DNA of 55,186 nt, from assembly GCF_010470675.1 (NCBI RefSeq), contig NZ_VOIQ01000007.1:1-55186 (forward strand), read 5' to 3'. A program made the position numbers and the translations under genes. The notes under the pieces were generated by a model. The model was not told where the DNA came from. It saw nothing but the letters and a program-made list of their open reading frames with translations, and did no database searches. The DNA is from Desulfovibrio sp. JC010 (GTDB taxonomy: Bacteria; Desulfobacterota; Desulfovibrionia; Desulfovibrionales; Desulfovibrionaceae). Below are positions 1-55,186 of this stretch, in pieces. Every line of letters begins with the position of its first letter. The first letter of the stretch is position 1.

Positions 1-7
1 GGAGTAA

Positions 8-68
8 GCGGAAACTACGCTTTCCGCGCAGCGACGATTTCATCCCCGCTAGGACGGCGGGGTGAAAT
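8..68. other. Two hairpins upstream of / inside the 5' part of the 5S rRNA
   Basis: Seen in sequence: a 7-bp stem at 8-14/21-27 with a 6-nt loop, and a longer stem in which 37-42 pairs with 63-68 and 44-49 pairs with 57-62 around one bulged base (43), with a loop at 50-56. The heptamer gcgacga (31-37) is the exact complement of tcgtcgc (172-178) at the 3' end of the 5S rRNA, so it is probably the 5' strand of 5S helix I. If so, the second hairpin lies inside the 5S rRNA gene where loop A should be, as an insertion of roughly 35 nt. The alternative is that 1-70 is spacer and the 5S gene is truncated or chimeric at its 5' end. Confidence 0.5.
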
Positions 69-182
69 CTATCCGTTAATGAAATCAGGTCACACCCGAC
101 TCCACTTGCGAACTCGGAAGTTAAGCTCTCCATCGCCGATGATACTGCTGGGTAGCCAGTGGGAAAGTAGGTCGTCGCAAGC
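68..182 (+). rRNA. rrf: 5S ribosomal RNA (3' part canonical, 5' part abnormal)
   Basis: The stretch from about 89 to 180 reads as a bacterial 5S rRNA: the gtcacaccc block, cgaactcggaagttaagc, gccgatgatact, a helix IV/V hairpin (ctgctgg / ccagtgg) and the 3' block aaagtaggtcg. The 5' part does not fit. The 3' strand of helix II (126-134, ctctccatc) should pair with bases 81-88, but only the two outer base pairs on each side form; the middle four bases (aatc) do not. The segment ggtcacaccc preceded by atcag resembles the 5' half of other Desulfovibrio 5S genes as I remember them, whose 3' strand reads ctgat. The start given here is therefore approximate; helix I may begin at 31. It could be a functional variant with an insert, a chimera of two 5S copies, or a pseudogene. 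Confidence 0.65.
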
Positions 183-192
183 TTTTATTTTA

Positions 193-222
193 AACCCCTG
201 AACTTAGGTTCAGGGGTTTTTT
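193..222 (+). terminator. Rho-independent terminator of the rRNA operon
   Basis: A perfect 11-bp stem (193-203 with 208-218), a four-base loop (ttag) and a run of six T follow the 5S rRNA by about ten bases. This is the expected end of the rRNA transcript. Confidence 0.92.
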
Positions 223-363
223 GCGTTCTGGGGGGGCAAGCCTCGTACTTTTCGCTAAGTGCGGGGCTTTATCTATTTTTAGTTGAATATATTTCGTCTT
301 ATATTTATAACGCGACAGGTTTTATTTGTTTGGGTAAGATTTTGTAATTTTGAGGTTAATAAA

Positions 364-1206
364 ATGCTGAGTTTTTTTGCAAAAAGATTAGATCATTCTG
401 AAGATATACTTTTTCTCACAACACAAGGGATGAATTATCATCTGGAGATGATGTTTCAGAAAGCGGAAAAGAAAATTGTTATAATTGCACCGTTTCTTCA
501 GATTCATTCCAGATTGAAAGAAATATTAGCAGAAAAAGCCCGTCAAGGTGTCGAAATTAAAGTTGTCTGCCGCGTGAACGAATTGAAAGATGATCTTTCC
601 GGTATTATCGGCGAGCCAATTGATAGGCCTAATCTTCATGCTAAATGCTATCTCACCGAAAAATCTGCCTTAATCGGTAGTCTCAATCTGTATGATTTCA
701 GCCAGATCAATAATGATGAGATGGGGATTTTAATCAAGAATTCCGGCTTTGGTGAGTCTTTGTATGGGCAAATTGTTGATGAAGCTAGAAGATTAAGTCG
801 TAGAGACATGATCTGTGCACATGATCGCGATAATATTCCTCTTGGGTTGGTCAAAGGCGAGAAATATGATTTAGAGGTTCTGGATACTATTTTTGATTTT
901 GAATACAAAAAGATGTCTGGAATTAAAACCTGTAAGCTCGGCGACATAGTCCTTTTTGAAAACACAAACAGTAAATTTCAGAATAGTGTGAAAGCTGGGA
1001 TGCTTCATTTTAAGGGACAGAATACAGGTAAGGGGGACCAGCGTTTAATTTTCGGTAATAAAGTGATTTATGATACTTATGGCGATCGTAGTGCCAGAAT
1101 TCATCTTTTTACAGATTTTGTTTATGAAGGAATGGTTTATGTTGCTGCTGAGCCATATTTTGAGGGTGGGTGCTGGTTTTTTCCACTATCACGAGTTGCT
1201 GAGTAG
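364..1206 (+). CDS. Phospholipase D-like (single HKD motif) protein
   Basis: A 280-residue protein with one phospholipase-D-like domain in its first half. After the strand VVIIAPF-like core come H92-x-K94, E99 and G105-S106-x-N108, the HKD signature with Glu in place of the usual Asp. Single-HKD proteins normally dimerise to make one active site and act as nucleases or phosphodiesterases. The C-terminal 110 residues are not recognised. No signal peptide or membrane segment is visible, so it is probably cytoplasmic. The reading frame is open from 283, but ATG 364 is preferred because the upstream 27 codons are A+T-rich and read as unrelated hydrophobic residues; no strong ribosome binding site is visible. 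The gene is clearly more A+T-rich than the genes to its right and sits alone between an rRNA operon end and its own terminator, which suggests acquisition. A nuclease role in defence is possible but unproven. Confidence 0.75.
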   Translation: MLSFFAKRLDHSEDILFLTTQGMNYHLEMMFQKAEKKIVIIAPFLQIHSRLKEILAEKARQGVEIKVVCRVNELKDDLSGIIGEPIDRPNLHAKCYLTEKSALIGSLNLYDFSQINNDEMGILIKNSGFGESLYGQIVDEARRLSRRDMICAHDRDNIPLGLVKGEKYDLEVLDTIFDFEYKKMSGIKTCKLGDIVLFENTNSKFQNSVKAGMLHFKGQNTGKGDQRLIFGNKVIYDTYGDRSARIHLFTDFVYEGMVYVAAEPYFEGGCWFFPLSRVAE

Positions 1207-1232
1207 CTGTTGAACCACTATATGTATCTTTG

Positions 1233-1267
1233 AGCTTCCTTGAGAAATCTTGGGAGCTTTTGTTTTT
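1233..1267 (+). terminator. Terminator after the PLD-like gene
   Basis: A 7-bp stem (1233-1239 with 1252-1258, one G-U pair) is followed by ttttgttttt. It lies 27 bases after the PLD-like stop codon and isolates that gene from the next one. Confidence 0.75.
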
Positions 1268-1374
1268 AGAATATTTGGATCATTGTATTACCAAACTCTT
1301 CCTTGTCTAAAATAAATAACTAAGGCATTTTTATTTAATCAAAATTTATAATTTTAAGGAATTACTGATCAGTT

Positions 1375-3177
1375 ATGCCCATTACCCCCGATATAATCCT
1401 TGTCCTAGTTGTTCTGGTTCTTGTTATCCTGTTGTTTGTCTTCGAATGGGTTCGTGTCGATATGGTCGGGATCATGGTTATGGTCTGCCTGCCTCTACTT
1501 GGATTGGTTACACCGGAACAGGCTATCAGCGGTTTGAGCAGTAACGCAGTTGTCTCCATCATCGCGGTAATCATCATTGGCGCAGGACTTGATAAAACCG
1601 GGGTTATGAACAAGCTGGCACATTTGATTCTCAGGGTTGCCGGAAAGGATGAAACCAAGATTACCTCCATGGTTTCGGCTACTGTGGCCGGTATTTCCGG
1701 GTTCATGCAGAACATAGGGGCTGCTGCGCTGTTTATGCCCGCTGCTCGCAGGATTTCTGCCCAGACCGGTGTTCCAGCCTCGCATATTCTTTTGCCGATG
1801 GCCTTTTGTGCTATAATCGGCGGAACTCTTACTCTGGTCGGTTCAAGTCCATTGATTCTGCTCAATGACCTGTTGGTGGTTCAGGGTGTGAAATACGAGC
1901 ATTTCGGCATGTTCAGCATGACACCCATTGGAGTGCTGCTGGTTATTGCCGCTCTGCTGTATTTCAGGTTGCTGGGCAAATGGATTCTTCCTCCAAGTAA
2001 GCAGGTAAAGGTCCACGGCCCCCTGTCCCCCATGCTCGATAAGACCTACCATGATATTGGCAGTATTTATGAGATGCGAATTCCGTCTGGATTTCAGGAA
2101 CAGACTCTCTCGGAATTAAGAATCCGCTCAAATTATGCCTGTTCAGTAGTAGCTGCATATAACCCGGTTACCCACAAAAGAAATAATGCCCCTCTGCGCG
2201 ACGACACTCTGGGGCCCGGCGATGTGCTTGCGGTCATCGGGGATAAACAGTTTATTTGCAAGCTGGCTGCTGATTACGGCTGGACTTATTCTGCTGAGCT
2301 AAAAGTTTTTTCCGATGACCTTTCCCCGACCAATGTGGGAATCATGGAAGGGATTGTATCGCCGCGCTCGCGCCTTGTGGGTAAAACCATCGGCGAGATT
2401 GAATTGCGCAAAAAGCTCGGTGTGGTTCCGCTGGCTGCCTTCAGCGGGCATGAGATGATCATCAGTGATCTGTCCAATCTGACCATCAGCGAAGGAGATG
2501 CTCTGCTCCTGCATGCCAAATGGAGCACCTTTCACCAGTTAAAGGACCAGAACGATCTTGTTTTCACCGAACCGATTCAGGGCGAACCCATTCGTGAGGA
2601 AAAAGCACCATGGGCCCTGGGCTGCCTTGCGGTGACCATGTTCATGATTCTGGTGCTTGATATCCAGCTTTCAATTGCGCTTCTTTTCGGGGCCATGGCT
2701 ATGATTCTCGGACGTGTGTTGACCATTGATGAAGCTTACCGCTCAGTGGACTGGATGACCGTGTTTCTGCTTGCCGGGCTGATTCCGCTGGGGCTGGCCT
2801 TCGAGAACACCGGGGCCGCGAAAATGATTGCCGATATGCTCATGAATGCTGTGGGCGTGCCATCGCCGACGGTTCTGCTGATCTGTATCGGGCTGCTGAC
2901 TTCTTTCTTCACCCTGTTTACGTCCAATGTGGGAGCCACGGTTCTATTGGTGCCGCTATCAATGAACCTCGCTCTTTCCTGCGGGGCAGATCCGCGCGTG
3001 GCGGCCATGACCGTAGCTTTGGCGGCTTCCAATACTTTTATTCTGCCCACCCATCAGGTCAATGCGCTGGTCATGCGGCCTGCCGGATTAAAGTCCGTGG
3101 ATTACCTGCGCGCCGGGACCGGGATGACTATTATTTTTATGATTGTGCTGGTGGCAGGGATGCAGGTGTTTTTTTAG
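1375..3177 (+). CDS. SLC13-type permease with two RCK_C (TrkA-C) domains
   Basis: A 600-residue inner-membrane transporter of the divalent anion:sodium symporter / ArsB-like superfamily. Hydrophobic segments fill residues 1-210 and 410-600; between them lie two soluble RCK_C-type domains (about 215-300 and 310-395), the layout of bacterial SLC13 proteins annotated as sulfate, dicarboxylate or cysteine-related carriers. A GASN-like segment (TSNVGATVLLVPLS) in the last third fits the family. The start ATG has aagga 14 bases upstream. It is monocistronic, with a terminator after it. A second member of the same family lies at 47890-49722. The substrate cannot be read from the sequence; sulfate or a C4-dicarboxylate would make sense in a sulfate reducer. 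Confidence 0.88.
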   Translation: MPITPDIILVLVVLVLVILLFVFEWVRVDMVGIMVMVCLPLLGLVTPEQAISGLSSNAVVSIIAVIIIGAGLDKTGVMNKLAHLILRVAGKDETKITSMVSATVAGISGFMQNIGAAALFMPAARRISAQTGVPASHILLPMAFCAIIGGTLTLVGSSPLILLNDLLVVQGVKYEHFGMFSMTPIGVLLVIAALLYFRLLGKWILPPSKQVKVHGPLSPMLDKTYHDIGSIYEMRIPSGFQEQTLSELRIRSNYACSVVAAYNPVTHKRNNAPLRDDTLGPGDVLAVIGDKQFICKLAADYGWTYSAELKVFSDDLSPTNVGIMEGIVSPRSRLVGKTIGEIELRKKLGVVPLAAFSGHEMIISDLSNLTISEGDALLLHAKWSTFHQLKDQNDLVFTEPIQGEPIREEKAPWALGCLAVTMFMILVLDIQLSIALLFGAMAMILGRVLTIDEAYRSVDWMTVFLLAGLIPLGLAFENTGAAKMIADMLMNAVGVPSPTVLLICIGLLTSFFTLFTSNVGATVLLVPLSMNLALSCGADPRVAAMTVALAASNTFILPTHQVNALVMRPAGLKSVDYLRAGTGMTIIFMIVLVAGMQVFF

Positions 3178-3205
3178 ATTGGATATTTTTTTGATTCCAA
3201 ATAAG

Positions 3206-3244
3206 AAGCCGCAGCTCCACCAGGAACTGCGGCTTTCGTTTTTC
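3206..3244 (+). terminator. Terminator between convergent SLC13 and dctM genes
   Basis: A 13-base inverted repeat (3206-3218 with 3223-3235, one mismatch) with a four-base loop, followed by ttcgttttt. The T-rich side serves the plus-strand permease; the other side is also A/T-rich and may stop the minus-strand TRAP operon. Confidence 0.85.
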
Positions 3245-3259
3245 TTGAATTAATCTAAA

Positions 3260-4573
3260 TTAATACATGGCCTGGGGTAGGTACAGAATTATCTGCGGGA
3301 AGATGGCAAAGAGTATAATTCCTACCAGAATGGCCAGCAGGAAGGGCATGGTTCCCTTGAAGATATCTTCAAGTGTAATATCCGGGGCGAACTTTTGGGC
3401 CATGCCGTAAACAACGTAGACATTGATGCCCACCGGCGGGGTGATGACCCCGATCTGGGTGACCAGCACGATGATGACCCCGAACCAGATGGGATCGAAG
3501 CCCAGCGTGGTGATGACCGGGTAGAAGACCGGGATGGTCAGCATTATCAGGGCCAGCGCGTCCATGATGCAGCCGCCGATGAAGTAGACCACGAGGATCA
3601 TGGAAACAATGATCAGCGGATGCAGGTCGAATGATGCGGTCCATGCGGCAACGTTAAAGGGGATACGGGTTACGGCCAGAAATTTTCCGAAAATCAGGGC
3701 CCCGGCCACGAGGAAAAGCACCATCACTGAAGTGCGCAGGGTCTCGTAAAGAGAGTTCACAAAAGCCTGCCATGTGAGCTGGCGTTTGATGATGCCCAGC
3801 GTGAGGATGCCCAGCACGCCCACGGCTGCTGATTCGTTGGGAGTGAAGAAGCCGAAGAACATGCCGCCGATTACAAGGGCGAACACGGCAATGGTATCAA
3901 GCAGACCCATGAGGGATTTCAGCTTCGCGCTTAAGGGGAAATTTTCGCCTTTGGGACCGAGGCTGGGGTCGCGTCCACACACAATTGCAATGGCGATGAT
4001 GAACAGGATGGTCAGCACCACTGAGGGCAGGATTCCAGCCATGAAAAGTTCGCCGATGGATTGTTCGGTGAGGATGCCGTATACGATAAGCACGATGCTG
4101 GGCGGCATAATCATGCCAAGGCCCCCGCCGGAAGCAACGGAGCCCGCCGCAAGGGAGTTGGAGTAGCCGTACCGTTTCATTTCCGGGATACCGACAGTTG
4201 CCATGGTGGCTGCAGTGGCCGGGCTGGATCCGCATACAGAACCGAAAGCGGTGCAGGCGGCAACGGTCGCCATGGCCAGACCGCCCTGAATGTGTCCCAG
4301 AAAATGATAAGCCGTGGAGTACAGTCTGCGGCTGATTCCGCTGTTAAAGGCCAGCTGGCCCATGAGGATAAACAGCGGGATTGTGGACAGGCTGTAAGAT
4401 GAAAAAGTATCGTAAAAACTTCGCGAAAGCAGGTTCATGCCGCCTTTCAGGGAAATGAGCATGGAGAATCCGCCGAAGCCCACTAAGGTCATGACGTAAG
4501 CAACCGGCATGCGGGTCATGAGCAGGGCCAGCATCACAAAGATGCCGATAATTCCAAGGGTGGTCGGTTCCAT
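3260..4573 (-). CDS. dctM: TRAP transporter large permease (DctM family)
   Basis: A 437-residue integral membrane protein, the usual size for TRAP large subunits, which carry out sodium-driven uptake of organic acids delivered by the periplasmic binding protein. Glycine-rich helices typical of DctM are visible, such as GGGLGMIMPPS in the first half and GVITPPVGINVYV near the C terminus. Its ATG directly follows the TAA of the small permease gene (TAAATG), so translation is coupled. It is the last gene of the operon TetR-dctP-dctQ-dctM. The substrate is set by DctP and is not known. Confidence 0.95.
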   Translation of the reverse strand: MEPTTLGIIGIFVMLALLMTRMPVAYVMTLVGFGGFSMLISLKGGMNLLSRSFYDTFSSYSLSTIPLFILMGQLAFNSGISRRLYSTAYHFLGHIQGGLAMATVAACTAFGSVCGSSPATAATMATVGIPEMKRYGYSNSLAAGSVASGGGLGMIMPPSIVLIVYGILTEQSIGELFMAGILPSVVLTILFIIAIAIVCGRDPSLGPKGENFPLSAKLKSLMGLLDTIAVFALVIGGMFFGFFTPNESAAVGVLGILTLGIIKRQLTWQAFVNSLYETLRTSVMVLFLVAGALIFGKFLAVTRIPFNVAAWTASFDLHPLIIVSMILVVYFIGGCIMDALALIMLTIPVFYPVITTLGFDPIWFGVIIVLVTQIGVITPPVGINVYVVYGMAQKFAPDITLEDIFKGTMPFLLAILVGIILFAIFPQIILYLPQAMY

Positions 4574-5059
4574 TTATTCTCCCCCCGCCATGTTTTTGAT
4601 GAGTTCTTTCAGCAGGGTAAGGGTGAAGCAACCGAAACCGAATGCCAGAGCGAAAATGACCATATCTGTGGGCAGTTCAAGGGTCATGGAAACTTCCCCG
4701 GATTCACGCATGGAACAACCGTACAAATAGAGTCTCCATGTAACCAGACCGAAAAGTGAAGCACTTATCGAAGTTGTGATGATCTTGACGATGCGCCGGG
4801 TTTTGGCACTCATTTTACTGTACAGGAATTCCACGCCGATGTTGGCTTTCTGGCTTTCGGCATAACCGAGTGCCAGCCCGGTGGTCAGCACTGCCAGAAC
4901 CGCCACAATGTCTTCCACCCCGAAAATGGGGGTATCCAGCACGCCGCGTGAAATAATATCCGCCCCGGTCAAAAGAGCCATACCGATCAAACAGACAGCG
5001 GCGATGTTTTTTAAGAATGCCTCGAATTTATCAATGAGGCCTGTGACTTGATTACCCAC
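4574..5059 (-). CDS. dctQ: TRAP transporter small permease (DctQ family)
   Basis: A 161-residue protein with four predicted membrane segments, matching DctQ-type subunits that brace the large permease. A tryptophan/arginine-rich loop (VTWRLYLYGCSMRESGE) follows the third segment as in the family. The start is GTG at 5057-5059 with ggag ten bases upstream. It is separated from dctP by 77 bases that hold a strong hairpin, and abuts dctM. Confidence 0.92.
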   Translation of the reverse strand: MGNQVTGLIDKFEAFLKNIAAVCLIGMALLTGADIISRGVLDTPIFGVEDIVAVLAVLTTGLALGYAESQKANIGVEFLYSKMSAKTRRIVKIITTSISASLFGLVTWRLYLYGCSMRESGEVSMTLELPTDMVIFALAFGFGCFTLTLLKELIKNMAGGE

Positions 5060-5084
5060 TTGAAACTCCAGATTTACGAAATTT

Positions 5085-5111
5085 CCCCCACTTTGCAGAA
5101 CAAAGTGGGGG
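5085..5111 (-). promoter_or_regulatory. Intra-operon hairpin between dctP and dctQ
   Basis: A perfect 11-bp stem (5085-5095 with 5101-5111) with a five-base loop lies 26 bases after the dctP stop and before the dctQ start. In the direction of transcription it is followed by aaatttcg rather than a U-tract, so it reads better as an mRNA-stabilising or partial-stop hairpin than as a full terminator. Such an element would give more binding protein than permease. Confidence 0.7.
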
Positions 5112-5136
5112 ATTTATCAACTATATTTGTGCGTAA

Positions 5137-6147
5137 TTACTGTACGTTGTTCAAAGTTTCAACGGTAAAATCGAGTATTGCCTTACCGTCGAGTTTTTTC
5201 TTGTTTGCTTTTTCGATATACGCATCCATCATGGGTGCTGCTTTTTCTTTCCAGCGTTTGCCTTCGGCTTCGCTCAGTTCGATGAATTGTCCGCCTTTCT
5301 TGGTCAGGAACTCACGACCTTCCTTATCGCTTTCATCCCATGCCTGACCGTGCTTGGCTGCGAATTCTTTACTGATATCCATGATGATTTTCTGGTCCTG
5401 CTCGGAGATCATGTCCCACTTGTCTTTGTTCATGACCGCGAAGAAGGTGGTGGTGTAGCCGACCGGGTAATCAAGGGTGCAGAAATCAACAACTTCGCCC
5501 ATTTTCCAGCCTTTGTTGGTTTCCATGGGGTAAACACCGCCGTCAACAACGCCTTTGCGGATGGCCTGATAGGTATCGGGCATGGACATGGCAACAGGGG
5601 CCGCGCCGAGTGCTTTGAGCAATTGGGCGGAGTTACCGGTACCGCGCAGTTTCATGCCTTTGAGGTCCTCAAGCTTCTTGACCGGTTTTTTAGCGGTGAA
5701 GAGCAGGCCGGGACCGTGGGCATGGAAGAAAAGCACTTTTACATCGCGCAGTTCCTTGGGCTGGAACTTTTCGTAAACAGCATTGGCAACCTCGGTGGCG
5801 GCTACGCCGGACTTGTAGCCCAGCGGCAGGTCAACTGCTGCCATGGTGGGGAAACGGCCGCGGGAGTAAGCCAGCGCGGACATACCTACATCGGAAAGTC
5901 CTTCCACAACACCGTCGTAGCACTGCTTGGCTTTGGTCAGGGTTCCGCCGGGGAAGTAGGCGATGCTGACGCGGCCTTCGGTTTGTTTGGTAACTTCATC
6001 GCTCCACTGCTGGGCCAGCTTGGACTGGATGTGTGTGGGCGGGAAAAAGTTGGAGTAGGTCAGGTTAATGGATTTCGCGCCCGCTGTGAGCGGCAGTGCA
6101 CACATGCACATGGCTGCGGCCACTACTATAATCAAAAGTTTTTTCAT
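5137..6147 (-). CDS. dctP: TRAP transporter periplasmic substrate-binding protein (DctP family)
   Basis: A 336-residue exported solute receptor. Residues 1-24 form a signal peptide (KKLLIIVVAAAMCMCALPLTAGA). The mature part has DctP features: an early FFPPTHIQSK segment, the KLEDLKGMKLRGTGN segment that normally contains the carboxylate-binding arginine, and VDGGVYPMET. The start ATG is preceded by ggaggg at ideal spacing, 33 bases after the TetR gene. It is followed by the hairpin at 5085-5111 and the two permease genes. Organic acids or amino acid-like carboxylates are the usual ligands; the actual ligand is not readable. Confidence 0.93.
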   Translation of the reverse strand: MKKLLIIVVAAAMCMCALPLTAGAKSINLTYSNFFPPTHIQSKLAQQWSDEVTKQTEGRVSIAYFPGGTLTKAKQCYDGVVEGLSDVGMSALAYSRGRFPTMAAVDLPLGYKSGVAATEVANAVYEKFQPKELRDVKVLFFHAHGPGLLFTAKKPVKKLEDLKGMKLRGTGNSAQLLKALGAAPVAMSMPDTYQAIRKGVVDGGVYPMETNKGWKMGEVVDFCTLDYPVGYTTTFFAVMNKDKWDMISEQDQKIIMDISKEFAAKHGQAWDESDKEGREFLTKKGGQFIELSEAEGKRWKEKAAPMMDAYIEKANKKKLDGKAILDFTVETLNNVQ

Positions 6148-6180
6148 GTTCCCTCCGTTTAATTATGTAAAAATGGCTGA

Positions 6181-6804
6181 TTATTCAGCTTTTTTAAGTC
6201 CGTTGGTCAGTGCAAGGGTTACCGCTGCTTCGCGGATATCCTGAAACCCGATCAAACCCTCGTTGCTGCCTTGGATCATGAATCCGGTCTCAATGGAGCT
6301 GCGAACCATATATCCTTCAAAGAGCACAGTGTTGAAGGCCCCGATCTTTTCCGGCGGATAATCGGTCTCCACAAAATTGCGAACCAGATCGGCAAAGACT
6401 TCCTCGGAAAGACGGTATTGGCTTAGACTCAGGTCTTCACGAAGTTCCGGCACCCGCGAGGCATAGATGGTGAATTCCAGAAAAACCTTGGCCCAGTTCT
6501 GGTCGCGAACGATGTTTTCCAGAAAATCCCAGATGATGTTCATGACTTCTTCAAGGGACTGCGCTTTGTCCAGACGGTCATCGCGGGAATTGCGGTACTC
6601 GGTCAGCTTTTCTTCCACGATCTCCAGAAAGAGTTTGTCCTTGCTCACCCAGTGGCGGTAGAAGCTGCCCTTGGCGTACCCGGCATGCTTGGTGATTTCT
6701 GCCACTGTAGTTTCCACGAAACCCTTCTTGCCGAAAAGTTCGTTGGCCGCTTCCATGAGCTCTTTCTTGGTTTGGAGCGATTTTTCCTGTTGTTTTCTGG
6801 CCAT
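6181..6804 (-). CDS. TetR-family regulator of the TRAP operon
   Basis: A 207-residue repressor (start MARKQQ). The N-terminal helix-turn-helix is clear: TTVAEITKHAGYAKGSFYRH, followed by the usual FxxKxxLF-like segment. The C-terminal ligand-binding half is not assignable to a subgroup. The frame is open to 6861, but the ATGs at 6861 and 6843 lie at the predicted transcription start and inside two operator palindromes, with no ribosome binding site, so the inner ATG at 6804 is preferred. It heads the dctPQM operon and probably represses itself and the transporter until the transported acid, or a derivative of it, is present. Confidence 0.88.
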   Translation of the reverse strand: MARKQQEKSLQTKKELMEAANELFGKKGFVETTVAEITKHAGYAKGSFYRHWVSKDKLFLEIVEEKLTEYRNSRDDRLDKAQSLEEVMNIIWDFLENIVRDQNWAKVFLEFTIYASRVPELREDLSLSQYRLSEEVFADLVRNFVETDYPPEKIGAFNTVLFEGYMVRSSIETGFMIQGSNEGLIGFQDIREAAVTLALTNGLKKAE

Positions 6805-6829
6805 TTGAGAGTTTTGTAATATGTTTTTG

Positions 6830-6899
6830 CGACCAGTGGTCATAAAGTGACCGTTGGTCATTTTTTATGGTGTATAGCTGTGCGAGTGCTTGCTGTCAA
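6830..6899 (-). promoter_or_regulatory. Promoter and two TetR-type operators of the TetR-TRAP operon
   Basis: On the minus strand a near-consensus sigma-70 promoter is present: TTGACA (6894-6899), 17-base spacer, TATACA (6871-6876). Two palindromes of the same design follow directly: TGACCAACGGTCA (6848-6860) and TGACCACTGGTCG (6830-6842), 18 bp centre to centre, the first at about +4 from the predicted start. This is the arrangement expected for autorepression by blocking polymerase. Confidence 0.8.
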
Positions 6900-6960
6900 T
6901 ATCTAACTATGACAACTTGCAGGTGACGAATTTAAAAATAATCAGAAGGAACGACCTGAA

Positions 6961-8367
6961 GTGCGCAAGCTGTTTATCTTATATATTGTACTGATTTGTT
7001 CTCTGTGTGGAATTGCCGTTCAAGCCCATCCTCTGGGGGAGGTGGTGCAGGAAACCACGGTCATGAATGAGGGCGCGAGGCTGCTCATTGTGTATGATAC
7101 CTCCATCGGTCCGTCCATCACTGCCACGCTCATTCCTGACGCGAATCACGATGGAAAGGTGTCCAGGCGGGAAGAACGCAAGCTTTCACGTGATATCAGT
7201 GCTCTTTTGCTGCCTAATCTCGAAGTCTATCTGGATGATAAACAGGTAACTCCTGAACTTTATTATGATTCCGTGGTCCCGGCCCCCGGCGGGTACAACA
7301 ACGGTCTGCGTTCCAATCTGGTCTACGCCATTCCCCTGCCGAAGGAGGATTTCGGCAAGCATTACCTGAAATTCTCCGACAATAATTTTCAGACCGGGGA
7401 ACTCAAGTGGCTGAAGTGGAAGGTGCAGGCCGACCCAGAGTTCAGCGTGGTGCGCACTTCGCCGGATTCGCGGGAACTGAATTATCAGTTTTTTGCCAAG
7501 AAGGTTGATGGCGATGAAGCATCATTTCCAGCTCCGGTTCCGTCCATGGATGACGGTATAAAGCCCAGCCCGCAGGAGGATTCCAGTCAGGCCGCACTCA
7601 AGGATTATCTTGCGCAGGAAAACCTCGGACCGGGAACCATACTTTTCGCGCTTGGATTGGCTTTTTTCTTAGGCATGGGCCATGCACTCAGCCCGGGGCA
7701 CGGCAAGGCCATGGTTGCCGCCTATCTTATCGGGCGCAGCGGGCGTATTCGCGATGCCTTCACGCTGGGAACAATCGTGACCGTCACTCATGTTGCAAGT
7801 GTGATTGTGCTCGGTATCGCTGCCTTGCTGCTTTCCCGTTATTTTCTGCCCGGTGATCTTTATCCGTGGCTGGGGGCTTTTTCCGGTGCGCTGGTTTTTG
7901 GGGTCGGGTACATGATGCTGGCTCGCAGGGCGGTGCATAGCTACGGGCATGCCCATCATCATCACGACCATTCGCATGGACACGCCCATGATCACGGTCA
8001 TTCGCACAGCCATGGGCATGAGAGCAAAGGAGGCCCGGTATCATGGTGGTCCATGCTCAGCCTCGGCATTGCCGGGGGTATGGTTCCCTGTCCGACAGCA
8101 CTGGTTGTGCTGCTGGCCTCGGTGGCTTTCGGACGTATTTTGTTCGGTTTGCTGCTGATCCTGTCCTTCAGTTTCGGCCTTGCCGCAGTGCTTATAATCA
8201 TCGGTATCCTGACCGTGCGGGCTTCGAAGCTTACCGAAAGGTTTTCCGGTTCACGCAAATGGATCGAGAACCTGCCCGTGCTAAGTGCCGGGCTGGTCAT
8301 GCTGGCCGGAATCGCCATCGCGTTTAATGCCCTGCATGCCGGAGGGATTTTGCGGATTAATTTTTAA
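6961..8367 (+). CDS. Nickel/cobalt exporter-like membrane protein (RcnA/NiCoT type) with EF-hand-like loop
   Basis: A 468-residue protein. Residues 1-22 are a signal peptide; residues 23-200 form a periplasmic domain containing an EF-hand-like loop DANHDGKVSRREE (60-72). About six membrane segments follow from residue 225. The first carries GHALSPGHGKAMVAAY, the signature of the RcnA / high-affinity nickel transporter family. A histidine/aspartate-rich loop (about residues 325-355) sits between the third and fourth segments, as in RcnA metal-binding loops. Efflux of Ni2+/Co2+ is the likely job. Start is GTG at 6961 with agaagga 10 bases upstream. It is transcribed away from the TetR operon; the last 11 bases overlap the convergent GH114 gene. 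Confidence 0.85.
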   Translation: MRKLFILYIVLICSLCGIAVQAHPLGEVVQETTVMNEGARLLIVYDTSIGPSITATLIPDANHDGKVSRREERKLSRDISALLLPNLEVYLDDKQVTPELYYDSVVPAPGGYNNGLRSNLVYAIPLPKEDFGKHYLKFSDNNFQTGELKWLKWKVQADPEFSVVRTSPDSRELNYQFFAKKVDGDEASFPAPVPSMDDGIKPSPQEDSSQAALKDYLAQENLGPGTILFALGLAFFLGMGHALSPGHGKAMVAAYLIGRSGRIRDAFTLGTIVTVTHVASVIVLGIAALLLSRYFLPGDLYPWLGAFSGALVFGVGYMMLARRAVHSYGHAHHHHDHSHGHAHDHGHSHSHGHESKGGPVSWWSMLSLGIAGGMVPCPTALVVLLASVAFGRILFGLLLILSFSFGLAAVLIIIGILTVRASKLTERFSGSRKWIENLPVLSAGLVMLAGIAIAFNALHAGGILRINF

Positions 8368-9322
8368 ACTTCCAAAAATCTGTAATCCCGTTCAATTCCG
8401 CGTCCGGCGTTGAGCCGTAGGGGATGAGTTTGAAATCAAGTGCTTTTACCTGTTTCAGGTAATCTGCGTATTGGGACGGTTCGATGTATTCCACATCAAG
8501 GACTGTTTTGCCTGCATCGGCGAGTTGTTTGGCGAGGTTCAAGCGATAGTCGCGGTCTTCCGTACTGTGGATATTGAAGAGCAGGCTCTCAAGGCCGACC
8601 ATGTCCACGGTTTTGAAGTAGACTTTCTCGTATTCCGGGGAGCAGTCGTTGAAAACGCCCATTCCGTTCTGGGGGCAGATTATGAAGTTTTTTCCGGCCT
8701 TTTTGCGGGTGTAGTCAGCGATTCTTTTGATCAGTTTGACCATTTCGTCCGCTGTATCGCGTACTTCCATGTCTTGTTCGTGCCAGAACCAGTACGCATC
8801 CACTATGTCGAGATAAACGCCGTCAAAACCGGCTTCAAGAATGCGGTCCAGATAAGGGCGCAGTCCGGTTTCCCACCAGTCTTCGCGCCAGTATTTCACT
8901 TTGTAGTTTTTAGCCCAGTCCGGGTTTTCCGGACCCAAGAAACGGGGCGGATTATCTTTCCAATCCTTCTGCCAGTAAAAACGATACTCTTCAGCTTCGC
9001 CGATGGAGAAATAGCAGAGCACGGTTTTTTGGAATTTGTGCAGGGTGGAAATGTCTTTCGCGGAGAATCTTTTTTTATCCGAGCCGTCTTTTGAATAGTC
9101 GATTACCAGCAGGTCGTAGGGAGACTCGGCCAGAGTTGCCACTTGCGGTTTTTGCAGCTGGTAGGCCCAGCTTGTAATTTTTTTTTGCGGCGGGGTCATC
9201 CTTATCTCCTGTTTTGATTGCCCGGAAGGTGCCGATGATGAAGATTTGACCGTTGCTGAAGCACATGCTGTCATTGAAAAAATAAGAATCAGAATAAGTG
9301 GATAGCGTATTTTCATGGTCAA
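8357..9322 (-). CDS. GH114-type (MJ1477/TM1410 family) glycoside hydrolase lipoprotein
   Basis: A 321-residue lipoprotein; the signal peptide ends in SMTAC with the lipidated cysteine at about residue 19. The body is a TIM-barrel of the TM1410/GH114 type, whose characterised members cut alpha-1,4-galactosaminoglycan. Family motifs are visible: LCYFSIGEAEEYR, FDGVYLDIVDAY (acidic catalytic region) and VGLESLLF. It lies next to, and diverges from, the Pel operon, which has its own related hydrolase at 10073. Because Pel is an N-acetylgalactosamine/N-acetylglucosamine polymer, an outer-membrane-anchored enzyme that trims or releases Pel is an attractive inference. Confidence 0.85.
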   Translation of the reverse strand: MTMKIRYPLILILIFSMTACASATVKSSSSAPSGQSKQEIRMTPPQKKITSWAYQLQKPQVATLAESPYDLLVIDYSKDGSDKKRFSAKDISTLHKFQKTVLCYFSIGEAEEYRFYWQKDWKDNPPRFLGPENPDWAKNYKVKYWREDWWETGLRPYLDRILEAGFDGVYLDIVDAYWFWHEQDMEVRDTADEMVKLIKRIADYTRKKAGKNFIICPQNGMGVFNDCSPEYEKVYFKTVDMVGLESLLFNIHSTEDRDYRLNLAKQLADAGKTVLDVEYIEPSQYADYLKQVKALDFKLIPYGSTPDAELNGITDFWKFKN

Positions 9323-9605
9323 TTCTTTTCCTGTTTTAAAGTATTATGAAATAGGAGTGGGCGCGGGACTCACTGTTCTTAATATGCTTGATTTTTATTT
9401 AAGATACAAAAAAGAAAGTCTTTTTTGAAGGTTATAAATAAATAATACTTTGCATGGGTATGGAATAGGATTATAGTGTCTAGAAATAATGGGAAATTTT
9501 AATATTACTTAATTATTTTTTTAAGAATAGGGATGAGCGCACGGTTTTTTTCGTATTCTTATAGTGGATCCAAAAAAGTTTTTTTTGATAAAATAGGAGG
9601 GTGCT
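9323..9605 (+). promoter_or_regulatory. A+T-rich upstream region of the pel operon with a candidate promoter
   Basis: The 283-base divergent spacer has no gene. A candidate sigma-70 promoter reads TTGCAT (9450-9455), 16 bases, TATAGT (9472-9477). An inverted repeat taagaata (9522-9529) / tattctta (9554-9561) lies between it and the first gene and could be an operator or leader hairpin. The ribosome binding site aggagg (9595-9600) precedes the GTG of the PelC gene. Promoter and operator are suggestions from pattern only. Confidence 0.4.
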
Positions 9606-10166
9606 GTGAAAAAGAGCTTTTTCACTACTTTGATTTTTCTTTTCTTTCTTGCCGGGTGTTCCGGTACCTACATGAAAGATTACGTACAGCCAAACGGTGT
9701 GGCCAGTGAGGCCCGCCACGCTGCCGTGCTGCCGCTGGTTAACCTGACAAATACTCCCAATGCAGGGCGTATGGTCGGTGATCTGCTGACCACCGAGCTT
9801 TATGCTTCCACAAAATTCGATCTCATGGAATCCACTGAGATGCTTAAGCGCATCAAGGGTGATGAGGATGATCTTGAGTTCGTCATGGAAGACGTGGTGG
9901 CCCAGAAACTGGGCAGCAAGCTCGGAGTGGATACCGTTATCTACGGTTCCGTTACTGAATACCAGTACAAGCGCGGGGTTAACCAGAGTCCTACCGTGGG
10001 CATCAATCTGCGTATGATTGATGTTTCTTCCGGCAATGTGCTCTGGGCTTCATCTTCTTCCAAGAGCGGGGGGTGCTTTTTCGGATGTACGGAATCCTTG
10101 AACAGCGTAGCGCAGGAAACCCTTGCGGATATGGTTGCGGCCATGTCTTCCGTTTCTGCGCAATAG
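9606..10166 (+). CDS. pelC: PelC-like outer-membrane lipoprotein (TolB/CsgG-fold)
   Basis: A 186-residue lipoprotein with a textbook lipobox LAGC (cysteine about residue 18). The mature part has the alpha/beta pattern of the TolB-N/CsgG-like domain: AVLPLVNLTN, VGDLLTTELYAS, FDLMEST, GVDTVIYGSVTEY, VGINLRMIDVSSGNVLWAS. PelC of Pseudomonas is a lipoprotein of this fold and size that forms a ring at the periplasmic mouth of the PelB barrel and funnels Pel outward. The position as first gene of a Pel operon supports the same role. Start GTG with aggagg five bases upstream. Two cysteines near the end (GGCFFGCTE) are unusual. A general CsgG-like lipoprotein is the alternative. Confidence 0.8.
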   Translation: MKKSFFTTLIFLFFLAGCSGTYMKDYVQPNGVASEARHAAVLPLVNLTNTPNAGRMVGDLLTTELYASTKFDLMESTEMLKRIKGDEDDLEFVMEDVVAQKLGSKLGVDTVIYGSVTEYQYKRGVNQSPTVGINLRMIDVSSGNVLWASSSSKSGGCFFGCTESLNSVAQETLADMVAAMSSVSAQ

Positions 10167-11014
10167 TCGCACTGCTTGTGATCTCTTTCTCCTTGTTCGG
10201 CAGGACATTTGCGTTCGGCGGAAATAACGCCGTATCGTCATGGTCCTGCTACTACGGCCACGAAGACCGGACGGAAAAGCTGTCCGGTTTTGATCTGCTG
10301 GTCTCTGCCCCCGGCGGGCAGGACCCGGTTCCTTTGCGTGCAAAAGGGGTGAGGGTTCTCAGCTATGTCAGTCTCGGTGAGGTGGCGGGGAATGGTCCTT
10401 ATTACGAGGAGGCCAAAGAGCTGGGGCTGCTTGTGCGCCATAATGAGAGCTGGGATTCATGGGTGGTGGATGTGCGCCGCCCGGAATGGAGCAGTCTGCT
10501 TTTGACCCGCATAATCCCCGATGCTTTGGCGGCGGGATATGACGGGCTTTTTTTTGATACCCTTGATTCGCCTATTGATATGCAGCGTCGTGACCCGGAT
10601 AAATATAAGGGAACCGAGCGGTCCTGTGTTGAGCTGGTCCGGGCCATCCGGGAGAAGTATCCCAAGCTGCTGCTCTGCCAGAACCGGGGTTTTGAGATCG
10701 TCCGCCGCACGGCTCCGTATCTCAATTACCTGCTGATAGAAGGGCTGAGCAGCTCCATGGATTTAGCCACCTCCACCCGCACGGATGTTTCAAAAGCAGA
10801 CCGCGATTTTCTCATCGCCAAGGCAGAAATTGCCCGCAAGGCCAATCCGAAACTGGTGGTCCTGACTCTTGATTATGTTCCGGCTGATGATAAGCAGGAA
10901 ATCAAAAAGGCTTACGATTTTTCCCGCAAGCTGGGTTTTGTTCCTTATGTCAGCACTCCTGCTTTAAATGAGGTGTTCATTCATGCGTCTGCCACACATG
11001 CGTTTGATAAATAG
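10073..11014 (+). CDS. pelA: PelA hydrolase-domain protein (GH166/GH114-like), stand-alone
   Basis: A 313-residue exported protein matching only the N-terminal glycoside hydrolase domain of PelA. Motifs: SSWSCYYG, VLSYVSLGEVAG, GYDGLFFDTLDSP, LLCQNRGFEI and YLLIEGLSSS, with acidic residues in the positions used by GH114/GH166 enzymes. A hydrophobic stretch at residues 29-45 is probably the signal peptide core. The start is uncertain: GTG 10073 or ATG 10085 would overlap pelC by 82-94 bases; no ATG lies nearer the signal sequence. The deacetylase half of PelA is encoded by the next gene, overlapping by about 30 bases. It probably cuts Pel in the periplasm and helps produce the secreted form. 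Confidence 0.83.
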   Translation: MLFRMYGILEQRSAGNPCGYGCGHVFRFCAIVALLVISFSLFGRTFAFGGNNAVSSWSCYYGHEDRTEKLSGFDLLVSAPGGQDPVPLRAKGVRVLSYVSLGEVAGNGPYYEEAKELGLLVRHNESWDSWVVDVRRPEWSSLLLTRIIPDALAAGYDGLFFDTLDSPIDMQRRDPDKYKGTERSCVELVRAIREKYPKLLLCQNRGFEIVRRTAPYLNYLLIEGLSSSMDLATSTRTDVSKADRDFLIAKAEIARKANPKLVVLTLDYVPADDKQEIKKAYDFSRKLGFVPYVSTPALNEVFIHASATHAFDK

Positions 11015-13082
11015 GATTGTTGTCGCATTTCTGCTTGTGATCCTCGGTGTTACTTTCGTTCATGCGGAGCAGGTCAAGCGTAAGGTGCTGGTGCTCTATA
11101 ACAGTGCGGAAGGCCGTTCCGCACGAGGCAACAGCTTTGTAGAAGGCTTTGCCGCACCCTTGAACTACCTCGGATTTTTGTACGAAGTTCGGGATGTCAC
11201 GCTGCGACCGCTCCCTTCGGATGAAAAAATGTCTGAATACAGAGCTGTGTTCACTACATTTTCCGAAGATTTAATGGACAAACCTGAGGAATATCTCAAG
11301 TGGCTGATACGGCAGCAGAAACAGGGTAGGCAAGTGCTCATTGCCGGAACTCCTGGAGCTTTCAGTGATTATGATAAAGTTTCCGCCGACCCGGTGCTGA
11401 TTAAAAAACTATTTTCCAATCTTGGATTTTCCTATCAGGGCAACGCCACCAATGACGATTATCGGCTGAAGTATGAGTATGTTGATCCGCAGAATATGAA
11501 TTTTGAGCGTAAATTACCGCTTTTTCCGGAAAAATACATGCAGATTGTCCCGACCGGGGAGGACGTTGAATCATGGGTTAAGGTCGGCCTGAAAAATCGA
11601 TCCGGATCAACTGCTGCCGTTGTGGCAGTGGGGCCGCGTGGCGGTTATGCTCTTGACGGCTACATGCGCTGGCAGGACCCGGTTGATTATCAGAAACAAT
11701 GGTATTTGAATCCCTTTGAATTTTTGCGCATCGGTCTGGATTTAAAGGGGATGCCCACCTTGACCCCCACAACCCTGAACGGCAAGCGACTGGCTTTTGC
11801 TCATATCGATGGTGATGGTTTTGCCGGATATACCGAGATAGACAAGCATAAGGTCTGCGCTGAAATTGTCATGGAGCGTATTTTCGAAGGCTATGATTTT
11901 CCCAACTCGGCTTCAGTCATTGCCGGGGAGATCAACCCTGCAGTGAAGGGCAGTCTGGATAATGTTGAGCTGGCAAAAACCATGTTTGAGATGGAAAATG
12001 TGGAGACTTCTTCCCACTCCTACACCCACCCTTACGCATGGAATGCCAAGCTGCGTGAATCCAAGGAGTATGCGGAAGATTTTGTCATCGGGCAGTACGA
12101 GCTTGCGGATTATAAATTTGATGGCCGGTATGAAATTGTCGGTTCCTGCGATTATATTTCCGAAAATCTGGCCCCGGCGGATAAGCCCTGCAAGGTCCTT
12201 TTCTGGTCCGGTATGTGTGATCCTACGGAAGAGCAGGTGGCCATTGCCGATAGGGCCGGAATCCTGAATATGAACGGCGGGGATACTGTCTTTGATGAAC
12301 GGCGTAATTCTTATTTCGGGGTTTCCCCTCTTTACCGTGCACTTGGCAACCACAACCAGATTTATACCGGGCAGGCCAATGAAAATATCCTGACCAATCT
12401 CTGGTCCGGGCCGTATTACGGATTCCGCAACATCGTGGAAACAATGGAACGGACCGGATCACCGCGCCGGATCATGCCCATCGATATTTACTACCATTTT
12501 TACAGCGGTGAGAAATTCGCATCTCTCAAGGCCCTTGAAGATGTTTATGAATGGGCACTCAGTCAGGATACTGCCCGGGTTTTTGCCTCCGCCTACATCA
12601 AGATGGTTAACGGATATCTGGCAGCCAAAGTGGAGAAGATTTCCCCGGACCGTATTGTGTTCCGCGATTATGCGCATTGCCTTTCTGTGCGCTTGGACGG
12701 CATGGAAAAAGTGCCTGATCTGGCCCGGTGCAAAAACGTAATCGGTTACGACATCCAGCCTGAAGGGATTTTCGTGCATTTGCGTCCCGGAACTGCGCGG
12801 GCAGAACTGGTACTGACTGCGGATAAGCAGGCCAATGCGGGGAATGTTTATTTGAAAAACGGTTCCGGCTGGGTGCGGAATTTTAAGCGTACCGCAAAGG
12901 GCGTGCGTTTTGATTTTGAGTGTTTCAGCAAAGGACGTTTTCAGTTGGGCGGGCTGGTGCCGGACAGCAGGTACAGGCTTATCCGCAGGGACGGTCCGCC
13001 TCTGGAACTCAGCAGCAGCGGGGAAGGAGTGCTTAGTGTGGAAGATATGCTTTCCGGCCCCATGGAGATTAATCTGATTTGA
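10983..13082 (+). CDS. pelA: PelA deacetylase-domain protein (polysaccharide deacetylase)
   Basis: A 699-residue periplasmic protein with a signal peptide. Residues about 30-250 form a flavodoxin/reductase-like domain (KVLVLYNSAEG start) as in the middle of PelA. The deacetylase follows: HIDGDGF (274-280) and SHSYTHPY (344-351) carry the metal-binding Asp/His residues of the PelA/CE18-type catalytic site. The C-terminal 100 residues look like a beta-sandwich. PelA deacetylation makes Pel cationic and is needed for export. ATG 10983 is chosen because aggtg lies seven bases upstream; ATG 10968 is possible. Together with the preceding gene it makes one split PelA. The TTG of the next gene overlaps its stop. 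Confidence 0.87.
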   Translation: MRLPHMRLINRIVVAFLLVILGVTFVHAEQVKRKVLVLYNSAEGRSARGNSFVEGFAAPLNYLGFLYEVRDVTLRPLPSDEKMSEYRAVFTTFSEDLMDKPEEYLKWLIRQQKQGRQVLIAGTPGAFSDYDKVSADPVLIKKLFSNLGFSYQGNATNDDYRLKYEYVDPQNMNFERKLPLFPEKYMQIVPTGEDVESWVKVGLKNRSGSTAAVVAVGPRGGYALDGYMRWQDPVDYQKQWYLNPFEFLRIGLDLKGMPTLTPTTLNGKRLAFAHIDGDGFAGYTEIDKHKVCAEIVMERIFEGYDFPNSASVIAGEINPAVKGSLDNVELAKTMFEMENVETSSHSYTHPYAWNAKLRESKEYAEDFVIGQYELADYKFDGRYEIVGSCDYISENLAPADKPCKVLFWSGMCDPTEEQVAIADRAGILNMNGGDTVFDERRNSYFGVSPLYRALGNHNQIYTGQANENILTNLWSGPYYGFRNIVETMERTGSPRRIMPIDIYYHFYSGEKFASLKALEDVYEWALSQDTARVFASAYIKMVNGYLAAKVEKISPDRIVFRDYAHCLSVRLDGMEKVPDLARCKNVIGYDIQPEGIFVHLRPGTARAELVLTADKQANAGNVYLKNGSGWVRNFKRTAKGVRFDFECFSKGRFQLGGLVPDSRYRLIRRDGPPLELSSSGEGVLSVEDMLSGPMEINLI

Positions 13083-15919
13083 ACATAAAGCTCTGGCGGG
13101 TACTGCTTTTCGTACTCATCATAATCGGGACGACCGTGCTTATCTATCCCTTTCCGAGGGATATGGTCCCCCTGTACCTGCGGAGCGGTGAAGTTTCCAA
13201 AGCAGCGAATCTGCTCAGTGAGCTTCTTGAAGAAGATCCTTATGATCTGCGGCTATTGAATCTGGGGGTTGATGTTTTCCTGAAGATGGGCATGCCGGAT
13301 AAAGCCATTACCAGCCTTGAGGAAATTCTCAAGCAGAAGCCTGACCGCATCCCCGAACGCAGGAAGCTGGCGCAGGTTTACGAGTGGAATGTCATGCCCC
13401 GTGAAGCCATGCACACATGGGAAAAGCTTTCTAAAATCGAATCGGGAAAGATGAAGCCTCTTGAGCAGCTGGTTATGTATTACCGCTACTTTGATATGTT
13501 CCCGCAGGAAGTGGATGCCATACTCAAGCTCAATGAATTGCAGGGCAAGAGGCCGTTCAGCGGTGATTTCATGTATGTGCTCAATGATGAAATTGAGCGG
13601 CTCGGAGCGGAACATGCCGGAAATGCGGATGATCCGTATCTCAATTTCCTGATCCAGCGGATTTTTATTGTCGGCGAGCGGTTTAAGGCTGAGATCGAAT
13701 TCAGGAAAGAAGCCGGAGGCAGGGTCGATTTTAAGCAGTACGTGATCTATGTTCTGGAATATTTTGTAGCAACGGACCGTATTGAAGGAGGCTACGAGTA
13801 TGCCGCCCGCATGGATGAAAAAACCGGGCTGGATGTCGAAAGCAGAACTCAGCTGGTCAAAGTGCTGGGTTGGGCCGGAGAGTATGAACAGGCTTTGGAA
13901 ATTGCCGACCGACTACTCAAGATAAGCCCCGAAAATGTGGCTTTGCTGACCGAAACCGCATGGATGGCCCGTAGTGCCGACAGGCATGATATAGCGCAGG
14001 AAGTGTTGGAAAAACTGGTTCAGATCGAGCCGGACAACCACGAACATCAGCAGGCTCTCGGTGCAACTTATATGGCAACCGGGAATCATCGTAAGGCTGT
14101 CTCCCTGTTCCGCAGGCTTGCCGAGCGGGTAGGCAACTGGCTCCTTTATGCCCACGATATGCTCCGTGCGGCTTTGTTCAGCGGCGATATCAAGCTTATG
14201 AGCGAAGTGGTGGAACATACCAGGGATGTTGATCTTTCCGAGCCGGAATATTTGCGCACCCGGGGAGAACTGCTGCTGACCCTTGAGCGGCCCCGTGAGG
14301 CGTATGATGCTTTGCGCAGAGTTGTGGATTCTCCCGGCGCGACTCTGGATGATTATGAACGGCTCATTGATGCAGCCGGGGGGACCGGGGAGCAGCAGCT
14401 GCTGGCCGATACAGTCGATCTGGCTCTCAAGGCTTTTCCCGGAGACATCAATCTTATGCGTATCGCCGGATCGGCGTGGCGCAATGCCGGGCAGCCGTAC
14501 AAGGCATACAAAATTTACCGCACGCTGCTGAAGCAGGAAAAACTGCAGCAGGACATTATCGATATGCTGCTGGCAGCTTCCGAAACTCAGGATTTGAAGC
14601 TGGCTAAGCAGGCTGCGCAGTATGCGGAAAATATTGCTCCCAAGGATGTGCTGGTCATAGCGCAGGCCGGGGAAATCATGCTCTGGCTGAATTCTCCCAA
14701 GGACGGTTATCCGTACTACAAGAAGGCCGCAATCATGACCGGAGGCAGCCGCGAGTATGTGATGAATCTCATTCAGATCGCATCCTACACCGGGGATAAG
14801 GCGATATTTCGTGATGCCGCTGAGACCGCTATTAAACTGCGTCCGGATGACGAACAGGTGGCCCTGCTGGCTGCGGCGGTCTGGACTGCGGCCGGGGATA
14901 ACGCAAAAGCTGAACTGCTTCTGGCCCGTTTTGCAGGGCAGGGCACCAAGAATCTGGAAACCCTGCATAAGTGGGCGGATTTCGCCGACAAGGCCGGGCT
15001 TAACGAAGAAGCCTACCGTATTTACGATGAGCTTTATGAGCGCGGCTACAAGCGCAGGGAGATTCGTGAACCGCTGGCCCGCCTGGCCGAGTGGACCGGA
15101 CGTCCGGCAGTGGCCGCTAAAATTTACGGGGAGATTTCCGATGAATCCCCCCGTGATTTCGATCTGGCCAAAAAAGCAGCCAAGGGTTGGTCCGATGCCG
15201 GAGAATATGACAAGGCCGTGGCTTACTATGAGCGGGCCATTGACCTGAAACCGCAGGATTATGAACTGAAGCTGGAGCTGGCCCGGACTTACGGTTTTGC
15301 CGGGCAGCCGCAGGACCAGATCAGGATTTTCAAGGAATTGCAGGCCGCCGGAAAGCTGCCTGAAGCAGAGCGGGTGGAACTGGCAAGGGCCTATCTTGAC
15401 GCCCGTGAACCGGAACCTGCATTGCGTATTCTGGAACCTTATGCACGTTTGAAAAAACTGCCCCGTTTTGAAGGATTTCTGCTTGCTTCGGCATTGCAGA
15501 TGGCCGGGCGCGGAAGTGAGGCTTCAGATGTTTATAAAAGGTTGAAAAAAGAGTACAATAAGGACGAAGTCTTTTTGGCCCGTCTGGGTGCTGAAGCTTT
15601 GTTTAATAATTTTCAGACTGACGCCTATGGTCTTTTCGAGGCGGCACTTAAGGTCAACCCGGAAAACCATACCGCGCTCAAGGGGCTGGGCATCATCCTC
15701 GGGGAGCGTGAGCAATATAAACGTGCAGCTGCTAAATTGCGTAAATATTTGAAACTTGTTCCCGATGATGCCGAAGGGCGTTACCAGCTGGGTGAAATTT
15801 ACAGGTTCATGGGCCGTGAAAATGATGCGGTCCGTCAATTCAAGCGTGCTGCACGCACCATCAAGCGCGAAGGGCGCAAGAATGTGCAGGACAGGGATCT
15901 AAAGAGGATTAACAGGTAA
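13079..15919 (+). CDS. pelB: PelB-like TPR scaffold, membrane-anchored
   Basis: A 946-residue protein with one N-terminal membrane segment (residues 5-25, LWRVLLFVLIIIGTTVLIYP) and no cleavage site, so it is an inner-membrane-anchored periplasmic protein. The rest is tetratricopeptide repeats from about residue 30 to 935, for example PDKAITSLEEILKQKPD, GEYDKAVAYYERAIDLKPQD and KGLGIILGEREQYKRAAAKL. In Pseudomonas the same TPR superhelix is the N-terminal part of PelB, which binds PelA and guides Pel to the barrel. Here the barrel is on the next gene. Start is TTG 13079, overlapping the upstream stop, with ggag 12 bases before it. Confidence 0.85.
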   Translation: MNIKLWRVLLFVLIIIGTTVLIYPFPRDMVPLYLRSGEVSKAANLLSELLEEDPYDLRLLNLGVDVFLKMGMPDKAITSLEEILKQKPDRIPERRKLAQVYEWNVMPREAMHTWEKLSKIESGKMKPLEQLVMYYRYFDMFPQEVDAILKLNELQGKRPFSGDFMYVLNDEIERLGAEHAGNADDPYLNFLIQRIFIVGERFKAEIEFRKEAGGRVDFKQYVIYVLEYFVATDRIEGGYEYAARMDEKTGLDVESRTQLVKVLGWAGEYEQALEIADRLLKISPENVALLTETAWMARSADRHDIAQEVLEKLVQIEPDNHEHQQALGATYMATGNHRKAVSLFRRLAERVGNWLLYAHDMLRAALFSGDIKLMSEVVEHTRDVDLSEPEYLRTRGELLLTLERPREAYDALRRVVDSPGATLDDYERLIDAAGGTGEQQLLADTVDLALKAFPGDINLMRIAGSAWRNAGQPYKAYKIYRTLLKQEKLQQDIIDMLLAASETQDLKLAKQAAQYAENIAPKDVLVIAQAGEIMLWLNSPKDGYPYYKKAAIMTGGSREYVMNLIQIASYTGDKAIFRDAAETAIKLRPDDEQVALLAAAVWTAAGDNAKAELLLARFAGQGTKNLETLHKWADFADKAGLNEEAYRIYDELYERGYKRREIREPLARLAEWTGRPAVAAKIYGEISDESPRDFDLAKKAAKGWSDAGEYDKAVAYYERAIDLKPQDYELKLELARTYGFAGQPQDQIRIFKELQAAGKLPEAERVELARAYLDAREPEPALRILEPYARLKKLPRFEGFLLASALQMAGRGSEASDVYKRLKKEYNKDEVFLARLGAEALFNNFQTDAYGLFEAALKVNPENHTALKGLGIILGEREQYKRAAAKLRKYLKLVPDDAEGRYQLGEIYRFMGRENDAVRQFKRAARTIKREGRKNVQDRDLKRINR

Positions 15920-15923
15920 GGAT

Positions 15924-17810
15924 TTGAAGAAAACAGTTGTGTTGCTTTTTCTTTTCATGACGGCTTTGTTGCCGGTCATGTCCGCAACCCCGCTTCTGGC
16001 GGAGGATAATGCAGCTGTGCCTGTTGTTCAGGAGCAGGAACGTATCTGGACTGTGCGGGTCAGTTCCTTCAGCAAGGCGGATACGGCATGGAACTTCATG
16101 TCCTACCTCAAGGGTGAAGGCTACAAGCCGATCATGGTTTACCTTTACGATTCCAAGGGTAACGGCTGGCGGGTGGTCCAGATCGGAGATTACCCCACCC
16201 GCAGTCAGGCCCGTGTTGCCGGACGTATTTTCAAGAAGAGGACCGGACTTGATTACCTGATCCGCTCCATGCCTATAGCCCTGCTGGAAGAACGGACCCT
16301 TGATTCGCGCAGGAGTCCCATACCGTCGAACAAAGCAGTTCCGACAGCACGTGCCGCTGCTGCGGCAAGAACGGATAGAGCAGCTGTGGAAGAGTCTTCT
16401 GCTGTTTCACAGAAGCTGGTGGGCGCACCTGAATCGCTTTTTTATGAGCTGGACCAGCGTGATGTGTTGCGGGCCACAGGCCACAGGCAGCAGAATGTGA
16501 TCCTCGCCCGGATCATGATCCGCAGGGGCTATGTTGAAGACGGCTTGCGCCTTTATGCCCGGCTGCTGCGTATTTACCCGGATGATGTGGAATTGCGTGA
16601 GGAGTACATCGGCGCACTTATCGATAGCGGTGAGATTGAAAAGTCCGCTGCCATGCTTCGGGACTGGCTCGGCCATGATCCCCATTCACCTAGGGCTCTC
16701 AGGCAGGAGGCGCGTTTGCGCTTGCTGTCCGGCGATTATTCTGTGCAGATCAATTCCCTTGATTACCTGCTGCGGCTGCGGCCCGGCGATACGGATTCAC
16801 TTTCCGCCAAGGCATACGGCAGCCAGCAGGGCGGCGACTGGCTGAGTGCTATTGAGAGCTTTTCAGAACTTATTGATGCCGAGCCGCATAATTACGAAGC
16901 CCGGCAGGCTCTTTCCAGTCTGCTTATGGAGCGCAGGCCGAGGCTGGTGCTGACTCCCAGTGTCTATCTGCAATCCGATGAGTCGGTAACCACTACTCTG
17001 GGCAGCCGTTTTTCCATGCAGCTTACCGATCAGACCAGAGGGGAATTCTATTACGCCAACACCCGTATCTACCGTCCGCAGCAGGACGGGGTTGAGAAGA
17101 TCAACAAGGATGTGAATCAGGCGGCGATTCTTTTCAAGCGCGATTTCAACCGCGTATTTACCGGAATTGTGGGCGTGGGGGCTTTTGAAGGAACCGCTTC
17201 CGGTGTGTCCGGTGCTCTCGGTTTTGACTGGCGCATTCATGAGCCCGGTACTTTTTCAGCCATGATCGATTATGATAATCCGTGGCTGGATGAGCCGTCT
17301 GCTGCCAACTACGAGGGACGTTACAGTCAGCTTTCCCTGACCTATGACGGTTTTTACAATGACGAATGGGGGCTGTTTCTCAACGGTCAGCTGCGTCAGT
17401 ATAAGCTTGAATCCGACCGTAATTACGGGGCCAAGGGGATTTACAACATCATCCTGACCCGCAGGGTTCTGGCGGACCCGGATTTGTTTGTATCTTATTC
17501 ATTCTACCGTTCATTCTTCAAGTATGACGATGAGAACTACAAGCCTTTCGAGGTAGTGGATAACGAGAGTATCCATACCTTGAGTGCCAGCTTCAGCAAG
17601 TCCATCTGCGATACCATTGTTTTTCAGGCCGCAGGCGGGATCAGGATGGATGAATTCAAGAATAGTCCCAGTTATTTCGGCGGACCGTCACTGGCTTTCA
17701 GGCTGGGCAGGTTCGAACTCAGTCTTGATTATGAATACAGCAGTGATTCCGGCCTTGCCGGAGGCGGGGAAACCCAGTTCTTGAGCGGGGGGATCGGGTA
17801 TGTTTTCTAA
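15924..17810 (+). CDS. pelB: PelB-like outer-membrane barrel protein with SPOR and TPR domains
   Basis: A 628-residue exported protein: signal peptide (1-28), a SPOR-type domain at about 36-115 (IWTVRVSSFSKADTAWNFMS, GWRVVQIGDYPTRSQARVAG), a linker rich in Ala/Arg/Ser, TPR repeats at about 185-335, then an outer-membrane beta-barrel with alternating aromatic strands to the terminal GGIGYVF (final Phe, typical of barrel proteins). This corresponds to the C-terminal half of PelB, the Pel export pore. The SPOR domain, which in other proteins binds denuded peptidoglycan, is not part of the Pseudomonas PelB. TTG start with aggtaagga just upstream; four bases after the scaffold gene. Confidence 0.85.
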   Translation: MKKTVVLLFLFMTALLPVMSATPLLAEDNAAVPVVQEQERIWTVRVSSFSKADTAWNFMSYLKGEGYKPIMVYLYDSKGNGWRVVQIGDYPTRSQARVAGRIFKKRTGLDYLIRSMPIALLEERTLDSRRSPIPSNKAVPTARAAAAARTDRAAVEESSAVSQKLVGAPESLFYELDQRDVLRATGHRQQNVILARIMIRRGYVEDGLRLYARLLRIYPDDVELREEYIGALIDSGEIEKSAAMLRDWLGHDPHSPRALRQEARLRLLSGDYSVQINSLDYLLRLRPGDTDSLSAKAYGSQQGGDWLSAIESFSELIDAEPHNYEARQALSSLLMERRPRLVLTPSVYLQSDESVTTTLGSRFSMQLTDQTRGEFYYANTRIYRPQQDGVEKINKDVNQAAILFKRDFNRVFTGIVGVGAFEGTASGVSGALGFDWRIHEPGTFSAMIDYDNPWLDEPSAANYEGRYSQLSLTYDGFYNDEWGLFLNGQLRQYKLESDRNYGAKGIYNIILTRRVLADPDLFVSYSFYRSFFKYDDENYKPFEVVDNESIHTLSASFSKSICDTIVFQAAGGIRMDEFKNSPSYFGGPSLAFRLGRFELSLDYEYSSDSGLAGGGETQFLSGGIGYVF

Positions 17811-17815
17811 GGCGA

Positions 17816-19249
17816 TTGAAAAGATTCAGGCCGGTGGATATGTTTAAGATTAATACGACTGCCAAAAAATATAAGCTTTCTAAATTTTATGAAGTCCTGC
17901 TCGGGTTGATAGCCATTACTGCGGTCAATCTGCTCTTTTTTAGGCAGGATCCGGGATTCATAAATGTATCCCCGCATCCGTACTGGATTGTGGTCCTGCT
18001 TACTTCTGCGCGTTACGGCTTTGGCGGAGGACTCTTTTCTGGTCTCATGGCCGGATTGTTTTTTGTTGTTTTCAAGAGTCTGGCTATCCCGGATATTGAG
18101 CTTGCGGATTTCAGAACCCTCGGCATGTGGGGCAAGCCCATTCTTTTCTTTCTGGTCGGGGTGGTGCTCGGGGAAATGCGCCAGTTGAACATCCGTGAAT
18201 ATGACGCGGTCTGCGAAGAGCGGGATGCCTACCACGATGCTTTTGATAAAGTTAAAATCAAGTATGACATCCTCAGTGAAGCCAAGCAGGAGCTGGACAG
18301 CAAAATTCTTTCACAGGAAAGCACGCTGGGTACTCTTTACGAAGCTGCGCAGGGGCTGCGTACCCTGAGTATGGACAGTATTTATCCGGCGGTGCTGGAA
18401 ATACTGCGTGAATTCATGGATGTGGAGGACTGCTCCATCTATCTGCTGGACGGTACTGAATTCAAGCTTGATACCGCATTGCGCCACGGCAAAAGTTTTG
18501 TTCCTGAGGTCGTTCCCTTGGGTGAGAGCTTGATGAGCATTGCCGCAGGCCAGAAAAAGGCTGTATCCATCCGTGATATCGCCAGCACAGAGAGCATGCC
18601 CGGAGGCATCGTCATTTCCGCACCCATCATGGCCGATAACCATTCCCATGTGGTGGGTGTGCTCAATGTGGAGAAAATGCCTTTCCTGAAATTTACCAGT
18701 GATTCCGTGCGGGTGGCCGGGCTGGTGGCTGACTGGTGCGGCAGTAGTGTGGAGAATGCCACAGTTTTTGCCGAGACAAAAGACAAGCTCATTGCCGATG
18801 AAATCACTGATGCCTACACCTACGACTACTTTTTACGCCGGTTGCGTGAGGAGTTTGTACGGGCGCGGCGATACGAGCTGGATTTGTCCCTGATCATGCT
18901 GGAATTTCCGGGACTTGGCGATGCCTCTGATGAGGGGCGCGATGAAGTGCTCATGGCTTTCAGTATGATCCTGACCAACCAGATCCGTGAAATCGACATC
19001 CTGTTCATAAGTGATGAACCGGGGGCTTTTTACATGATACTTCCGACTACACCTGCTGCCGGGGCGCGGGTGGTGGTCAACAACCTGCTGAGTTCATTCA
19101 AGGCACTCAGTGTGATGGCTTTTGAAACCGACCAGAATCTTGTGGAACTACGGGCCGGGGTGGCCGGGTATACCCTTGGCATGGAAGATCCTGAAGAACT
19201 GGTCAAGAACGTTAAAGAGGATCTGGTAAGTGTACTTTTCGCGGAGTAG
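17816..19249 (+). CDS. pelD: PelD-like c-di-GMP receptor (GAF + degenerate GGDEF)
   Basis: A 477-residue inner-membrane protein: four hydrophobic segments (about 25-125), a coiled-coil stretch (130-170), a GAF domain (about 170-320) and a degenerate GGDEF domain (325-477). The inhibitory-site motif RxxD is kept as R391-E-I-D394, while the catalytic GGDEF loop reads SDEPGAF (399-405). This is the state of Pseudomonas PelD, which binds c-di-GMP at the I-site and switches on Pel polymerisation but makes no c-di-GMP. Start TTG 17816 (aagg upstream) or ATG 17840. It overlaps pelE by 20 bases. Confidence 0.88.
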   Translation: MKRFRPVDMFKINTTAKKYKLSKFYEVLLGLIAITAVNLLFFRQDPGFINVSPHPYWIVVLLTSARYGFGGGLFSGLMAGLFFVVFKSLAIPDIELADFRTLGMWGKPILFFLVGVVLGEMRQLNIREYDAVCEERDAYHDAFDKVKIKYDILSEAKQELDSKILSQESTLGTLYEAAQGLRTLSMDSIYPAVLEILREFMDVEDCSIYLLDGTEFKLDTALRHGKSFVPEVVPLGESLMSIAAGQKKAVSIRDIASTESMPGGIVISAPIMADNHSHVVGVLNVEKMPFLKFTSDSVRVAGLVADWCGSSVENATVFAETKDKLIADEITDAYTYDYFLRRLREEFVRARRYELDLSLIMLEFPGLGDASDEGRDEVLMAFSMILTNQIREIDILFISDEPGAFYMILPTTPAAGARVVVNNLLSSFKALSVMAFETDQNLVELRAGVAGYTLGMEDPEELVKNVKEDLVSVLFAE

Positions 19250-20339
19250 GGTTATCAGACGGGCGCGCTGGCGTCTGCTGGGGGCTTTTGCGGCTTCCTA
19301 CCTGTTCGAGAGCGGGGCGGTCTGGCTGTATCTGAATCGCGCTGAAGGCCATTGGCATATCTACGCAGCCGTTGCAGCCCACCTGCTTTCCGGTCTTTCC
19401 TTTATCCTTTTTACCTCTCCCAAGCCGAGGGCTGTACCCGGAATGGCCTTTTATTATCCCCGTATCGCGGCCCTGTTTACCATCTTCATGCCTCTGATCG
19501 GGCTGGCCGGGATATCCATGACCCTGTTCACGTCCCGCATTCTCATGCGCAGTCAGGGGCTGGCCGAAGAGTACAAGGAAAAGGCGTACGAAGGCGGGGG
19601 GATTGATGTTGACCTGCCCACTGATATTACTGAATTTCTTTATGATGAGGTCGATGTGCACCCCATTGCCGATATTCTGGCCGGGGATGATATGGAAATG
19701 AAGCGCGGCGCGGTAAACCTGCTGCGGCGCATCGGTTCCGCCGAGGCCGTGAATCTGCTGCGCAAAAGCCTTTCCGATGAAAGTGCCGAGGTTCGTTTCT
19801 ATGCCCATACCGCCCTGACCCGGCTGGAAGAAGATTATGCCGAGGCCGTGGACAAGGCCCGTTTCCGGGCGGAAAGATATGACAGCGCGCAGGCCCATGC
19901 CGAGTTGGCTTCGGTTTACAGAAACTACGCCCGCAGCGGGTTGCCGGAAGTGAATATGCAGGAGCGTTCCATGGTCCTTGCCTGCGAGCACTGGCGCAAG
20001 GCTGTGGAAAAGGATGAGGGCAACAAGGACTACCTGATGCGTCTTGCGGAATCCTGCGTGGAGAGCCGGGAGTTTACTGAAGCCCTGCATATCTACAGGG
20101 GTATGATCGTTGATCCGGAACTGGAGCTGGAATCCCGTCTGGGAATCTGCCGGGTCTTTTTTGATATGGGCAATTTCATCGCTCTTTTTCAGGAAGTGGA
20201 ACAGTTGCGGGCGCGGCCTGAATTGAAAGCACAGGACCCGTTTAAAAAGTTGATTTACAATTTCTGGCTGGAAAACAAGACTGCGGATGAAGAAGTGCTA
20301 ACAGAGAATTTTGACGAGGTGGGCCATGAGTTCGGATAA
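19230..20339 (+). CDS. pelE: PelE-like membrane protein with HEAT and TPR repeats
   Basis: A 369-residue protein with about three N-terminal hydrophobic segments (residues 15-110), a HEAT-like segment (about 160-205, MKRGAVNLLRRIGSAEAVNL) and TPR-type helices to the end. Pseudomonas PelE is likewise a membrane protein with cytoplasmic TPRs and bridges PelD and PelF in the synthase complex. Assigned mainly by position between PelD and PelF and by this architecture, since sequence conservation of PelE is low. Start GTG 19230 with agagga upstream, inside the end of pelD; the end overlaps pelF by 14 bases. Confidence 0.78.
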   Translation: MYFSRSRVIRRARWRLLGAFAASYLFESGAVWLYLNRAEGHWHIYAAVAAHLLSGLSFILFTSPKPRAVPGMAFYYPRIAALFTIFMPLIGLAGISMTLFTSRILMRSQGLAEEYKEKAYEGGGIDVDLPTDITEFLYDEVDVHPIADILAGDDMEMKRGAVNLLRRIGSAEAVNLLRKSLSDESAEVRFYAHTALTRLEEDYAEAVDKARFRAERYDSAQAHAELASVYRNYARSGLPEVNMQERSMVLACEHWRKAVEKDEGNKDYLMRLAESCVESREFTEALHIYRGMIVDPELELESRLGICRVFFDMGNFIALFQEVEQLRARPELKAQDPFKKLIYNFWLENKTADEEVLTENFDEVGHEFG

Positions 20340-21831
20340 AGAATACGATGTCTGCCTGCTTCTGGAAGGTACCTATCCGTTTGTAGCCGGTGGTGTTTCC
20401 AGTTGGATTCACAACCTGATCAAGGGCATGCCGGAGCTTACTTTTACTGCGGTCTGCATTCTGGCTTCTTCCAAGGAAAAAGCTGAATACCGCTACGATG
20501 TGCCGGATAATTTTGTGGATCCCAAGATCGTATACCTGCATGATCCGGTGGAAATTTCAAAGAATCCGTTCAAGAAGATATCCGGCAAGAATATGGAGCA
20601 ACTCCGTCGCTTTCACTACCGCATGGACCGCAATGATATCAGCATGATGCGGGGAATGGTCGAACTTTTTCGTGATGATAAATTTCCCCTCTCGGAACTT
20701 TTCCATGGCAAGAAAGCGTGGGACCTGCTGGTGGAACGTTACAAGGCGGATACCAACGATGAGTCTTTTATTGACTATTTCTGGACTTACCGTTTCACTC
20801 ATCTGCCTATTTTTAAGATGCTGCCCATCGATCTGCCTAAGGCAAAGGTTTATCATACTATTTCAACCGGATATGCCGGTCTTCTGGGGGTGATCGCGCG
20901 GGTTATGACCGGGCGGCCTCTGCTGCTCACCGAGCACGGGATTTACGTCAAGGAACGCAAGATCGAGATTTCACAGGCCGAGTGGGTTTACCGCAAGGAA
21001 GATGATCGTCTGCGTGTTGACAGCAAGCTCGGCGCATTTCAGACTTTCTGGATCAGGATGTTTGAGCAGCTTGGTCGGCTTTGTTATGATTATTCTTCTG
21101 CTATCTACACCCTTTACGAGGGAAACCGCCAGCTTGAGATTCAGGAGGGTGCGGACCCGGACAAGATCAGGATCATTCCCAACGGGATCAGTCTGGATAA
21201 TTTTCTGGGCCTTAAGGCTGAAGACCATGACTATCAGGGCCAGACCGAGTTTGCGGTGGGCTTTGTGGGCCGGGTGGTGCCTATCAAGGATGTGAAGACT
21301 TTTCTGCGGGCCATCAAAATCGTGTCCATCAAGATCGAGAAGCTGAAAGTCTACATAATGGGCCCCACGGAAGAGGATGAGGAGTACTATGAAGAGTGCG
21401 TGAACCTTGTCCGTCTGCTGCATCTTGAGGAGGTGGTGGAGTTCACCGGAAAGGTCCGGGTTACCGACTACCTGCCGGGGCTTGATGTGATTGTGCTGAC
21501 CAGTATCAGTGAGGCCCAGCCGCTGGTTATCATGGAGGCCAACTGCGCAGGAATTCCCGCGGTGGCTTCGGATGTAGGTTCCTGCCGGGAGCTTCTGGAA
21601 GGGCGTACTGTGGCGGATCAGGCTCTCGGGCCGTCCGGGATTGTGACCAAGGTTGCGGACCCGGTCAGCACCGGGGAGGCTATCCTGAAAATTCTGACCA
21701 GTCCCATCCTGCGGAGCAAAATGTCCAAGGCCGGGATTGAGCGGGTGAAGACTTTTTACAAAGAGTCGGACCTCAATGAAACATATTTGAATATTTACAA
21801 AGATTACATGGCAATGGATGATCTGGAGTAA
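20326..21831 (+). CDS. pelF: PelF glycosyltransferase (GT4 family)
   Basis: A 501-residue cytoplasmic retaining glycosyltransferase. It opens with DVCLLLEGTYPFVAGGVSSW, the PelF N-terminal signature, and has TEHGIYVKER in the middle and the GT4 nucleotide-binding E-x7-E motif in SEAQPLVIMEANCAGIP. PelF polymerises UDP-sugars (UDP-GlcNAc/GalNAc) into Pel with PelD, PelE and PelG. ATG 20326 is chosen over the upstream TTG 20311 because gaggtg lies just before it. Its stop is four bases before the pelG ATG. Confidence 0.95.
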   Translation: MSSDKEYDVCLLLEGTYPFVAGGVSSWIHNLIKGMPELTFTAVCILASSKEKAEYRYDVPDNFVDPKIVYLHDPVEISKNPFKKISGKNMEQLRRFHYRMDRNDISMMRGMVELFRDDKFPLSELFHGKKAWDLLVERYKADTNDESFIDYFWTYRFTHLPIFKMLPIDLPKAKVYHTISTGYAGLLGVIARVMTGRPLLLTEHGIYVKERKIEISQAEWVYRKEDDRLRVDSKLGAFQTFWIRMFEQLGRLCYDYSSAIYTLYEGNRQLEIQEGADPDKIRIIPNGISLDNFLGLKAEDHDYQGQTEFAVGFVGRVVPIKDVKTFLRAIKIVSIKIEKLKVYIMGPTEEDEEYYEECVNLVRLLHLEEVVEFTGKVRVTDYLPGLDVIVLTSISEAQPLVIMEANCAGIPAVASDVGSCRELLEGRTVADQALGPSGIVTKVADPVSTGEAILKILTSPILRSKMSKAGIERVKTFYKESDLNETYLNIYKDYMAMDDLE

Positions 21832-21834
21832 AAT

Positions 21835-23205
21835 ATGGCTGGAATCGGTTTTGAACTGAGAAAATTGCTGCGCGGGGACAGCTTTCTTTCGGATATGTCC
21901 GCATATCTGTACGCGGCCATGGTTTCTTCCGGCCCGTGGCTTATGAGCGTGCTTTGCCTTGCGGTGCTGGGGTTGTATTCCTATTCCGGTTTTTCCCCCA
22001 AGGATCAGGATATTTTCCGGACCACCATTGTTTACGTTTACGCCTTCACCCTCATCTACGTGGGGTATATCCAGCTGGTAGTGACCCGCTATCTGGCGGA
22101 CCGTTTTTATATGGGCGATGAGAAAATAACATTGACCGCCTTTTCAACCAGCGCGGCCATAGTGCTGCTGGCCGGGGGGATTATCAGCGTCGGCGGCATA
22201 TGGTTTTTTGAGCTGACCTTCAACTATAAGATCATTGCGGTAGTGCTTTTTCTGATTGTGGCCATGATCTGGCTGACCATGATCTTTCTTTCGGCGGTAA
22301 AGGATTTCAGGTCCATTGTGCAGGCTTTCGCTGTGGGTACTTCCTGCAGTGTGGGCGGGGCTTTTCTGCTTTATCCGCTGGCCGGGTTGGAGGGGTATCT
22401 GCTGGGTTATACCCTTGGGCAGGCGGTGATTTTTTTCTGGCTGCTGGCCCGTTTGCTGGCGGAATTTCCGCCGGGCCGGGTCTGGGATCCGGAGATGTTT
22501 TCCTATTTCATTAAATACTGGGAGCTGGCCCTGATCGGCATGTTTTTCAACCTCGCCATCTGGGTGGACAAGATCATGTTCTGGTTCGCCCCGGATTCAC
22601 GCATGGTAGTTCCCTACCTGCGCACCCACGATATGTACGAGGGGCCTATTTTCTTTGCTTACCTGACCATTGTGCCGACGCTGGCTATTTTTCTGGTCAA
22701 GATTGAGACCAAATTTTACGAGCATTACCACGACTACTTTGCAAAAATTATCTCCAAGCAGAATCTGTCCAGTGTGCTGAAGGAAAAGCAGGGCATGATC
22801 AGCATGCTTAAGGAAAGCCTGCGCGAGATTCTCATTGTGCAGGGTTCATTGACCATGCTTTGTATTTTCATGGCCCCGGAATTCGTGGATATGGTCGGGC
22901 TTTCACCCTTGCAGCAGCCGTTGCTCCAGATCGCCCTTGTGGGATCGCTCATGCAGGTCATGCTTTCCGTGGCGGTGATCATCCTGTTTTATTTTGATTT
23001 ACGTAAGGAAGTGCTGGCGGTGACGCTGGTCTTTCTGCTCAGCAACGTGGGGCTGACCTGGCTGACCATGCAGCTGGGATTTAGTTTTTACGGTTACGGC
23101 TATTGTTATTCCTGTTTTATTTCTTTGATGTTTGCCTATTACCTTGTTTCAAAAAGTGTGCGTGATCTGGAGTACATAACTTTTTCAAGCCAGCCTTTAT
23201 TTTAA
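21835..23205 (+). CDS. pelG: PelG inner-membrane protein
   Basis: A 456-residue, roughly twelve-helix membrane protein of the MOP/flippase-like type. It begins MAGIGFELRKLLRGDS, the diagnostic PelG start, and contains KIMFWFAPDS. PelG acts with PelF in polymerisation and translocation across the inner membrane. Immediately downstream of pelF, followed by the epimerase gene after 18 bases with gggagg before its start. Confidence 0.95.
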   Translation: MAGIGFELRKLLRGDSFLSDMSAYLYAAMVSSGPWLMSVLCLAVLGLYSYSGFSPKDQDIFRTTIVYVYAFTLIYVGYIQLVVTRYLADRFYMGDEKITLTAFSTSAAIVLLAGGIISVGGIWFFELTFNYKIIAVVLFLIVAMIWLTMIFLSAVKDFRSIVQAFAVGTSCSVGGAFLLYPLAGLEGYLLGYTLGQAVIFFWLLARLLAEFPPGRVWDPEMFSYFIKYWELALIGMFFNLAIWVDKIMFWFAPDSRMVVPYLRTHDMYEGPIFFAYLTIVPTLAIFLVKIETKFYEHYHDYFAKIISKQNLSSVLKEKQGMISMLKESLREILIVQGSLTMLCIFMAPEFVDMVGLSPLQQPLLQIALVGSLMQVMLSVAVIILFYFDLRKEVLAVTLVFLLSNVGLTWLTMQLGFSFYGYGYCYSCFISLMFAYYLVSKSVRDLEYITFSSQPLF

Positions 23206-23223
23206 AATCGGGAGGGAGGGGAG

Positions 23224-24180
23224 ATGAAGAAAACATGTCTTGTGACCGGGTGTGCCGGATTTATCGGCAGCCACCTGACCCGGACCCTGCTTGATCAGGG
23301 CCACGCGGTTGTGGGTGTGGATAATTTTGCCAGCGGTTACGCCCACAACATGAAAGGATTTGCAGATCATGCTGATTTCACCTTTTATGAACGGTCCATC
23401 ACCGAAGAAGGGCTGCTTGCGGAGTTGAAGGATAAGCACCCGGAGCTGGATGTTGTGTTCCAGCTGGCGGCGGTGGTCAGCGTGCCTTACTCGGTGGAGC
23501 ATCCTGAACTGACCATGCAGGTAAATTTCGAGGCCAACCGGGATATGCTCGATGCGGCAAGGGAAATGGGTTTTTCCCGTTTTGTTTTTGCCGGGTCTGC
23601 GGCGGAATACGGCAACGAGGATCGTCTTCCGGTCAAGGAAGAGTACGCGGACGGAGCCGAGCAGCTCAGTCCTTACGGGGTGGCCAAGTATAAGTCTTCG
23701 TCTTATATTGAGAAATCCGGTTACGGCTGTGCCCTGCGTTTTTTCAATATTTTCGGACCGCGTCAGGACCCCACCAGCCAGTACAGCGGGGTGATTTCCC
23801 GTTTTGTGGATTTCGGACTGGCCGGGAAAAATATGGTTATCTTCGGGGACGGCGAACAGAGCCGTGATTTTCTCTATGTTTCTGACGTGGTTACCTCCTA
23901 TATGATTGCCGCCGGGCTGGATGAACAGGGCCGGGGACCGTTGACCGGGGTCTTTAATGTAGGTACGGGCAAAGGCAGGTCCATTCGTGAACTGGCCGTG
24001 GTTGTGGCTGAACTGACCTCCGCACCGAAGGAAATTGATTTTAAATCCGAGCGGGCCGGGGATATCAAGCACTCCCGTGCTGATGTCAGCAGGATCACGG
24101 CCGTAGGATTCAAAGCTGAAGTTGCTTTTGACGAAGGGTTGTCCCGAACTGTGAAATGGGCTGCTGAATCTCAGTCTTAA
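23224..24180 (+). CDS. UDP-sugar 4-epimerase, PelX-like
   Basis: A 318-residue extended short-chain dehydrogenase. The NAD-binding motif G9-x2-G12-x2-G15 and the catalytic Y151-x3-K155 are present, with S/T positions typical of GalE-like epimerases (VFAGSAAEYG). In several Pel operons a PelX gene encodes a UDP-GlcNAc C4-epimerase that supplies UDP-GalNAc; its place directly after pelG supports that role here. A different UDP-hexose epimerase remains possible. Confidence 0.85.
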   Translation: MKKTCLVTGCAGFIGSHLTRTLLDQGHAVVGVDNFASGYAHNMKGFADHADFTFYERSITEEGLLAELKDKHPELDVVFQLAAVVSVPYSVEHPELTMQVNFEANRDMLDAAREMGFSRFVFAGSAAEYGNEDRLPVKEEYADGAEQLSPYGVAKYKSSSYIEKSGYGCALRFFNIFGPRQDPTSQYSGVISRFVDFGLAGKNMVIFGDGEQSRDFLYVSDVVTSYMIAAGLDEQGRGPLTGVFNVGTGKGRSIRELAVVVAELTSAPKEIDFKSERAGDIKHSRADVSRITAVGFKAEVAFDEGLSRTVKWAAESQS

Positions 24181-24201
24181 TGATTGTTTTAAAGGATAGA
24201 C

Positions 24202-25266
24202 ATGCAGGAAGTAGAACAAACATCGACGCTTAATCCGCAGATAAAAGATGCGGCCATAAAATATGTGCGCAAGTTATTCAGTCAGGCGGGTGACTCCGAT
24301 CTGATCAGGACTTTGAAAAAGGAGTCCTTTAAACATATTTATAAAAAAATGATTGTGGAGCCGGATGAGTTTCTCCCGCAGCCGCGTCCTGCCGATGTAG
24401 CACCGTGGGACGGAATGCGCCCTGAAGGACCGCGTGATTTTTTGAAATCAAAAGTAGTGCTGCCTTCTTTGCCGCAGGTTCTGGTTGAAATTCAGAAGGT
24501 CATTAGCGACCCGGACAGTTCTGCCGATGATCTTGCAGAAATTATCAATAAAGATCCCAAACTGGTGGCAGCCATCCTGCGTCTGGCAAACAGTGCCATG
24601 TACAGCTTTCGAACCGAGGTGGATACCCCGTCAAGGGCGGTGGCCCTGCTGGGATTCAAGCAGGCCAGTTCTCTTGCTTTAGGTACTGTTTCTCTTAGTC
24701 TGTTCAAGCGTTCTTCCGAAACACAAGTTCTTAATATTGAGAAATTCTGGAAGCATTGCATTGCCTGCGGGGTAATTGCGCAGGAAATCGCAAAAGAGGC
24801 CGGATATAAAGATACCGAACGTTTTTTTGTGGGCGGTATGCTCCACGACATCGGGCTTTATGTTGTTTTTGAAAGCAACCGGAGCCTCGCACTTGAGCTC
24901 AGTGATTATGCCAGCAAAGATGACAACAGTCTTTACGATGCTGAATTGGACCTGCTCGGTTTTGACCATGCAAGTCTCGGTGGAGTTATCATCAAGGACT
25001 GGAATTTTCCGAAGTCTTTAGTCCTTGCTGCTGCCGGACACCACAATCCGATGATAGCCAAAAGCGATCCTGATGCCGGAATTATCCATGTGGCGGATTT
25101 CATTGCCCGGGCCATGGGATATGATCTCGGTCTGTCCTCTGTGCTTGGTGTTCTGGATCATGAAATCTATGAAAGTTTCGGGCTTACTTCTGAATCTTTT
25201 GTTAATATGATACCGGAAGTTCAGAAGCTGATTGAAGAAATTTTTGAAATTTTGAATCCCGCGTAA
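24202..25266 (+). CDS. HDOD-domain signalling protein (first of tandem pair)
   Basis: A 354-residue cytoplasmic protein with an HDOD domain from about residue 85 (LPSLPQVLVEIQKVISDP) to 290. Several HD-type metal-ligand positions are still present: GGMLHDIG, FDHASLGG, AAGHHNP and HVADFIARA, so it is not obviously an empty scaffold. The N-terminal 80 residues (helical, PDEFLPQP) are shared with the neighbour and not recognised. HDOD proteins act in signalling, often alongside c-di-GMP systems; the enzymatic activity is usually unknown. It starts 21 bases after the epimerase gene and ten bases before its paralogue, so it may be part of the Pel transcript. Confidence 0.88.
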   Translation: MQEVEQTSTLNPQIKDAAIKYVRKLFSQAGDSDLIRTLKKESFKHIYKKMIVEPDEFLPQPRPADVAPWDGMRPEGPRDFLKSKVVLPSLPQVLVEIQKVISDPDSSADDLAEIINKDPKLVAAILRLANSAMYSFRTEVDTPSRAVALLGFKQASSLALGTVSLSLFKRSSETQVLNIEKFWKHCIACGVIAQEIAKEAGYKDTERFFVGGMLHDIGLYVVFESNRSLALELSDYASKDDNSLYDAELDLLGFDHASLGGVIIKDWNFPKSLVLAAAGHHNPMIAKSDPDAGIIHVADFIARAMGYDLGLSSVLGVLDHEIYESFGLTSESFVNMIPEVQKLIEEIFEILNPA

Positions 25267-25275
25267 ATAACCAAG

Positions 25276-26346
25276 TTGGGGCTGTTGATGGTCAAATCTG
25301 GAAAGTCGCCTAGAATCAGGCCGGATGTTAAGGAAGCCGCGGCCCGCCATGTGCATAAGCTTTTTATGCAGGCCGGCAGTTCCGATCTGGTCCGGGTGCT
25401 GAAAAAGGAGGCTTTCAAACAGGTCTACAGGCAGATGATCCATGAACCGGATCTTTTTCTGCCCCGCACATTTCCGGATGACATTGAACCGTGGAGCGGT
25501 GAAAAGGTTGCCGGGCCGGGGGAGTTCTTAAGTGGATCGCTTGTATTACCCACTTTGCCGCAGGTCCAGATTCAATTACAGGAAATTCTGGATGATCCGG
25601 AAAGCAGTATGGAGGACCTTGTTGAGATCATCAACAATGAGCCCAAGCTTTCCGCGGCTGTGTTGCGGCTGGCCAACAGTGGACTCTACCAGCTTGACGG
25701 AAAGGTCGAGACCCCGGCAAAAGCGGTGGAAATACTCGGTTTTGAGAAGGCCGGATCACTGGCTCTCGGTACTGTCTCGCTCAGTCTTTTTAAGCGTCAG
25801 AATAACCCGGTCCTTGACCTGAAAAAGTTCTGGAAGCACTCCATTGCCTGCGGAGTTGTGGCACAGGAAATCGCCATCCTTGCAAAGCTGGGTGATCCGG
25901 AGCGTTTTTTTGCAGGTGGTTTGATGCATGACCTCGGTCTGCATGTGATTTTTGAGAGTGATCAGGGTCTGGCCCTGGAGCTGTACAAACTGGCGCACAG
26001 TGACGGCTATAATCTTTACAAGGCTGAGCAAGAGCTGCTGGGCTTCAACCATGCTTCTCTCGGCGGTTACATACTCAACAAATGGAAGTTTCCCCGGCAG
26101 CTGATCGCCGCCGCATGGGGGCATCATAATCCGCGCAAGGTAAAAACAGACCCGGATGCCATGGTTACCCATGTGGCGGATTTTATTGCGCAGGCGTTAG
26201 GTTATGATCTGGGAATTTCCCCGGTTATCGGATTTATTGACCGTACGGCGTGGGAAAAGCTCGGCATAACAGGAGAGCAGGTCATAGAGTTACTGCCGGA
26301 GATCCGGCGTTTGATTGATGATATTTTTCAGATTCTGGAAGATTAA
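25276..26346 (+). CDS. HDOD-domain signalling protein (second of tandem pair)
   Basis: A 356-residue paralogue of the preceding protein, alignable over its whole length including the unrecognised N-terminal domain (VKEAAARHVHKLFMQAGSSD vs the equivalent in the neighbour). HD residues are kept in GGLMHDLG, FNHASLGG, AWGHHNP and HVADFIAQA. Start as TTG 25276 is given; the ATG at 25288 (MVKSGK) is an alternative. A terminator follows directly. The pair clearly arose by tandem duplication. Confidence 0.86.
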   Translation: MGLLMVKSGKSPRIRPDVKEAAARHVHKLFMQAGSSDLVRVLKKEAFKQVYRQMIHEPDLFLPRTFPDDIEPWSGEKVAGPGEFLSGSLVLPTLPQVQIQLQEILDDPESSMEDLVEIINNEPKLSAAVLRLANSGLYQLDGKVETPAKAVEILGFEKAGSLALGTVSLSLFKRQNNPVLDLKKFWKHSIACGVVAQEIAILAKLGDPERFFAGGLMHDLGLHVIFESDQGLALELYKLAHSDGYNLYKAEQELLGFNHASLGGYILNKWKFPRQLIAAAWGHHNPRKVKTDPDAMVTHVADFIAQALGYDLGISPVIGFIDRTAWEKLGITGEQVIELLPEIRRLIDDIFQILED

Positions 26347-26380
26347 AAAAGGCTCCCAACAAGAACGGGAGCCTTTTTAT
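26346..26380 (+). terminator. Terminator after the HDOD pair
   Basis: An 8-bp stem (26350-26357 with 26367-26374) with a nine-base loop, A-rich on one side and ttttt on the other. It closes the pel-HDOD transcription unit. Confidence 0.88.
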
Positions 26381-26434
26381 TATAAGACAATTGGCAATCT
26401 TTTGCTGCGAAGCTGAATAAAAGGTTTTGGGATT

Positions 26435-26486
26435 CTTAAACCCTTTTGCAAAAGGGTTTAAGGCCCCCGGCAGGGTCGCCGAAGGC
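26435..26486. repeat. REP-like palindrome, copy 1
   Basis: A perfect 28-base palindrome (26435-26462, core cccttttgcaaaaggg) is followed by a G/C block containing cgccgaaggc. The same design, in opposite orientation (gcctccggcgg then a long palindrome with core ctttttgtaaaaag), is at 55121-55175. Both lie between genes. Confidence 0.65.
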
Positions 26487-26489
26487 TAA

Positions 26490-27869
26490 CTACCCCATCT
26501 TAAATCCAGAGCGATTCCATGCAATGGCCCCGCCTGCAAGTGAGCAGACCTGCGTGTAGCCGTTGTTTTTCAGGTAACTTCCCACGATATTTGAGCGGTA
26601 GCCTGATCCGCACATGACGATAATGGGGCTGTCCTTATCCACATCGACCCCTTCATCAAGTACTTTGGCAAAGGGTTTGTGCATGGCTCCCTTGATCATT
26701 CCGCCTGTAACTTCGGCCGGGGTGCGCACGTCAAGAAGGGTGAACTCCTTTCCTTCCGCCAGTGCTGCATGAAGTTGTCTGGTGGACTTCTGGTCCAGGC
26801 TTTCCACCTCGTATCCGGCCAGCAGCCATGCTGCCATACCGCCGTGCAGATAGCCGAAAATACGGTCGTAGCCGATCCGGTGCAGTTCGGTACACATACG
26901 GTCGTAGTCTTCCTTGGAATTGACCACCAGCAGCAGATCTGAATCCGGCTCAACAGCCATGCCTACCCAGTTGGCGAGCTGTTTTTCAAGGCCGATGTTG
27001 AGGCTGCCGGGAATGTGGAACCCGCCGAATCCGGCTGCGTCACGCACATCGATAACCGTACAGCCCTGTTCGATCATCTGCTTGAATTTTTCCGGGTTCA
27101 TGGCCCGGTCCAGCGGGCAGCGTTCCAGCAGGGGCGCGCCGTTGAAGTTGGTATTGATGATATGGGTGAAAGATTTCGGGCGGCTGGGGAATGACTCCAG
27201 TACCTTGGCCTTGAAATCCTCAAAGGTCTTGAATTGGAGCATGGGGTTGTAACGCCGCTCATAACCCAGAGTGGTGCTTGGTTTGGCACTCATGCCCTTA
27301 CCGCACAGGGAACCCTGCCCATGAGCCGGGTAAACTTCCAGATAGTCAGGAAGCTTGCCCAGTTTGTTGTACAGGCTGTTGTAGAGGTTTTCCACCTGTT
27401 CATCCAGAATTTCATCACCGGGAAGATCCGGGCGTCCTATATCGCCCACAAAGAGCAGATCCCCGGTGAGAATCATCCATGGCTCATCCCCGCGCATGAT
27501 ATCGGTGACCAGAATGGAGATGGCGTTCGGGGTGTGTCCCGGAGTATGTAGAAAATCGAGCTTGGCCGCGCCCACGGTGATGGTGTCGCCTTCCTTGATG
27601 AGGGTGCGCTGGTAGCCCACATCCGCGTTTTCATGGATGTAGAGCTCCGCGCCTACAATGGATTTAAGCTCCTGCTCCCCGCCCACATGGTCGGCATGGA
27701 CATGGGTGTTGATGACCCGCGTGATTTTCATGCCTTCTTCGCGGGAAATATCAAGATACTCCTGAACATCCCGGCGCGGGTCCACGATGACCATTTCGCC
27801 TGCGGCAGGACAGCCGATTACATATGAGTAACAGCCGAGTCCTTCAGTGGTTAATTGTTTGAAATACAT
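26490..27869 (-). CDS. Metallo-beta-lactamase-fold / double rhodanese protein (persulfide dioxygenase-like)
   Basis: A 459-residue protein. The first 230 residues are an MBL-fold hydrolase with NTHVHADHVGGEQE and the downstream HTPGHTP and LTGDLLFVGDIGRPD motifs, as in glyoxalase II and ETHE1-type persulfide dioxygenases. Two rhodanese domains follow. The first (about 255-350) has VVNSKEDYD where the active cysteine would be and looks inactive; the second (about 365-455) has an intact loop starting CGSGYRS. MBL-rhodanese proteins handle persulfide sulfur. It is 47 bases downstream of the superoxide reductase gene on the same strand, a plausible redox/sulfur-stress operon. Confidence 0.88.
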   Translation of the reverse strand: MYFKQLTTEGLGCYSYVIGCPAAGEMVIVDPRRDVQEYLDISREEGMKITRVINTHVHADHVGGEQELKSIVGAELYIHENADVGYQRTLIKEGDTITVGAAKLDFLHTPGHTPNAISILVTDIMRGDEPWMILTGDLLFVGDIGRPDLPGDEILDEQVENLYNSLYNKLGKLPDYLEVYPAHGQGSLCGKGMSAKPSTTLGYERRYNPMLQFKTFEDFKAKVLESFPSRPKSFTHIINTNFNGAPLLERCPLDRAMNPEKFKQMIEQGCTVIDVRDAAGFGGFHIPGSLNIGLEKQLANWVGMAVEPDSDLLLVVNSKEDYDRMCTELHRIGYDRIFGYLHGGMAAWLLAGYEVESLDQKSTRQLHAALAEGKEFTLLDVRTPAEVTGGMIKGAMHKPFAKVLDEGVDVDKDSPIIVMCGSGYRSNIVGSYLKNNGYTQVCSLAGGAIAWNRSGFKMG

Positions 27870-27916
27870 TTAATACTCACTCCCTTTAATATGCCGTGTG
27901 AATAGCAGGGCCGATT

Positions 27917-28330
27917 TTATAATGTTACCGGACTGACCCAGAAATCGTGTTTGTTACAGAAACTGGTTGCAAAGAATTTTTTACCTTTGCTTCCGGCTGG
28001 AATTTTGAAGCGGGATACTGCTTTTTCATCAGTGTTGGAAAACGTTTTTGCGCCCACCACATTGCCGTCTTTATCCACAAGGGTATGGCGGACTATGTAG
28101 TGTTTTTCGGTCATGGGATGCAGGGTGCGGATGATGGCTTTCCCGTTTTTTACCTCTACCTGCGGCAGGTGGGTGGCTGCTTTTTTATCCCAGACACCGG
28201 TGTCTTTGCGGGTATAGACCACGTTTGAAGGATACCTGCGGCTTTTTTCTGCTGCGGCATTGGTCACGGGCATCAGGATTGCCGCTGTGGCAGCAGCGGA
28301 CATGGCCATGAATTTTCTTCTGGAATTCAT
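27917..28330 (-). CDS. Superoxide reductase (neelaredoxin type) with Tat signal
   Basis: A 137-residue protein. The N terminus MNSRRKFMAM plus an alanine-rich stretch ending in AAA is a twin-arginine export signal. The mature part has all five ligands of the SOR iron site: H54, H71, H77, C125 and H128, with the conserved E75-K76 in HPMTEKHYI and the C-terminal CNKHDFW. It reduces superoxide to peroxide without making oxygen. Most SORs of sulfate reducers are cytoplasmic, so this one appears to act in the periplasm. Ribosome binding site aaggag eight bases before the ATG; a candidate promoter lies at 28385-28413. Confidence 0.9.
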   Translation of the reverse strand: MNSRRKFMAMSAAATAAILMPVTNAAAEKSRRYPSNVVYTRKDTGVWDKKAATHLPQVEVKNGKAIIRTLHPMTEKHYIVRHTLVDKDGNVVGAKTFSNTDEKAVSRFKIPAGSKGKKFFATSFCNKHDFWVSPVTL

Positions 28331-28384
28331 AATCTACTCCTTACGGTCTTTTAAACCGTGGTTCCTGCCTGTCTTGTTCAATCA

Positions 28385-28413
28385 GTTATGCTTCATAATC
28401 TTAAGTTAGTCAA
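28385..28413 (-). promoter_or_regulatory. Candidate promoter/operator of the superoxide reductase gene
   Basis: On the minus strand: TTGACT (28408-28413), 17 bases, CATAAC (28385-28390). A small palindrome TTATG-ctt-CATAA (28386-28398) overlaps the -10 region and could be a redox-regulator site. Pattern only. Confidence 0.4.
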
Positions 28414-28436
28414 TAATGGTTCCTGATATTGTTTAG

Positions 28437-30740
28437 CTAGTTGTGATCGCGTTCAATTCTTTCAAGGAATTGCAGTTTGGTCACTGGTTTGGTCATGTAG
28501 CTGGTGCATCCGGCTTCACGTGCGGCTTCAGCTGTACCTTTGATGGCATGGGCAGAAAGGGCGATAATGGGAACAGGCGCATGTCCGATGATTCTTTCCC
28601 AGTCACGGATTTCTTCAGTGGCCTTGTAGCCGTCCATAACCGGCATTTCGATGTCCATGAAGATTATGTCCGGCTGAAATTCTTTAAATATTTCGATTCC
28701 TTCTTCACCATCATTTGCGCACTTCATTATGTGCGGCGAGTCGGAGATAAAATGCTTGAAGAGCAGTCGGTTGCTGCGGTTGTCTTCAATGAGCAGGACT
28801 TTGCGCGGCAGGGTCACATTGTCCGTATCTACCGTTCCATTTTTATCTTCAGAAGGCGGTGAACTGATTTCCGGCATGGTAATGGTGAATGTGAAAGTGC
28901 TGCCGCTGCCGGGGGTGCTGGACACGCTAATGTCGCCGTTCATCAATTCGCACAGTTTTTTGCTGATGGATAATCCCAGACCCGTTCCCTGAAATTCACG
29001 GGATATGGTTTTATCCGCTTGCATGAACTGTTCGAAAATTGCTTTTTGTCTGTCTTTGGGAATGCCCGGCCCGGTATCCTGAATATCAAATTTCAGCTCA
29101 ACCTGATCGTTCTGGATTTTTTTGCAGCCGGCCTGCACGTATACCCCGCCTGATTCAGTAAACTTGATTGCATTGCCGATGAGGTTCAGCAGAACCTGCT
29201 TTACCCGTACCGGGTCACCCTTGACCTGCTCAGGAAGCTTGCCGTCAATACGGCAGGCCAGTTCAATCCCTTTCTGGGCAGCTGAGAGTTCGAATACGCT
29301 GCATGCCTGGCGCATGATTTTTGAAGGATTGAAGTCGATGTGTTCAAGGTCCAGAAGTCCGGCCTCAACTTTGGACATATCAAGGATGTCATTGATCAGG
29401 GCCAGCAGTCCTTCCCCGGCATTGTCGAGCAGTTTGATATATTTCTTCTGGTCCTCGTGCGGATTGGAATCTTTCAGCAGGTCGGTGGTGCCGAGGATGA
29501 CGTTCATGGGAGTCCTTATTTCGTGGCTCATGACTGCCAGAAATTGGCTTTTGGCGTGGTTGGCGGCAATGGCCGTTTCTTTTGCTGCGTTGATTTTCCG
29601 GGCTACAATCCAGCCGATAAGGCCTGACAGCAGAATGGCCAGTGCTGCGGTTACCAGACTGAGTCGGTAATCTTCCTTGATTTCGCCCAGATAATCGTCT
29701 TCAGGCAGGTATAGCCCGATAATCCAGGGCCAGTGGTTGTTTTTAAAGGGGGTGAATACGGCATTGTAGCGGGAATTATTGTGTTCAAAGGTGGTGAATA
29801 CAGGTCTTTTCGGCAATTGATCAGGGGGAATATTCAGGGAACTGAAAGCCTTTCTGCTGAGAATATCGGGCAGTTCGCTGATTTTGCTTAAGCGGATTTT
29901 GTTTCCGGTGCTTTGCTTGAGTGCTTCCACATCCGGGAAAGCCACGACATTCCCGCTGGTATCAACAATAAATGCCTTACCGTTTTTGCCTATGTTCAGC
30001 TTACTTAGAAAAGTTGAGAGTTTATCAATGGTTATATCTACCCCGACAACTCCCTGAAGATTTCCGGCTTTATCGTAGACCGGACTGGCTGTGGTAATCC
30101 CGGGTTTTTGGTTGGAGAAAAAGATGTAGGGCGAGGTCCAGATTACGTCATTGTTCATCAGGGCATCAATGAACCATGGCCGTTTTCTGGGATCGTATTT
30201 ATCCAGCGGGTCGAGCTTGTTTTCCAGAATTTTATGATCTGGGGTGGTCCAGCTGAGTTTTGCGGTTCTTTCACCTTCGTGAATCTTGATTATTTTGGTG
30301 AATAAACCGCCCTTAACTTTTTCCTCTGAGCGGTTGACCATGAAAAATTCACCTTTGGTGTTGCCGTAGTATATGCCTGAAAACTGATGGTATAATGAAA
30401 GCTGCTCAATGAAGTATTTGAGCATATGTTCGGAGTTTGCACTGCTGACTATGTTGCTGTCTGCCAGAAAACGGGTCAATTCTGCTGCATTTTCCGCAGG
30501 GCGAAGATAGCTTTCGGATTTATCCAGCGTATAGGCGGATATATTGAGCATGATATCATGGGCCAATCCGTTGAGAGCATTGCGGGAGGTGGTGGTGTAG
30601 GGGATTATGATAATTGCCGTGAGGACAACCGCAAGTGATATGAAGCTCAGGGCCAGCCACCATTTTTTCAGATAAGTCATTATGCTCAATGTCTCCGTGG
30701 TTACCGGGGGATTGTTTCCTTGATTTTCCATTTTACGCAA
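28437..30740 (-). CDS. Hybrid sensor histidine kinase (dCache + HK + receiver)
   Basis: A 767-residue membrane kinase. A first membrane segment (about 28-50) and a second (about 360-380) bracket a periplasmic dCache-like sensor (RPWFIDALMNND, GVVGVDITIDKL). Then come HisKA with phospho-acceptor H406 in VMSHEIRTPMN, a HATPase domain with the N and G boxes (NLIGNAIKFTE, DTGPGIP, GTGLGLSISKKL) and a C-terminal receiver domain with the phospho-Asp in FMDIEMPVMDG. No output protein is adjacent, so a separate phosphotransfer partner is expected. The signal is probably a small organic molecule, as for other dCache sensors. Confidence 0.92.
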   Translation of the reverse strand: MRKMENQGNNPPVTTETLSIMTYLKKWWLALSFISLAVVLTAIIIIPYTTTSRNALNGLAHDIMLNISAYTLDKSESYLRPAENAAELTRFLADSNIVSSANSEHMLKYFIEQLSLYHQFSGIYYGNTKGEFFMVNRSEEKVKGGLFTKIIKIHEGERTAKLSWTTPDHKILENKLDPLDKYDPRKRPWFIDALMNNDVIWTSPYIFFSNQKPGITTASPVYDKAGNLQGVVGVDITIDKLSTFLSKLNIGKNGKAFIVDTSGNVVAFPDVEALKQSTGNKIRLSKISELPDILSRKAFSSLNIPPDQLPKRPVFTTFEHNNSRYNAVFTPFKNNHWPWIIGLYLPEDDYLGEIKEDYRLSLVTAALAILLSGLIGWIVARKINAAKETAIAANHAKSQFLAVMSHEIRTPMNVILGTTDLLKDSNPHEDQKKYIKLLDNAGEGLLALINDILDMSKVEAGLLDLEHIDFNPSKIMRQACSVFELSAAQKGIELACRIDGKLPEQVKGDPVRVKQVLLNLIGNAIKFTESGGVYVQAGCKKIQNDQVELKFDIQDTGPGIPKDRQKAIFEQFMQADKTISREFQGTGLGLSISKKLCELMNGDISVSSTPGSGSTFTFTITMPEISSPPSEDKNGTVDTDNVTLPRKVLLIEDNRSNRLLFKHFISDSPHIMKCANDGEEGIEIFKEFQPDIIFMDIEMPVMDGYKATEEIRDWERIIGHAPVPIIALSAHAIKGTAEAAREAGCTSYMTKPVTKLQFLERIERDHN

Positions 30741-30818
30741 GGTCCAGCCTTATCTGTTTATCTTGCGGTGGGGATAAAATCAATATGTTGCGCAGAAAAG
30801 GTGGGGTGCGGATTGATT

Positions 30819-32015
30819 TTAAATGAACCCGGCATATCGCTCTTTGTAGTCGCTGAATATTTTAAGCTGTTCTGCGCTCAGCATATTTTTTCTTTTTTCC
30901 AGAATAGTCAGTGTTTCATTCGCGAATTTATCTTTGAGCATCATGCTTACCGAGCAGGCCATGAGCAGGCTGGCCGTATCTGAATCATGGGTGATACAAT
31001 CCTTAAAAACAGCAAGGGCCTCTTGTGGATTTGATAAACGCAGCAGGCAGACCGCGTACATGAGCTGGGCAGTGGGGAGTTTCGTGTAATATTTTCCGGC
31101 CTGCGCCAGACTGCGGGAAGCCAGCTGCAAATCATTGTTGTCCAGTGCTTTTGTGCAGTTGAAGACAGCATAGTCAAAATGGGCACGTTGGCGAACCTGC
31201 GCAAGTTCCTTTCTCAGCTCCGGGTCGGGCAGGGGGATGTTCTTGGCTAGTATTTTGAGACGCTGTTTTCTGTATTCTAGAGGATTATTTACTGCAAGGT
31301 CAGTTATATGGCGGCCTTTTTCTTTGTGCAGATAATACTCGGCTGTAGTGAAATCTACATGGAGAGGATCTGCGAAACAGGCCAGCCTGCGCCACATGTC
31401 AAAGTCTATGAGCACCTTTAAATTCTCATCGAAACCGCCCGCTTTTTCAAACAAAGATCGTTCATGCAGAACATTGATACCGGTAATGTAATTAAATTCC
31501 AGCAGGTTTTTTAAATTTACCTGCCGGGCATAACGCAGGCTGCGTGAGAGTTCTTTGGGATTTGTTTTCGATTCCAGCATAACTTCCATGCCATTGGAAT
31601 ATACGAAGTCCCGGTTCAGTATTCTGGCGGCGGACATGAGCCGTTCCAGATGGTCTTCATACCAGATGTCGTCGTCATCAAGGTAGGCTATGTATTCACC
31701 TCGGCTTGCTTCGAACGCGCTGTTGAGCGCAGCGGCTTTGCCCCGGTTCTGTTCATATGAAAGCAGCTTGATCCGGGGATCGCTAAGCTTTGCAACCACA
31801 TCATCGACAGCTTCACCGCCGTCGCGGGCCAGACAAATTTCAATATTTTTATATGATTGGGCAAGGATGGATTTCAGGGCACGTGGCAGGCAGTGTTTGC
31901 GGTTGTGGGTTGCCATGAGCACCGAGACCAGAGGTCCGTCAGTGCGAAATTCCGGTTCATTAAGCCGGGCAAATGCTGCGGCTGTGTGTTGTAGGCTGAA
32001 ATCAGGTCTGCGCAT
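30819..32015 (-). CDS. Family-2 glycosyltransferase with C-terminal TPR-like region
   Basis: A 398-residue cytoplasmic protein. The GT-A domain (about 28-260) opens with VSVLMATHNRKHCLPRALKS and has the metal-binding acidic motif AYLDDDDIWYED. The C-terminal 130 residues are helical, with TPR-like periodicity (YAVCLLRLSNPQEALAVFKD). Sugar and acceptor cannot be inferred; it stands alone between the kinase gene and a divergent gene. Confidence 0.87.
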   Translation of the reverse strand: MRRPDFSLQHTAAAFARLNEPEFRTDGPLVSVLMATHNRKHCLPRALKSILAQSYKNIEICLARDGGEAVDDVVAKLSDPRIKLLSYEQNRGKAAALNSAFEASRGEYIAYLDDDDIWYEDHLERLMSAARILNRDFVYSNGMEVMLESKTNPKELSRSLRYARQVNLKNLLEFNYITGINVLHERSLFEKAGGFDENLKVLIDFDMWRRLACFADPLHVDFTTAEYYLHKEKGRHITDLAVNNPLEYRKQRLKILAKNIPLPDPELRKELAQVRQRAHFDYAVFNCTKALDNNDLQLASRSLAQAGKYYTKLPTAQLMYAVCLLRLSNPQEALAVFKDCITHDSDTASLLMACSVSMMLKDKFANETLTILEKRKNMLSAEQLKIFSDYKERYAGFI

Positions 32016-32207
32016 GTAATTTTTTGAGAGATAGAATTAATGTTGTAACGTATTAAAATTTTTATGAATTAAAAATCGCATATTTGCTTTTTCAATACAA
32101 GGTTCTTTTTCATTAATTTTTGTCCTCCTTGTCATTTGACGCAGTAATGGGATAACCTGTTCACAAGGCTGAAAATATTCGAACCGAAAGCATACACCGG
32201 AGAATGC

Positions 32208-34655
32208 ATGCTGCCTGTCAATATCCTGAAATTCTGGGCTGAAACATTGCTGGCCCCGCGGGCTTTATTGCAGCGTAAATATGAGGCTTTCAAAGTCCTG
32301 CTGGAATATGATTCGCAGGCTCTTGATCTGGTGGCGGATCTTGAGGAACTATTCTACGGCGAAAGGCTGGCCGATCGCAATCAGGCTGGCAGCCTTCAGA
32401 AGCAGCTTTCTTCTGCTGTGTCCGGGATGATCGGAGAATTGAGGAAAATGCATCCTTATAAATTCCGGGATCTGCCTGAGGCTTTCCAGCGTATCGATGA
32501 TCATGCCCGGCATGCTCTGCTGATGCCCGGTGGGGATTCCGGCCCTCCGTATACAGTCCCCCTTGCTGCCGCCGGGGAGTGTCCTGAACTTGCCGGAGGC
32601 AAGGCTGCAAATCTGGGGCGGGTGCACGCGTTGGGCCATACTGAAGCACTGCCCGGATTTGTGGTCACGGCTAATGCTTTCCATGCCTTTGTGGATCATA
32701 ACAATTTGCGTGAAGAGCTGAATGAAAGGCTCAGTCGTATGGAAGTGGACAACGTTCGCTTGCTCTCTTCCATGACCCTTGAGTTGCAGGAACTCTTTCT
32801 GAACGGTGAAGTTCCGCCCGGAGTTGCCGGGGCCATAGAGCGCGGCTTGGAAACTTATCTGGACGGAACCGGAAAGCTGGCCGTGCGTTCCAGCGCACTG
32901 GCCGAAGACAGCGAAATTTCATTTGCCGGGCAGTATGCCAGCGAACTCAATGTCGATCCCGCCGAAGTGCTGGACGGCTACAAGCGTGTTCTGGCCGGGA
33001 AATATTGTCCCCGTGCGGTATCATACCGCATCTCCAACGGCTTGACCGACAACGATACCGCCATGGCCGTGCTCATCGTGCCCATGATCGATGCCCGCAG
33101 TTCCGGGGTGGTTTATTCTGTGGACCCGGACTGTCTCAGCAGGGACAGTGTCGGCATTTACGGAGTTTCCGGTCTGGGGGCTTCCCTTGTGGACGGCAGC
33201 GTGGTTCCGGTCAAGGCCTCTTTGCACCGGGGGAAGGAACCCCGTCCGGTCAGTGAATGCGGATTTGACCGTTCCGGGCTGCCGGATGAGAAAATGTTGG
33301 TTCAACTGGCAAAATGCGCACTCAAGCTTGAGGAGCAGTTCGGCTGTCCGCAGGATATGGAGTGGGCCGTGGACCGGGGAGGGCAGTTTCATATCCTCCA
33401 GACCCGGCCTTTGCAGCAGGAAGCGCATGGACAGCTTGTTTCGCCTGCTTCCCTCAACTCCATGCCGATCATGGACGGACTGGAACGGGCTGCCGGTGGA
33501 GCCGGATGCGGGGAAGTCTACTTTGCCCGCAGCGGCGCGGAAATTTCCCGTATCCCGGAGGGTGCCATCGTAGTTACACCGGCCTTGAAACCTTCACTGC
33601 TCAGTTTTGCGGCGAAAATCAACGGGGTGCTTTCCTCGGCCGGAAGCCGGGCCAGCCATTTCGGTTCCGTGGCAAGGGAGATGGGCATTCCCGTGCTGGT
33701 GGGTGATGTGTCTGATCGGTTGAAACCGGGCCAGTTGGTGACCGTGGACGGCATGGCCGGTGCTGTTTATGAAGGGTGCGTGGAAGACGTGCTGACCCGT
33801 TCCTGCGCGGACACACAGGTTTCGCCACGTGTTCTTGAGTTGTACAAGGGCATGATTTCTTCCATGGTCCATTTGAATCTAGTTGATCCCCATGGCGAAA
33901 ATTTCAGTGCCGAAGGGTGTGAATCTCTGCATGATCTGGTGCGTTATTGTCATGAAATGGCGGTACAGGAGATGTTTTCGCTGGTGGATAAGCGCGGGTT
34001 GGGTATGGGCCGATCCAAGCGGTTGCGGACCGAACTGCCGCTGGTGGTTTACCTGATTGATCTGGACCGGGGGCTTTATGCCGGAGCGCGCAGTCGAAAG
34101 GAGCTTTCCCCGGCAGACGTACTCTCCGTTCCCATGCAGGCTTTCTGGAAGGGGCTTTCCGATGAACGGGTGGTCTGGCCTGAAGAGATGACCCACGTGG
34201 ACTGGGAAGAGTTCGACCGCATGTCCGCCGGGATTTTCAGCAAGGATTCCAAACTGCTTGCCAGTTATGGATTGCTGGCTGAAGATTATCTGCATCTGCT
34301 GGTCCGTTTCGGATATCATTTTTCCGAGGTTGATTCCCTGTGCGGGGATGTTGCGGCCCAGAATTATGTGAAATTTCGTTTCAAGGGCGGCGGGGCCGGG
34401 GCTGAAAATAAAAAGCTGCGGCTGGAGTTCGTCAGCCGGGTGCTTGTCCATTTCGGATTTGAGACCGAGATCCGCGGGGATATGCTGGACGGGGTTAGCA
34501 GCCGTCTTGCTGCTGCCGACATACAAAAACAGCTGGTCGTAGTGGGCTACCTGATGGCGGTGACCCGGATGATGGATATGCGTCTGGATAACGCCGGGCA
34601 GGTGGACAGGGAATTTGAGAGCTTTATTGCCGCAGCGGAGGGGATTGATGGCTGA
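32208..34655 (+). CDS. PEP synthase/pyruvate phosphate dikinase-like protein with unusual C-terminal domain
   Basis: An 815-residue cytoplasmic protein. Residues 1-120 are helical and unrecognised. Residues 125-405 are the ATP-grasp PEP/pyruvate-binding domain: GGKAANLGRVHALG, LAVRSSALAEDSEISFAGQY and DMEWAVDRGGQFHILQTRPL. Residues about 430-530 are the swivelling phosphohistidine domain with H484 in AGSRASHFGSVAREMGIPVLVG, close to the usual GGxTSH motif. The PEP-binding TIM barrel of PEP synthase is absent; about 280 residues of unknown, mostly helical sequence replace it. The protein may therefore phosphorylate something other than pyruvate, as rifampin phosphotransferase does with a different third domain. 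Its stop overlaps the ATG of the phosphatase gene by eight bases. Confidence 0.82.
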   Translation: MLPVNILKFWAETLLAPRALLQRKYEAFKVLLEYDSQALDLVADLEELFYGERLADRNQAGSLQKQLSSAVSGMIGELRKMHPYKFRDLPEAFQRIDDHARHALLMPGGDSGPPYTVPLAAAGECPELAGGKAANLGRVHALGHTEALPGFVVTANAFHAFVDHNNLREELNERLSRMEVDNVRLLSSMTLELQELFLNGEVPPGVAGAIERGLETYLDGTGKLAVRSSALAEDSEISFAGQYASELNVDPAEVLDGYKRVLAGKYCPRAVSYRISNGLTDNDTAMAVLIVPMIDARSSGVVYSVDPDCLSRDSVGIYGVSGLGASLVDGSVVPVKASLHRGKEPRPVSECGFDRSGLPDEKMLVQLAKCALKLEEQFGCPQDMEWAVDRGGQFHILQTRPLQQEAHGQLVSPASLNSMPIMDGLERAAGGAGCGEVYFARSGAEISRIPEGAIVVTPALKPSLLSFAAKINGVLSSAGSRASHFGSVAREMGIPVLVGDVSDRLKPGQLVTVDGMAGAVYEGCVEDVLTRSCADTQVSPRVLELYKGMISSMVHLNLVDPHGENFSAEGCESLHDLVRYCHEMAVQEMFSLVDKRGLGMGRSKRLRTELPLVVYLIDLDRGLYAGARSRKELSPADVLSVPMQAFWKGLSDERVVWPEEMTHVDWEEFDRMSAGIFSKDSKLLASYGLLAEDYLHLLVRFGYHFSEVDSLCGDVAAQNYVKFRFKGGGAGAENKKLRLEFVSRVLVHFGFETEIRGDMLDGVSSRLAAADIQKQLVVVGYLMAVTRMMDMRLDNAGQVDREFESFIAAAEGIDG

Positions 34656-35727
34656 TCAGGAAAACGGGCATGCCTATAAAATTACATGGGTAACCGATCA
34701 ACTGGCCGTGGGCTGTGCGCCCATGAGTCATGCCCAGTTGCAATCCCTGAAAGAGCAGGGGATTGACGGCATCATCAACCTTTGCGGTGAGTTCTGCGAC
34801 CTGCATGAGATTGAGCAGAATGCCGGGTTTGAGGTTTATTATCTGCCTATTGAGGATGAGGAGGCACCCGGTCTGCTGGAACTGGAAAACGCGCTTGAAT
34901 GGCTGGATGAGTCCATTTATCTGGGCAAGAAGGTGCTCATCCATTGCCGTCACGGCATCGGCAGGACCGGGACCGTGCTTAATGCCTACCTGCTGCGGCG
35001 TGGGCTGGGCCACAAGCTGGCCGGGAAGAAGATGAAGGAGCTGCGTTCAAAGCCCGCCAATTTTTCCCAGTGGTGGACCATCCGCAAGTACGGGCGCAAA
35101 AGCGGAAAGCTCACCGCGCGTACTCCCACAGTTGAATTCACGCGCAAGGTCGATCTTTCCCCGTTTTTTAATGATTACCTGAAGCTGGTCAGTGAAGTGG
35201 AACAGCGGGCCGGGGAACTGGAAAACAGGCAGCAATGCGGTCTGGACCATGATCTCTGCTGTCGTACTCCGCTGAGTATGACTCTGGCCGAAGCCCTGCA
35301 CCTCAGTCATTGCGTCAACCTTGAACTGAGCCACGGGGAAAGGGTGGAGGTGATTGAAAAGGCCATGGCAACGGCGCGGATTGAAAAGCGGGCCATGCGC
35401 GAACTGGCCGCTGATAACGAAGCCGGATTCTGCCTGTCGGGCGTGGATTCGCCATGCCCGTTGCTGGAAGAAGGCAGATGCAGGCTGTTTGAATTCCGTC
35501 CCCTGCAATGCCGGGCTTTCGGGCTGGATTCATCTGAGAACGGACGTTTGTGGCGGGAAGTGCTCAGTCCCGGACTGGATTCCGTTTCCACGCAAATCTG
35601 GTTTGCCTGCACCGGAGCCATGCAGGGGGATTCCCTGCCCCGTTTTTCCCTGCCGGATGTTGTTTCCGGCAAGTTCATCGAAGTTCTCTTTAAATTGATG
35701 ATGGAGCAGGGAATTGATGATGCTTAG
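34648..35727 (+). CDS. Dual-specificity phosphatase fused to a YkgJ-like cysteine-cluster domain
   Basis: A 359-residue protein. The N-terminal 150 residues are a dual-specificity/tyrosine phosphatase domain with the complete P-loop HCRHGIGRTG (H99, C100, R106). The C-terminal 180 residues contain the cysteine pattern of YkgJ (UPF0153) Fe-S or zinc-cluster proteins: CGLDHDLCC, FCLSGVDSPCPLL, GRCRLFEFRPLQCRAFG. ATG 34648 is chosen because gcggagggg precedes it; TTG 34615 is possible. The overlap with the dikinase-like gene suggests the two proteins act on the same phosphorylated substrate or that the phosphatase resets the dikinase; this is inference. Confidence 0.85.
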   Translation: MADQENGHAYKITWVTDQLAVGCAPMSHAQLQSLKEQGIDGIINLCGEFCDLHEIEQNAGFEVYYLPIEDEEAPGLLELENALEWLDESIYLGKKVLIHCRHGIGRTGTVLNAYLLRRGLGHKLAGKKMKELRSKPANFSQWWTIRKYGRKSGKLTARTPTVEFTRKVDLSPFFNDYLKLVSEVEQRAGELENRQQCGLDHDLCCRTPLSMTLAEALHLSHCVNLELSHGERVEVIEKAMATARIEKRAMRELAADNEAGFCLSGVDSPCPLLEEGRCRLFEFRPLQCRAFGLDSSENGRLWREVLSPGLDSVSTQIWFACTGAMQGDSLPRFSLPDVVSGKFIEVLFKLMMEQGIDDA

Positions 35728-35736
35728 ATATTTGAA

Positions 35737-36336
35737 CTAGTCGTCGTCCCGGTGCTCAAAATCCCGGTGGCTGAGAATTCTTCCGTTTTGCGGGTCAATC
35801 ATGACCATCAGGGTCCTTTGCGCTGTGAAAAGATTGATCCGGTAGCAGAGCAGGCCGTCTATATTCTCAATTTCGGCCCGGTAGGCGGTGCTGCAGGTTT
35901 TGAGTTCTGCCTCACGAATGGCCTGTTCCATACTCAGTTTGCTTTTTTCTATTGGATCATAATATTTGCATATTTTTTCAATCACACTGGGCATGAATTC
36001 CGGCTGGCTGATACTCAGTATTTCCCCGGTTGCAAGTGAAGCCGTTACCTGCACGATTTCCTGCTTGCGGAGGATGTCTATTTCAACATGCCGGCTGCCG
36101 TTTTCTTCTCCCTCTATCTCCACTTCAACGGCAATTCCCTCTGCTTTTTCTTCAGCCTTGGCAACCAGTGCTGCAAGAGTGCAGTTGCTCTGCTGTGCGG
36201 CCTGTATGATATAATCCGCGCTTTTGATGTAGTCATCGCTGAAAAAGTCGTCGGCAATGGCTGAGATGGACCCGAAGGTTATGGTGATGGCGGCACATAA
36301 AACAATGAACGCTTCTTTCAAAATTGATTTATCCAT
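35737..36336 (-). CDS. Exported PepSY-domain protein
   Basis: A 199-residue protein with a signal peptide (about 1-28) and two PepSY-like domains; the second is the clearer (MEQAIREAELKT ... GRILSHRDFEH). PepSY proteins near two-component genes are thought to modulate the sensor or inhibit proteases. Ribosome binding site aggag before ATG. An operator-like element (36394-36422) shared with the promoter region of the 39305 gene lies 58 bases upstream. Confidence 0.78.
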   Translation of the reverse strand: MDKSILKEAFIVLCAAITITFGSISAIADDFFSDDYIKSADYIIQAAQQSNCTLAALVAKAEEKAEGIAVEVEIEGEENGSRHVEIDILRKQEIVQVTASLATGEILSISQPEFMPSVIEKICKYYDPIEKSKLSMEQAIREAELKTCSTAYRAEIENIDGLLCYRINLFTAQRTLMVMIDPQNGRILSHRDFEHRDDD

Positions 36337-36393
36337 GGTGGTTCTCCTTTTGGTTTGTTGAGAACATCATGGAATATGGGAATTGCCTGCGGC

Positions 36394-36422
36394 TTACCCG
36401 GAAATTACTTGGCTGTAATTTT
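36394..36422. promoter_or_regulatory. Putative response-regulator operator, copy 1
   Basis: The element TTACC-N3-AAATTAC-N6-GTAATTTT is found here and at 39373-39401 with identical spacing. The inner part is a 7-bp inverted repeat (36402-36408 / 36415-36421); TTAC also recurs at an 11-bp step, as in OmpR-type direct-repeat sites. It sits between the kinase gene and the PepSY gene. Confidence 0.65.
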
Positions 36423-37812
36423 AATTTCTTGGAAAGCGAATCTCAAAAATGCTGCCTCCTTGCGAAGCCTCCTGAACCGTGACACTGCCGCCGTGGGCCT
36501 GCATTACCGCGCGGACAAGGCTTAAGCCCAGCCCCACGCCTTTTGTGGAACGGCTTTTATCTCCCCGGTAGAGCTTTTCAAAGATGCGTTCCCGTTCCTC
36601 TTCCGGGATTCCGGGGCCGCTGTCCTGTATGGAAATTACGGTAAATTCCTCTTCAAGCGCGGTTCTGAAAATAATTTTTCCGCCTTCCGGGGTGTATTTA
36701 AGTCCGTTGTCGCTCAGGTTGCCGAGGACCTGCAGGGTGCGCTGACGGTCTGCTGAAATCATGAAGTTATCAGCTTTATTGTCTATGATGATGTTGCGTT
36801 CTTCGGCAATTATTTCATAGAGATCAATGGTTTCTGTGATTAGTTCAGAGCAGGAAAGAGGTTCGGGTGCAAGATGCATCTGGCCTGTTTCCGCCTCGGT
36901 AATATCCATGAGCATGTTGATGAGTTTGTCGATGCGTTCTACATCCTCAGCACAATCCATGAGCACTTCCCGCTGTTCTTCTGCGGAAGCATCTGAAAGA
37001 AGGGTCTGTTCAATACGGGCTTTCATGCGGGCCAGCGGGGTTTTCAGGTCATGGCTGACATTGCCCAGAGTGTCGCGCATGGCGGTAATCAGGATTTCAA
37101 TCCGTTCCAGCATGATATTGAAAAGTTCAGCCAGTTCCCGCAATTCCCCGCTTTTTTCAAAGACCGGAACCCGGCTTTCCATGTTGCCGGATGAAACTTT
37201 TTTTGCTGTTGCGGCCAGTTCCCGTACCGGGCGCAGCACATGGCGGGAGAACATAATCCCACCGATTGCCCCCAGAACAATGATCCCGGAAATGGTGATC
37301 AGGAATACGCTTTGCAACCCCTCGACCATGAATTCCTGACGTCCGGTGGTCCGTCCGGTCTGTAGGGTGAATCCGTTATCCAGCGCAGTGATGAGTATAT
37401 CAAGGTCTGTTGGTGTGGGCAGGTTGAACGGTACCCATTTTGTCTGTTTAGGCAGGTCGGGGAGCAGAAAATGTTTTGAGTCCAGCTCATCAAGCTCCTG
37501 CGGTATGGTCAGCCAGACGGTTTTGCCGTCACCGTCCGTCAGGTGGATGAAAATATTACTGAATGTGTTGGCCTGATGCTGGCTGCGGATTGTACTCAGC
37601 AGCGACGCAAAACCTTTGTTTTTGTAGATGTTTTTATATACCTGCACCCGTTCGTTGATACGTTCCCGCTCCATCTGGGTCAGGTAAAAATCGAGCATAA
37701 ATGTGCTCAGGGCGAATAGGCAGAGCGTACTTCCCACAAAGAGCAGAAAGTACGCGGAAATTATGCGGTAGGAATTAAATAATTTTTTAACCCTTTTTTT
37801 CAGTGAGCACAT
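36421..37812 (-). CDS. Two-component sensor histidine kinase
   Basis: A 463-residue inner-membrane kinase of the OmpR-partner type: membrane segments at about 18-40 and 166-188 flanking a periplasmic sensor of 125 residues, HAMP (about 190-240), HisKA with H254 in NVSHDLKTPLARMK, and HATPase (NLSDNGLKYTPEGG, DSGPGIP, GVGLGLSLVRAV). It overlaps the upstream response-regulator gene by 26 bases. The ligand is unknown; the neighbouring Fe-S membrane protein and PepSY protein hint at redox or envelope stress. Confidence 0.93.
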   Translation of the reverse strand: MCSLKKRVKKLFNSYRIISAYFLLFVGSTLCLFALSTFMLDFYLTQMERERINERVQVYKNIYKNKGFASLLSTIRSQHQANTFSNIFIHLTDGDGKTVWLTIPQELDELDSKHFLLPDLPKQTKWVPFNLPTPTDLDILITALDNGFTLQTGRTTGRQEFMVEGLQSVFLITISGIIVLGAIGGIMFSRHVLRPVRELAATAKKVSSGNMESRVPVFEKSGELRELAELFNIMLERIEILITAMRDTLGNVSHDLKTPLARMKARIEQTLLSDASAEEQREVLMDCAEDVERIDKLINMLMDITEAETGQMHLAPEPLSCSELITETIDLYEIIAEERNIIIDNKADNFMISADRQRTLQVLGNLSDNGLKYTPEGGKIIFRTALEEEFTVISIQDSGPGIPEEERERIFEKLYRGDKSRSTKGVGLGLSLVRAVMQAHGGSVTVQEASQGGSIFEIRFPRN

Positions 37813-38467
37813 AGCCGACCCCGCGGATTGTGGAAATCAGGTTTTCAGCAAAGGGTTTGTCCACTTTGGAGCGCAGCCGGTGCATGAGCACTTCCACCAC
37901 ATTGGTCTGCGGGTTGAAACTGTAGTCCCAGATATGTTCGAGGATCATGGTCTTGGTGATCACCCGTCCGGAATTGTTCATCATGTATTCAAGAAGTCCG
38001 TATTCCCGTGCGTGCAGGATGATCGGTTCGCCGTCTCGGCTTACTTCGCGGGTGAAGCGGTCCAGAACCAGATCACCGACCTGTAATTTCGATTCTGCCG
38101 GGGTGCGCGAAGACCTGCGGATAAGGGCCTGCAAACGGGCCTGAAGTTCGACAAAGGAAAAGGGTTTGGTCAGGTAGTCGTCACCCCCGGCCTGCAGCCC
38201 GGAGACCTTGTCGTCCACACTCTGGCGGGCACTGAGGATGAGTACCGGGGTTTCCAGCGCGCGGCCCCGCATCTCGGCAATGATGCTCAGTCCGTCCCGG
38301 CCCGGAAGCATGAGGTCGATTACGGCTGCGTCATATTCCGTACTCAGGGCGAAGTTCAGCCCCTCGTTGCCGTCCGCTGCATGGTCCACGGTAAAGCCTG
38401 CTTCGCGCAGCCCTTTGGCAATGTACTCGGCAATGGTCGTGTCGTCTTCAACAATCAAAATCCGCAA
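37787..38467 (-). CDS. OmpR-family response regulator
   Basis: A 226-residue regulator: receiver domain with D51 in VIDLMLPGRDG, acidic pair E7-D8-D9 and conserved K in YLTKPFSF, then a winged-helix DNA-binding domain (EYGLLEYMMNNSGRVITKTM, VVEVLMHRLRSKVDKPF). It is cognate to the overlapping kinase. The twin elements at 36394-36422 and 39373-39401 are its likely binding sites. Confidence 0.95.
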   Translation of the reverse strand: MRILIVEDDTTIAEYIAKGLREAGFTVDHAADGNEGLNFALSTEYDAAVIDLMLPGRDGLSIIAEMRGRALETPVLILSARQSVDDKVSGLQAGGDDYLTKPFSFVELQARLQALIRRSSRTPAESKLQVGDLVLDRFTREVSRDGEPIILHAREYGLLEYMMNNSGRVITKTMILEHIWDYSFNPQTNVVEVLMHRLRSKVDKPFAENLISTIRGVGYVLTEKKG

Positions 38468-38522
38468 TGTCTGTCTCCTTGGGAACCCAGTGCGGGCTTA
38501 TCTGGCCGCATTGGGTTCATTG

Positions 38523-39305
38523 TTACCATTGATATACAAACAAGACCAGATAGGTGGCGGCCAGATAAGCGGTCATGACCAGAGCTGAGAACAGGCCGGG
38601 ATTGATTTTCAGGCCGAGCAGTTCCAGTGACAGGGCATCTGCCTTGGACGGGCAGACATTATCGAGGCAGTTGAAGCAGCTCAGGCAGTCATCGCCGCAG
38701 ATTTCATTTTTGGATGAAGGGTTGACCTGCATGGGGCAGACCCGGTCGCATTTTCCGCAATCAATGCAGGTTTCTGTATTGCGCTTGATTTTGCAGATTT
38801 TAATCACTTTGTTGATCAGGTTGTAGCCCGCTTTTTGAAAGCACATGTATTTACAGAAGAAGTTGGGAATGAACAGGGGGATCAGCAGGACCGCAAAATG
38901 TTTTGCTTTAATGAAGTTCCATGAGAAAGCAGTGGATTTGTACATTTCGATGTGGTCACCGAAGTAGCTGACCCCTTTGACGGTGAAGAGGTAGAGGAAG
39001 AAGCCCAGCAGCGGGTAACGGAGCATGCGCAGCCATTTGTCATAGGGCTGGGGGATGTTGAATTGCAGCTTGGGAAAGAGCTTATTGCCCACGCGGGTGG
39101 CAAAGTAGGACGCAGCCCCGAAGGGACAGGCCCAGCCGCAGAAGAACGGGCCAAAAAGAATTATGGAACCGAGTACCAGATATTCACTTTCCAGTTCAAA
39201 ATCGATGCCCATAAGCTTGCCCAGAAAGTAAAAGTTTGCGGCAAAGAAAAAGCGTATGGCGTCCCTTGAAAAGGTCAGCGGTGTGTCTTTTTTATAAAGT
39301 TTCAT
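38523..39305 (-). CDS. 4Fe-4S membrane protein (NapH/CcoG-like)
   Basis: A 260-residue protein with about five membrane segments, a CGWACPFGA motif between helices and two 4Fe-4S motifs near the C terminus: CIDCGKCDRVCPM and CLSCFNCLDNVCP. This is the plan of NapH-, NosR- and RdxA-like electron-transfer proteins. It is the first gene of the set with the two-component system and PepSY gene; the operator-like element 39373-39401 lies 68 bases before its start. Electron donor and acceptor are unknown. Confidence 0.88.
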   Translation of the reverse strand: MKLYKKDTPLTFSRDAIRFFFAANFYFLGKLMGIDFELESEYLVLGSIILFGPFFCGWACPFGAASYFATRVGNKLFPKLQFNIPQPYDKWLRMLRYPLLGFFLYLFTVKGVSYFGDHIEMYKSTAFSWNFIKAKHFAVLLIPLFIPNFFCKYMCFQKAGYNLINKVIKICKIKRNTETCIDCGKCDRVCPMQVNPSSKNEICGDDCLSCFNCLDNVCPSKADALSLELLGLKINPGLFSALVMTAYLAATYLVLFVYQW

Positions 39306-39372
39306 GTTTTCCCCTTGTTTGGAAATAAGTGTTTACTTCGGGGGAATATGAGTGAGTACTCTTGCGGGCTGA

Positions 39373-39401
39373 TTACCTGAAAATTACACGGGCGTAATTT
39401 T
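39373..39401. promoter_or_regulatory. Putative response-regulator operator, copy 2
   Basis: Same element as at 36394-36422: TTACC-N3-AAATTAC-N6-GTAATTTT, with the inner inverted repeat at 39381-39387 / 39394-39400. It lies upstream of the 4Fe-4S membrane protein gene and 11 bases from the left terminator repeat of the defence-like cassette. Confidence 0.65.
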
Positions 39402-39412
39402 GCAAAATAAAC

Positions 39413-39452
39413 CCCCTCTTCGCCACTTAAGGCAAAGAGGGGCTGCATAATT
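39413..39452 (-). repeat. Terminator repeat, left copy (flanks RloAB-like cassette)
   Basis: A 40-base sequence identical to 41520-41559 except one base. It forms a 12-bp hairpin (one mismatch) with loop acttaa, followed on the minus strand by tttatttt. It therefore works as the terminator of the RloB-like gene, which ends 30 bases earlier. Confidence 0.9.
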
Positions 39453-39481
39453 TTAATAAGTGTTGATGAAATTCTGAAATT

Positions 39482-40111
39482 TTATTGAGTGGGATCACTC
39501 TGGATTTCGATAATCAGATCATTCAGCCATTTATATTTAGATTGCTTGCGCATCTGCTCAAGGTGTTTGTGGTCAATCTTTGCGATATATTTGGAATGAT
39601 CGTTTGAGTTAATTTTCTTTTGCTTACAGGTGTCCTTGCAGTTTTTGCACTTCCTTGTGGAGACTTTTCCGGTTTTTGTCAGTTCCAGTAAAAAGCATTC
39701 ACAGCAGTTGGGTTCTATTGCGAAGAGTTTTATTTGCGACTTGTCTGGTTTTTTGAAGAGCAGTCTTTTGTTTGGGATCTTTTTGCAGGCTTCCGCAATG
39801 ATTTGTTCTGTATTCAGTCTGTCGTATTCAATAAAATCAGAATCCATAATGACTATGATTTTATCAAAGCTGTTGTCTTTGTAGAGTATGGCTTCTTTGA
39901 CAACATCAATCGGGCTGCGGCCATTTCCGAATGAAGGCCGAACGCTGTAGTTTTCGTGTGCCGGGTAGAAATACGAGATTATTTTGTATAATTCCCGACA
40001 AGCCTGATCTTCTCCAAAAACAAGTACAGATGTTTTTTGTAGTCTTTGGGGGCGTTGTTTTCTGCGTTGAAACTTTCTGCTCTTACGGGAGCCTTCTGAT
40101 CTTTTAGCCAT
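39482..40111 (-). CDS. RloB/TOPRIM-like protein of candidate defence module
   Basis: A 209-residue protein with a very basic N terminus (about 10 Arg/Lys in 25 residues). The segment VLVFGEDQACRELYK followed by IIVIMDSDF has the spacing of a TOPRIM-type Glu ... DxD metal site, as in RloB-family proteins. The segment EPNCCECFLLEL resembles the RloB motif around the last conserved acid, and a CKNCKDTCK cluster follows, possibly zinc-binding. Its ATG shares a base with the stop of the ATPase gene (TAATG), so the two are translated together. A nuclease triggered by the ATPase is the likely role. Family assignment is by motif only. Confidence 0.62.
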   Translation of the reverse strand: MAKRSEGSRKSRKFQRRKQRPQRLQKTSVLVFGEDQACRELYKIISYFYPAHENYSVRPSFGNGRSPIDVVKEAILYKDNSFDKIIVIMDSDFIEYDRLNTEQIIAEACKKIPNKRLLFKKPDKSQIKLFAIEPNCCECFLLELTKTGKVSTRKCKNCKDTCKQKKINSNDHSKYIAKIDHKHLEQMRKQSKYKWLNDLIIEIQSDPTQ

Positions 40112-41394
40112 TAGCTTACCTGCGGGATGGCACCGTATTTTCCGGTGATGTAATTCATGAAGAAGTTATCCCGCTCTTTGACATCCTTTACGTCATTGAG
40201 AAACCATGCCTGACTCTCAAGAGTTTTGCGGTCTTTTTCCACCAGCACAATCTGTCTTTTGCTGAGTTGGTTTATGACGTTGACGCTGTGGCTGCTGCAG
40301 ATGAGCTGGCCACGCAATTCTTCACCGGACTGCTCTCTGAAACGTTCAATCATTTCTTCAACAACAATAGGATGCAGTCCCACTTCTATTTCATCAATGA
40401 TGGCAACTCCCCCTGTTGTAAGAGCTGCTATGATCGGAAAAAGGACTTTAATGAGTTGCTTGGTTCCGTCTGACTCAAGGTTGATATCGAATCTGTATTC
40501 AAAGCCATTGATTTCATGTATCGCTTCGCACACTTCAACTTTACCTGCAAAGAAATTAGTATACACCTTAGGGGTGGGAATACTCTCGTCGGGCATATTG
40601 TCCAGCAAGCCTTTGATTTTCTTTACGGGTTCAGAATCAAGAAACTCTTGTTCTATTTCGATTTCTGAATGCTCAATCCGCTCAATTCCTACATCGAATG
40701 ACTTCAGATAATTGGAAACGTTGTCTATTATGTTCAAGTCCTTGAATGCTTTTGTTGCTTCTATCACTGGAACATAATTGTTGTATTTGTATACAAAAAA
40801 TAGATTCAATCCTTCCAATATTTCTTCAAGTCCAGTTTCGTGTTTCAATGAATCAGAAACAGCAAGAAGCGATTCACTATGTTCCAGTTCACGTTTCATT
40901 TTATCAATGCTGAATTTGGCTTTTGTTCCTTTTGTTATCTGGATTTCGCCGTCATCATCCAGCTCTCTTTTAAATATATAATTCCAACGCCCTGTTTTGG
41001 GGTTTGACTCATAAAGCTCTTCATAATCAACTTGTGCAGCCGCACGGTCATAACCAAGTGAGTAGCGGAAAATTGTTCCTGAAATTTCGCATACAAGTTC
41101 AAAATCAGAGATCGGACTCGGTTTTTCTGACAACCTGAAGAAATCAATTTTTAGTGCTTTTTGCCTGTTTGTCATAAAAGAAAGAAGAGCAGAAAGGGTC
41201 TTGATCAGGTTCGACTTACCGGAAGCATTTGCTCCGATGCATGTGATCACGGAAGGCACGTAATGATTTTCCGCCAGCTCAATAAAACGGGGATCATCGG
41301 AATATTTTTTATCAACACTTTTAAAATCAAAGTCGAGGCACTGCTCATCCTTAAATGACCAGGCATTGTCAAAACAAAAAGAGAGAATTATCAC
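40111..41394 (-). CDS. AAA/ABC-type ATPase (RloA/AAA_15-like) of candidate defence module
   Basis: A 427-residue cytoplasmic ATPase of the RecF/OLD/ABC class: Walker A GANASGKSNL (54-63), signature-like SDGTKQLIK, Walker B GGVAIIDEIEVGLHP and switch histidine in ICSSHSVNVI. Such ATPases pair with TOPRIM or nuclease partners in OLD, Gabija, PARIS and Rlo-type systems. Start is GTG with ggag nine bases upstream; a weak candidate promoter (TTGACG 41494-41499, 17 bases, TAACAA) lies upstream. The gene is A+T-richer than its neighbours, a sign of transfer. Confidence 0.85.
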   Translation of the reverse strand: MIILSFCFDNAWSFKDEQCLDFDFKSVDKKYSDDPRFIELAENHYVPSVITCIGANASGKSNLIKTLSALLSFMTNRQKALKIDFFRLSEKPSPISDFELVCEISGTIFRYSLGYDRAAAQVDYEELYESNPKTGRWNYIFKRELDDDGEIQITKGTKAKFSIDKMKRELEHSESLLAVSDSLKHETGLEEILEGLNLFFVYKYNNYVPVIEATKAFKDLNIIDNVSNYLKSFDVGIERIEHSEIEIEQEFLDSEPVKKIKGLLDNMPDESIPTPKVYTNFFAGKVEVCEAIHEINGFEYRFDINLESDGTKQLIKVLFPIIAALTTGGVAIIDEIEVGLHPIVVEEMIERFREQSGEELRGQLICSSHSVNVINQLSKRQIVLVEKDRKTLESQAWFLNDVKDVKERDNFFMNYITGKYGAIPQVS

Positions 41395-41519
41395 TTAAGA
41401 CTCCGTAATAAGTTTGTGAACTAGGCTGTTTTCGGAAGATTATCGCCGAAAAAGCTGTGAAGCATATTTTTTGTTAATTACTTTTAACCTATGCGTCAAC
41501 GGTTGATTGAAAATATAAG

Positions 41520-41559
41520 CCCCTCTTCGCCACTTAAGGCAAAGAGGGGCTGTATAATT
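41520..41559 (-). repeat. Terminator repeat, right copy
   Basis: Direct repeat of 39413-39452 (39 of 40 bases equal). It is the terminator of the adenylating-enzyme gene, which ends 12 bases away. The cassette 39482-41394 lies exactly between the two copies. Confidence 0.9.
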
Positions 41560-41571
41560 ATTACAATGAAT

Positions 41572-42849
41572 CTACATGAACCGCTTATCAATAACCCTCC
41601 GGATTTTTCCGGTGGTTTCCACACGCGGGATGCCGCCCGAGGGGACGATCAGGATCTTGAAGGCCCGGATGTTGTTCTTGTCGCGGTTGGTTCCTACTGC
41701 GGGGATGTCGCCGCTTAAGCATTCGTAGACCTTTGAAGTCAGCTGAAAATCATCCACGGCGTCACAGTCTGCGGCTTCAACGCGGACGATGATATCTGTT
41801 TTATCGGCGTTGAGGTCCAGCCTGACCTGGAAGACCGGGGCCAGTTCATCGAACTTGCCGAGGCAGGAACCTAGCTGGTCCAGGGTCATGGAATCATGGC
41901 TGAATTCGATGATTTCATCAGAGCGTTGCAGCAGCTTGAAGCGCGGGCTGGTTCGGCCGCATTCGCATTCGCCTTCCATCCATTCAATGTCGTCGCCCAC
42001 CTTCATGCGGATGGCCGGCTGCAGGACGCGGATCAGGGAGGTGGCGATGATGGCACCGTCGTCGTCCTTTTCCACTATGCAGTCGGGTTGCAGTACATGG
42101 TGTTCGGTTCCGGTGCAGTGTTCGCACTGGAAACCGATGGGGCCTACTTCTGCCGCGCCGTATCCGGCAGAATGGAAGGTTGCATCGGGCCAGACCGAAG
42201 CCAGATATTTTTCCTGTTCCGTGGTCAGTGGAGTGGAGGCAAAGGCTACTTTTTCAATATGCAGCTTGATGCCGCGCCGGGTTGCTTCCTGTGCGATCTG
42301 GACCAGTGTGGGCGAGATGCCGAAGAGGGTGTTCGGCTGCATCATTTCCAGATATTCCAAAGTCTTTTCCACTGGCTGGTTGTCGGTGATGGGCAGGATG
42401 TTGCATCCTATCATCTCCAGTGCGCGGTAGCTTGTCAGGAACCCGGTCCAGAAAGCCCCGGCCCGGATGCAGTTGGCCACCAAGTCATCCGGGGTGATGC
42501 CGCAGGCTGTGAGGCCGTATGCCGCGCCAAAGCATACTTCATGAAATTCATCCAGACTGTAACGGGCAAAACTCATCCGCCCGGAAGTGCCTCCGGTGGA
42601 GAATTTGTAGAATCCCCCGTTATTGCGGGTGTACAGGGACTTTTTGCAGGTTTCCCCTTCGGTGCAGAGGGTCTGCTTGTCAATCACGGGGAGCTTTTTC
42701 AGCTCATCCAGATTCTTCAGCGGCAGTTCGATGCCCTGATATAGTTTTTTATAAAAAGGGGCCTGAACAGCGATGGAAAGAATATGATTCAGCTTTTCCA
42801 ACTTGTATAATTCAGCACTCTTCTGGTCTGAGAAATTGAGATCGGTCAT
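41572..42849 (-). CDS. PaaK/coenzyme F390 synthetase-like adenylating enzyme
   Basis: A 425-residue member of the phenylacetate-CoA ligase branch of the AMP-forming superfamily. Visible: the phosphate-binding loop FSTGGTSGRMSFARY, the SAGYGAAEVGP segment of the adenylate site, a cysteine pair region (CEHC, CECG) and a C-terminal domain ending GGIPRVETTGKIRRV. In Desulfovibrio these are usually annotated as phenylacetate-CoA ligase or F390 synthetase, but the acid substrate is unknown. Confidence 0.85.
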   Translation of the reverse strand: MTDLNFSDQKSAELYKLEKLNHILSIAVQAPFYKKLYQGIELPLKNLDELKKLPVIDKQTLCTEGETCKKSLYTRNNGGFYKFSTGGTSGRMSFARYSLDEFHEVCFGAAYGLTACGITPDDLVANCIRAGAFWTGFLTSYRALEMIGCNILPITDNQPVEKTLEYLEMMQPNTLFGISPTLVQIAQEATRRGIKLHIEKVAFASTPLTTEQEKYLASVWPDATFHSAGYGAAEVGPIGFQCEHCTGTEHHVLQPDCIVEKDDDGAIIATSLIRVLQPAIRMKVGDDIEWMEGECECGRTSPRFKLLQRSDEIIEFSHDSMTLDQLGSCLGKFDELAPVFQVRLDLNADKTDIIVRVEAADCDAVDDFQLTSKVYECLSGDIPAVGTNRDKNNIRAFKILIVPSGGIPRVETTGKIRRVIDKRFM

Positions 42850-42953
42850 GCTGGCCTCCCGTATTTATCTGATCATCAAGCTATGGTTTTCAAGCCTAGC
42901 TTAGCAGATTTGGGGAGGCGGTGTATATAATTACCGCAAAATTTTTCGTTGAG

Positions 42954-43409
42954 CTATGTCCGGTTCAGTGCGCGGGTCAGGAATTTATCCAGCTGGTTGG
43001 TGAAGTTCTGCTTGTCCTTGGGGCTGAATGCGGCAGGGCCGCCGGAGACAGTGCCCGCACTGCGCAGTTCTTCCATGAGATTGCGCATGCTTAAAATTCC
43101 TTTGATATTGTCCTCAGTGTAGAGCTCGCCGCGCGGATTAAGGCCCGTGGCTCCTTTGTCCACAATCTTGTCCGCCAGCGGAATATCCGCAGTGATGACC
43201 AGATCGCCGGGGCTGCACTGCTTGACAATTTCATTGTCCGCCACATCAAACCCGGCACCGACCTTGAGCATATGGATGAAAGGTGAAGTGGGAATGTTCA
43301 TGTACTGGTTGGCTACGAGGGTAAGCTCTACCTCCCGGCGCACGGCTGTTTTGAATAGAATTTCTTTTACGGCCTTGGGGCAGGCATCGGCGTCGACCCA
43401 GATCTGCAT
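42954..43409 (-). CDS. YaiI/YqxD family protein (DUF188)
   Basis: A 151-residue protein starting [18 protein letters not shown], the standard start of the DUF188/YaiI family, with [17 protein letters not shown] and [12 protein letters not shown] in the middle. The fold is PIN-like; the function is not established. The frame is open to 43520 but the family start and the agggat before ATG 43409 decide for the shorter form. Confidence 0.9.
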
Positions 43410-43836
43410 TGTTTTATCCCTGTGGAGAGTTAAATGTTCGCAGCCTTTATAGAGGGGGCTGCCGGGGAATGCAAACTTAATGGAAAGGCCGGCTGTTTCT
43501 GTTGTGCTTGAGAGGCGCAAGTTAATTCAGGCGGAATCAACATACTTGTTTATTTTAACATATATCTCCCCTTTATCGATTTTTGCCGGTAAAACCCTTT
43601 GGGATTAATATGTTAGTTCGATAGGTTTGAGTTGAGGTTGTTTGATTGAGGTTATAAATATATTAAGTTTCATACCGTTGGAGCAGGAAAGGATGATTTA
43701 TTAAGATACTAAAATATTGTGAAAAAATAGTTTTGTTCCAAACCGTACCCAATCCCGATGTTTTTGTAGTTCCTTCCGGCTTTCTTTAATTGTGTCCCAT
43801 ACGGCATAATTAAAGTTTTTAGCATATGGAGAGAAC
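43410..43836. other. Intergenic region before the FmdE-fusion gene
   Basis: This 427-base divergent spacer holds no gene I can support. An 8-bp inverted repeat ctttaatt (43784-43791) / aattaaag (43808-43815) followed by ttttt lies 22 bases before the ATG and could be an operator or a weak attenuator. The ribosome binding site is ggagag at 43828-43833. Confidence 0.5.
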
Positions 43837-45525
43837 ATGAATCTTGAAGCCGCCATCAGTCAGGAAAACTCAGCACCGGTCCGCGATGATTCCATCGGCC
43901 CTTATACTTATGATGAATTCATCGATGCTGCCCGTAATTTTCACGGCAGCCCCGCGCCGGGACTTATTCTAGGTGGTTATATGATGGAGGAGGCCCGGCG
44001 GCATCTTCCTGAAGGTGCTATTTTCGATGCCATTTCCGAGACTTCATGGTGTCTGCCCGATGCCGTGCAGATGCTTACCGTATGCAGCACAGGTAACGGC
44101 TGGTTACGAGTTAAGAATCTCGGGGTCTATGCCCTTTCTCTTTACGATAAGTACACAGGCGAGGGTGTGCGTATACGGGTGGACCCCGAGAAACTTAAAG
44201 ACTGGCCGGAAACCGAATCATGGTTTTTCAAAAGACGCCCCAAGCATGAGCAGGATTCCGTAAAGCTTCATGCGGAAATCCGTGAGGCCGGAGCATCATT
44301 TTGTTCCGTCGAGGCTGTGCAGATCAAGCCCGAAGCCATGATCAAGCGCAGCAAGGGCGGCATCACTACCTGTCCTATTTGCGGGGATGCCTATCCCGGT
44401 TCGTTCGGTGCTATCTGTAGAAGCTGTCAGGGTGAAAGTCCCTATATCAGCCGCGATGCCGGGCTGAAGGCTTCCACTGCGCCGCTTCCTCAAGGTCTGA
44501 AGGTCGTTCCCGTGGATGAAGCCGAAGGCAAAACCGCAGTGCACGACATGACCCGCATTGTTCCCGGTGAAAGCAAGGGGCCGGAATTCCGTAAGGATCA
44601 CGACTTTACCGCCCACGATATCTGTCGCCTGCAGATGATCGGCAAGAATCACATCTATGTGGACGAGGGCGATATCCCGGAAGGGGAGTGGGTGCATGAG
44701 AACGAGGCTGCCCGCACCTTCGGACGGATCATGGCCGGGGGCGGTATCTGTACCGACGGCGAGCCGAAAGAGGGCAAGGTCACCCTGCTCGCCGAACATG
44801 ACGGTGTTTTGGTCAGCGATCTTGAAATGATGAATCGTTTCAACCTCGTGCCTGACGTCATGGTCGCGGCCCGTAAGAGCGGCACTCTGGTTAAGGAAGG
44901 TGCACGCATTGCCGGAACACGGGCCATTCCGCTCTATCTTTCCCGCGAGAATTTTTCCCGCGCTGTTTCCGCGTTGAACGGCGATCCGCTGTTCAAGGTG
45001 CTTCCCCTTAAGCGCAAGAAAGTCGGCATCCTCATCACCGGAGATGAAGTCTTCAACGGGTTGATCGACGATAAATTTGAGTCTGTCATCACTGCAAAGG
45101 TGCAGGCACTGGGCTGCGAGGTTATCCGCTCTGTCATTAAGCCGGACAACCGCGAGGAAATCCGCGATGCGGCCCTCTCCCTTATGGAAGACGGTTGTGA
45201 CCTGCTCATCACAACCGCGGGGATGTCTGTCGATCCTGATGACGTGACCCGCCACGGCCTGGTGGATGCCGGAGTATCCGACCTCCTTTATGGTGCTCCG
45301 GTACTCCCCGGCACCATGCTCCTGCTGGCTAAAGCCGGCAATGCGAGGGTGATCGGGGTTCCGGCCTGCGCGCTTTTTTTCAAGACCACAAGTCTGGATC
45401 TGGTCCTGCCCAAGGTGATTGCGGGGCAGGAAATCACCCGCAGTGATCTCGCGTCATTTGCTGACGGCGGCTACTGCATGGAGTGCAAGGTCTGCACATT
45501 CCCCAAATGTCCTTTCGGAAAATAG
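43837..45525 (+). CDS. FmdE domain fused to molybdopterin-binding (MoCF) domain
   Basis: A 562-residue cytoplasmic protein in three parts. Residues 1-170 are an FmdE domain (NFHGSPAPGLILGGYM, SETSWCLPDAVQML), followed by a zinc ribbon CPIC-x11-CRSC (C179, C182, C194, C197). Residues about 230-385 resemble MoeA-like linker domains. Residues 390-535 are a MoCF/MogA-type molybdopterin-binding domain (GILITGDEVFNG, LLITTAGMSVDPDD, LPGTMLLLAKAG). The C terminus has an extra cysteine cluster CMECKVCTFPKC. A role in delivering or inserting Mo/W cofactor, perhaps for the formate dehydrogenase further right, fits; direct evidence is lacking. It is co-transcribed with the ModE-like gene ten bases downstream. 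Confidence 0.87.
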   Translation: MNLEAAISQENSAPVRDDSIGPYTYDEFIDAARNFHGSPAPGLILGGYMMEEARRHLPEGAIFDAISETSWCLPDAVQMLTVCSTGNGWLRVKNLGVYALSLYDKYTGEGVRIRVDPEKLKDWPETESWFFKRRPKHEQDSVKLHAEIREAGASFCSVEAVQIKPEAMIKRSKGGITTCPICGDAYPGSFGAICRSCQGESPYISRDAGLKASTAPLPQGLKVVPVDEAEGKTAVHDMTRIVPGESKGPEFRKDHDFTAHDICRLQMIGKNHIYVDEGDIPEGEWVHENEAARTFGRIMAGGGICTDGEPKEGKVTLLAEHDGVLVSDLEMMNRFNLVPDVMVAARKSGTLVKEGARIAGTRAIPLYLSRENFSRAVSALNGDPLFKVLPLKRKKVGILITGDEVFNGLIDDKFESVITAKVQALGCEVIRSVIKPDNREEIRDAALSLMEDGCDLLITTAGMSVDPDDVTRHGLVDAGVSDLLYGAPVLPGTMLLLAKAGNARVIGVPACALFFKTTSLDLVLPKVIAGQEITRSDLASFADGGYCMECKVCTFPKCPFGK

Positions 45526-45534
45526 GAGGCGAGT

Positions 45535-45954
45535 ATGCATAAGAATCTTGACCCGCCTGAAATGGGTGGGACAGCGGCACTGGCAGATATGGATTCCCAT
45601 AAACCCACTATCCGGCTGCATCTCTGGCTGGAAGGAGGCGAGGGTGTTTTCTTCGGCTACGGCAGGCTGCTTCTGTTGGACAAGATTGAAACCTGCGGCT
45701 CGCTAAAAAAAGCATCCGAAGAGCTGGGCATGTCCTACCGCGCTGCATGGGGCAAGATTAAACAGACCGAACAGGTGCTCGGTTTCCAGCTTATGGAGCG
45801 GGCAGGCAGCAGGCGCAGCGGCTACCGCCTGACCGAAGCCGGACGGGTTGTTCGGGACAAATATTTGGAATGGTTCAATAAGGTTGAACAGGATGCCCGC
45901 GCAAGGGCGGAGGAAATCTTCCCTTGGAAGTCACGGAGCTTCGGAGAGAGTTGA
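45535..45954 (+). CDS. ModE-type winged-helix regulator
   Basis: A 139-residue protein consisting of the ModE/LysR-like winged helix: LLLLDKIETCGSLKKASEEL, MSYRAAWGKIKQTEQVLGF and RRSGYRLTEAG. The molybdate-binding TOBE domains of ModE are absent, so it either senses through another protein or uses its N-terminal 35 residues. Pairing with the molybdopterin-binding gene suggests control of molybdenum or tungsten genes. ATG with aggaggcg upstream. Confidence 0.87.
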   Translation: MHKNLDPPEMGGTAALADMDSHKPTIRLHLWLEGGEGVFFGYGRLLLLDKIETCGSLKKASEELGMSYRAAWGKIKQTEQVLGFQLMERAGSRRSGYRLTEAGRVVRDKYLEWFNKVEQDARARAEEIFPWKSRSFGES

Positions 45955-45963
45955 AATTATCAG

Positions 45964-45997
45964 CCCTTGCATGGATGATCATGCAAGGGTTTTTTTC
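45964..45997 (+). terminator. Terminator after the modE-like gene
   Basis: A 9-10 bp stem (45964-45972 with 45981-45989), loop of eight bases, followed by seven T. It separates the molybdenum genes from the convergent decarboxylase gene. Confidence 0.9.
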
Positions 45998-46010
45998 CTG
46001 ATTTTTATGA

Positions 46011-47666
46011 CTACGCCTTCCAGCCCGGACCTTTCACAACAATTTCATTCAGCACCCGGCCCATTTCCGGGCTTTCCATCATCCCGGTCACCACTTCGAT
46101 ATAACAGCCGCTGTCTGCTGTTGCGGCCTTCTGCAAAGCCTCGTCAAGTTCGCCATTGGTGGTCACTTTTGCGCTGAACCAGCCGTCCATGCCCAAAGCT
46201 TCGGGCAGTTTGCTGTAATTCCATTGCGCCAGATCATTATAATAAATGTACGGATCTTCGCAGAGCAGCCGCTCGATGAGATAGCCGTCATTATTCACGC
46301 AGATGATTACGGGCTTGAGCTTGAAACGCGCAAACTGGCAGATCTCCTGTACAGTCATCTGGTGCGCGCCTTCCCCGGTAAGCAGCAGGGTGCGGCGGTC
46401 CGGGGAAGCCATGGCCGCGCCGAAGGCAGCTGGAGTAGCCCAGCCGATGGAACCCCATAGGGTCTGGTTGAAGAAGACAGCATCCTCGGGCAACCGGGAA
46501 TTGACCAGCCCCATGGAGGCGGTTCCGGTTTCCCCCATGATGATGTCGCCCGCTGCGAAAAAGCGTTCAATGCGCGGATAGAGGGATTCAGCTGTGATTT
46601 CATCGTCCGGCTTGCCCACGGGATCACCCAGCCCCTGCGGGGTCATGGGTATGGGCAGGGAGAGTTTTCCTATGCGTGCGCAAAGTTCGCGCAGCACATC
46701 TTCCAGAAGCAGATTATGGTAGACCGCATGCCCTATGCAGACCCGGTCGGGATGGATTTTGATTTCGCGGTCGGGGTCGATATTTACAGTAAAGGCCCCG
46801 GTGTTGATGTCCGAACGGATGGTGCCGAAACTGACCACCAGATCAGCTGATTCAACGGTCCGGCACACTTCTTCATCAAGGATGCGCCCGTTGTAGACCC
46901 CGATGAAATTGGGATGCGTCTCGGAAAGCGTGCCCTTGGCCATGAACATGGAGGTAAAGGGAATGCCTGATTTATCAATGAATTCCAGCATGGGCTTATG
47001 CAGTTCATAGCGTCCGATAAGCGCACCGACCATGGCGATGCCGTTTTTCGATTGCTCCAGCCTTTCAAGAATCAAAGGAATGATTGTTTCAAGGGTATCC
47101 TGATCGCTCACAGGCATGGGCAGGGTATGCGGCTTGGTGCAGCCCAGTTCTTTGAGTGCTTCATCCGCAGGAACCGCGATGTACACTGGTTGCTTTTTGC
47201 TCAGCGCGGCATTGATGCAGCGTTCCACCTCGGCCACGGTGTTTTCAGCGGTAAGGATGGTGCTGGCGCAAACCACAGGTTGGGTCATCTTATGAAAAAG
47301 GTCGAATTCACCGTTGCCAAGTGTGTGATGGATGAGGTTGCCGTTACGCTGCACCGAGCATTTGGGCATGCCCACAATATGGAAGACAGGCAGGTTTTCG
47401 GCATAGCATCCGGCAATACCGTTAATTGCGCTCAGTTCGCCCACACCGTAGGTGGTGCAGACAGCGGATTTACCCTTGATGCGGGCGTAGCCGTCTGCGG
47501 CATAGGCGGCATTGAGTTCGTTACAACAGCCGATCCAGTTGAAGTCTGAATCATTGCAGAAGGCATCATTCACCGGAAAGGAATAGTCGCCCGGAACCCC
47601 GAAAATATCTGTTATTCCGATTTCTTTTAATCGCTCCAGCAGGTGCTGGATGACTGTCTGGGTCAT
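46011..47666 (-). CDS. Thiamine-pyrophosphate 2-keto acid decarboxylase (pyruvate/indolepyruvate type)
   Basis: A 551-residue enzyme of the pyruvate/indolepyruvate decarboxylase family. Seen: catalytic Glu in CCNELNAAYAADGYAR, the two-histidine motif NLIHHTLGNGEFD typical of decarboxylases, and the TPP-Mg motif LTGEGAHQMTVQE ... CVNNDGYLIE, in which the usual GDG reads GEG. It turns a 2-keto acid into an aldehyde plus CO2; pyruvate, branched-chain keto acids or indolepyruvate are candidates. Confidence 0.9.
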   Translation of the reverse strand: MTQTVIQHLLERLKEIGITDIFGVPGDYSFPVNDAFCNDSDFNWIGCCNELNAAYAADGYARIKGKSAVCTTYGVGELSAINGIAGCYAENLPVFHIVGMPKCSVQRNGNLIHHTLGNGEFDLFHKMTQPVVCASTILTAENTVAEVERCINAALSKKQPVYIAVPADEALKELGCTKPHTLPMPVSDQDTLETIIPLILERLEQSKNGIAMVGALIGRYELHKPMLEFIDKSGIPFTSMFMAKGTLSETHPNFIGVYNGRILDEEVCRTVESADLVVSFGTIRSDINTGAFTVNIDPDREIKIHPDRVCIGHAVYHNLLLEDVLRELCARIGKLSLPIPMTPQGLGDPVGKPDDEITAESLYPRIERFFAAGDIIMGETGTASMGLVNSRLPEDAVFFNQTLWGSIGWATPAAFGAAMASPDRRTLLLTGEGAHQMTVQEICQFARFKLKPVIICVNNDGYLIERLLCEDPYIYYNDLAQWNYSKLPEALGMDGWFSAKVTTNGELDEALQKAATADSGCYIEVVTGMMESPEMGRVLNEIVVKGPGWKA

Positions 47667-47889
47667 GGGTGCTCCCCCCCTTATTGTTTTGGTAGCAGGG
47701 TAGTTTGATTATTGCTGCTATTTTGCCAGTTGGGGGAGGTTGTGTCCATGGGGATGACAAAAATATTCTCCTCAAGTGTTTACTCATCATCCATCAGTTG
47801 CAGCGGATGGTTTTATCTCTGTTCACCCAATATATTTTCCAGTATTATACAGAAGCTTCCCTTACTCATCCTGCGACTGGAGAATTGTC
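47667..47889. other. Divergent intergenic region, decarboxylase / SLC13
   Basis: About 220 bases with no supported gene. The reading frame of the permease is open back to 47776, but the ATG at 47890 with ggag ten bases before it is the natural start. I see no convincing palindrome or promoter. Confidence 0.5.
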
Positions 47890-49722
47890 ATGACACTACC
47901 CCCGCTCCCGGATATTCATGCTTTGGCAGTATTGGCCTTGACAGCTGTTGCATTGATATTATTCAGCCGGAAAAAGACTCCGCTGGAAACCTCCAGTCTG
48001 ATTATTCTCCTGATTCTGACGGTTGGATTTGAGCTTTTCCCCTATCAATCAGGCGGTGAAACATTCCACGCCGTAAATTTCTTCTACGGATTCGGTAACG
48101 AAGCCCTCATTGCGGTATGCGCGCTCATGATTGCCGGGCAGGGGCTTTTGCGTACAGGATCGCTGGATCCCATGGGACGTATGCTGGCCCGGTTATGGAA
48201 AAAAAGCCCTTCCCTTTCGTTTTTACTGACTCTGCTGCTGGGGGCTTTCATCAGTGCCTTTATCAATAATGTCCCGGTGGTGGTTCTGCTGTTGCCGGTT
48301 CTCATCAGCGTATCGCTGCGGACCGGGGCTCCGGCTTCATCGGTACTTATGCCCATGGGCTTTTCCACTCTGCTGGGCGGAACCGCCACAACCATCGGAA
48401 CCTCCACCAACCTGCTGGTGGTTTCCGTTGCAGCGGATATGGGGTTCAAGCGTCTGGAAATGTTTGATTTCGTGCTGCCCGCAGTCATCGCCGGATCCAT
48501 CAGTATTCTGTATCTCTGGCAGATAGCCCCGCGCCTCATCCCAAAAATAGACATTACCCTGACCGACAGGTCTCCGCGAATTTTTACCGCCCATCTGGAA
48601 GTTACCGAGAACAGTCCTTTGGTAGGCAATCCTCTCTCAAAGGCTTTTGAACTTACCGATAATGCCATGAAGGTTTCGGCAATTGAACGTGGCGAAGGAA
48701 AGCCGATCTACCTGCATCCGGGAGCCATCCTGCAAACAGGGGATCACCTTGTAATAAATGACACCCCGGATCAGCTCAAAGAGTTTGAAAAGGTACTGCA
48801 CGGCACGCTTTTTCCTGTGGGATCAAACGTTCCCATTGATTCCAAGACACCACTCGAAGCGACTGACCAGCAGATCGCGGAAATCGTAATCTATCAAGGC
48901 TCACCGCTGAAAGGCACGACTTTGAAGAAATACCATTTCGCCCAGCGCACGGGCATGACAACCCTTGCCATTCACCGTTCCGGGAAGAAGCTGAAACGTT
49001 ATCTGGATAAGATAAGCGACATAAAATTGAAGCAGGGTGATATTCTCCTTGTGCAGGGAGCGCGGGAGAGAATTACGGAACTTAAAAAGAACACCAAGGT
49101 GCTGGTCCTGGATTCCACAATGGATCTCCCGTATTCCCGAAAGGTCCATCTGGCACTTAGCATCATGCTGGGAATAATACTGACCGCCGCTTTCGGCATA
49201 CTGCCCATCGCCATCAGCGCACCATGCGGAGCATTGTTCATGATCCTGACCGGATGCATAACATGGCGGGACGCCACACGCGCACTGAACGTGCAGGTGG
49301 TGCTGATTGTGGTCACAAGTCTGGCTCTAGGCAAAGCCATGCTGATTACAGGGGGCGCGGACTATCTGGGTAAATTGTTCGTAGCACTCAGCGGCGATGC
49401 TCCCGCAGCTTTGATTCTCAGCGGGCTGATGCTGCTTATGGCTATTTTCACCAACATAATTTCCAACAATGCAACAGCCGTAATCGGAACCCCCATCGCG
49501 CTCTCCATTGCCCAGCAGCTGAATCTGGACCCGGAACCCTTCATACTGGCTGTCCTCTTCGGGGCCAACATGAGTTTTGCCACTCCCATGGCGTACAAAA
49601 CCAACCTGCTGGTCATGAACGCTGGGGAATATTCCTTCGCGGATTTTTTGCGGGTGGGGACGCCGCTGGTTTTGCTTATGTGGGGTGTGTTGTCGGTGGT
49701 TTTGCCTGTGATTTATTTGTAG
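47890..49722 (+). CDS. SLC13-type permease with RCK_C domains (second copy)
   Basis: A 610-residue transporter with the same architecture as the protein at 1375-3177: membrane segments in residues 1-220 and 425-610 around two RCK_C domains (about 230-310 and 315-400). Characteristic segments: FINNVPVVVLLLPVL, TTIGTSTNLLVVS and TNIISNNATAVIGTPIAL, the last two being SNT-like sodium/substrate motifs that are clearer than in the first copy. The substrate is unknown; the two proteins are diverged enough to carry different anions. Confidence 0.88.
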   Translation: MTLPPLPDIHALAVLALTAVALILFSRKKTPLETSSLIILLILTVGFELFPYQSGGETFHAVNFFYGFGNEALIAVCALMIAGQGLLRTGSLDPMGRMLARLWKKSPSLSFLLTLLLGAFISAFINNVPVVVLLLPVLISVSLRTGAPASSVLMPMGFSTLLGGTATTIGTSTNLLVVSVAADMGFKRLEMFDFVLPAVIAGSISILYLWQIAPRLIPKIDITLTDRSPRIFTAHLEVTENSPLVGNPLSKAFELTDNAMKVSAIERGEGKPIYLHPGAILQTGDHLVINDTPDQLKEFEKVLHGTLFPVGSNVPIDSKTPLEATDQQIAEIVIYQGSPLKGTTLKKYHFAQRTGMTTLAIHRSGKKLKRYLDKISDIKLKQGDILLVQGARERITELKKNTKVLVLDSTMDLPYSRKVHLALSIMLGIILTAAFGILPIAISAPCGALFMILTGCITWRDATRALNVQVVLIVVTSLALGKAMLITGGADYLGKLFVALSGDAPAALILSGLMLLMAIFTNIISNNATAVIGTPIALSIAQQLNLDPEPFILAVLFGANMSFATPMAYKTNLLVMNAGEYSFADFLRVGTPLVLLMWGVLSVVLPVIYL

Positions 49723-49729
49723 AGGGGAT

Positions 49730-49762
49730 AAAAAAGACCTCGCACTGGAGTACGAGGTTTTT
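49730..49762 (+). terminator. Terminator, probably bidirectional
   Basis: A 6-bp stem acctcg / cgaggt (49737-49742 with 49753-49758), extended by three inner pairs past one mismatch, with an A-tract before and a T-tract after. It can stop the permease gene and the minus-strand genes alike. Confidence 0.75.
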
Positions 49763-49784
49763 GCAACTTGATTAGCTGGAGAGG

Positions 49785-49979
49785 CTACAAAGCGTCTTTA
49801 ATGGATTCGCGGTATTCTTTGATATCCTGCTCGGTTACTTTGAGGTGTTTAACTTCGCCATCGACTTTGACAACTATGGGAGTGTTCGTTTAGAGGGCGG
49901 TTTCCCGTGCTTTGAGGGCAGAACGCTTTAATGCTTTTTCTATTAATGTCAGCATTTCGTTGTTGGTGTCTTTAGTCAT
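49785..49979 (-). pseudogene. Small antitoxin-like gene broken by an internal stop
   Basis: A 64-codon frame starting MTKDTNNEMLTLIEKALKRS with ggagg before the ATG. Codon 30 is TAA (49890-49892); after it the same frame continues sensibly (TNTPIVVKVDGEVKHLKVTE) to TAG at 49785. A single base change from a sense codon such as AAA explains the stop. The ATG overlaps the stop of the zeta-toxin remnant (ATGA), so the two were one operon. I do not recognise the family with certainty; a partner of the zeta-type toxin is the likely role. Confidence 0.7.
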
Positions 49980-50236
49980 TTTGATTTCCTCCAAAGTCGA
50001 TCAGGTGTGGACCTGTTTTTCATATTATCAAACAGAAACCATTCATCCACAAGTTTTTTGTATGTAGGAAAATTTTTTAATCCATTTTGGAAGCGTCTTT
50101 TGATGACATCCACTGGAATATCATGCCCGCCCTGAGAGACCCGGTAGGCTACGCGATCAATGGCGGCCTGTTCATTCTCAAGTGCTAAGAATACCAGAGC
50201 GACTTTGTATCCTTGGTTCTGCCACTTGGGGACTTT
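49976..50236 (-). pseudogene. Zeta-toxin C-terminal fragment
   Basis: An 86-codon frame on the minus strand, open from the stop codon of mntA and with no start of its own. It reads GYKVALVFLALENEQAAIDR, YRVSQGGHDIPVDVIKRRF and KKLVDEWFLFDN, which matches the C-terminal part of zeta-toxin-type UDP-sugar kinases. The Walker A half is missing. The junction lies exactly at the mntA stop (TAA then AAA in the same frame), so a deletion joined the two genes. Confidence 0.75.
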
Positions 50237-50539
50237 TTACCCACCCACCAAAACAACCCGCTCCCGCTCAATATTTTTCCGGAATTCATCAGGCACAGTG
50301 TCCCAGACAAACAAATCCACGATAAAAGGCAGATCGCTTTCCTCAAATGCTTCTTTTAAGTTGTAGACGGCTTTTTTCTGATCAGCAGAAGCAAAAGCTA
50401 CAAGGTCCAAGTCGGATTGTGGACGGGCAGAGCCTGTAGCGCGGGACCCGTATGCCCAGATGGTGGTGTCCGGCAGATGGGTTTCAATCAGTGAAAGAAT
50501 TATCTTCAACTGCGTGGGGCTGACATCAATTTTCGGCAT
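50237..50539 (-). CDS. mntA: MntA-type nucleotidyltransferase antitoxin
   Basis: A 100-residue minimal nucleotidyltransferase with G31-S32 and D43-x-D45 in YGSRATGSARPQSDLDLVA, the GSx10DxD motif. MntA enzymes AMPylate and silence the HEPN toxin HepT. The ATG overlaps the hepT stop (TAATG), which decides the start over the GTG at 50548. The C terminus abuts the zeta-toxin remnant, so its last residues may be altered. Confidence 0.9.
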   Translation of the reverse strand: MPKIDVSPTQLKIILSLIETHLPDTTIWAYGSRATGSARPQSDLDLVAFASADQKKAVYNLKEAFEESDLPFIVDLFVWDTVPDEFRKNIERERVVLVGG

Positions 50540-50955
50540 TATTCCCACGTTTCCTTTGAAATCTTTTTGTATAACTCGACCACATCATTATAAAAATCAT
50601 CCACAATATCTAAGATGGCGTCTGCCTTGTCCCCGGAGTAATCGTGCGAGGTATCATTACGGGCATTGATGTACCCGAGCCAGTTTTCAACATTGGTGAT
50701 AAGGTCCGCAGTGAACGCAAAACGCATCATCGGTTTCGGTCCCATGGTTTTAACTTCAACGTATCCTTCTTCGGACAAATGCCGCTTGCAGCTTTTCCAA
50801 GCCAGTTCCAGCGTGTATTCAAAACGTTTGACCAATGAATCCTGCACAGCATCTTTTGTTATTTCGTCAAGATCGGCAGACCCTTCATTGTATTTACGGA
50901 GCATCTCCTCAAAGCGGAGGATTGCTTTTTTGAACTGTGTGTAATCCATAACCAT
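50539..50955 (-). CDS. hepT: HepT-type HEPN toxin (HI0074 family)
   Basis: A 138-residue helical protein with the HEPN RNase motif Rx4H: R99-NDTS-H104, followed by DYSG. It is the toxin of the HepT/MntA (type VII) pair; the motif is intact, so it is likely active. First gene of the pair, with no strong ribosome binding site (gagag upstream); the start may be the Met two codons later. Confidence 0.88.
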   Translation of the reverse strand: MVMDYTQFKKAILRFEEMLRKYNEGSADLDEITKDAVQDSLVKRFEYTLELAWKSCKRHLSEEGYVEVKTMGPKPMMRFAFTADLITNVENWLGYINARNDTSHDYSGDKADAILDIVDDFYNDVVELYKKISKETWE

Positions 50956-51316
50956 CTCTCAAAAGTGGCGCAAGCTGTGCCGTTTTTTATTTGCTGGGAA
51001 TATTTTGGAATTCGGCTGCAACTTGTTGCAAATTGCGGCCTTTTATCCGGTTTACCTTACGAGAAATGCGAAGGCAATTTCTAAATAGAAGAACAATCCC
51101 AATCCTTACTATTATCTATAAATCTACCCATCGACTCCGCTCAGTCATTAAGTAAGCTGCTCAGCTTAAAAATAATACTCATATGTGCTAAATCTAACAT
51201 ATTGCATTTATTGACTTTATTTCACGCATAAGATTCTATGGAACCATCAAAGAAATTGTCAGGATTCCAGCCGGTTTAAATGCCGGATGAAAACCTGATT
51301 AAACTGAGGAGGTTCC
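50956..51316. promoter_or_regulatory. Upstream region of the formate dehydrogenase genes
   Basis: About 360 bases without a gene. Two palindromes stand out: TGCAAC-tt-GTTGCA (51017-51030) and TAAGCTG-ct-CAGCTTA (51153-51168), both with perfect arms and possible regulator sites. A candidate promoter is TTGACT (51211-51216), 17 bases, TTCTAT (51234-51239). The ribosome binding site gaggagg lies at 51305-51312. Confidence 0.45.
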
Positions 51317-54300
51317 ATGAATATTTCACGGCGAGGGTTCATGAAACTTGCGGGCGTCGGTGTCGCAAGTATCGGTATGAGCCAGCTGGGACTGGATCTC
51401 ACGCCTACGCAGGCTTATGCTGCGGGGCTGAAGATCAAGGGCGCGAAGGAAGTTATTTCCATCTGTCCTTTCTGTTCGCTGAGCTGCCATTTTATCGCCC
51501 ATGTGAAGGACGGCAAGATCGTCAGCACTGAGGGTGATCCGGATTACCCGGTCAGTGAAGGTGCTCTTTGTGCGAAGGGTGCTGCTATGCTTTCCATGCA
51601 TAACAACCACCACCGCATTGAAAAGCCCCTTTACCGTGCTCCCTACAGCACTAAATGGGAAGAAAAGAGCTGGGACTTTGTGCTTGACCGCATTGCCCGC
51701 CGCGTAAAGGAAACACGTGATGCTGACTTCAAACGTTTCAATGCCAAGGGGCAGGAAGTCAACCGTGTAGAATCAATTTTCCATCTCGGTACATCACAGA
51801 TGGATAACGAGGAGTGTGCAGTCGTCCATCAGGGTGTGCGCGGCCTCGGCCTGGTGCATTTTGATCACCAGGCGCGTATCTGACACAGCGCAACAGTTGC
51901 GGCTCTGGCAGAGTCGTTCGGGCGCGGTGCGATGACAAACCACTGGTGCGATATTGAAAACGCGGATTCTATCCTGATTATCGGTAGTAACGCTGCGGAG
52001 CACCATCCTATCTCCTTCAAATGGGTACTGCGGGCCAAGGACAAAGGCGCCAAGGTCATGCATGTAGACCCCAAATTCTCACGTACCTCTGCGAGAAGTG
52101 ATTTTCACGTTCCTCTCAGATCCGGTACCGATATCGCTTTCATGGGCGGTATGATCAATTACGTTCTTGAGAACGATCTCTACTTCAAGGAATACGTTAC
52201 CAACTACACCAACGCGGCTTTTATCGTCGGTAAGGACTTCAAGTTCTCCCGCGGTCTGTTTACCGGATATGATAAAAATGCGCGTAAGTACGATAAGTCC
52301 AAATGGGCTTTCGAAACGGATAAGAACGGCGTTCCCAAGCGGGACGAATCCCTGAAGAATTCCCGCTGTGTATTCCAGATGCTCAAGAAGCATTACTCCC
52401 GCTACAGCCTGTCCAATGTTTCCAAGACCACCGGTGTCTCCAAAGACAACCTGCTCAAGGTCTACAAGGAATACTCCGGCACAGGTAAACGCGATAAGGC
52501 CGGAACCATCATGTACGCCCTTGGCTGGACCCAGCACACTGTGGGCGTGCAGAATATCCGTTCCAGTGCCATTCTCCAGCTTCTGCTCGGTAACATCGGT
52601 GTGGCCGGCGGCGGTATCAACGCCCTGCGCGGTGAGCCTAACGTACAGGGTTCCACTGACCACTGTATCCTCTGGCACATCCTGCCCGGTTACCTGCCCA
52701 TGCCTAAAGCAAGCATGGGTTCCTTTGAGGAATACACCAAGGCAACTACTCCGGTCTCCAAAGACCCGCAGAGTGCCAACTGGTGGCAGCATAAGCCCAA
52801 GTACATGGCCTCCCTGCTCAAGGGCTGGCGCGGCGATAATGCCACTGCCGAGAACGGCTTCGGTTACCAGATGCTGCCCAAGGCGGATGACGGCGAAGAT
52901 TATTCCTACCTCTTCATCTTCGACCGCATGTACCGCGGCGACATCAAGGGTGGTTTCGCATTCGGAACCAACCCGGCCATGAGTGTTCCCAACTCCAACA
53001 AGGCCCGTAAGGCCCTTGATAACCTCGACTGGCTGGTAGTGGGTGAGATTCACCACACCGAGACCTCCGATAACTGGCACCGTCCGGGTGTTGATCCCAC
53101 CAGCATGAAGACTGAAGTCTTTATGCTGCCTTCCGCCCAGCGTGCGGAAAAAGCGGGTTCCATCAGCTCCTCCGGCCGCTGGCTGCTCTGGCACTACGAA
53201 GCCGCACGCCCCATGGGCGAATCCAAGAGCATGGGTGAGATGTACGTGGACATCATCAACCACGTACGCCGCCTCTACAACAAAGAGAACGGTGTTTACC
53301 CCGAGCCTCTGCTTACTCTTGACTGGCCTTCCTATTATGATCCCGAAGATGTTGCCCAGCGCATCAACGGCCGCTTCACCAAGGATATGGAATTCAAGGG
53401 CAAGAAATACAAAAAGGGCCAGCAGGTTCCTTCATTCGTAGCCCTCAAGGACGACGGTTCCACATCCTCCCTGAACTGGCTTTACGCGGGCAGTTACACC
53501 GAGGAAGCAGGCAACAAGGCCAAGCGTCGCAGTCTGGCACAGACTCCAATGCAGGCCAAGATCAACCTCTTCCCCAACTACGCATGGTGCTGGCCTGTCA
53601 ACCGCCGCATCCTCTACAACAGAGCCTCTGTCGATCTTAACGGTAAACCTTATGCTCCTGAGAAAGCCGTTATCGAATGGAACGGTTCCAAGTGGATCGG
53701 TGACGTACCTGATGGCGGATGGCCGCCCATGGCTACCGGTAAGGGACGTTATCCCTTCATCATGCGCAAGGAAGGCCACGGGCAGCTCTACGGTCCCGGT
53801 CTGCAGGATGGTCCTTTCCCCGAGCATTACGAGCCGGTGGAAACTCCCATCTCCAGCCATCCGTTCTCACGCCAGCTGAACAGCCCGGTCTACAAGTACA
53901 CTACCAGTGACCTCGACAAACTGGCTGAAGCCGCGGACGACCGGTACCCCATCGTCCTGACCACCTACAGCCTCACCGAACACTGGTGCGGCGGCGGTGA
54001 TACCCGTAACACCCCGGCCCTGCTCGAAGCTGAACCGCAGCTTTATGTGGAAATGAGCCCCGAGCTGGCCAAAGAAAAGGGTATTGAAAACGGCGATCCG
54101 GTTGTCGTGGAATCAATTCGCGGCAGGGTTGAAGCCATTGCCATGGTTACCGTGCGTATGACCCCGTTCAAGATCAAGGGCCGTACCGTGCATGAAGTCG
54201 GTATGCCTTTCTGCTTCGGCTGGACTACCCCCGGATGTGGTGATGCCACCAACCGTCTTACCCCGTCGGTAGGTGACCCCAACACCACAATTCCTGAATA

Positions 54301-54358
54301 CAAGGCCTCTCTGGTGAATGTTCGCAAAGCGAAAAAGCTCACCGAGATCGAAGAATAA
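51317..54358 (+). CDS. fdhA: Formate dehydrogenase catalytic subunit, selenocysteine-containing
   Basis: A 1013-residue periplasmic enzyme read through an in-frame TGA at 51881-51883 as selenocysteine (U189, context HQARI-U-HSATVAAL). The two halves (51317-51880 and 51884-54358) are in one frame and both are needed. The Tat signal is ISRRGFMKLAG. The N-terminal 4Fe-4S site is CPFCSLSC ... ALCAKG, followed by the molybdopterin-binding domains and a C-terminal dinucleotide-binding domain (LTTYSLTEHWCGGG). The region just after the TGA is G/C-rich and could fold as the bacterial selenocysteine insertion element; I could not verify the fold. It oxidises formate and passes electrons to FdhB. Molybdenum or tungsten may be used. 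Confidence 0.96.
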
Positions 54359-54379
54359 CCTGCAACCAAGGAGTAAAAC

Positions 54380-55114
54380 ATGCCTAAAGCATTCTTTGTA
54401 GATACCTCCAGATGTACGGCTTGCCGCGGTTGCCAGGTTGCCTGTAAGGAATGGCACGATCTGCCCGCAGTAAAAACCAAGCAGCGCGGAACCCATCAGA
54501 ATCCGCCGGACTTGAACCCCTTCAACTATAAACTGGTCCGTTTCAGCGAGCACCGCATTAACGGCAAGGTCGAGTGGTATTTCTTCCCCGACCAGTGCCG
54601 CCATTGCGACGTGCCTCCCTGCAAGGACATTGCTGATGCATACGTCACCGGGGCCGTGGTTCAGGATGAAGAGACCGGAGCGGTCATCTTCACCGACCAG
54701 ACCAAGCGTCTCGGTGCTGACGAGTGTCAGGAAATAACTGAAGCATGCCCCTACAACATTCCGCGCCGTAATACCGGCACAGGAATGCTGACCAAATGCG
54801 ATATGTGTATTGACCGCCAGCAGGCCGGGCTGATCCCCGTCTGCGTCAAGACCTGTCCCACCGGAACCATGAACTTCGGTGAACGTGAAGAAATGGTCGC
54901 TATGGCTGAAAAAGCACTTGAGCGAGTCAAGAAAGACTACCCCAATGCCCAGATTATCGATGCTGATGAAGTCAACGTCATCTATCTGGTGCAGGATAAA
55001 CCCGAACTCTACTACGAGTACGTCACTGCAGACGCTTCCGGCGTCGGCAACGGCGTAACCCGCAAAGAGTTCTTTGCAAAATTAGCCAAGCCTGCAAAAC
55101 GCATGTTTGGATAG
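54380..55114 (+). CDS. fdhB: Formate dehydrogenase iron-sulfur subunit
   Basis: A 244-residue ferredoxin-like subunit with four 4Fe-4S motifs: CTACRGCQVACKEW, CRHCDVPPC, CPYNIP with ECQEITEAC, and CDMCIDRQQAGLIPVC ... CPTG. It has no signal peptide and would be carried across the membrane with FdhA by the Tat system. Start ATG with aaggag upstream, 21 bases after fdhA. No cytochrome subunit follows in the window, consistent with Desulfovibrio FdhAB, which donates electrons to periplasmic cytochrome c3. Confidence 0.95.
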   Translation: MPKAFFVDTSRCTACRGCQVACKEWHDLPAVKTKQRGTHQNPPDLNPFNYKLVRFSEHRINGKVEWYFFPDQCRHCDVPPCKDIADAYVTGAVVQDEETGAVIFTDQTKRLGADECQEITEACPYNIPRRNTGTGMLTKCDMCIDRQQAGLIPVCVKTCPTGTMNFGEREEMVAMAEKALERVKKDYPNAQIIDADEVNVIYLVQDKPELYYEYVTADASGVGNGVTRKEFFAKLAKPAKRMFG

Positions 55115-55120
55115 TTTGAT

Positions 55121-55175
55121 GCCTCCGGCGGCTGGGGAGGGGGAAACTTTTTGTAAAAAGTTTCCCCCTCCCCAG
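55121..55175. repeat. REP-like long palindrome, copy 2
   Basis: A gcctccggcgg block (55121-55131) is followed by perfect 21-bp arms (55132-55152 and 55155-55175) with a two-base loop. No T-tract follows, so it is not a classic terminator. It is related in design to 26435-26486, in the opposite orientation. Confidence 0.7.
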
Positions 55176-55186
55176 ACCCCACCCCC

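Follow-up and report, generated by a model that had tools for sequence, protein, structure and literature searches.

AbiL of Lactococcus, in which the gene of an AAA ATPase is followed by that of an RloB/TOPRIM-like protein, is the best-matching described counterpart of the locus reported here. A related arrangement is found in PARIS, where an AAA_21 ATPase (AriA) is combined with a TOPRIM-type partner (AriB) bearing DUF4435, whereas in the GajA/OLD proteins of Gabija type the TOPRIM and ATPase parts are fused into one protein. AbiL and RloB have been linked to each other, with AbiLii placed within RloB and RloB related to OLD_TOPRIM (PMC10440598). AbiLii from Fusobacterium inhibits growth of E. 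coli, whereas AbiLii from Lactococcus does not (PMC3985639). The Desulfovibrio locus shares the gene order of AbiL and differs from it in a very divergent AbiLii, which carries six cysteines in both genomes that have it.

With regard to gene acquisition, two further comparisons are relevant. Minimal mobile elements spread by natural transformation, and integrons comprise cassette arrays, an IntI integrase and attC core sites. In Neisseria, minimal mobile elements consist of differing whole-gene cassettes between two conserved genes (PMC3898611), a situation also met at the second site described below, whereas a copied local terminator on both sides is not described in the available part of that paper. 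Likeness to integron arrays is one of layout, in that the cassettes at the second site are separated by hairpin-forming repeats; the hairpins here differ in that they resemble ordinary terminators, copied from whichever gene is resident, and vary from site to site. To our knowledge, no name or enzyme has been assigned to such a terminator-copying insertion, and none of the literature matches listed had a title concerned with terminators being copied as genes insert; one listed title (PMC5381666) concerned compensatory evolution of terminators.

The window, i.e. the whole stretch of DNA that was analysed, comprises 55,186 nucleotides (positions 1-55,186 of contig NZ_VOIQ01000007.1 of Desulfovibrio sp. 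JC010, whose genome is labelled G000 below). Chances appear to us evenly balanced that an AbiL-type cassette was acquired here at the shared terminator of two conserved convergent genes, beside an accessory operon, and that this acquisition left the local terminator in copy on both of its sides. The features of the locus are collected in Table 1.

Table 1. Features of the AbiL locus and its surroundings in the window (HK, histidine kinase; RR, response regulator)
Feature	Position	Strand	Length	Remarks
Gene A, conserved left neighbour	34615..35727	+		adjoins the ligase end in six insert-free genomes
PepSY-like protein	35737..36336	-	199 aa	assigned by eye; kept in G007
Sensor histidine kinase (HK)	36421..37812	-	463 aa	assigned by eye; kept in G007
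Response regulator (RR)	37787..38467	-	226 aa	assigned by eye; kept in G007
NapH-like Fe-S membrane protein	38523..39305	-	260 aa	NCBIfam NapH/MauN 1e-18, below cut-off
Palindrome AAAATTAC-N6-GTAATTTT	39380..39401			before the NapH-like gene, 11 bases from the hairpin; kept in G007
Left terminator copy	39413..39442	-		now terminates the AbiL pair; sequence to its left similar to that at the empty site
Divergent AbiLii/RloB-like protein	39482..40111	-	209 aa	two motifs and a six-cysteine cluster
AbiLi-like AAA ATPase	40111..41394	-	427 aa	GTG start; PADLOC AbiLi, Pfam AAA_21
Inverted repeat GCTGTTTTCGG / CCGAAAAAGC	41425..41455			leader of the AbiL pair; present in both carriers
Right terminator copy	41520..41549	-		terminator of the PaaK-like CoA ligase gene; right junction of the ancestral site
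PaaK-like CoA ligase, conserved right neighbour	41572..42849	-		family matches below cut-offs

A preliminary description of this DNA had proposed an A+T-rich two-gene defence candidate lying between two direct copies of a terminator. Both parts were borne out. The two AbiL reading frames overlap by one base (TAATG), and their GC contents of 40.3% and 39.7% compare with 48-57% in 10 other genes; GC at third codon positions (GC3) is 41-45% for the pair and 56-69% for the neighbouring PepSY-HK-RR-NapH operon, which gives the pair a foreign look. The 30-nt hairpin CCCCTCTTCGCCACTTAAGGCAAAGAGGGG (given as the plus strand) occurs identically at both positions, with none expected from shuffled sequences, and over 40 bases (39413-39452 and 41520-41559) the copies agree in 39. 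Folded as the transcribed strand, they reach -28.1 and -30.1 kcal/mol with z-scores of -4.7 and -7.3. In a consensus terminator scan both copies had the longest stems among the 8 hits, a total that is no excess over the 9.5 found in shuffles. The right copy continues into the ligase gene just like the empty site of relatives. The inverted repeat in the leader of the pair gave a weak RNA fold (z -1.3), and nothing reached the Rfam gathering threshold between 35000 and 44000. The palindrome before the next gene was confirmed as well; in the other carrier genome, G007, it stands in two promoter regions of the PepSY-HK-RR-NapH operon (L110:7527 and 10508), the second copy lying between the HK and PepSY genes, and it is possibly the operator of the response regulator.

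That the hairpin might be a common dispersed repeat unrelated to insertions had been considered at the outset. This origin was rejected, as the assembly of the organism (4.39 Mb, 64 contigs) holds just these two copies with up to 3 mismatches allowed, and the general stem pattern gave 0-2 matches per strand in each of the 17 genomes of the genus.

PADLOC assigned the ATPase to AbiLi (3.1e-59, 198.7 bits), with AriA as the next family at 108.2 bits, and Pfam assigned it to AAA_21 (5.2e-28) over residues 53-375 of 427. Walker A lies at residues 54-61 and Walker B reads IIDE; Both Walker motifs, the switch histidine and a stretch of ESxG type (LESDG) were discernible in 11 homologues. In the G007 protein (L013 / L032) Walker B reads IIDK, with DE in the window copy and in all 10 other aligned homologues. 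The Walker B glutamate has a catalytic role, and the G007 ATPase may be inactive through its loss.

Distant AbiLi relatives were present in 28 plasmid and 9 phage records, every one below 60% identity. No close relative was found in the genome-contig database, from which records near the genome of the window may be absent, and no match to sequences of solved structures was obtained at 0.001. At 8 of 10 loci of distant homologues the next gene looked like RloB by eye, the exceptions being a short unrelated reading frame (L020) and a PIN-looking gene (L028); all five of the eight partners that were scanned lay above the Pfam RloB cut-off. An AbiLi-RloB pair in G037, a genome of another family, is flanked by 61-nt direct repeats of 97% identity (L021:262-322 and 2940-3000), which occur twice in that genome and do not clearly look like terminators. 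In G051 (L022), the repeats next to AbiL genes consist of tandem units of low complexity and were excluded from the count.

The partner protein is more divergent. It matched AbiLii of PADLOC weakly, at 9.1e-4 for the window and 7.4e-4 for the G007 copy, and fell below the cut-off (31.5) of Pfam RloB PF13707, where the window protein was not listed at E 0.1 and the G007 copy scored 19.0 bits. A profile comparison (hhalign) with the RloB partners of the distant homologues gave E 6.6e-5 at a probability of 64, and the motifs VFGED..ELY and IVIMDSD resemble those of these partners. The AbiLii match and the profile comparison point tentatively to the proposed kinship with RloB; the Pfam threshold was not reached. 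The TOPRIM label of the preliminary description derives from the placement of AbiLii in RloB, kin to OLD_TOPRIM, as stated in PMC10440598. The suggested comparisons with AriB and with OLD or Gabija brought out differences: unlike AriB, the partner gave no DUF4435 match, and it is a separate reading frame, with TOPRIM not fused to the ATPase.

Six cysteines (C136, C137, C139, C155, C158 and C162) are common to the AbiLii proteins of both carriers. An AlphaFold model of AbiLii had a pLDDT of 50, too poor for a structure search. Among 348 genomes of the class, two have this type of AbiLii; a separate sample of 395 genomes of the phylum contained it once, in the genome of the window itself; close relatives occurred neither in plasmids nor in viral contigs. 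By its AbiLi match and the RloB-type partners of its homologues, the pair is a predicted AbiL-like two-gene system, i.e. of a known defence type as had been proposed, with a very divergent AbiLii variant whose own match to RloB is weak.

Relatives of the genus were compared at the same site. The ligase gene was found at 75% identity or more in 8 of 17 genomes, of which two (G000 and G007) carry the cassette. The remaining six have gene A followed directly by the ligase end, so a site occupied by cassette and both copies in all relatives, which would have spoken against insertion, was not what the comparison returned. Single-terminator relatives devoid of the cassette, as had been predicted, do exist: G003 and G016 have a single recognisable hairpin at the empty site, in the position of the right copy of the window, and G001, G009, G010 and G011 have different hairpin-like sequences there (by eye). 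The extra DNA is larger than the 39413-41559 first proposed, reaching from about 35730 to about 41520 relative to genomes without the insert. The PepSY-HK-RR-NapH operon is likewise missing from the ligase site in all six non-carriers, and the two states therefore differ by about 5.8 kb and not by the cassette alone. No genome with operon, single hairpin and no cassette was found among the relatives, which leaves the insertion of the cassette itself as an inference of ours. Entry at the terminator with its duplication, as originally put forward, is thus in line with the single-hairpin relatives and, modestly, with the flanks described below, whereas insertion of the cassette alone was not seen. 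One kind of insert was observed at the ligase site.

This distribution also fits a single 5.8-kb island, consisting of the PepSY-HK-RR-NapH operon and the AbiL pair with an internal terminator, that was gained once by an ancestor and lost at least twice by recombination between conserved flanks. The NapH-like gene (above 36% identity) and the cassette are co-distributed, being present in G000 and G007 of the 17 genomes of the genus, and the cassette joins the hairpins at corresponding points in the two carriers, except for about 29 extra bases before the right hairpin of G007. Divergence of G000 and G007 at fourfold sites was 0.45-1.05 for the islands and 0.50-0.96 for core genes, with AbiLii (1.57) and AbiLi residues 126-427 (0.39, mosaic) as outliers. 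Divergence close to that of core genes, as seen for both cassette and NapH-like gene, speaks against a very recent shared acquisition; recent insertion accounts for it less well than long-standing common presence followed by losses.

The carriers are not sisters, and several losses of such an island would be needed. Five flanking genes, concatenated from seven genomes (8,355 aligned sites; 15,487 with rpoB), grouped G007 with G009 and G016 at a support of 100. A sister grouping of G000 and G007 was rejected by the AU test (p 3.6e-10), also when rpoB was added, and gene A alone gave p 0.023 against it. The rpoB tree agreed with that of the flanking genes at modest support, and the ligase tree set G009 beside G000. 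In addition, the GC3 values of operon and AbiL pair differ, and the copies within each genome are more alike than an old duplication would allow, unless they were homogenised. We consider the single island possible, though rather unlikely.

The history of the two copies was approached by comparing hairpins and flanks. Within a genome the two hairpins agree in 30 of 30 (G000) and 28 of 30 bases (G007), and in 23-24 of 30 between the carriers; six columns group the copies by genome, and no column groups them by position. The G000 pair is nearest to the single copy of G003 (28 of 30), and the G007 pair is nearest to that of G016 (25 of 30 compared with 23-24, and 34-35 of 40 compared with 28-31 when five bases on each side are included). 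As likeness is higher within than between genomes, one old duplication does not explain the copies. The terminator would have been duplicated separately in each lineage, or else the copies would have been homogenised in each lineage.

Flanks were tested over the 30 bases left of the hairpin in 21 comparisons, and all p values are uncorrected. The left copy resembled the left flank of the empty site (uncorrected p 0.004 for G000/G003 and 0.0005 for G007/G016), whereas the left flank of the right copy of G000 did not resemble those of G003, G016 and G009 (uncorrected p 0.35 to 0.70). The right copy of G007 also resembled the left flank of G016 (uncorrected p 0.0045). When the nine hairpin-adjacent bases were left out, the values for the left copy rose to 0.068 (G000/G003) and 0.055 (G007/G016), and G000 left against G009 gave 0.0015, likewise uncorrected. 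This pattern would be the arrangement expected from a duplicated target, to which it lends modest support.

The main alternative is homogenisation of hairpins. The cassette would have entered through ordinary recombination, bringing a terminator of its own, and nearby hairpins would have overwritten each other by gene conversion or template switching, so that the bracket is a by-product of proximity and not a footprint of entry. The six columns shared within genomes, with none shared by position, agree with this, as does the identity between copies, which is mostly limited to the hairpin. The resemblance of the left copy to the empty-site flank points modestly the other way. With the further evidence given below, we regard homogenisation as a doubtful explanation that nevertheless deserves attention. 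The copies are either young or homogenised, and the arrangement recurs.

A second site illustrates this recurrence. Screening 377 kb for direct repeats of near-identical sequence gave 7 hits and led to another hairpin, present in exactly two identical copies in the genome, 820 bp apart on contig C11. They enclose genes for a DUF4160 protein and a 163-aa protein with a helix-turn-helix (HTH, below cut-off), a pair that gave no PADLOC match and is toxin-antitoxin-like by look. An ATPase-PIN pair (PADLOC candidate PDC-M07) and a CstA-like gene adjoin them, and the hotspot beside CstA, comprising both gene pairs and the two terminators, is at L206:7008-9610. The CstA stretch had matches in 14 genomes, of which 10, including that of the window, were inspected. 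In G003, G001 and G010 an ATP-synthase gamma-like gene end (by eye), one hairpin and CstA follow each other. In G009 the ATPase-PIN pair comes with what is left of the HTH gene, a degenerate copy of the hairpin and a ParE/RHH pair; a further hairpin stands where the CstA contig starts, the site being spread over two contigs that we infer to be joined. G007 (ParE/RHH) and G016 (a caspase-domain gene and the DUF4160/HTH pair) have one hairpin each, which speaks against a terminator copy being left by each acquisition. Copied terminators were thus present in two of the four occupied genomes. Judged by its gene content, the CstA site appears to collect small defence-like cassettes. Both copies in G000 have a loop one nucleotide shorter than in single-copy relatives, which fits a recent duplication, as would stand against homogenisation, and fits homogenisation equally well.

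Local hairpin pairs were then surveyed over 2,016,575 bases on 8 contigs (46% of the genome). Of 354 intergenic hairpins, 258 were single, 22 occurred in two copies, 33 in 3-9 and 41 in at least 10 copies; this spread of hairpins would favour homogenisation. Two- and three-copy listings were merged by hand into 24 groups, and copies within 15 kb were called local. Thirteen groups were local and 11 were not, compared with a mean of 0.84 and a maximum of 6 in 20000 random placements. When three tRNA-linked groups, one coding group and one weak group were set aside, 8 of the remaining 19 groups were local (mean 0.67 expected, maximum 5 in 20000 draws), and these 8 are the convincing local pairs. 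The suggested search for other genes at the hairpin of the AbiL locus itself gave none, since it is not reused in the genome, whereas other hairpins do form such pairs.

Defence or toxin-antitoxin-like genes lie inside three of the eight convincing pairs, two of the three being so named by look. These are AbiL, the DUF4160/HTH pair, and a ParE/RHH-looking pair with a 180-aa gene and no PADLOC match; the comparison with relatives covered the first two. The third set lies between near-identical hairpins at L126:13498-14832 (contig C11 of G000). The other five pairs enclose genes without a defence look (by eye), one set being probably paralogous. Pairs around ordinary-looking genes mean that the footprint, which had been proposed for a defence cassette, is not specific to defence, and they agree with homogenisation. 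A dispersed near-palindromic hairpin CTTAAACCCTTTTGCAAAAGGGTTTAAG had about 85 matches, counted strand by strand, in 1.2 Mb of sampled contigs, which may correspond to half as many places; it is a further sign that hairpins spread in this genome. Duplicated tRNA-Ser(GGA) and tRNA-Arg(ACG) genes of G000, each with its terminator, were noted at L128:3812-6055 and L219:2542-2895, respectively, and the tRNA-Ser(GGA) pair encloses a 455-aa gene.

Direct repeats around a foreign-looking cassette may also stem from a conventional mobile element such as an integrase island, a transposon or an integron, as its attachment sites or as duplications of its target. There is a case of att-like layout elsewhere in the genome, where a 100-nt repeat of a tRNA-Val end with its terminator brackets RHS-looking fragments (L157:14537-17850, contig C2 of G000). 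At the AbiL locus, by contrast, the window contains no tRNA, none of the six island reading frames (three judged by eye) was recognised as an integrase or transposase, and the hairpin has no further use in the genome. We therefore hold a conventional element to be very improbable.

If the AbiL cassette was acquired at the terminator, its activity and its mobility may be pictured as follows. By analogy with the family, the AbiLi ATPase would sense infection or restrain its partner, and the TOPRIM-like AbiLii, once released, would cut nucleic acid or otherwise halt the infected cell. Each transcription unit would keep its own terminator, so that the cassette could arrive or leave without read-through into its neighbours, and loss could proceed by recombination between the repeats. 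An excised unit of cassette and terminator might also recombine by short homology at a resident terminator, giving the same structure and keeping the copies alike. As a wider and distinctly tentative proposal, which we rate as unlikely, intrinsic terminators of the genus may serve as landing sites for cassettes without an integrase, with the resident terminator copied to the far side, which would allow arrays of defence and toxin-antitoxin genes, set apart by copies of one local hairpin, to build up and to be lost cleanly.

If true, the arrival of a cassette could be read from the copies of the resident terminator on its two sides. Such a footprint would explain how newcomers leave the transcription of their neighbours undisturbed and would permit a simple genome search for recent arrivals. 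The cysteine-bearing AbiLii variant would be a putative member of a little-studied group of effectors.
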